Source of the DNA: a virus | Virus record (IMG/VR): IMGVR_UViG_3300042484_000227 | Coordinates: 1-24,835 of that record | Length of the DNA stretch: 24,835 nucleotides | Reading direction: 5' to 3' (one strand) | Part shown: positions 1 through 24,835 of the stretch, piece by piece | Numbering within the stretch: position 1 is the stretch's first letter | Layout of the letters: each line of letters begins with the position of its first letter | Made by a program: the position numbers and the translations under genes | Notes under the pieces: model-generated | The model's database searches: none | Told to the model about the DNA's origin: nothing | The model's input: the letters and a program-made list of their open reading frames with translations, nothing else

Positions 1-1109
1 GTAGTTTCTGCATTCATACCAGTAGTATCTACGAATTCTAAAGGTTGTATTGTTTTAAAATATAATTTTAATGATATACTATTAATAGCTAAAATTTCGT
101 CTAAAGCATCAACTATTTCTAATTGGTATGGTTTTATAACTATATTATCAAATAATAGCGTAGCAGTCTTTATTTCGTCTGCATTGTTACCTAATCCACC
201 ATCACCTGTTCTAATTCCTAAAAGCATAGGACTTGTAACTCTATGACCTACTATTAATTTATCAAAACATTCTTTACTTAAATACTCGTAATGTGCAGGA
301 GCATCATTTAAAGGTAAATCATCAACTGTAGTTTTTGATTCAGCATTAGCATTAAAAGCAATAATAACTTTTTCACCTCTTGCACCTGTTAATTTACCAA
401 GTACATCACGTTTCATTTTATCACGCATTTCTTCAGTAGGAATACCGTTATTGAAATTGATAACTTTAGTTCCACTAAAACCGTTTTGACAATCATTGAT
501 TTGATAATCTGCAATGTTTTCTTCAAGCAAAGCATAAGGCAAAGAACCACTATAATCAATTGGACTATAATAGTCAAATCCACTTACATAAGGATGTAAA
601 ATATAAAGTTCAACTTCATTACCGTTACCAAATCCAAAAGCAGGAATCTTTTTAGGTTCTTCACTTGGTTTCTTTTTTGTCCAATCAGGATGATAATACC
701 AATTTTCTATTTGTCCTTTATCATTGCATTTTTCAGCTCTTAAAGTGTGCATAGGAAAATGAAGTATTTGCTTTACTTTCTTTTTTTCCATTACAACTTG
801 CATTGCAGCCATTCCTAAAAGTTTTCTTTCTAAAGCTATTTTCTTTAAATCAGAATCTTTTACAATAGATTTCATTTGTGCATATTCATTTGGCTTTTTA
901 TTAGAATCTAAAGCATCTAATCCTTTGCCATAAATCATATTTGCAACCCCTGTAATAATAGCACCATTTGTAGCACTATATAAATACCTATCAATTAAAT
1001 ATTGAAAGTAATTATTATCTGCACCATACTCAATATAGTTATTCTTCTTGTTTTCTTGTATTATAGGACTTGTATAAGCACTTAAATTTACAATTGATAT
1101 ATTACTCAT
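1..1109 (-). CDS. Phage portal protein, C-terminus cut by window edge
   Basis: My own translation gives an open frame of 369 codons from the ATG at 1109 to the window edge, with no stop, so the C-terminus is missing. The start reads MSNISIVNLSAYTSPII, followed by IEYGADNNYFQYLIDRY and then ATNGAIITGVANMIYGKG. This matches the N-terminus I know from portal proteins of Flavobacteriia phages. Later stretches (HPYVSGFDYYSP, VGHRVTSPMLLGI, GLGNNADEIKTA) fit the portal core. The portal forms the dodecameric ring at one capsid vertex through which terminase packages DNA. The start overlaps the stop of the preceding 109-residue gene by 8 bases, so the two are probably translationally coupled. Its position downstream of capsid and tail genes is unusual. 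The family is fairly sure; the full length is unknown. Confidence 0.82.
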   Translation of the reverse strand, partial: MSNISIVNLSAYTSPIIQENKKNNYIEYGADNNYFQYLIDRYLYSATNGAIITGVANMIYGKGLDALDSNKKPNEYAQMKSIVKDSDLKKIALERKLLGMAAMQVVMEKKKVKQILHFPMHTLRAEKCNDKGQIENWYYHPDWTKKKPSEEPKKIPAFGFGNGNEVELYILHPYVSGFDYYSPIDYSGSLPYALLEENIADYQINDCQNGFSGTKVINFNNGIPTEEMRDKMKRDVLGKLTGARGEKVIIAFNANAESKTTVDDLPLNDAPAHYEYLSKECFDKLIVGHRVTSPMLLGIRTGDGGLGNNADEIKTATLLFDNIVIKPYQLEIVDALDEILAINSISLKLYFKTIQPLEFVDTTGMNAET

Positions 1110-1431
1110 ATATTTTAAATTCGTTTGTTGTAACGTTCGCTATGTATTGATTCTCATTAACTGTAAAATCTTCTATTATTTGATTTGTACAAAATACTTT
1201 ATCTTTATAAACTATATCTGAATTATTATAAATAGTAATATTGTAGAATGTATTTTCTTTTAAATTAAAAACAGTTTCAGCTATTAAATAATAATTTTCT
1301 AAATAGAAATTTGTTGATATTGTAGTTTCAATATTTGTAGTTTCATTTCTTAAAACAATTGAAGTAGCACTTAATTCTCTTGGAATAAATGTTATTCTTT
1401 GTATATCTATTGTTTCTTTTAAAATTATCAT
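1102..1431 (-). CDS. Small conserved phage structural-region protein, function unknown
   Basis: A 109-residue acidic protein rich in beta-branched residues (many T, I, N and V) with no signal peptide, membrane segment or recognisable motif. The composition suggests an all-beta fold. It lies between the tail tube-like gene and the portal gene and overlaps the portal start by 8 bases. The ATG at 1431 follows an A-rich leader (TATAAAAAAT ending 6 bases before ATG), a pattern shared with neighbouring structural genes. A terminator (1479-1510) sits between it and the upstream gene. By position it could be a minor virion or head-tail joining protein, but nothing in the sequence proves that. Confidence 0.75.
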   Translation of the reverse strand: MIILKETIDIQRITFIPRELSATSIVLRNETTNIETTISTNFYLENYYLIAETVFNLKENTFYNITIYNNSDIVYKDKVFCTNQIIEDFTVNENQYIANVTTNEFKIYE

Positions 1432-1478
1432 ATAATATTTTTTATATTAATAAATTAAAATATAAATTGTTTTAAAAC

Positions 1479-1510
1479 AAAAAAGGCATACTAATTAAAG
1501 TACACCTTTT
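1479..1510 (-). terminator. Intrinsic terminator after tail tube-like gene
   Basis: Read on the minus strand, AAAAGGTGTACT pairs with AGTATGCCTTTT around a 6-base loop (TTAATT). This is a 12-bp stem with two G-U pairs, and the descending arm runs into a short T run. It lies 22 bases after the stop of the tail tube-like gene and would reduce read-through into the small protein and portal genes. Confidence 0.7.
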
Positions 1511-1531
1511 TTAAAAAAACAAATAATAATA

Positions 1532-2074
1532 TTATGCTACAGTTCCTTCAACAATAGAAGCTAAAATACCAGTAGTTAATGGTCCAGTTACAAAGTTTGC
1601 AGCAACAGGTTCCATTCCTTGAAATTCCATAGAATATCCACTTTTATCAGCCATAGCAGCACCATTTGAAATAGTAGCAGTTACTAAGTCCATACCTTTT
1701 GTTAAACCAGCTAAAAAGAAGTTTCCATTGTTATCTTCAATAATAACTTGTGGTCTACCATAAGATAATAATTTCAATTGTTTGTGGTCAGCAATAGTTA
1801 ATTTAGCTAAGCTTAAACTTAATTTTTGGTCTACAAATGTAGTTCCATTTTCTCTTGAACTTGTAACAGTTTGTTCAAAAGTAGAAGTTCCTTTTAATTC
1901 ATATTTATAACCAACAGGAGTTCCACCTAATCCAGTTATAACATCTTCTTGTCCTGCAGTTGCAGAATAAGTTACCGTTGTTGCATCACCCCAATTAATG
2001 AAGTATGCAGCTCGAAGTCCGCCAATGCTATTTTTGCATTGTTCAGCCCGTCCCAAAGAAATATCACAAGGCAT
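1532..2074 (-). CDS. Major tail tube-like protein
   Basis: A 180-residue protein starting MPCDISLGRAEQCKNSIGG, an N-terminus I associate with tail tube or major tail proteins of Bacteroidota phages. It is rich in G, T, A and V with alternating beta-type segments, and has GRPQVIIEDNNGNFFLAG near residues 105-123. Size and composition fit a tube protein that polymerises into the tail. It stands alone between two terminators (2134-2154 upstream, 1479-1510 downstream), as expected for a product whose level is set separately from its neighbours. The A-rich leader TATAAAAAAT lies 8 bases before the ATG. A different virion role, such as head decoration, cannot be excluded. Confidence 0.6.
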   Translation of the reverse strand: MPCDISLGRAEQCKNSIGGLRAAYFINWGDATTVTYSATAGQEDVITGLGGTPVGYKYELKGTSTFEQTVTSSRENGTTFVDQKLSLSLAKLTIADHKQLKLLSYGRPQVIIEDNNGNFFLAGLTKGMDLVTATISNGAAMADKSGYSMEFQGMEPVAANFVTGPLTTGILASIVEGTVA

Positions 2075-2133
2075 AGTCTATATTTTTTATAAGTTATTAA
2101 TAATTAAGTAGTTATCTACTTTTTTAAGTTAAT

Positions 2134-2154
2134 AAAAAGGGGTTTTTACACCCC
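2134..2154 (-). terminator. Intrinsic terminator after major capsid gene
   Basis: On the minus strand GGGGT pairs with ACCCC around a 6-base loop (GTAAAA) and is followed directly by TTTTT. It is short but GC-rich, in a very AT-rich setting. It lies just after the capsid gene stop (2167) and before the tail tube-like gene start (2074), so it probably lets abundant capsid mRNA end here with partial read-through. Confidence 0.75.
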
Positions 2155-2166
2155 AATTTATAATGA

Positions 2167-3111
2167 TTATGCAGCAGGTGTGTAAAGTACAATTTCAGAA
2201 CCAACTCCGTATTGAACAGCAGCGGTGAATCTCATTACAACTCTTACATTTTCAGAACCGTCAATGTCTTGTAAATCAATTAGTTTAACTTCATTGTGGT
2301 CAGATAATAAACCTGTTCCAAAATATAAGTTAGATTTTTGAGCAGCCATCATATAATCGTTAGCCAATCCATTTGCAACAAAGATTTTAACACCATCAAA
2401 AGATAATGAACCATTGTTGAACCATTGTGTCCCTTGTGCGTTTGTACCGTTAGCACCTAATCCACTTGCACCAAATCCTCCTAAAGCACGTACATAATCA
2501 CGAGCAACAGATTGAGAAACATAAAGATACAAATCTTCTTTTCCGTACAATGCAGCAGGAATAGCGTCAACAAGTTTCCCAAGTTCAGCAATAACGTTAG
2601 CAGCAGTAATTCCACCTGATACAGGAGAAGCTACATCAATAACAGCTGCATCAGCAGTAGCTAAAGTAACAAGACCGTCAAATTCTCCTGCGGTAGCATT
2701 AACACCTTTCCAGATATTGTTTTCCATTTTCTCAGCAACTTTAGCAACAACGTGTGCTAAAATAAAATCAGCGAAAGCTGGTGGTAAATTGTCAAATGAA
2801 GAATATCCCATTTGAACTGCTTCCCAATCCGATTTAAACGTTTTTTTACAAAATTCAAGATTTACTTGGAATTCCTCAGGAGTAATAATTCTTTCAGTTA
2901 AAGTAACTGTAGAAGTAGAAGTAAAATCACAAGTAGCATTAGCAACGATTGCATCAGTAGCAATTCTTTTGATAACTTCTTTAAATTTAATGTTTGGTTT
3001 TACTTCAATACCGCCATTAGCGATTGTAGAACCTGATAATAATGCAGCAGAAATATATTTTCCTGCAAACTCCCCAGCATAGGTAGTTGTAATTGATGTT
3101 GTAGTAGCCAT
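2167..3111 (-). CDS. Major capsid protein (HK97-like fold expected)
   Basis: A 314-residue protein with a flexible S/T-rich N-terminus (MATTTSITTTYAGEFAGKY). A middle region shows ITPEEFQVNLEFCKKTF and LPPAFADFILAHVVAKVAE (about 76-128). The segment YGKEDLYLYVSQSVARDY (about 189-206) resembles the capsid P-domain, and the C-terminal strand is VVMRFTAAVQYGVGSEIVLY. I recognise this as the coat protein type of Flavobacteriia phages. There is no long delta domain inside it; the scaffold-like role probably falls to the adjacent upstream gene. It follows protease and scaffold-like genes and ends at a terminator, the usual head-module arrangement. Composition (rich in A, G, V and T) also fits an abundant coat protein. 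Confidence 0.82.
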   Translation of the reverse strand: MATTTSITTTYAGEFAGKYISAALLSGSTIANGGIEVKPNIKFKEVIKRIATDAIVANATCDFTSTSTVTLTERIITPEEFQVNLEFCKKTFKSDWEAVQMGYSSFDNLPPAFADFILAHVVAKVAEKMENNIWKGVNATAGEFDGLVTLATADAAVIDVASPVSGGITAANVIAELGKLVDAIPAALYGKEDLYLYVSQSVARDYVRALGGFGASGLGANGTNAQGTQWFNNGSLSFDGVKIFVANGLANDYMMAAQKSNLYFGTGLLSDHNEVKLIDLQDIDGSENVRVVMRFTAAVQYGVGSEIVLYTPAA

Positions 3112-3117
3112 AGTTTA

Positions 3118-3663
3118 TTAATTAAAAAGTTTTGCCATAACTATATCTTGTGTAGTCATTTGGCGATTAGTTGATATTTTATTTAGTTTAACTTCGTTTT
3201 TAACTTCAGGCGAGTGTGTTAATGGTTCAACAACATCTGAACTTAATTCTTCTTTAACAACTTCTTTTACTGATTTTAATTCAGCAATTTCAGTTCTTAA
3301 TTTTTCAATTTCTGCAAAGAACATTTCTTTAGAAACTGATTCTACAATTCTTTTAGGAGTTGCTACTGTTTCAGCTTGTGCTTCAACCTCAACTTCTACT
3401 TCAGCTTCAGGAGCTTCTACTTCAGTTTCAACTTCTTTAATTTCAGCAATAACACCTTCAACTGCTACAACTAAAATCATTCCATCTTCAAGTTCGTATT
3501 CTCCAACAGGTACAGGAATTCTATCCTCACCGTTTACAATAAAAACATTGTTATCCATTTCAAAAGCATCTGCTTCTATAACAGTAACTCCGTCTTTAAG
3601 TTTCATTTGAGCAAGTTTTACTTCCATACCCAAAAGAGTTTTAATTTCATTGATTACATTCAT
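3118..3663 (-). CDS. Scaffolding-like acidic protein next to capsid gene
   Basis: A 181-residue protein with an N-terminal domain (MNVINEIKTLLGMEVKLAQM, about 1-70). A low-complexity acidic stretch of alternating E, V and A follows (about 77-98). Then comes a predicted coiled coil (MFFAEIEKLRTEIAELKSVKEVVKEEL, about 114-140) and a basic C-terminus (NRQMTTQDIVMAKLFN). It ends 6 bases before the capsid start and lies two genes after the prohead protease. Acidic, coiled-coil composition directly upstream of the coat gene is typical of capsid scaffolds, which are cleaved or released during assembly. The role is inferred from composition and position; no catalytic motif is visible. Confidence 0.55.
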   Translation of the reverse strand: MNVINEIKTLLGMEVKLAQMKLKDGVTVIEADAFEMDNNVFIVNGEDRIPVPVGEYELEDGMILVVAVEGVIAEIKEVETEVEAPEAEVEVEVEAQAETVATPKRIVESVSKEMFFAEIEKLRTEIAELKSVKEVVKEELSSDVVEPLTHSPEVKNEVKLNKISTNRQMTTQDIVMAKLFN

Positions 3664-3677
3664 ATTTACTTATTTAA

Positions 3678-4022
3678 TTATTTTCTTAATTTAGATAATC
3701 CACTAATTCTATTTTCAATAGATTTGCTCATTGATATTGCTTCTGATTTTTGGTCTGCTACTTTTTTATCTACACCACCTGTAATTCCTAAATCTTTTAT
3801 TTTAATTAATGCTTCATCACATTTAGTAACTATTGATTTATAAATAGGCAATGATTTTTGTAATTTTAAAACAGCATTGTTTATTTCACTTTCTACATCT
3901 TGTGAAGTAAATGCCGTTTCTAATTCTTTTGATATTTCATCAATTAAACCTAATTCAACTTTTACACTTGCTAATTCTGTTTTTCCAAACAATGCTTTGT
4001 TTACTAATTTTTCAGTTGTCAT
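3678..4022 (-). CDS. Small helical protein in head module, function unknown
   Basis: A 114-residue protein that looks almost wholly helical and charged (LIDEISKELETAF, INNAVLKLQKSL, KSEAISMSKSIENRISGL), with a glycine break near 79-83 (LGITGG). It has no signal peptide or membrane segment. It sits between the XkdF-like protease region and the scaffold-like gene, with 14 bases to the latter, so it is probably a head-assembly or minor head protein. The A-rich leader TATAAAAAAT precedes the ATG by 7 bases. I do not recognise a family. Confidence 0.7.
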   Translation of the reverse strand: MTTEKLVNKALFGKTELASVKVELGLIDEISKELETAFTSQDVESEINNAVLKLQKSLPIYKSIVTKCDEALIKIKDLGITGGVDKKVADQKSEAISMSKSIENRISGLSKLRK

Positions 4023-4068
4023 ATTATTATTTTTTATATTAATTATTATTATTTAGTTTTGTTATAAA

Positions 4069-4254
4069 TTACGAACTTACACTTGTTATAACTCTTGCAG
4101 TATTTGTGTTTGTAACTGTACTTGTTTGTTGATTAACAGTAGAACCTATTCCTTGTTCTTGTAATTCTCCATTACAACACTTTTGAGAGTATTTACCATC
4201 TTTACACAAACAACCTCTGTTTCCACCTTTTGGTGAACTTGTTTTATTTCCCAT
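4069..4254 (-). CDS. Small cysteine-containing phage protein
   Basis: I choose the ATG at 4254, giving 61 residues beginning MGNKTSSPKGGNRGCLCKDG. An in-frame ATG 24 bases upstream would overlap the protease gene and adds only MLKLINKI. The conserved-looking core GGNRGCLCKDGKYSQKCCNG contains a CxC and a CC pair, which may bind a metal. The rest is T-, N- and S-rich and probably disordered. I have a memory of similar N-termini in other Flavobacteriia phages, but no function is known to me. It lies immediately after the prohead protease, 4 bases from its stop. Confidence 0.65.
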   Translation of the reverse strand: MGNKTSSPKGGNRGCLCKDGKYSQKCCNGELQEQGIGSTVNQQTSTVTNTNTARVITSVSS

Positions 4255-4258
4255 AATT

Positions 4259-4861
4259 TTATTTATTAATTTCAGCATTAGTTATTATTGATTTTATTTT
4301 ATCTATTAATTCTTGTTCTTTTGCAATTTGTAAACTCATTTCTAATTTGTCAGAAAAATATCCTTCTACACTTATTCCTAAATAAGTTCCGTTTTTAATT
4401 TCTTCCCAAACTTTGTCATTGTCAATACTCATAATAACTGCCCAAGCACCTTCTACCGCATTTAAATCATACAATGCAGTTTTATCAATTTTAGGATTAT
4501 CAACTGTCCAAGATTCTACAACTGAAACACCTTCAACTTCTGTTTTGTGTTCTAATGTAGCATTGTTATTATTTAGTTTTTTTAAATATAATCTTGCTGC
4601 TTTGTTTACAGTTTCTTTTGAAAATTTAATGTTATATTCATAATCACCATTTTTTCTGTAAATTAATTTATCTGGAACTAAAGCTAATCCTATAATAATT
4701 CTTTTCTCATCATCAACTGATTTAAATTCAATTCGATGGTTATTTAAAGCAACCCAGTTTTCTTCTATTGCAGGAAACTTTACTAAACTTAAAGCATCTA
4801 TACCATCTTTATCTTGACTTTCGTCAATAAACAATTCTATTGTTTCTAATTTTTTACCCAT
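4259..4861 (-). CDS. XkdF-like putative prohead serine protease
   Basis: A 200-residue protein matching the pattern of the XkdF family of phage proteases. It has IIIGLALVPDKLIYRK (about 55-70), then LEHKTEVEGVSVVESWTVDNPK (103-124), WAVIMSIDNDKVWEEIKNG (140-158) and GISVEGYF (162-169). In this family the His in EHKT (H105) and the Ser in VESW (S117) are the expected catalytic residues, and both are present. Such proteases cleave scaffold and coat N-termini during head maturation. It is encoded upstream of the scaffold-like and coat genes as expected, but directly after the tape measure gene, which is unusual. The A-rich leader TATAAAAAAT lies 4 bases before the ATG. Confidence 0.8.
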   Translation of the reverse strand: MGKKLETIELFIDESQDKDGIDALSLVKFPAIEENWVALNNHRIEFKSVDDEKRIIIGLALVPDKLIYRKNGDYEYNIKFSKETVNKAARLYLKKLNNNNATLEHKTEVEGVSVVESWTVDNPKIDKTALYDLNAVEGAWAVIMSIDNDKVWEEIKNGTYLGISVEGYFSDKLEMSLQIAKEQELIDKIKSIITNAEINK

Positions 4862-4900
4862 TGTATTTTTTATATTATAATTAATTTATATTTATTTTGT

Positions 4901-6754
4901 TTATCCTATTGAAGCACTTGAAACTATATTTCTATCTAAACTTTGTTGTGTTGTAACATCGTTAGCTACTACAAAAGCCTTAATAGGTTGTTGTTGTTGG
5001 TTGCCTATTGTTTGTGCTAATTGATTTGTTGAACTTGCACCTACTACGTTAAATGATGGGGCAGCACCACCACCATTTCCATCACCTCCAACATTAGCTC
5101 CACCACTTGAACCACCACCACCTAATGCACTTAAACCTTTTGCAGTTGCTGCTATATTTGCAGCAATACCAATTCCTGCCCCTATATTATTCATTGTCGA
5201 TTCTGCGGCAGCTAAAGCAACACCACCTGGAATTAATGCATATTTTAATTTAGCAGCAGCATTAGCGGCTTTTGTATTTATAACTATTTTTGCAATACCT
5301 GCAGCACTTTCTGCTATCAATAATGCTTTTTGTAAACCTTTATTTTTTTCAAATAATCCTTTTAACAATCCAATACCTGAGGCAATATTATTAAAAGTGC
5401 TTTCTTGAATAGATTTTTTTGCATCTGCTACCGCTTGGTCTGAAGCAATTTGTGCTTTATCAGTATCAATTTTATTAGTAGTTATAGCATTATTAATTTC
5501 TTGTGTTTTTAAAGCATATTCATTTTCAGCGTCTACTTTAGCTTGTGTTCCTAAATTTGCACTATCTATTTTTAATTGTAACCTTGCAAGTTCAATAACT
5601 TTTTCAGCTTCTAAATTTATCCTTTGATTTTCAAGTTTTTTTAATTCATCAGTTTCTAAACTTTCATTAAATTTCTTTTGTTCAATTTGTAAAGCATTTA
5701 AATTTTCAATTTCAGATTGACCTAAAGCTATTTTTTCTTTTTGTAATGAAATACTATTAGCTATATTTTCACTTCGCAATCCTTCTATTTGTGCTAAGAC
5801 TCCTTCTTTATTTGCTAATGCATCTGTAACGGCAGCTTGATTTTCTATGCTTTTATTCATAGAAAGTGTTGCTTGTGCTGCTGCAACCTGCAAACTTGCT
5901 TGTGCTAACATTGCTGCTTGTTGCTTTTCTAATACTTCTTTTAATTCATTATTAGCTTTTATTCTATCATCAATTGATAATAAATCGTTATCCCTAATTT
6001 GTCTTAATTTTTCAGCTTGTCTGTCATATTGCTCTACTAATCTACCTTGTTCAGCAGCTGCCAATATTGCTGAGTTTTGAAGTTTAACATTAGCTTCAGA
6101 AGCACTCCAAGTTTTAGTAGCATATTTACCAATTGCATCAGCAGCATCTGTAATAGCCTTTCCTGTTCTATCAAATGTATTATTAACACCTGTAAAAACA
6201 TCAATAGATTCTTTTCCAGCTTTTTTAACGGATTCCATTGCAGCACCAAATTCTCCTTCAAAAACATTTTTTAACGCTTCACTTAAATATCCAATTGTAT
6301 CTAAAAAAGAATTAAATCTTTCAATTAAATTTTCTTTAATTAAATCACCGAACTTCTTTAGATATTTTGTTGGATTTTCAAAAACATCTTTAAACAAACT
6401 TACAACTGCAGGGAAATTGTCCATTACAAGCCCAATCAAATCATTAAATGCCATAGATAACGCACCAATAGCAGTATTAAATAAATCAACAACCTTTTGA
6501 TTTTTGCCTAATATTTCTTTGAACATATTAAACGCTTCCATAACCAATCCAATGCCAATTGCCTTAACAGCTAATCCCATTCCTTTAAATCCATCAGCCA
6601 AAGATTTAACTCCTGCTTCAGCACTTTTAGTTGACTTCTGTATGCCTTTTATTTCATCAGCTGTATCTTCAAAACTATTACCTAATTTTTTAACATCTTT
6701 AGTTATGCTATCTAAATTGCTTTCTATTTTTAACGTAACTATTTTATTTTCCAT
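4901..6754 (-). CDS. Tail tape measure protein
   Basis: A 617-residue protein with a charged helical N-terminus (1-52), hydrophobic helices (about 55-77 and 94-121) and a long helical, coiled-coil-like middle (about 230-450) rich in A, Q, E and K. A second hydrophobic A/G-rich stretch follows (about 455-545), then a Gly-rich linker (GGGGSSGGANVGGDGNGGG) and a Q-rich C-terminus. This architecture is typical of tape measure proteins, which set tail length and help DNA entry. By the usual rule of about 0.15 nm per residue the tail would be near 90 nm. The start overlaps the 48-residue gene upstream by 16 bases. The protein is short for the family but intact. Confidence 0.82.
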   Translation of the reverse strand: MENKIVTLKIESNLDSITKDVKKLGNSFEDTADEIKGIQKSTKSAEAGVKSLADGFKGMGLAVKAIGIGLVMEAFNMFKEILGKNQKVVDLFNTAIGALSMAFNDLIGLVMDNFPAVVSLFKDVFENPTKYLKKFGDLIKENLIERFNSFLDTIGYLSEALKNVFEGEFGAAMESVKKAGKESIDVFTGVNNTFDRTGKAITDAADAIGKYATKTWSASEANVKLQNSAILAAAEQGRLVEQYDRQAEKLRQIRDNDLLSIDDRIKANNELKEVLEKQQAAMLAQASLQVAAAQATLSMNKSIENQAAVTDALANKEGVLAQIEGLRSENIANSISLQKEKIALGQSEIENLNALQIEQKKFNESLETDELKKLENQRINLEAEKVIELARLQLKIDSANLGTQAKVDAENEYALKTQEINNAITTNKIDTDKAQIASDQAVADAKKSIQESTFNNIASGIGLLKGLFEKNKGLQKALLIAESAAGIAKIVINTKAANAAAKLKYALIPGGVALAAAESTMNNIGAGIGIAANIAATAKGLSALGGGGSSGGANVGGDGNGGGAAPSFNVVGASSTNQLAQTIGNQQQQPIKAFVVANDVTTQQSLDRNIVSSASIG

Positions 6755-6885
6755 TGTCTTTTTATTTGTTCAAATCCTTGCTTCCAAGTTTTTACTAATT
6801 GATATTTTCCTTTTGCTATTTCTATTACTTCACTTTGTCCGTAATGTTCGTGTAGTGATAATAATTCTAAAATGTGTTTTATCAT
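6739..6885 (-). CDS. 48-residue helical protein upstream of tape measure
   Basis: My translation gives MIKHILELLSLHEHYGQSEV and then a basic helical tail ending KQGFEQIKRQWKIK, with a TAG stop. Its ATG overlaps the TGA of the 667-residue tail gene (ATGA), and its stop lies inside the tape measure start region, overlapping by 16 bases. This exact fit between two large genes is the main evidence that it is real. I do not recognise a family. Its position suggests a tail assembly role. Confidence 0.6.
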   Translation of the reverse strand: MIKHILELLSLHEHYGQSEVIEIAKGKYQLVKTWKQGFEQIKRQWKIK

Positions 6886-8885
6886 AATGTTCTTAAATCA
6901 GTTAGTAATTCAAATGAAGCCTCGCCTGTTGTTAAATCCGTTGTAAATGAATTTATAATGTATCTTTTGTCTCTTATTATAACTCTATCGTTTAATTTAA
7001 GCGACGTTAATAGTGATGTTGGTAATATACCACTAACTTTAATTAATCGTGCTTTAGAATCAAATATATTTTTTAAATAGGCTTGATAGTATTGATTGTA
7101 TAAACTGTTTTCTATTGGGTATAATAATAAGCTACTAATATCAGAACCAAAATTTAAAGAATAATTAATTCCATTGACTAATAAATCTTGCCCAAATGCA
7201 TTATAATAAGTTAATAGATAATCAGCAGACCCATCATTTATGTAAAAACTTGAACTTACAAGCCCATAATTATATAATATAATTGGCTTAGAAATATAAG
7301 GTTGATAATTATTATCTAAACAATATCCAAGTTGTAAATCTTGACTCGTAAACTTTGAAAACAATAAATTTTCAAATGGTAATTTTATAACATAATCTTC
7401 GCCCTCAGTTCCTAAGTCAGCTTTTAAATTTCCATACTCAACCCCATTATTTGAAAGATATTTTTGTGATAAAAAACAATTACTTTTCTCATAATCAAAA
7501 TTTATTTTCTTATATGTTTTTGACCTATTTAAATTTATGCTGTCAGATTTAATATGCTTTGTAATGTCTTTAATTGTTCCTAATGAATAATAAGTTTCAA
7601 TAGTATTTATAGTATAAACATTTGCAGTTTCTGAATAACAAGTTAAATTAAATTGTTTTAAAATACCACTAAAGAAATCTTCTATTTTTATATCAGGAAT
7701 ATAAGATGACAAATCTATATTTGAAGTTGTAGTTACAGTTGGTGCTGTTGGTTTTGTAACCGTAAATATTTTTGTTGTTAGCGCACTTGTAATATCATCT
7801 TTATAAGTATAATTATATTTTATATTTACATCAGTAAATGACACTGGTTCTTCAGCTGTAATTACATAGTTATATTCTCCTGCAAAATCACCAATAGGTG
7901 AAGTAGTGCTGAAAATTCTATAAGATGTTAATGCTGTCTTTGTTAATTTAGTAAATGTATTTTGTAAAACTCCATCTTTATAAACTAAAATATTAAATTC
8001 AAGATTTGCAACAGTAAATTTTATATTGAAATCAATTGATGCTGATACATAAGTATTTCCAACTGGTGCATCGTAATTAGATAATGTTGCTTTGTCAGTT
8101 GTAGTGTTAAATGTTGCGAATGTTATATCTCCTGATGTTGTAGTAAAATTAATTACAGTAGGCAATGTCTTTAATTTAAATTCATTATCGTTTTTTAAAT
8201 ATAAAAAAGCATCTGTAAATCTTGCATCAGTTAAAAAATTACCATTAAAAGTAATTCCAGAATAAGTACCAATAGCATCAAATATTTTCTTTAATTTTAT
8301 AGCAGGAAATAACTCAAGATAATTTATAGCACCACCAGTAGTTGTTACATTTTGAGTTGTTCCTGTTTCTGCCCATAATCTATTAGAAGATATTAATGGA
8401 AATCTAACATCAAAAGTACCTGAATTTTGAACTCTATTTTTAACTATTGTACCATTGTAAGATATTGTACTTGAAGATAAATCTATTGCGTTTAAATTTT
8501 TACCACCAAATCTATCTTTTAAACTTCCTAATGCACCTATAAATGTAATGCTATAATCTTGTGCTTGACCGTCTTTAATATTACAACTTTCTAACTGTAT
8601 CTTACCAATTCTAAATGGAATTGTATCTAATTCAATATATGCATCTGCCTTTACTAATGTGCTAAATGCATTATTATTACTATTTTCATACCAATGTTTA
8701 AAAATCTTATTATTGTTTTTAGTAGCTGGAACTGTAAATGTTTGACTAAAATCCGTATATGTTTTAGATATATCATTTATATTCTGAATAGAACTTGTAA
8801 CAGATATTTTTTCATCGTTAAATAATTCTACTCTATTGTATTTTAATGTAGTTGCATCTTTAATATATATACCTACTGTTATCAT
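6882..8885 (-). CDS. Large tail or baseplate structural protein
   Basis: A 667-residue protein opening MITVGIYIKDATTLKYNRVE, with the region ISVTSSIQNINDISKTYTDF followed by SQTFTVPATKNNNKIFKHWY (about 28-66). I know this block from large tail-associated proteins of Bacteroidota phages. The rest is beta-rich with many T, S, N and Y and no coiled coil. A distal-tail or baseplate hub role is plausible because it lies in the block between the tail-completion genes and the tape measure gene. It overlaps the 372-residue gene by 4 bases (ATGA) and the 48-residue gene by 4 bases, so it belongs to one coupled operon. The exact role is inferred. Confidence 0.65.
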   Translation of the reverse strand: MITVGIYIKDATTLKYNRVELFNDEKISVTSSIQNINDISKTYTDFSQTFTVPATKNNNKIFKHWYENSNNNAFSTLVKADAYIELDTIPFRIGKIQLESCNIKDGQAQDYSITFIGALGSLKDRFGGKNLNAIDLSSSTISYNGTIVKNRVQNSGTFDVRFPLISSNRLWAETGTTQNVTTTGGAINYLELFPAIKLKKIFDAIGTYSGITFNGNFLTDARFTDAFLYLKNDNEFKLKTLPTVINFTTTSGDITFATFNTTTDKATLSNYDAPVGNTYVSASIDFNIKFTVANLEFNILVYKDGVLQNTFTKLTKTALTSYRIFSTTSPIGDFAGEYNYVITAEEPVSFTDVNIKYNYTYKDDITSALTTKIFTVTKPTAPTVTTTSNIDLSSYIPDIKIEDFFSGILKQFNLTCYSETANVYTINTIETYYSLGTIKDITKHIKSDSINLNRSKTYKKINFDYEKSNCFLSQKYLSNNGVEYGNLKADLGTEGEDYVIKLPFENLLFSKFTSQDLQLGYCLDNNYQPYISKPIILYNYGLVSSSFYINDGSADYLLTYYNAFGQDLLVNGINYSLNFGSDISSLLLYPIENSLYNQYYQAYLKNIFDSKARLIKVSGILPTSLLTSLKLNDRVIIRDKRYIINSFTTDLTTGEASFELLTDLRTL

Positions 8886-10000
8886 ACAACGTCATTTATT
8901 AAGTCAAAAGCATATTCAAAATCTAATTCAAAATTTATCATTTTATCTTTTAATTGTGTTTTAAAAGTATGTGATTGTGTTTTAACTTTTACGGGTTTAT
9001 TATCCAATAATACAGTTTCACTCAATAACAAATCAGTTATTAATTCATTATAATTTTCATCAACCCAACCTGTATTTAATTTTACAGTTTGTGTTCCGTT
9101 TATATTAAAAACTTTACTTTGCCCTTTATTTACATTATAATTAATTGCATCAGGTAGTAAATTATATTCAGAACCTTTTACGTTTATAGCATTTGTTTGA
9201 GCCTTAAAAAAAGTAATTGTTTGCCACCCACCGTAACGATTTATAAAATCACAAAGTACTGGGGTATATTTACATTCTTCAATTGGATATGTATAAAAAA
9301 CATTTACAATAGGACTTCCTGTTGCAGGTGTATATGTAATTGTAACTTTACATCCATTAATAAAATCAGCGTCTACCTTTACAACACTTATAGGAACAGT
9401 CGCATTTCTAATTCCAGTATCGCCAACAGCAAAAGACAAATCTAAAACCTTAATAGTTCCATCAATTCTCTCATACTTTACATTTACAGTTGTTGTAGTA
9501 GCTGTTGGCTTATCAACTAATAAATTAAAATATTGAATTTTATCATTTGGATAAGTAGTTTGTTTGTAATAATAATTATTGATGTTATTGTTAAATAATA
9601 AATTAACTACCGAATCAATTGGATTTTGATTTCCACTTGTATAATCTGTAAATCCATTTACACCTATATAATCAATAGTATTTAAAAGTGTATATGTAGT
9701 TCCTACTAATTTATATCTTTTAACTTGAAAAAACACCCATTCGTTATTCTGCTCAATTCCACCTATGTAATTTGTATAGGTAGCTTTTATGTTATCTATG
9801 TATTCTTTAACGTAATTAGAAACATTGTAAACTGTACTTAATTGTGTTGTACTTGGATTTGATTTTGATAATGTATATGTTTTTAATGGTGAAGATGAAC
9901 TACCTCCATATTGCCAAATTAATATATCAATCTTACTTCCTATTGAACCGCTCTCATTTACTTCAACAATAAATGGACTTCTAACTTTTACTACTTTCAT
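8882..10000 (-). CDS. Tail-associated structural protein
   Basis: A 372-residue beta-rich protein starting MKVVKVRSPFIVEVNESGS. It has the segment IDILIWQYGGSSSSPLKTYTLSK (about 25-47) and later CDFINRYGGWQTITFFKAQT (about 249-268). I recall the same order, this type followed by the 667-residue type, in other Flavobacteriia phages, where both are annotated as virion or tail proteins. Many Y, T, N and S residues and the absence of helical repeats fit a tail tip or baseplate component. Both ends are coupled by 4-base ATGA overlaps. The function is inferred from position only. Confidence 0.6.
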   Translation of the reverse strand: MKVVKVRSPFIVEVNESGSIGSKIDILIWQYGGSSSSPLKTYTLSKSNPSTTQLSTVYNVSNYVKEYIDNIKATYTNYIGGIEQNNEWVFFQVKRYKLVGTTYTLLNTIDYIGVNGFTDYTSGNQNPIDSVVNLLFNNNINNYYYKQTTYPNDKIQYFNLLVDKPTATTTTVNVKYERIDGTIKVLDLSFAVGDTGIRNATVPISVVKVDADFINGCKVTITYTPATGSPIVNVFYTYPIEECKYTPVLCDFINRYGGWQTITFFKAQTNAINVKGSEYNLLPDAINYNVNKGQSKVFNINGTQTVKLNTGWVDENYNELITDLLLSETVLLDNKPVKVKTQSHTFKTQLKDKMINFELDFEYAFDLINDVV

Positions 10001-10155
10001 ACTGTATGATATTTTGTTTCAATCAATTCTTCATCTAAATATATTTCCTCTTTACAAATATCAAACAACCATCTGCTTGAATCTATTGCAGTTTCACTTT
10101 TAATAGTTATAGTTGGAATTGTATCTTCTTCTTTATAAATTTTTACTATGTTCAT
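9997..10155 (-). CDS. 52-residue acidic protein in tail operon
   Basis: My translation gives MNIVKIYKEEDTIPTITIKS, continuing to KEEIYLDEELIETKYHTV and a TGA stop. Its ATG overlaps the stop of the HK97 gp10-like gene (ATGA), and its stop overlaps the start of the 372-residue gene (ATGA). Perfect coupling on both sides argues strongly that it is translated. It is too short to assign. It may be a small tail assembly factor. Confidence 0.65.
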   Translation of the reverse strand: MNIVKIYKEEDTIPTITIKSETAIDSSRWLFDICKEEIYLDEELIETKYHTV

Positions 10156-10682
10156 TTTATATCTTTTAAATTATAATCTACCATTGTTTCTATATCTTGA
10201 CCAAATGCTTTTATTAAATCTGTATCTATGTATTTCTTATAACCTGCTTCAAATGGTTTTGTAAAAAACAAACTTGGTTTAATTCCTTTGTGAAATATAC
10301 TTCTTGTAATTAAATAAGCAGTTGAATCATAACTTAAAAACTTACCTGATTTTCTATCACGAAATTGAAATCCTTTTTGTTTAACCCATTGATTAATTCC
10401 TTTTGTTAAACCACCTTTTTTACCTGTACCTGTTCCAAACTTGTAAGGACTATTAGGTGCTTTATTAGAACTTGTTTTACCTTTAACACCTAAATCTACA
10501 AACGTTCCATAATCTGCCATTTGAAAGCCTACAATAGTATAATTGTTTTCTGTTACTACTTCGCCTTTTAAACTGTTATATAATTCTTTAGAACTATTCT
10601 TATTGCTTTTAGATAGATTACTTCTTGACTGTTGAATAACATAATCCCTAAAACGCTTAATAGTTTTTTCTACTTCTAACAT
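10152..10682 (-). CDS. HK97 gp10-like head-tail joining/tail completion protein
   Basis: A 176-residue basic protein with a helical N-terminus (MLEVEKTIKRFRDYVIQQSR). A central stretch, MADYGTFVDLGVKGKTSSNK (about 55-74), resembles the YGxFVDxG core of HK97 gp10-like proteins. The region GTGTGKKGGLTKGINQWVKQKG (about 83-104) and AYLITRSIFHKGIKPSLFFTKPF (about 122-144) also fit. Proteins of this type complete the joint between head and tail tube. It follows the tail terminator-like gene with a 7-base overlap. The resemblance is moderate and no structural proof is possible here. Confidence 0.65.
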   Translation of the reverse strand: MLEVEKTIKRFRDYVIQQSRSNLSKSNKNSSKELYNSLKGEVVTENNYTIVGFQMADYGTFVDLGVKGKTSSNKAPNSPYKFGTGTGKKGGLTKGINQWVKQKGFQFRDRKSGKFLSYDSTAYLITRSIFHKGIKPSLFFTKPFEAGYKKYIDTDLIKAFGQDIETMVDYNLKDIK

Positions 10683-11131
10683 ATAGTCATTGAATTTTGT
10701 ATTGCAATATCAAATGTATATGTAACTCCTGCTATTTTATTTTCAAATCTTTCTGTAAAGAATTCTATTGATGCAGAACCATTTACTAATTCATAATCAT
10801 CACTTAACGAACCTCTATTTAATACTTCTAAAAATCTATTTGCAACTGCTAATTGTGTATTTAAAACATCTTGTTCGTTGTCATTTCCTATAAATATATC
10901 TGTAGTTAAATCTTTAGACTCATCTACAATATCCATACTTAAAATAGATATATTATAATTCAAAACAGCACCTTGATATGAAACTGAATTAACTATAATA
11001 TGACTCAAAGGAAATATAGTTTGCTTGTTTAAATCAACTTTAAATATATCGCCAGTAGTTACTGTATTGACAAACAAATCTTCTTGTAGTTTGTTTTTTA
11101 TTGCTTGTGTTATTTCGTAAAATGTACTCAT
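10676..11131 (-). CDS. Tail terminator/completion-like protein
   Basis: A 151-residue protein starting MSTFYEITQAIKNKLQEDLF. It then has KQTIFPLSHIIVNSVSYQGAVLNYNISILSMDIVDE, a strand-helix pattern like small tail terminator or minor tail proteins of siphophages. The C-terminus (FTERFENKIAGVTYTFDIAIQ) is beta-type. Its ATG overlaps the TGA of the frameshifted chaperone product (ATGA at 11128-11131), so its translation is probably coupled to ribosomes that have shifted frame. The function is inferred from neighbour order and general fold; no signature motif is present. Confidence 0.55.
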   Translation of the reverse strand: MSTFYEITQAIKNKLQEDLFVNTVTTGDIFKVDLNKQTIFPLSHIIVNSVSYQGAVLNYNISILSMDIVDESKDLTTDIFIGNDNEQDVLNTQLAVANRFLEVLNRGSLSDDYELVNGSASIEFFTERFENKIAGVTYTFDIAIQNSMTIC

Positions 11132-11876
11132 CTATTTTTTTTTATTAAATCTGATTCTATTTGATTCTTTTGTTTCTCAAATGTTAGATATGTTAAACAT
11201 TGGTTAATCGGTAATTCGGTAACTCTATCAAATTGGATAAGGTTTCCTTGAGCAATAGCATAGATTGAACTATACCACCCCCATCTTTTTCCGAATTGTG
11301 CTGATGCAGAATAGTCTGAATCTCCTTGTTGTTCTCCAAATAAGTCATCGTACTTTTCAATAGTTCGTTGCCTAAAGTGTAAAAAAAAACATTAGCACCA
11401 AATACAACATCTAAAGGTGCGTGTTTCATTACATCTGAATATGTTATTGAACCATTATACTTTTCAATCTCATACGTGCCATTTAAGCCATTCTTTTTAA
11501 TTGGTCTATATAATACTGCCATTGCTTTATGCATTTGCTCCCAGTCAGTTATATACGTGTCTAAGTCTGTATATTCCCCAAAGGTCATATCATCTAAATT
11601 AGGAATGAATCCAAATTCAACTCCACCAAGTTTAAATTTATTTATAAACTTATGGTTTTTAACATCAAACATTTTACCTAAAGAGTTTGTAATTTCAACT
11701 ACATCTTTATATCTTATTTCAGCTACTTCTTTTAAATCTATTCCACAAAATGTTTGCACCATCTTTTGATGTAAGAATTCACTATCTTCATTGTCTTTAG
11801 CTATCTTTAAAAACGCTTGATATTGTGCTAACTTAATTTCTTTTAATTCTGTTGGTATGCTAATTTCTAACTTCAT
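11128..11876 (-). CDS. Tail assembly chaperone, -1 frameshift long form (gpGT-like)
   Basis: Inferred frameshift product of 249 residues. Codons 1-165 are shared with the short form. At the nine-T run (11381-11389) a -1 shift on T TTT TTT moves ribosomes into a second frame of 84 codons (11382 to 11128) that has no ATG of its own near the slip site. That frame reads LHFRQRTIEKYDDLFGEQQG, then SASAQFGKRWGWYSSIYAIA, and ends CLTYLTFEKQKNQIESDLIKKNR before TGA. The SAxxFGxRWGWYSSIYxIAQG block looks like a genuine conserved domain. Its stop forms an ATGA overlap with the next gene. In siphophages of the lambda type such G/GT pairs chaperone the tape measure protein. Confidence 0.8.
11193..11876 (-). 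CDS. Tail assembly chaperone, short form (gpG-like)
   Basis: The unshifted frame gives 227 residues: MKLEISIPTELKEIKLAQYQ and on through LHQKMVQTFCGIDLKEVAEI, typical of the helical chaperones encoded near the tape measure gene. Residues 1-165 are common to both forms. After VFF (163-165) the zero frame continues for 62 residues (YTLGNELLKSTMTYLENNKE and on), overlapping the alternative frame, and stops at 11193. The start is 47 bases after terminator 11924-11951. I found no TAnnTTTG box there, so this late operon may use another promoter type or read-through. The zero-frame tail may be functional or simply the cost of encoding the shifted frame. Confidence 0.78.
   Translation of the reverse strand: MKLEISIPTELKEIKLAQYQAFLKIAKDNEDSEFLHQKMVQTFCGIDLKEVAEIRYKDVVEITNSLGKMFDVKNHKFINKFKLGGVEFGFIPNLDDMTFGEYTDLDTYITDWEQMHKAMAVLYRPIKKNGLNGTYEIEKYNGSITYSDVMKHAPLDVVFGANVFFYTLGNELLKSTMTYLENNKEIQTILHQHNSEKDGGGIVQSMLLLKETLSNLIELPNYRLTNV
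11381..11390 (-). other. Slippery site for -1 ribosomal frameshifting
   Basis: On the minus strand the sequence is G followed by nine T, read in the zero frame as GTT TTT TTT TAC. The heptamer T TTT TTT allows both tRNAs to re-pair after a one-base backward slip, after which the codons are TTA CAC TTT AGG CAA. The new frame is open for 84 codons. Transcriptional slippage on the T9 run is an alternative mechanism giving the same product. Confidence 0.75.
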
Positions 11877-11923
11877 ATTATTGTTTTTGATAATAATAAA
11901 ATAAAGTTGTAATTGTATTAAAC

Positions 11924-11951
11924 AAAAAAAAGACCTACATTTCTGTAAGTC
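11924..11951 (-). terminator. Intrinsic terminator before tail operon
   Basis: On the minus strand GACTTACA pairs with TGTAGGTC (8 bp, one G-U) around a GAAA tetraloop and is followed by eight T. It ends the short unit that encodes the 73- and 39-residue proteins and insulates the chaperone gene. The same design (8-bp stem, GAAA loop, T8) recurs at 17841-17867. Confidence 0.88.
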
Positions 11952-11977
11952 TAATTTCCAATTTAATTAACCAATAA

Positions 11978-12097
11978 TTAATTTTCCGATTCGTATGCTT
12001 TTTTACATTCTTTATTACAATAAGTCTTTTCACATTCTTCACCGCAATACCTGCATTCGTTTTCAGGATATTCGTTTTGATAGTCGTAATATTCCAT
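11978..12097 (-). CDS. 39-residue zinc ribbon-like mini-protein
   Basis: My translation gives MEYYDYQNEYPENECRYCGE, then ECEKTYCNKECKKAYESEN and a TAA stop. Cysteines at 15, 18, 22, 27 and 31 (CRYCGEEC, CNKEC) form a compact zinc-finger-like knuckle, similar to small treble-clef zinc fingers. It starts 4 bases after the 73-residue gene and ends just before a strong terminator, so it is the last gene of a two-gene unit. The binding partner is unknown. Confidence 0.65.
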   Translation of the reverse strand: MEYYDYQNEYPENECRYCGEECEKTYCNKECKKAYESEN

Positions 12098-12101
12098 ATT
12101 G

Positions 12102-12323
12102 TTAGTTTTTAAATGTTTGTTCGATTGCTATTTTACCAATCACTTCATTAACTACATATTTAAAAATATCATCTTGTTCTTCTTTTGTTGCTTTAAAAAA
12201 TTCTGATTTGAATTCTTTATTATCATTTAAGAAGTTGTTGAATGAATTTAATAATTGTTGTTGGTTAGAAAATAATTCGTTTTGAGTAGATTCTAAATTG
12301 TTTAAAAATGTTTGAGTTGTCAT
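12102..12323 (-). CDS. Small helical acidic protein, first gene of short late unit
   Basis: A 73-residue protein, MTTQTFLNNLESTQNELFSN and so on, helical and rich in N, Q, F and E, with no membrane segment. I do not recognise it. It is the first gene after a good Bacteroidota-type promoter (12358-12387), with a leader of about 25-30 bases, and shares the transcript only with a 39-residue zinc-knuckle protein. Having its own promoter and terminator between terminase and tail genes suggests a timing or dosage need different from its neighbours. Confidence 0.65.
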   Translation of the reverse strand: MTTQTFLNNLESTQNELFSNQQQLLNSFNNFLNDNKEFKSEFFKATKEEQDDIFKYVVNEVIGKIAIEQTFKN

Positions 12324-12357
12324 AGCTTTATATTTTTATGTTGTTGTTATCTGAGTA

Positions 12358-12387
12358 CAAATATACGCTACTTATTAACAATACAAA
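12358..12387 (-). promoter_or_regulatory. Bacteroidota-type promoter (TTTG-N18-TATATTTG)
   Basis: Minus strand: a TTTG at 12387-12384, an 18-base spacer, then TATATTTG at 12365-12358. This matches the Bacteroidota -33/-7 consensus (TTTG, about 19 bases, TAnnTTTG). Transcription should start about 5-8 bases further on, giving a leader of about 25-30 bases for the gene at 12323. The 18-bp TTAACA repeat lies upstream at 12401-12418. Confidence 0.72.
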
Positions 12388-12400
12388 ACTTTTTAGAAAT

Positions 12401-12418
12401 TTTAACAAAACTTTAACA
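12401..12418 (-). repeat. 18-bp TTAACA direct repeat, copy 1
   Basis: The plus strand reads TTTAACAAAACTTTAACA: two TTAACA hexamers 11 bp apart, about one helical turn. Related 18-mers lie at 17822-17839 and 23640-23657, each upstream of a TATATTTG box. A further single TTAACA lies at 12375-12380. It may be an operator or an upstream promoter element. It abuts the stop of the 59-residue gene. Confidence 0.65.
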
Positions 12419-12419
12419 T

Positions 12420-12599
12420 TTACACTTCTATTGTTTTAATGTAAGTCCAAAAAGTTAAATCTATTTCATTTAAAGATAATTTACTTTTATGATGAAACTT
12501 ACCATCTTTATTCTTATACAAATCAAATACTCCTTTTAATCTATTAGTTAAATTAAAATCAATATAATCTTCTATTGTAGTTCCTTTATATAATATCAT
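12420..12599 (-). CDS. 59-residue protein downstream of terminase, unknown
   Basis: My translation gives MILYKGTTIEDYIDFNLTNR, then LKGVFDLYKNKDGKFHHKSK and a C-terminus LSLNEIDLTFWTYIKTIEV before TAA. It is soluble with mixed charge and has no motif I know. It starts 2 bases after the preceding 49-residue gene and is the last gene before promoter 12358. Tight spacing and a plausible composition support it being coding. Confidence 0.6.
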   Translation of the reverse strand: MILYKGTTIEDYIDFNLTNRLKGVFDLYKNKDGKFHHKSKLSLNEIDLTFWTYIKTIEV

Positions 12600-12601
12600 A
12601 T

Positions 12602-12751
12602 TTAACTATTCAAATAAGCACTTGCTATTAAATACATTTCTTGCATCTTTTTAATTTCACCTACATTTCTTGGTAGGTTAATCATTAATTCTACATTCTT
12701 AACGTGGTGTAAGTAGCATTGTATCGTGGCAATCATTTGTCCGTAGCTCAT
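12602..12751 (-). CDS. 49-residue protein directly after terminase large subunit
   Basis: My translation gives MSYGQMIATIQCYLHHVKNV, then ELMINLPRNVGEIKKMQEMY and LIASAYLNS before TAA. It is short, helical and without a signal. It starts 2 bases after the terminase stop and ends 2 bases before the next ATG, so it is embedded in the late operon. No function is assigned. Confidence 0.6.
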   Translation of the reverse strand: MSYGQMIATIQCYLHHVKNVELMINLPRNVGEIKKMQEMYLIASAYLNS

Positions 12752-12753
12752 AA

Positions 12754-13959
12754 TTAATATATAAAATAGTTTCCTTTGTTTGGGTTCTCTAATTGATAAC
12801 CTACTGCATATCTTAAAGCATCTATTAAATGATTATGATTATCTATAGGCGTATTGCTTTTCTTTTCTAACCAACTGTAATTATTTAACTCTTTAATTAA
12901 ATTAATTGATTCAGGACTTATAATCAAATCATAATCTTGTAGTAATGCTATTCCATAAGTAACTGAACCTTGACCTTTAATTGCAGGAACTATATTTAAT
13001 CCTGCCGATTGTAATTCAGATATTAGTCTTGGTTCAGCACTATCTGCAACTATTAAACTATCTAAACAATGTTGTTTATTTAAGTTATGTATTTGACTCG
13101 TTGTTAATGCTTGTAAGTAGAAACGTTCATTAATATAAATTCGTTTGTTAGCTGTATCTATATTACATTCTACAAGTGTTGTTGGGTCATTACTAAAGCC
13201 AAAATCTTGTCCGAATACTGATGCACCTACTTGTTCATACTTACCAATAGTCCAGTTAGTAAATATTACTCCTTCTGCTTTATCTAACCATCCACCTAAT
13301 ATTTGATGCTTATACTTTTCAGGTCTACGATTCTTTATATTTTCTATTTGATTTATAAATGATTCAGATAAGTTATCAATATTATCTAAATAGGTAGTGT
13401 GTATGTATGTAGTATCACCTTTAATTAAATTAACTCCTGATTGCACTCCTTTATCTTCAAAGAATTTCTTATAAATAAAATGTTCTTTTGTTGCAGGATT
13501 CAATACTAATAAAACTCTATTCTGAATTCCAATAGTTCTTATACTAAAGTCTATCTTTTCAAATGTTTCTTCATCTGTTAATTCTTCTGCTTCATCTAAT
13601 ACCCAAGTTGTAACTCCAGCTAATGATTTTAAGTTTGCAGTTTGTGTTCCGCTACTTGTTTTGATACCTTTAAATAGTATCTTAGAACCTGTTTTTCTAT
13701 TTACTATTTCATCTTTAGTAATATAAAAATCATTCGTTAAATTAGCTGTTTCAATCTTGCCTATAAATTCAGGTATAATAGAAACGTTTGCGGATGTTAA
13801 TGTATAACGTGTGAATAATATAACGTGTCCTACTTCATAAGTAAGCATCAATAGAAATGAGTTCAAAGAATATGACTTCCCTGAACCCCTTCCACCTGTT
13901 ATTACAAAGTATCTACTATCAGAGCCTAATAGATTATATTTATTATTTAGATTTATCAA
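12754..13959 (-). CDS. terL: Terminase large subunit (PBSX/phage terminase family)
   Basis: A 401-residue packaging motor. The ATPase domain shows Walker A GGRGSGKS (22-29) and Walker B TWVLDEAEE (118-126). A coupling-type motif follows at LLVLNPA (150-156). The C-terminal RNase H-like nuclease shows the expected acidic residues in GQDFGFSNDPT (D252), IVADSAEP (D306) and HLIDALRYA (D380). It cuts concatemeric DNA and drives it through the portal. The length is normal. The start overlaps the terminase small subunit gene by 17 bases. Unlike in most phages, portal and protease genes do not follow directly but lie about 8-12 kb downstream. Confidence 0.95.
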   Translation of the reverse strand: MINLNNKYNLLGSDSRYFVITGGRGSGKSYSLNSFLLMLTYEVGHVILFTRYTLTSANVSIIPEFIGKIETANLTNDFYITKDEIVNRKTGSKILFKGIKTSSGTQTANLKSLAGVTTWVLDEAEELTDEETFEKIDFSIRTIGIQNRVLLVLNPATKEHFIYKKFFEDKGVQSGVNLIKGDTTYIHTTYLDNIDNLSESFINQIENIKNRRPEKYKHQILGGWLDKAEGVIFTNWTIGKYEQVGASVFGQDFGFSNDPTTLVECNIDTANKRIYINERFYLQALTTSQIHNLNKQHCLDSLIVADSAEPRLISELQSAGLNIVPAIKGQGSVTYGIALLQDYDLIISPESINLIKELNNYSWLEKKSNTPIDNHNHLIDALRYAVGYQLENPNKGNYFIY

Positions 13960-14236
13960 TTTTAAATATATCTTTTATATTAAAGTCATTTAAATTATGT
14001 GTTGTTTCAATAATTTCTTTTGGCTTACCAAATATATGTTCAGCAATAAATAATTGACCTCTTTGTGATTGCATTAATGTATCTTTAACAAAAGCTATCT
14101 TAGTATCTTCTTCTGTTTCTTTGCTATACAATTCTTTTAATGCTTGTATGAATATATTATTTACTTTAGCTTCTTCTACTTTAGTTTTTCTACCTGCAGT
14201 TTTATGACCTCCGTTATTCTTTCTATTATCTTCCAT
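13943..14236 (-). CDS. terS: Terminase small subunit-like protein
   Basis: A 97-residue basic protein, MEDNRKNNGGHKTAGRKTKV, with a helical core (NNIFIQALKELYS) and SQRGQLFIAEHIFGKPKEII (about 53-72). The NGGHxTAGRK start and AEHIFGKPKE segment match small terminase proteins of Flavobacteriia phages as I remember them. These bind the packaging start site and hand DNA to TerL. It overlaps terL by 17 bases. It is shorter than many TerS proteins, so part of the usual helix-turn-helix may be reduced. Confidence 0.75.
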   Translation of the reverse strand: MEDNRKNNGGHKTAGRKTKVEEAKVNNIFIQALKELYSKETEEDTKIAFVKDTLMQSQRGQLFIAEHIFGKPKEIIETTHNLNDFNIKDIFKIDKSK

Positions 14237-14261
14237 TTAAAAAAGTTATTATTATTAAATT

Positions 14262-14284
14262 AAAAATAAACATTTTTGTTTATT
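14262..14284 (-). terminator. Weak AT-rich hairpin before terminase genes
   Basis: Minus strand: AATAAACA pairs perfectly with TGTTTATT (8 bp) around an AAAA loop, followed by TTTAATTT. Only two GC pairs are present, so termination would be weak. It lies just after the stop of the 79-residue gene and could attenuate transcription into terS/terL or protect an mRNA 3' end. Confidence 0.4.
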
Positions 14285-14286
14285 GT

Positions 14287-14526
14287 TTATATCAGTTCAT
14301 CAATAGCTATATTATGATATTCTAATAGTTCATATATCTTTTCAAATACTCTTTGTATTCCATCAGATTCACCATCCATTGTGCTACTTATTTCAATTGT
14401 ATTTATTAAACCTTTTTTGGTATTATATACCAATTCAAATATAAAGTTCGCCATATCCATTGCTTTAACTGTAGCAAGGTATTCTGTATTATCTTCAGGT
14501 AGATTAAATTCTAATATTGCTTTCAT
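14287..14526 (-). CDS. 79-residue conserved phage protein, unknown
   Basis: MKAILEFNLPEDNTEYLATV with a helical C-terminus (IQRVFEKIYELLEYHNIAIDELI). The N-terminal pattern of a beta strand followed by LPED is one I remember from many Bacteroidota phage genomes, always as a small uncharacterised protein near replication or terminase genes. It is acidic and soluble. Its start overlaps the end of the 48-residue zinc-ribbon gene by 23 bases, in a string of overlapping genes. No function is proposed. Confidence 0.72.
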   Translation of the reverse strand: MKAILEFNLPEDNTEYLATVKAMDMANFIFELVYNTKKGLINTIEISSTMDGESDGIQRVFEKIYELLEYHNIAIDELI

Positions 14527-14650
14527 TTTGTTTTATTTTACATTGTTTACATAATAATTCTTCAGTCGCAGGACCTGTAGATATAATAGTTCTACATATA
14601 TTGCAAAGCATAGCACCTCTGCCATTATTAAATTTATGAATTGGTTTCAT
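14504..14650 (-). CDS. 48-residue double-CxxC zinc ribbon protein
   Basis: My translation gives MKPIHKFNNGRGAMLCNICR, then TIISTGPATEELLCKQCKIK and QNESNIRI before TAA. Two CxxC knuckles (C16/C19 and C34/C37) separated by 14 residues define a classic zinc ribbon. Such mini-ribbons may bind nucleic acid or polymerase. Its ATG overlaps the upstream stop (ATGA at 14647-14650), supporting translation. I recall near-identical starts in other Flavobacteriia phages, without a known role. Confidence 0.75.
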   Translation of the reverse strand: MKPIHKFNNGRGAMLCNICRTIISTGPATEELLCKQCKIKQNESNIRI

Positions 14651-14856
14651 TCTTCATCTGTTTTAGGAATACAATCACAATAATTTGTATGACCGCAATA
14701 ACATTTAGTTTTTATTTCCCAATAGTAATCACATTCTAATCCATTGTTAGGTGGTTTACAAAAATACGATTGTCTATATTGACTTGGTTCTGCTTTATAT
14801 CTGTAACAGGTTGAACTTAATTCGCAGTTGTTACCACTACACATTGTTATATCCAT
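14647..14856 (-). CDS. 69-residue cysteine-rich protein
   Basis: MDITMCSGNNCELSSTCYRY, then YRQSYFCKPPNNGLECDYYW and a C-terminal KCYCGHTNYCDC. It has ten cysteines, including CYCGHTNYCDC, and probably binds zinc. The block CxxxxCxxxxxCYRYKAxxxxYRQSYF is, as I recall, common in small phage proteins of Bacteroidota. It overlaps the HNH gene end and is coupled (ATGA) to the next zinc-ribbon gene, so two cysteine-rich mini-proteins are encoded side by side. The function is unknown. Confidence 0.75.
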   Translation of the reverse strand: MDITMCSGNNCELSSTCYRYKAEPSQYRQSYFCKPPNNGLECDYYWEIKTKCYCGHTNYCDCIPKTDEE

Positions 14857-15272
14857 TATATTTCGTTTTTTATATATTTAATTATGTTTTCTAATATATC
14901 TAATGTTAAAGATGATTTTAATAAATTTGCTTTTCTTGAAATTACCCTAATATTTCCTTTTACATATCCTTTATTGTTATCTACTCTATCTAAAGACATA
15001 GCATTAAATAAATATCCATCACCTTTTTCAAGTTTACAATTTAATATCGGACAATTAATTGGAATAATAATATCTGATTCTTCTATATTAAATTCAGTAT
15101 TATATTTTCTTGCTCTTGTTCTTGCAACATACCACAAATAATGTTGTGGATTTTCAATAAATTTTTTCTTTCTTACTGATTCATAATTTACTTTATTTTG
15201 CATACTTCTTTTATCTTTATTTGCTTTTCTATATTCAATATCGTATAATCTTTTTTCTTCTTTATTTCTCAT
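14856..15272 (-). CDS. HNH-type endonuclease, small phage family
   Basis: A 138-residue basic protein with a helical charged N-terminus (1-60), a CPILNC zinc-knuckle-like pair (C74, C79) and MSLDRVDNNKGYVKGNIRVI (92-111). ISRKANLLKSS follows (111-121). SLDRxDxxKGYVKGNxxVIxxxAN is the signature of small phage HNH endonucleases; D95, N107 and N116 are the likely active-site and metal residues. It may be a selfish homing endonuclease or help packaging and recombination. It sits inside a string of small genes, with stop and start overlapping the next ATG. Confidence 0.8.
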   Translation of the reverse strand: MRNKEEKRLYDIEYRKANKDKRSMQNKVNYESVRKKKFIENPQHYLWYVARTRARKYNTEFNIEESDIIIPINCPILNCKLEKGDGYLFNAMSLDRVDNNKGYVKGNIRVISRKANLLKSSLTLDILENIIKYIKNEI

Positions 15273-15273
15273 C

Positions 15274-15468
15274 TTATGTGTTTTTATAAAGTTTACTTAA
15301 TTCTTTTGATACTTCCTTCCAGTGTTCTGTTTGTTGCATTGTTCCTGATACTAATGCTCTATTATATTCTATTGGGTATTTATCAAATAGTATCTTTGCT
15401 CTTTCTTTTGCAGATATATAACCATCTTTAAGTTTCATATAGTTTTCTGCTCTTTCTTTTGGTGTCAT
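15274..15468 (-). CDS. 64-residue basic helical protein
   Basis: MTPKERAENYMKLKDGYISA continues through KERAKILFDKYPIEYNRALV to a lysine-rich end. It is a small soluble helical protein. Its ATG overlaps the stop of the 32-residue membrane peptide (ATGA), and its stop is 1 base before the HNH start, so it belongs to the same coupled string. The MTPKERAE start is frequent in small phage proteins of this group, but I know no function. Confidence 0.65.
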   Translation of the reverse strand: MTPKERAENYMKLKDGYISAKERAKILFDKYPIEYNRALVSGTMQQTEHWKEVSKELSKLYKNT

Positions 15469-15563
15469 AATATTATTATTGATGTTATTAAACTCATTAT
15501 TGTTACTATAATTATAAATGCTACTATTACTGCAGTTATAAATGTTTCTGTTTCTTTTCTCAT
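15465..15563 (-). CDS. 32-residue single-span membrane peptide
   Basis: My translation gives MRKETETFITAVIVAFIIIV, then TIMSLITSIIIL before TGA: a charged cap and one long hydrophobic helix (about residues 8-32). Start and stop each form an ATGA overlap with the neighbouring genes, good evidence that it is translated despite its size. It would insert in the inner membrane. A role in membrane perturbation or host interaction is possible, but none is shown. Confidence 0.6.
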   Translation of the reverse strand: MRKETETFITAVIVAFIIIVTIMSLITSIIIL

Positions 15564-16081
15564 AGTCTTATGTTTTTATTCATTATATAAAATGCTTTTA
15601 GTCTATCGTTTATTATTTCATATTGCATTGTTCCGTTTGTTTCTTCTAAAAGGTTATTTAAGTTTTCTATTATTTCATAGTTATATTTTTTTGTTTGTTG
15701 TTGTTTCTTTAGTTCGTTTTTTAATTCGTTGTTGTTAAATCTTAATGTGTTTATTTGTTGCTGTAATGCTTCTGTTTCTGTTAGTTCTTCTATTTGTTTG
15801 TCTACTTTTATAAAGTGACTTAAAATAGTATCTTTAATCTTTTTTAAGTCTGAATTATCTTTAGAATATACTTCATACATTCTTAATGCGTGTATGATTG
15901 TAGCGTGGTTTAAATCTATCGTTTCTCCTATTGATTGTAATGTTTTATGTGGCTTTAATTGTTTTAGTATTGTGCAATATAAACTTCTTATTTCAACTGT
16001 ATTTTTCTTTCTTGTTTTTATGTTTATATCTTCGCCTGTTTCTTGGAGTATTATTTCTTTTAATCTGTCTGTTATTTCCAT
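15560..16081 (-). CDS. DnaA domain IV-like DNA-binding protein with coiled coil
   Basis: A 173-residue protein whose first 75 residues look like the DNA-binding domain IV of the replication initiator DnaA. There is a helix RSLYCTILKQLKP (32-44), then TLQSIGETIDLNHATIIHAL (47-66), equivalent to the IGxxxxxxHxTVxHA signature that contacts the DnaA box. It lacks the AAA+ domain entirely; residues about 95-150 form a Q/N/K-rich coiled coil instead. It could mark the phage origin, compete for host DnaA boxes, or act as a regulator. It lies among nuclease genes and is coupled to its neighbours by overlaps at both ends. Confidence 0.8.
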   Translation of the reverse strand: MEITDRLKEIILQETGEDINIKTRKKNTVEIRSLYCTILKQLKPHKTLQSIGETIDLNHATIIHALRMYEVYSKDNSDLKKIKDTILSHFIKVDKQIEELTETEALQQQINTLRFNNNELKNELKKQQQTKKYNYEIIENLNNLLEETNGTMQYEIINDRLKAFYIMNKNIRL

Positions 16082-16440
16082 TTTAGTATTTCTGTTATTG
16101 GTATTAATATTGCTTTTGAGGTGTTATTATCACCCATTGTTTTAATGTTTCCTTTCTTGTAGTATTCCCTGCAGATTTCTTTTAATCTGTTTTCTTTTAT
16201 TATTAGAATTATTTCATCTTTGTAATCACCTGAAAATATTATAGCCCAATAGTCTGCTTGTGATTTTGCTATTCCTGATGGTTTATTTCTGCTTTCATAT
16301 TCTATTGCTATGTTACCGCTTTTGTATATCCAGCTATCTCTTTTAACTTCTATTGTTTTTAAAGTAAGTATTTCGTTTAATAGTTGTTCACCTATTTGTC
16401 CTACTTTTAAATCATATTTAAAGTCATTGCAGTATTCCAT
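16072..16440 (-). CDS. PDDEXK-like endonuclease
   Basis: A 122-residue protein with KVGQIGEQLLNEIL (12-25), IEVKRD (30-35), then GNIAIEYESRNKPSGIAKSQ (42-61) and ADYWAIIF. The order GExL, ExK-like, IEYExxxxPSGI and ADYW fits the restriction-endonuclease fold family used for phage Holliday-junction or recombination nucleases. Likely catalytic residues are E18 and the E31/E47/E49 group, though I cannot assign the exact PD-ExK set. It follows the 5'-3' exonuclease gene directly, without a gap, so the two probably work on replication intermediates. Confidence 0.7.
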   Translation of the reverse strand: MEYCNDFKYDLKVGQIGEQLLNEILTLKTIEVKRDSWIYKSGNIAIEYESRNKPSGIAKSQADYWAIIFSGDYKDEIILIIKENRLKEICREYYKKGNIKTMGDNNTSKAILIPITEILKWK

Positions 16441-17154
16441 CTATTCTGTTTTTAGTTTTAATAAGTTCCAACATTCAATATATCTTTGCTTTGCTTTTCC
16501 TTTATGTATTGTTTTAAAGAGTTGGTATATCTTTTTAGTATATTCATATTTAGTTTTACATTCTGCTAAATACTTTTCTGCATACTTTTTACCATATCCT
16601 TTGCAGTAGTTTACATTATCAGCAGTATCACCTATTATCATTTGCTCATAGAAATTATACAATGCTTCTTCTTCAGATATATCATAAATTACTTTATGCT
16701 TTGCGTGATAATTATACATTAAACAAGGAAATTGTTTGTAATCTTTATCTATTGAAACTATTATTACATTATCTCTGCCTATTTCATTTGATAACTCATA
16801 CCAGTATTTAGCTACAACGTCATCTGTTTCACATCCATAACCCCAAATAGAATTATATTGTTCTTTTACAAATTCGTGCATTTCATTTAGTAATGGTGGC
16901 AAATTATTATAGTTTCTATTTGCTTTATACTTTGGTGATATGTATTTTCTAAAGTTTCCTTTTGAACCTGAAAATGTTTTGACTTCATTTATTTCGTAGA
17001 AATCTTCCAAGTGATTTATTATACTCATAAACACTTCATCAAATTTAGCAATTGAATCTTCTATGTTATGGTGGAATCCATCATCTTCTATTGTTTCACG
17101 TTTCTTGTAGCAGCTTGAAAATATCAAACTATCTGCGTCAAATAATACTATCAT
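16441..17154 (-). CDS. 5'-3' exonuclease / flap endonuclease-like protein
   Basis: A 237-residue protein with the FEN/PIN nuclease layout: DADS at 6-9, FRKYISPKYKANR (68-80), ETDDVVAKYW (109-118) and SIDKDYKQ (134-141). IGDTADNVNYCKGYGKKYAE (174-193) ends in a helix-hairpin-helix-like GYGKK. The acidic residues D6, D8, E109, D111, D112, D136, D138, D176 and D179 match the metal-binding positions of T4 RNase H and T5 exonuclease-type enzymes. These remove RNA primers or 5' flaps during phage replication. The length is normal for the compact family. It overlaps the upstream 66-residue gene by ATGA. Confidence 0.88.
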   Translation of the reverse strand: MIVLFDADSLIFSSCYKKRETIEDDGFHHNIEDSIAKFDEVFMSIINHLEDFYEINEVKTFSGSKGNFRKYISPKYKANRNYNNLPPLLNEMHEFVKEQYNSIWGYGCETDDVVAKYWYELSNEIGRDNVIIVSIDKDYKQFPCLMYNYHAKHKVIYDISEEEALYNFYEQMIIGDTADNVNYCKGYGKKYAEKYLAECKTKYEYTKKIYQLFKTIHKGKAKQRYIECWNLLKLKTE

Positions 17155-17351
17155 AATCTATTTATTTTTTGTTTAACCATTTGCCAAAATATTAAAATAT
17201 CTTCTTCAAATTCAAATTCATTTATCATTTCCTCAACTGTTATTAATGCACATTTTTTACAATCTTCAAATAATACATTTATATTTGGAAAATTAGGATT
17301 TAATAACGTATAATATTTATTTACTAATTCTAATGCTTTTACTTCATCCAT
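17151..17351 (-). CDS. 66-residue small acidic protein
   Basis: MDEVKALELVNKYYTLLNPN, then NVLFEDCKKCALITVEEMIN and a helical end. The KALELVNKYY and DCKKCALITVEEMI segments resemble a small protein seen in many Bacteroidota phages and prophages, function unknown to me. The CKKC pair might bind metal but stands alone. It is coupled to the exonuclease gene by a 4-base ATGA overlap and may be functionally linked to it. Confidence 0.68.
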   Translation of the reverse strand: MDEVKALELVNKYYTLLNPNFPNINVLFEDCKKCALITVEEMINEFEFEEDILIFWQMVKQKINRL

Positions 17352-17352
17352 T

Positions 17353-17556
17353 TTAATTTACGTTTTGATTATTAATTATTAACTTTAAAATATGATTGTA
17401 AACTCTTAATTCACGTTCTGTACTGTTAATTATTACAGTTAAATGTTCGTCACTAATTAAACTTTTACCACTTATTAAATCATTAACTGCTTGATGTAAT
17501 TCTCTATCCAATCCTATTACTTTGCTTTGTATTTTTATTAATGCTAATTCATTCAT
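17353..17556 (-). CDS. 67-residue helical protein, unknown
   Basis: MNELALIKIQSKVIGLDREL with a helical body (HQAVNDLISGKSLISDEHLT) and an N-rich end. It is soluble, without cysteines or membrane spans. Its ATG overlaps the preceding stop (TAATG), so it is translated with the 69-residue protein in the same operon. No family is recognised. Confidence 0.62.
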   Translation of the reverse strand: MNELALIKIQSKVIGLDRELHQAVNDLISGKSLISDEHLTVIINSTERELRVYNHILKLIINNQNVN

Positions 17557-17765
17557 TATCTTATTCTTATTTTATCTAAATTTGACATTGTTTCATCGTA
17601 ATTAAGAACTGCTTTAACTTGTTCTTCATAACTATATGATTCTTGCCATTCTTCTATTAATGCTTCTGCTACCATTGTAAGTTTATTTCTTACATAAACA
17701 TTTTCTGATAAATTTGATAACTCAATACAGTTACTTAATGTTTCAATAATTTCTTGCTTTGTCAT
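17556..17765 (-). CDS. 69-residue protein, first gene after promoter 17789
   Basis: MTKQEIIETLSNCIELSNLS followed by a helical acidic region (MVAEALIEEWQESYSYEEQV). No family is recognised. It is the first gene of a long unit that runs through exonuclease, DnaA-like, HNH and terminase genes. A TATATTTG box lies 24 bases before the ATG, giving a leader of only about 15-20 bases, common in Bacteroidota. The first gene of an operon is often the best expressed, so this protein may matter early. Confidence 0.65.
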   Translation of the reverse strand: MTKQEIIETLSNCIELSNLSENVYVRNKLTMVAEALIEEWQESYSYEEQVKAVLNYDETMSNLDKIRIR

Positions 17766-17788
17766 AATGTTTGTTTTAAATTGTTATA

Positions 17789-17796
17789 CAAATATA
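17789..17796 (-). promoter_or_regulatory. Bacteroidota-type -7 box TATATTTG
   Basis: Minus strand TATATTTG matches TAnnTTTG exactly. No perfect TTTG is seen 18-20 bases upstream, but a TTAACA (17806-17811) and the 18-bp repeat (17822-17839) lie just behind it, then a terminator. The order terminator, repeat, -7 box, short leader, ATG makes it the likely start of the 17765-12420 unit. Confidence 0.62.
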
Positions 17797-17821
17797 AACA
17801 AGTTTTTAACATAAAATACAT

Positions 17822-17839
17822 TTTAACAAAAATTTAACA
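17822..17839 (-). repeat. 18-bp TTAACA direct repeat, copy 2
   Basis: The plus strand reads TTTAACAAAAATTTAACA, differing from copy 1 at one position. Two TTAACA hexamers are spaced 11 bp. It lies between the terminator 17841-17867 and the TATATTTG box at 17789, with an extra TTAACA at 17806-17811 as in copy 1. Confidence 0.65.
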
Positions 17840-17840
17840 T

Positions 17841-17867
17841 AAAAAAAAGCAACCATTTCTGATTGCT
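17841..17867 (-). terminator. Intrinsic terminator of the ATPase/sigma-like unit
   Basis: Minus strand: AGCAATCA pairs with TGGTTGCT (8 bp, one G-U) around a GAAA loop, then eight T. It lies about 45 bases after the last stop (17911) of the upstream unit. The 43 bases between hold only a C-rich patch (tccccc) and no gene. Confidence 0.88.
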
Positions 17868-17910
17868 TAATCCCCCGTTATTAAATTAATCGTAAATGTA
17901 AGACCTACCG

Positions 17911-18045
17911 CTAAACCTTTTTTGATAACTTTTGATTAATTATTTTTCTGTATACTTCATTAACTGATTCTTTATTGTTTCCACGTTTCCAGTTAAAGTC
18001 TATTATTCTATTTATTCTTTGCAGTGCTGATTGTTTACTTTTCAT
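17911..18045 (-). CDS. 44-residue basic protein, last gene before terminator
   Basis: My translation gives MKSKQSALQRINRIIDFNWK, then RGNNKESVNEVYRKIINQKL and SKKV before TAG. It is strongly basic and helical, suggestive of nucleic-acid binding, but has no motif. Its start overlaps the end of the 47-residue coiled-coil gene by 11 bases. It is the last gene before terminator 17841-17867. Confidence 0.6.
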   Translation of the reverse strand: MKSKQSALQRINRIIDFNWKRGNNKESVNEVYRKIINQKLSKKV

Positions 18046-18178
18046 AATATGTTTTTCTTAACTGTTCAATTTTCTTTTCAAGTTCTTCTATTGTATTTTG
18101 TAATTCTAAATTATAATCTATTACATCGTAAAGTTGATTTAACAATCTTACTATAATTTCTTTTTTACTTATTTTCAT
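18035..18178 (-). CDS. 47-residue coiled-coil protein
   Basis: My translation gives MKISKKEIIVRLLNQLYDVI, then DYNLELQNTIEELEKKIEQL and RKTYYEK before TAA. The heptad-like LELQNTIEELEKKIEQLRK suggests a short coiled coil (about 24-43). Its ATG overlaps the stop of the MazG-like gene (ATGA). No family is recognised. Confidence 0.62.
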   Translation of the reverse strand: MKISKKEIIVRLLNQLYDVIDYNLELQNTIEELEKKIEQLRKTYYEK

Positions 18179-18360
18179 ACTACAAATGTTTTTAATTTTT
18201 CAATATATAAAGTAGCATCCATTAATTCTTGCTGAAGATGATTCATCCAATCTAAAGGAGTTAAATCTGTTCTATCTAATGTTACACCATATTTATTTAT
18301 TCCTACTTCAGAACGTTGTTTAAATTGCTCTATTACTAATTCTACTATTGTATCTTTCAT
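18175..18360 (-). CDS. MazG-like (all-alpha NTP pyrophosphatase-like) short protein
   Basis: A 61-residue protein with RSEVGINKYGVTLDRTDLTP (16-35), then LDWMNHLQQELMDATLYIEK (36-55). The KYGxTLxRxDLTxxxWxxHxxxExxDxxxYxxKL pattern recurs in phage proteins related to all-alpha NTP pyrophosphatases. In larger members an E-E-D set binds magnesium; here only E45 and D48 are clear, so activity is doubtful or depends on oligomers. It could clean up nucleotides or regulate nucleotide pools. It is coupled by ATGA overlaps on both sides. Confidence 0.65.
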   Translation of the reverse strand: MKDTIVELVIEQFKQRSEVGINKYGVTLDRTDLTPLDWMNHLQQELMDATLYIEKLKTFVV

Positions 18361-18620
18361 TTGTTAAATCTTTTTGAGTGTTGTTTATATAATTCCATTG
18401 TTTTCTTTAATGCTTCGTATTCTGTTAATTGTAAATCTTGTACATTATCTTTTAAAGTATGTACTTCTAATCTATTTGATATTTGAAATTTAACTACTTT
18501 GTATTTCTTTGAGTTTTGTATTGGCTGTATAACATAAGCTAAATCATTCTTGTGACAAATATAACTACATTGTAATTCTTCATCTGTTGGAATATATTTT
18601 TCTAATTGTTTCTTCGCCAT
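18357..18620 (-). CDS. 87-residue basic protein, unknown
   Basis: MAKKQLEKYIPTDEELQCSY with a central beta-type region (NSKKYKVVKFQISNRLEVHTL) and a helical lysine-rich end (YEALKKTMELYKQHSKRFNK). The KYKVVKF and EALKK-MELYKQ parts resemble small phage proteins I have seen in Flavobacteriia without a known role. It overlaps the next gene by ATGA and its own start overlaps the upstream stop (TAATG). Confidence 0.65.
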   Translation of the reverse strand: MAKKQLEKYIPTDEELQCSYICHKNDLAYVIQPIQNSKKYKVVKFQISNRLEVHTLKDNVQDLQLTEYEALKKTMELYKQHSKRFNK

Positions 18621-18976
18621 TAGTCTAATTTTAAGAACTCAGTTTCAGCGTGTTTAATGAACCATTCTTTATTTTCTTTGTATTTGTCTATAACTGCATT
18701 TATCATTACTAATTCATCAATTGTAGAAGTCTGTAGCTTTGTTATTATATCTTCAATGCTTCTTAAAATGTTTGTTGTTGTTTCTGCATCTGTATTATAG
18801 ATTATTTTATATTCATTTCTTACAACTTCTTCTAAGTCTTTATTTAAACTATTTATTTTGTGTTTAATTTGTTGCTTATATTGTGTTGTAAAAAATAATG
18901 CTTCATTTGATTCAAGTAATAATTGACTTAATAAAACTGATTTAAGATATTCTTGTTGTATTATGTTTGTTTCCAT
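18620..18976 (-). CDS. 118-residue helical protein, unknown
   Basis: METNIIQQEYLKSVLLSQLL with several long helices (KHKINSLNKDLEEVVRNEY, TTTNILRSIEDIITKLQ, DELVMINAVIDKYKENKEW). All-helical and acidic, without membrane spans or cysteines. It overlaps the PDDEXK-like nuclease gene end by 16 bases. I do not recognise a function; a role in DNA metabolism is suggested only by neighbours. Confidence 0.65.
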   Translation of the reverse strand: METNIIQQEYLKSVLLSQLLLESNEALFFTTQYKQQIKHKINSLNKDLEEVVRNEYKIIYNTDAETTTNILRSIEDIITKLQTSTIDELVMINAVIDKYKENKEWFIKHAETEFLKLD

Positions 18977-19362
18977 TGTTTTGCTTTTGTTATTTCTAAA
19001 TATGCTACTTCTTTTTCTACTTTATTGGTATTATAAAAATGTGTTGTTGCTGGATTCTTAAAATTAATTTCCCATTCAGGTATAATAATATTTAGATTAA
19101 AACTATAAATTCCTTTTGGAGTTGAATTAAAATACATTGGCGTATCTAAATGCTTTTCACATTCTTGCTTCATTGCATCGTACTTCTTTTTTTCAAGTAA
19201 TAAAGTACTATAATGTGCTTTTCTGCATTTTAATTCAAGCCTATGACCTGTGGTAGGACTGTAACAATCCCACCTTGACATTTGATTCTTAGCTTTAACT
19301 AAATCAGGATATACATTTTCTTTTAACCAATTAAATAAATCTGATTCTTTCCAGTTATTCAT
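18961..19362 (-). CDS. Putative PDDEXK-fold nuclease
   Basis: A 133-residue protein with MSRWDCYSPTTGHRLELKCR (28-47) then KAHYSTLLLEKKKYDAMK. D32, followed 11 residues later by E43-L-K45, forms a D-(X)n-ExK nuclease-type motif. The tail YSTLLLEKKKYDA is usual in small phage nucleases of this kind, where helix residues after the ExK strand bind DNA. A serine-rich segment (about 73-92) follows with beta strands. It may resolve or degrade DNA during recombination. It overlaps the cysteine protein gene by 8 bases. Catalysis is inferred. Confidence 0.62.
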   Translation of the reverse strand: MNNWKESDLFNWLKENVYPDLVKAKNQMSRWDCYSPTTGHRLELKCRKAHYSTLLLEKKKYDAMKQECEKHLDTPMYFNSTPKGIYSFNLNIIIPEWEINFKNPATTHFYNTNKVEKEVAYLEITKAKQWKQT

Positions 19363-19732
19363 TAATTTTATATTCGTTGTACACTTTTCTTAGTTCTTCT
19401 ATTTTACCTTTCCAACAAGAACCGCAAGAACTTAACTGTAAACGATAATTAAATACATTGAAATAAATATCTGAAACTGCTAATTGTTCTGTTGGTGTTA
19501 ATGTGTTTTTTAAAGGGTCTAAAAATCCCGTTAATAAATTATAATCTGATTCAGTTAAACAATTGATATTTCTATTATATGGAAATAATTTGTTTAATGT
19601 TTCTTTTCGTTTGTCGCAATTGCAATCTACTCCAGTTGCTTTTGTAAACATTTCTACAACTGCTTTAATTCCTGTTGCGGTTGTGATAGCTTCTATTGTA
19701 TCACCGAATCCTTTTGCTTTTCTTTTAGCCAT
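19355..19732 (-). CDS. 125-residue cysteine-containing protein, unknown
   Basis: MAKRKAKGFGDTIEAITTAT, then GIKAVVEMFTKATGVDCNCD, with KRKETLNKLFPYNRNINCLT and, near the end, SSCGSCWKGKI. Cysteines at 37, 39, 58, 103 and 106 suggest a zinc site made of CxC and CxxC. The KGxGDTIExIT-ATGIKAVV start with CxCDxRKExLNKLFP is a pattern I remember from Flavobacteriia phages, annotated only as hypothetical. It sits directly after the sigma-like gene, 1 base from its stop, and could act with it in DNA or polymerase binding; this is speculation. Confidence 0.7.
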   Translation of the reverse strand: MAKRKAKGFGDTIEAITTATGIKAVVEMFTKATGVDCNCDKRKETLNKLFPYNRNINCLTESDYNLLTGFLDPLKNTLTPTEQLAVSDIYFNVFNYRLQLSSCGSCWKGKIEELRKVYNEYKINE

Positions 19733-19733
19733 T

Positions 19734-20276
19734 TTAATATAATGTGTTATAATCGTTAGTAATATAATCCTGATAATCCTTGTTAAATTTTGTATTTAAT
19801 ATTTCTTTGTAATTCTTAATGCTATGAAATATTGATATTAAACTGATATTTGTTTCTTTTGCAATATCACGCATACTCATATCTGTATCGCGATATAATT
19901 TAAACAGTTTGCGGTCATACCAGTGCCAGTTATCTATTTCTTCATCAATCATTAAACATATATCATTGTATGCTTTGTGTTCTTCTACGTTTGAATCATC
20001 AAATAATTCCCAACAACCATCAAAAGATACTTTATTAATCTTTTTCTTTTTATTGTAAAACTGATAATAAAGGCTTCTAAGCGTAAAAAATACATATCCT
20101 TTACGTACATTACCATTTACATCAATTAGCTTTGTAGCATCAGCGTATTTCATTAAAGCAATGTAGCTTTCTTGGACAATATCTTCTGCATAATCGTACT
20201 CACCAAGTTTATGAATAACTTCTACCCATTCTTTGTGATGCTTTGCAACCTGTTCTAACCATTTGTAGTCGTCCAT
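19734..20276 (-). CDS. Sigma-70 family-like transcription regulator
   Basis: A 180-residue protein with a region 2-like segment, YDYAEDIVQESYIALMKYAD (27-46), matching the DxVQExxLxL core used for polymerase binding. Next is VRKGYVFFTLRSLYYQFYNK with a basic patch (57-82). A region 4-like helix-turn-helix follows: YDRKLFKLYRDTDMSMRDIA then KETNISLISIFHSIKNYKEIL (120-160). This is the ECF-like two-domain layout. It may direct host polymerase to phage late promoters or act as a DNA-binding factor only. It overlaps the upstream membrane protein gene by 22 bases. I am confident of the fold, less of sigma activity. Confidence 0.78.
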   Translation of the reverse strand: MDDYKWLEQVAKHHKEWVEVIHKLGEYDYAEDIVQESYIALMKYADATKLIDVNGNVRKGYVFFTLRSLYYQFYNKKKKINKVSFDGCWELFDDSNVEEHKAYNDICLMIDEEIDNWHWYDRKLFKLYRDTDMSMRDIAKETNISLISIFHSIKNYKEILNTKFNKDYQDYITNDYNTLY

Positions 20277-20461
20277 AGGAAATTAAAAGATATAAATAAA
20301 ATTAGTATTTGAATTGTATGGTCTGTTTCTGTATCATAAACATCATCATTGTATAAAGCACCGAACATAATACCTTTAATTGGTGTAATTAATATATCAC
20401 AATCAACAAAATTCATTACTATAAAAACTACTGCTAAAACTAATACTAATAATACTATCAT
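20255..20461 (-). CDS. Small two-span membrane protein
   Basis: A 68-residue protein with an N-terminal hydrophobic helix (MIVLLVLVLAVVFIVMNFV, 1-19), a polar middle (NDDVYDTETDHT) and a second hydrophobic stretch (IQILILFISFNFLW, 50-63). The two predicted spans suggest an inner-membrane protein. Holins have this kind of topology, but it is far from the lysozyme gene and inside the replication block. Its stop overlaps the sigma-like gene start by 22 bases. The role is unknown. Confidence 0.6.
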   Translation of the reverse strand: MIVLLVLVLAVVFIVMNFVDCDILITPIKGIMFGALYNDDVYDTETDHTIQILILFISFNFLWTTTNG

Positions 20462-20465
20462 AATG

Positions 20466-20753
20466 TTATTTTTTTATATATGCTGATTTCTTTTCTGTTG
20501 TTACTTCTGCTATTTGTACTTCAATATTAATATGTGTTAATTCTGTATCTATTTCTTTTAACTTTAACATTAAATTTTCAATTTCAATCCAGTTGTATTT
20601 TGAATCCATATCAACTAACTGTTTCAAATATAACAACTTTTCTGTTAAATCTTTAAAATAACTTATTAACATTTTATTATCTGAATGATATAATAACATT
20701 CTTGCTGCAGATAATTCTAATTCTTCTAAATGTGTTCTAATAGTTGTTTTCAT
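20466..20753 (-). CDS. 95-residue helical protein, unknown
   Basis: MKTTIRTHLEELELSAARML with helices throughout (KDLTEKLLYLKQLVDMDSKY, IENLMLKLKEIDTELTHINI) and a lysine-rich end. Leucine-rich and acidic, probably a coiled coil or helical bundle. It is coupled by ATGA overlap to the 65-residue gene. No family is known to me. Confidence 0.65.
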   Translation of the reverse strand: MKTTIRTHLEELELSAARMLLYHSDNKMLISYFKDLTEKLLYLKQLVDMDSKYNWIEIENLMLKLKEIDTELTHINIEVQIAEVTTEKKSAYIKK

Positions 20754-20947
20754 AATCCTTTTTCTTTTTTGTAATATCTTAATAAATCATCTGTCGATTC
20801 ATTTTCCCATTCACGAATAGTTAAGTTAAACATCCACTCTGCAAACCCAATAGCAAATTCATCTGCTATGTTTTCTAATTTTTCTGTATCAACTTCATTT
20901 ATCCAAGTTGATAAATTTGTTTTTCTAAATTGTTCTTTTAGTTTCAT
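20750..20947 (-). CDS. 65-residue protein next to ATPase, unknown
   Basis: MKLKEQFRKTNLSTWINEVD, then TEKLENIADEFAIGFAEWMF and EWENESTDDLLRYYKKEKGL. I remember this kind of protein (IADEFAIGFAEWM with a C-terminal LLxxYKKEKGL) as frequent near replication genes of Flavobacteriia phages. It starts 2 bases after the ATPase stop. It is helical and acidic and may be an ATPase partner, but that is a guess from position. Confidence 0.7.
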   Translation of the reverse strand: MKLKEQFRKTNLSTWINEVDTEKLENIADEFAIGFAEWMFNLTIREWENESTDDLLRYYKKEKGL

Positions 20948-20949
20948 AA

Positions 20950-21801
20950 TTAAAATATATCTTTTAATGGGTCGTAAAATGCTCCTTCAACTTGTGGCAA
21001 TCCAAAACTATTTACTTTAAAACTAAAGTTTTCAAATGGTGCGTTTCTGGAACGTTTACAACTTACTGTTACTAATTGTTTGTTTACTGTATTTAATTCT
21101 AATTGTATTTGTGTTTCTGTTTTCTTTTCTAAAAACGAACCTAAATGACCTGTAGGCTTATCTGAACCAAAGTTACTGTGTATTACAGTTATTATATGGC
21201 AATTTAATTCCTTTGTCCATTTCATTAACTTTTGAACTACATTATTAGATTCTTCTATATTGTTTACGTCTGAACATAAATCTGCTATTCCATCAATAAT
21301 TACCAATCCTATATTTTTACCTTCTAATTTTTTATATAAAACGTGTTCTATAAATTGTATTCTTTCTTTGAAATCTAATTGTCTTAATGCGTATGTGTGA
21401 TATTTAGAAATATCTATATCAGTCATATCTAATGGTCTTTTAAACACCATTTGACAATGAAATAACGATTGTTCTGTGTCAAAATGTATAAGGTTATCGT
21501 TTCCTCTATATCCTTTTAAATTACCAGCAAATGAATCTAAATTTCCTTTCATATAAACTGCAGAAAGTAATGATATAAAAAATGTTTTTTTACTTTTTGG
21601 TGGTGCTTGTACAAATGTAAAATTTCCTTTTGTGCCTAAAGCTAATGGATATTCAATAGTGCCATCTTTTGTTTCATATGTTTTTGTGCCTAAAGATAAA
21701 ATAGGTTCTGGATGTGGTATTTTTTCAGTTGCGTCAACTTTTAATTCTGTTTCATATGATTCCATTAATAAATCAATAGCATCATTATCTAAATTTTTCA
21801 T
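20950..21801 (-). CDS. RepA/RecA-like ATPase, probable replication protein
   Basis: A 283-residue protein with a RecA-type ATPase core. The phosphate loop reads QAPPKSKKTFF (65-75), an atypical Walker A with Pro and Ser in place of the usual glycines but K72-T73 kept. Next come NLIHFDTEQSLFHC (103-116, catalytic Glu in DTEQ), GLVIIDGIADL (165-175, Walker B) and HIITVIHSNFGSDKPTGHLG (202-221). The DTEQ and IIDGIxDL combination is typical of hexameric RepA-like helicases or phage ATPases linked to primase. No primase domain is present. It is coupled to the HNH gene by ATGA. Helicase activity is inferred. Confidence 0.8.
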   Translation of the reverse strand: MKNLDNDAIDLLMESYETELKVDATEKIPHPEPILSLGTKTYETKDGTIEYPLALGTKGNFTFVQAPPKSKKTFFISLLSAVYMKGNLDSFAGNLKGYRGNDNLIHFDTEQSLFHCQMVFKRPLDMTDIDISKYHTYALRQLDFKERIQFIEHVLYKKLEGKNIGLVIIDGIADLCSDVNNIEESNNVVQKLMKWTKELNCHIITVIHSNFGSDKPTGHLGSFLEKKTETQIQLELNTVNKQLVTVSCKRSRNAPFENFSFKVNSFGLPQVEGAFYDPLKDIF

Positions 21802-22316
21802 AATATTTTATCTGATTTTTTAAAATTATCTGAAGCCCATAATGGTTGTAAATTACTATAATGAAAAAGATTTTCCATTTCTTCTTTATTTTTAGCAGAT
21901 GCTAAAGGTATTATATGGTCAATATGCCATTTACCATAATTTTCCCAATTCATTCCTTTAGTAAATTTAATTTCAATATAACTTTTTAATTCAATAAAAG
22001 TACATCCTATAATTTTTTGTGATTTTGATGTTTTTTTATAACCTTGCCTTGATATAGATTTTGATATTAAACTTCTTAAATTACATTGTAGTTTATATAA
22101 TGGATTTTTTTCTTTATTTATTTTAGTATTATTTTTTCTCCATTCCTTAATTCTTAATTTATTTTTTTCTAAATATTCTACTCTTATGTTTTTACTTTTA
22201 CAAAAGTATTCTTTTCTGCAGGATTTACAATCAAATGTATACCCATCTTTTTTACTTTTATTTTTATAAAATTCAGAATAATCTTTTTCTTTTTTACAAA
22301 TAGAACAATTTTTCAT
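21798..22316 (-). CDS. HNH endonuclease with N-terminal zinc finger
   Basis: A 172-residue basic protein. The N-terminus carries CSIC (C4, C7) and CKSC (C30, C33), a zinc-binding module. A lysine-rich linker follows (about 40-100). The C-terminal nuclease has WHIDHIIPLASA (130-141) with the H131/D133/H134 core, then LFHYSNLQPLWASDNFKKSD (150-169) with N155 and N164. This two-part layout is common in free-standing phage homing endonucleases. It lies just after a strong terminator and couples by ATGA to the ATPase gene, so it may have inserted between SSB-like and ATPase genes. Packaging-related nicking is another option. Confidence 0.88.
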   Translation of the reverse strand: MKNCSICKKEKDYSEFYKNKSKKDGYTFDCKSCRKEYFCKSKNIRVEYLEKNKLRIKEWRKNNTKINKEKNPLYKLQCNLRSLISKSISRQGYKKTSKSQKIIGCTFIELKSYIEIKFTKGMNWENYGKWHIDHIIPLASAKNKEEMENLFHYSNLQPLWASDNFKKSDKIL

Positions 22317-22328
22317 AAGATAAATAAT

Positions 22329-22359
22329 AAAAGGCAGGTGATATTATAACACACCTGCC
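22329..22359 (-). terminator. Strong terminator after SSB-like gene
   Basis: Minus strand: GGCAGGTG pairs perfectly with CACCTGCC (8 bp) around an 11-base loop, followed by TTTTATT. It is the most GC-rich hairpin in the window. It lies 16 bases after the SSB-like stop and just before the HNH gene. A short T run on the other side makes partial bidirectional action possible. Confidence 0.85.
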
Positions 22360-22374
22360 AAATTTTTAATAGTA

Positions 22375-22671
22375 CTAAAATGGTAAACTATCTTCTACCA
22401 ATTCTTTTTCTGCTAAACTATCTTTTTTAACAGCTTTTATAACTCCATCCGTCCATACAACTGTTCCATTTCCTAAATAAGACTTTGGCTTTTTAGCTTC
22501 TCTTTCTTCTTTAGTTTGTGAATCTGTAGCAGAAACATTTTGTCCGTATTGGTTAGAATCATCATTTACTCCAATTGTAAAATTGTAATAAACTGCTCCA
22601 TCTTTACCTTGAACAAATTTTTCTTTTGGTAATTTGTCAACTCTTAAACTTAAATTAATTAATGCACTCAT
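22375..22671 (-). CDS. Short SSB-like protein with acidic LPF tail
   Basis: A 98-residue protein starting MSALINLSLRVDKLPKEKFV, with an OB-like strand pattern (YYNFTIGVNDDSNQYGQNVS, then GNGTVVWTDGVIKAV). Its last residues are EKELVEDSLPF. The acidic D/E-rich tail ending in PF is the hallmark by which single-stranded DNA-binding proteins recruit partner proteins. It is shorter than bacterial SSB and I cannot show a full OB fold, so this is inferred from the tail, size and position directly after the ERF-type annealing gene. It is followed by a strong terminator. Confidence 0.68.
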   Translation of the reverse strand: MSALINLSLRVDKLPKEKFVQGKDGAVYYNFTIGVNDDSNQYGQNVSATDSQTKEEREAKKPKSYLGNGTVVWTDGVIKAVKKDSLAEKELVEDSLPF

Positions 22672-22726
22672 ATTATTTGTTTTTTATTGCTTACCTTTTT
22701 TTACTGTTGTCAGCTATTCAGTTTTA

Positions 22727-23305
22727 TTATTTACTTAATTCGTCTTTAACTTCTTTAGTCATTTTATATTTCGCTTCTATTGCAGAAACAGAACCACCCT
22801 CTTTGATATATTTAACTGCTGAATTAAATTCTGGTGTATTTTTATTTAACCATTTTAATTCTTTTACTTCTTCAACTTTTACTTCTTTAATCTTTATTTC
22901 TTTTTCGTGCTTATTTGTTGCATCAGCATCTTGTGAATCGTCAATTAGTAATAAATTACCTAAAGCGTATTTCTTTGCGTAACTTGAAGCAGAACCAAAC
23001 TTTTGTGGCATTTGCATTCCTTTTTGTTCTAAGTCTACACCAACTATTGCAGAAGCAGTTATTGTGTCCAAATCATCGTTAATTGAAGCTACAGAACGTA
23101 ACATAGGAAATTGTAAAAATTGTGATTCAACCATTGATTCTGTAATTGTAAAATTGACTTTATATTTTTCATTGTAAGGTTTTAATGCTTCTAATATATC
23201 TTCAGCACTTCTAAAATTGTATTTACCAAAACTATTAAATTTTGATTTGTTTGCTTTAAATTCTTTTTGAATTAAAGAAAGTTTTTGATTTAATGTTAGT
23301 TCCAT
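22727..23305 (-). CDS. erf: ERF-family single-strand annealing recombinase
   Basis: A 192-residue protein. Residues 1-125 match the ERF family: FNSFGKYNFRSAEDILEALK (23-42), TITASAIVGVDLEQKGMQMP (81-100) and the signature FGSASSYAKKYALGNLLLID (103-122) with DDSQDAD. ERF proteins bind single-stranded DNA as rings and anneal complementary strands, supporting phage recombination and circularisation. Residues 126-192 are a charged, lysine-rich linker and a small helical C-terminus. It is encoded with SSB-like and NinG-like genes, as in many temperate-type phages. The start is 1 base from the preceding stop. Confidence 0.92.
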   Translation of the reverse strand: MELTLNQKLSLIQKEFKANKSKFNSFGKYNFRSAEDILEALKPYNEKYKVNFTITESMVESQFLQFPMLRSVASINDDLDTITASAIVGVDLEQKGMQMPQKFGSASSYAKKYALGNLLLIDDSQDADATNKHEKEIKIKEVKVEEVKELKWLNKNTPEFNSAVKYIKEGGSVSAIEAKYKMTKEVKDELSK

Positions 23306-23306
23306 T

Positions 23307-23486
23307 TTATTTTAAGGTTAAGTTATAAATTTCTTTTTTAATTATTGTTTTATATTCTTTCGGACAATCTTTGTCTAATGCTTCAAAGCAATATCCTGAT
23401 AGTACGTTGTTAACATTTTCAAGTTCGCAAACTCTTGCTTGTAAACTTTCGATTTGAAATCTTTGGTAGTCTATTAAATCTTTCAT
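23307..23486 (-). CDS. 59-residue coiled-coil-like protein
   Basis: My translation gives MKDLIDYQRFQIESLQARVC, then ELENVNNVLSGYCFEALDKD and CPKEYKTIIKKEIYNLTLK before TAA. The N-terminal half is heptad-like (QIESLQARVCELENVNNVL). Three cysteines are present without a clear metal motif. Its ATG overlaps the stop of the 29-residue peptide (TAATG) and it ends 1 base before erf, so it is probably translated with it. No family is known to me. Confidence 0.65.
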   Translation of the reverse strand: MKDLIDYQRFQIESLQARVCELENVNNVLSGYCFEALDKDCPKEYKTIIKKEIYNLTLK

Positions 23487-23575
23487 TATAAAATTGTTGT
23501 TAAAGTTAAATAAATTGTTGTTAGTGTAATCATAAATAATAATGATAATGCAAAGTCTTTTAATAATTGTTTCAT
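23486..23575 (-). CDS. 29-residue single-span membrane peptide
   Basis: My translation gives MKQLLKDFALSLLFMITLTT and IYLTLTTIL before TAA: a basic start and one hydrophobic helix (about 8-29). It is the first reading frame after promoter box 23606 and its stop overlaps the next ATG. It could be a real micro-protein or a leader peptide that couples translation into the recombination unit. Confidence 0.5.
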   Translation of the reverse strand: MKQLLKDFALSLLFMITLTTIYLTLTTIL

Positions 23576-23605
23576 TTTGTTTTTTTTAAGTTGTTATTTC
23601 TTCTG

Positions 23606-23613
23606 CAAATATA
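23606..23613 (-). promoter_or_regulatory. Bacteroidota-type -7 box TATATTTG
   Basis: Minus strand TATATTTG matches the TAnnTTTG consensus. It lies 31 bases before the first ATG (23575) of the erf/SSB-like unit and between that unit and terminator 23661-23687. No perfect -33 TTTG is present at 18-20 bases; the 18-bp repeat lies 26 bases upstream of the box. Confidence 0.6.
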
Positions 23614-23639
23614 TAACTGTTTTTTGAATATAAAACTAC

Positions 23640-23657
23640 ATTAACAAAACTTTAACA
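23640..23657 (-). repeat. 18-bp TTAACA direct repeat, copy 3
   Basis: The plus strand reads ATTAACAAAACTTTAACA, 17 of 18 identical to copy 1 and 16 of 18 to copy 2. TTAACA hexamers are again 11 bp apart. It sits between terminator 23661-23687 and promoter box 23606, the same arrangement as copy 2. Confidence 0.65.
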
Positions 23658-23660
23658 AAT

Positions 23661-23687
23661 AAAAAAAGCTACCTTTTACAGTAGCTT
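23661..23687 (-). terminator. Intrinsic terminator after ninG-like gene
   Basis: Minus strand: AAGCTACT pairs with GGTAGCTT (8 bp, one G-U) around a GTAAAA loop, followed by a run of T. It lies 30 bases after the ninG-like stop and separates that gene from the erf unit. Confidence 0.85.
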
Positions 23688-23717
23688 CTTAAAACAAAGA
23701 AAAACAAAAACAAATTT

Positions 23718-24095
23718 TTAACCTAAATTATTAACCTTATTAGTATAGTATTCTATCATTTCAATCAAATCTACATCTGCAAATTTAACTATTTGTTTTG
23801 ATTTAATATGCATTTCTTCAGATAACTTATCACCAAGATATTGACTAAATTTATATTGTTCGCCAGAACGTGATATATTGCAACCATAACATTGAACTCC
23901 TACATTATTAATATCCCATCTTGTTGAATAATGTGAACGTGATTGAAAATGACCGCATTGTAGCTTTTTATAATGGTCTTTTTTACCACAAGTAACGCAT
24001 ATCGAAATATCAGATATAGCATCTTTGCGTCTTATATATTGACTAAAGATTGTGTCTAATTTTATTACTAAACTTTTCCTTGTTGGTTTTTTCAT
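23718..24095 (-). CDS. ninG: NinG-like recombination protein (HNH-type zinc fold)
   Basis: I choose the ATG at 24095, giving 125 residues from MKKPTRKSLV; a TTG two codons upstream is less likely. The protein has ICVTCGKKDHYKKLQCGHFQ (32-51) followed by SRSHYSTRWDINNVGVQCYG (52-71) and CN. CxxC, CGHF, WDINNVxxQCxxCN is the pattern of lambda NinG (Rap), a nuclease-related protein that helps recombination by acting on branched DNA. C33, C36, C69 and C72 probably hold zinc; H49 lies in the nuclease core. It forms a single-gene unit with a TACATTTG box just upstream and a terminator downstream, close to the erf and SSB-like genes. Confidence 0.85.
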   Translation of the reverse strand: MKKPTRKSLVIKLDTIFSQYIRRKDAISDISICVTCGKKDHYKKLQCGHFQSRSHYSTRWDINNVGVQCYGCNISRSGEQYKFSQYLGDKLSEEMHIKSKQIVKFADVDLIEMIEYYTNKVNNLG

Positions 24096-24098
24096 ATA

Positions 24099-24106
24099 CA
24101 AATGTA
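24099..24106 (-). promoter_or_regulatory. Possible -7 box TACATTTG close to ninG start
   Basis: Minus strand TACATTTG fits TAnnTTTG, but ends only 3 bases before the ninG ATG, so the mRNA would be leaderless or start inside the gene. A TTG lies 15 bases upstream, shorter than the usual 18-20 spacing. It may be a chance match, or the true start may be a later ATG. Confidence 0.35.
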
Positions 24107-24117
24107 ATTATACTTTA

Positions 24118-24133
24118 TTAACAATCGTGTTAA
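24118..24133. promoter_or_regulatory. TTAACA inverted repeat upstream of ninG
   Basis: The plus strand reads TTAACAATCGTGTTAA: 6-bp arms TTAACA and TGTTAA around a 4-base centre. The hexamer is the same as in the three 18-bp repeats but here in inverted orientation. It overlaps the -33 region of the possible ninG promoter, a place where a repressor could act. Confidence 0.4.
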
Positions 24134-24175
24134 AAACTTTATTTAAAAAACAGAACCTTTTTAATTTTTATCTTA

Positions 24176-24183
24176 TAACTTTG
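24176..24183 (+). promoter_or_regulatory. Possible plus-strand -7 box TAACTTTG
   Basis: The plus strand reads TATAACTTTGC, containing TAACTTTG, a match to TAnnTTTG. No clear -33 TTTG is present, although a T-rich stretch precedes it. It would transcribe rightward through the A-rich spacer and antisense to the spanin gene. It is the only plus-strand signal I could support and is weak. Confidence 0.3.
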
Positions 24184-24189
24184 CCGTGT

Positions 24190-24300
24190 TGCAAAAAACA
24201 AAATAAACATTTAAAAAAAAAGAACAAAATAAATAGACAAAAAAAAAGCAAAAAAAAGTTTATAAAAACAAAGTAAGTGGAGGGCTTGGCTACAAAAAAC
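24190..24300. other. A-rich non-coding spacer with G-rich island
   Basis: On the plus strand this region is a series of A tracts of 5-9 bases interrupted by g, c or short at words, ending in the GC-rich island gtggagggcttggct (24277-24291). I find no credible gene on either strand; the plus-strand frame here encodes mostly lysine and asparagine. Phased A tracts can bend DNA, so a replication or packaging site, or an RNA leader, is conceivable. It separates the lysis genes from ninG. Confidence 0.45.
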
Positions 24301-24747
24301 TTAAAAAAAGAAACTTGATTTTAATTTTTTATATAAATAGATGATTAATGGAATTAATAACAACCACAAATAATTCCAATAATTAGCTTTTCTATCTATA
24401 TCCTTTTTAAATTCTTTAACTGAAGTTTTAGTTAATTCCTTTTTAAGTTCATTCTTAACGATTGTTTTCTTTTCTATATGTAAACTATTATCTTTTACTT
24501 TTTTGTATCTTAAAACAACGTTTTTGTACGTTATACCATTTACTACAATATCTTTTAAAGTATCTAAAGGCGTAATAGTAAATTCATCAGTATAAATATC
24601 ATTTTTAATAGATATATTTGTTTCTTCTTTTGTAACAATTTTAGTTTCTATTTGTTTCAAAGAATCTTTTTTAATTTCTTGTATTGCTACTTTGCGTGAA
24701 CCACAACTAAATAAAATTAAACTAACTAAAATAAATATCTGCTTCAT
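24301..24747 (-). CDS. Lipoprotein with C-terminal membrane anchor, candidate u-spanin
   Basis: A 148-residue protein. The N-terminus MKQIFILVSLILFSCGSRKV is a lipoprotein signal with lipobox LFSC and lipidated C15. A charged, T/K/E-rich periplasmic region (17-120) follows with possible coiled-coil parts. The C-terminus has one transmembrane segment, about 122-139 (YWNYLWLLLIPLIIYLY), and a basic end KKLKSS. An outer-membrane lipid anchor plus an inner-membrane span in one protein is the topology of unimolecular spanins (phage T1 gp11 type), which fuse the two membranes at lysis. It overlaps the lysozyme gene end by 26 bases, as expected in a lysis cassette. Spanin action is inferred from topology and context. 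Confidence 0.72.
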   Translation of the reverse strand: MKQIFILVSLILFSCGSRKVAIQEIKKDSLKQIETKIVTKEETNISIKNDIYTDEFTITPLDTLKDIVVNGITYKNVVLRYKKVKDNSLHIEKKTIVKNELKKELTKTSVKEFKKDIDRKANYWNYLWLLLIPLIIYLYKKLKSSFFF

Positions 24748-24835
24748 AATTTCTTCTTCTTGTTAAACCTGCAACTACTTTTTTATTTACTTTATTCCAC
24801 TTCTTAAATTCTAATCCAATTAAAATATCATTGTG
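24722..24835 (-). CDS. Lysozyme (GH24-like endolysin), C-terminal fragment
   Basis: The frame enters from the right edge and gives 37 residues, HNDILIGLEFKKWNKVNKKV then VAGLTRRRNYEADIYFS, before TAG at 24722-24724. The pattern FxxWNKxxxKVxxGLxRRRxxExxxY is the C-terminal helix region of GH24 phage lysozymes (P22/T4 type), which cleave peptidoglycan. The catalytic N-terminal part is outside the window. It overlaps the lipoprotein gene by 26 bases, together forming a lysis pair. Identification rests on this short tail alone. Confidence 0.72.
   Translation of the reverse strand, partial: HNDILIGLEFKKWNKVNKKVVAGLTRRRNYEADIYFS

Follow-up and report, generated by a model that had tools for sequence, protein, structure and literature searches.

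Why should three promoters of one phage carry nearly the same 18 bases upstream, at distances that differ from one promoter to another? The window, by which we mean the whole 24.8 kb stretch of DNA analysed here (26.8% G+C), is the full extent of one IMG/VR virus record; that record could in turn be a fragment. Most of its genes are carried by the minus strand, and they include phage genes for a terminase, Erf, a recombination exonuclease and NinG/Rap. No DNA match to cultured phages was obtained at megablast sensitivity, and uncultured relatives of the window number in the hundreds. A protein with a DnaA C-terminal (DnaA-box-binding) domain, possibly a replication initiator, is encoded at 15560-16081.

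Read on the coding (minus) strand, the three near-identical 18-mers correspond to TGTTAAAnTTTTGTTAA. Each belongs to a promoter, one ahead of the erf region, one ahead of the replication/exonuclease region and one ahead of the late region; the features are as follows:

12401..12418, minus strand: upstream element of the late promoter, TGTTAAAGTTTTGTTAA(A); the 17-mer lies 36 bases before the box
12358..12365, minus strand: TATATTTG box of the late promoter, a Bacteroidota -7 element, 42 bp before the ORF at 12323-12102
12375..12380, minus strand: third TGTTAA of the late promoter, 9 bases before the box and off the ladder of forward elements described below
17822..17839, minus strand: upstream element of the replication/recombination promoter, TGTTAAATTTTTGTTAA(A), 26 bases before the box
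17789..17796, minus strand: TATATTTG box, upstream of the ORF at 17765-17556 and of the exonuclease gene (17154-16441)
17806..17811, minus strand: third TGTTAA of the replication/recombination promoter, 9 bases before the box
17847..17868, minus strand: intrinsic-terminator-like hairpin of the upstream unit, 7 bases before the element
23640..23657, minus strand: upstream element of the erf promoter, TGTTAAAGTTTTGTTAA(T), 27 bases before the box
23606..23613, minus strand: TATATTTG box of the erf promoter, upstream of the Erf gene (23305-22727)
23663..23690, minus strand: intrinsic-terminator-like hairpin of the upstream unit, 5 bases before the element

A preliminary description of this DNA had reported that the copies at 12401, 17822 and 23640 agree in at least 16 of 18 positions, that they are intergenic and lie 26-36 bases upstream of a box, and that each contains TTAACA hexamers 11 bp apart. 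Measurement bore this out: pairwise agreement is 17, 17 and 16 of 18, the distances to the TATATTTG boxes are 36, 26 and 27 bases, and the only three TTAACA-N5-TTAACA pairs of the window are at these copies (0.07 expected), all within non-coding DNA, which makes up 11.6% of the window. The third hexamer that had been noted 9 bases from the box (TGTTAA on the coding strand) was found at the boxes at 12365 and 17796, and the terminators said to adjoin two copies correspond to terminator-like hairpins at 17868-17847 and 23690-23663. In relatives, TGTTAA(TAA) at 9-11 bases before the box forms a separate conserved peak. With at most one mismatch, the window contains three copies, a number reached in none of 400 dinucleotide-preserving shuffles (mean 0.00). 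When three mismatches were allowed, 5 of 100 shuffles gave at least three matches. This excess is weak, so the strength of the signal lies in the near-identity of the copies.

Conservation was examined in loci of relatives retrieved by Erf or terminase similarity, the motif not being used. Exact 17-mers numbered 72 distinct cases in these loci; every one shared the strand of the query gene, and a box followed 69 of them. Gaps between element and box at orthologous promoters, in counts that include motif-retrieved loci and related sequences and are uncorrected for relatedness, were 37 (45 cases), 27-28 (19 cases) or, with the element inverted, 21 (4 cases) for erf, 26 (49 cases) or 36-37 (17 cases) for the exonuclease, and 36-38 (37 cases) or 26-27 (4 cases) for the late promoter. 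The element is kept at orthologous promoters, and its distance to the box shifts by whole helical turns (10-11 bp); the relatives L004 and L005, for instance, have a common core sequence and a 10-bp indel between element and core. The paired element was absent from six of seven cultured phages examined, two of the seven having been read in part. In Panino, a cultured Maribacter phage, a single forward element lies at the left end (L626 192-208), before a TATGTTTG box and with a gap of 27. These sequence comparisons give strong support to the view that the erf, replication and late units share the element upstream of their promoters. This much of the preliminary description held, on conservation and on phasing; its idea of an operator coordinating the three units gained no support. 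The element is found at promoters of the early, replication and late classes alike, so that its role would be in strength rather than in timing.

The dependence on helical turns was followed across viral contigs. IMG/VR contigs were scanned for the forward orientation with the gap to the box left free between 10 and 40 bases, and among the matches listed all 93 unique gaps fell at 26-28 or 35-38. The inverted orientation, initially intended as a control, gave a complete set of 79 stretches, and 56 of 59 unique gaps were at 29-33. After clustering at less than 50% identity, the forward orientation remained within its two bands (18 of 18 clusters, among the matches listed) and the inverted orientation within its single band in 27 of 30. 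Extension of the scan to 68 bases revealed further forward gaps at 39 and 43-49, and one at 55. With a relaxed motif, forward gaps were 26-28, 35-39 and 43-45, and inverted gaps 21, 29-33, 41-43 and, in one case, 38. The best common period was 10.4-10.5 bp with an offset of 4.7-4.8 bp between forward and inverted elements, a result reached by none of 2000 uniform controls. The positions form a ladder of 10.4-10.5 bp, on which the orientation alternates at each half turn. Promoters outside the retrieval set had peaks of TGTTAA at 26, 37 and 48 in the family of the window, and of TTAACA at 31-32 and 42-43 in a diverse set. Two Gs that had been left out of the selection were found as G in 44 of 48 and 42 of 48 cases, versus a background of 12.5%.

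To what could such a ladder be anchored? The TAnnTTTG-type box is the -7 element of Bacteroidota sigma-A promoters and occupies -12 to -5 relative to the start (PMC9723704). All elements are tied to the TATATTTG box, and are an upstream addition to the -33 TTG and -7 TAnnTTTG core; TTG at the -33 position was present in 32% of promoters of the closest class (26-28), versus 60% and 72% in the far and inverted classes. Box coordinates here assume the F. psychrophilum register, and arithmetic from the gaps then places the AAA tracts of the element at about -40/-51 or -50/-61. In Flavobacteriaceae rRNA promoters (37 distinct sequences from 24 loci, picked by box pattern near 16S genes and mutually related), A-tracts peak at about -41, -52 and -64, and TTG is at -33/-34. 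The A-tracts of the element (about -40, -51 and -61) share the register of this Flavobacteriaceae set, most of the phages themselves being uncultured, and those of a rare host copy, 40 bases before the box of a DUF4870-PadR-PspC operon, lie at -53/-64. In the rRNA promoters (L612-L655), strongly phased A-tracts were seen near -22, -41, -52, -64 and -76, the one at -22, which falls in the spacer, being the most regular.

An inverted element presents the same face if it is turned about a pivot close to the AAA of TGTTAAA; this pivot is at about -50 and has its partners at -40 and -61. Arithmetic permits equally well another pivot half a turn away; the first agrees with the rRNA A-tract ladder within one to three bases. 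The C-terminal domain of the host polymerase alpha subunit aligns with that of E. coli, and the segments VR..NCLKA and GKKSLTE, which we take to hold its DNA-contact residues, are kept. Since pivot and rRNA ladder agree and the alpha domain is conserved, contact by the alpha subunit would be the most economical reading. It is also the one of three previously proposed binders that fits best, as the A-tracts of host rRNA promoters lie on the same rungs.

We therefore compared the element with the UP element known from E. coli rrn P1 and other promoters. Both are found upstream of -33/-35, the phage element at about -38 to -67 (gaps 26-28 and 35-39) and the UP element at about -38 to -60, and the two A/T half-sites of the UP element, one helical turn apart, have a counterpart in TGTTAA-N5-TGTTAA, with 11 bp. 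The face-of-helix dependence of UP elements is matched by comparative sequence only, through the period of 10.4-10.5 bp and the jumps of 10-11 bp between orthologues. The phage element differs by its use in two orientations with a half-turn shift and by its occurrence mainly in phages, and binding by alpha is here a prediction. It differs also in its composition, since the E. coli consensus requires no specific G/C, whereas the phage element has a fixed sequence with two conserved Gs. Judged by its sequence and spacing, the element works like an UP element; the membership claim is limited to this wording because the G/C-free consensus is known for E. coli only.

We lean slightly towards a two-site UP-type element on which two host RNA polymerase alpha C-terminal domains dock, raising promoter strength. 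Its half-sites would be two TGTTAAA A-tracts with a repeat distance of 11 bp, both on the same helix face and upstream of the -33/-7 core. The alpha C-terminal domains of the host (Bacteroidota) polymerase would reach them by their flexible linkers and thereby increase recruitment. These linkers would allow the pair of sites to lie at about -40/-50, -50/-61 or -61/-71, or to be inverted, provided that the A/T tract stays on the same side; because of this requirement an inversion would cost half a turn. Early, replication and late promoters alike would be strengthened, stimulation and start positions being predictions. The element thus probably helps host RNA polymerase to grip phage promoters more strongly.

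Some observations count against the UP model. The two conserved Gs would not be needed by a plain A/T UP element, and their conservation although unselected leaves room for a sequence-specific protein. Host rRNA promoters have long A-runs, not TGTTAAA, and no positional peak of the motif was detected among 355 candidate host promoters (2 Mb, five host genomes). Among 299 Flavobacteriaceae genomes, a single inverted element with a box was found, at a gap of 31. Hosts have about one copy per genome, mainly at one PadR-linked operon. The element is therefore not a routine part of host promoters, and a general host promoter motif was rejected. The preliminary description would have been undermined by a motif equally common inside genes or in host intergenic DNA; it proved to be common in phages and rare in hosts.

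Among the alternatives to the UP model, the one that survives best is a sequence-specific host activator, such as an OmpR/PhoB-type response regulator that acts on 11-bp direct repeats. It would bind the TGTTAAA repeats and recruit polymerase, and its site would have been captured by many Bacteroidota phages. The two exact repeats at 11 bp and the Gs conserved without selection agree with it, as does the presence of the element in phages that show no detectable relatedness to the window. So does the host operon encoding DUF4870, PadR and PspC proteins (names assigned by reading the translation): in many Flavobacteriaceae, one exact 17-mer is conserved 40 bases before its box, in a scan that selected for the motif, so that its conservation is biased upward. 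However, the use of both orientations with a half-turn shift would be unusual for a head-to-tail dimer that touches polymerase by one side, and the genes downstream of the few host copies examined are unrelated to one another. The exact 17-mer is present in 1-3 copies in each of eight host genomes, which were found by a motif match and are therefore guaranteed at least one; besides the PadR operon, host pairs were seen, with gaps of 30-31, ahead of a MarR gene in two genomes, of a TetR gene and of a gene for a membrane protein. Such an activator is possible, but we regard it as rather unlikely. At the promoter of the DUF4870-PadR-PspC operon, a conserved PadR-like palindrome, GTACTATGnnnnACAnnATACT, lies between the 17-mer and the box (L274 2239-3368 and orthologues).

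The Pho box of PhoB/PhoP, regulators of the OmpR family, consists of TTAACA-like direct repeats with an 11-bp period upstream of promoters. The phage element has the same 11-bp direct repeats but is used in both orientations, and its host copies examined are not at phosphate genes: no phosphate-uptake gene was recognised, from translations, among the host genes at about 20 sites. On this misfit of host genes the Pho-box reading was rejected. A broader proposition covers both an undescribed Bacteroidota activator with a TGTTAAA half-site and an alpha C-terminal domain that prefers a sequence including G, either of them acting in both orientations and acquired by many unrelated phages as a universal means of boosting their promoters; we hold it tentatively, as somewhat short of an even chance.

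A phage-encoded factor that binds the element and controls phage transcription is improbable. As such a factor would have it, the element abounds in the phages and is scarce in hosts, and the window itself encodes a candidate:

19734..20276, minus strand: sigma-like protein, with weak region 2 and region 4/HTH matches

The proteins of this family are small, with a region 2-like N-terminus and an HTH C-terminus, and are widespread in these phages. The family was found in 16 of 50 element-bearing viral records (26-287 kb, possibly incomplete) and was not detected in the other 34, contig fragments being liable to miss genes. The idea that the protein occurs wherever the element does was accordingly rejected, and the earlier proposal of this protein as the binder now looks unlikely. 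Two further facts speak against any phage factor: a host operon carries the element as a fixed feature, and early and late promoters have it in common. Least probable of all is that the intrinsic curvature of phased A-tracts raises promoter activity with no specific protein: AAAnTTTT tracts phased at 11 bp, face-of-helix dependence and phased rRNA A-tracts would suit it, but AAAnTTTT is nearly its own reverse complement and hence predicts the same phase in both orientations, whereas the orientation centres differ by 3.6-6.6 bp (arithmetic) and the Gs are conserved, so that pure curvature was rejected.

No description of the element was found in the open-licence literature on TTAACA, UP elements and Flavobacterium promoters, and the papers searched say little about what precedes the unusual core promoter of Bacteroidota. 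Phages here offer a natural experiment: across hundreds of promoters, a single element has changed place by whole turns or has been flipped and displaced by half a turn. Together with the phased A-tracts of rRNA promoters, the phage ladder provides a testable rule of promoter strength for Flavobacteriaceae, which would help in interpreting phage and host genomes and in designing expression tools for this family.

A fourth intergenic box, absent from the preliminary description, was found at 24106:

24099..24106, minus strand: TACATTTG box of the NinG/Rap promoter, with the ATG at 24095
24128..24133, minus strand: lone TTAACA hexamer in inverted orientation; it lies 21 bases before the TACATTTG box and falls on one of the rungs for inverted elements

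A TGTTAA lies 11 bases upstream of this box. TAT-ATG follows the box directly (24106-24093), which suggests that the NinG/Rap mRNA is probably leaderless. The box-TAT-ATG arrangement is kept in relatives, together with TGTTAATA at 11 bases before the NinG/Rap box.
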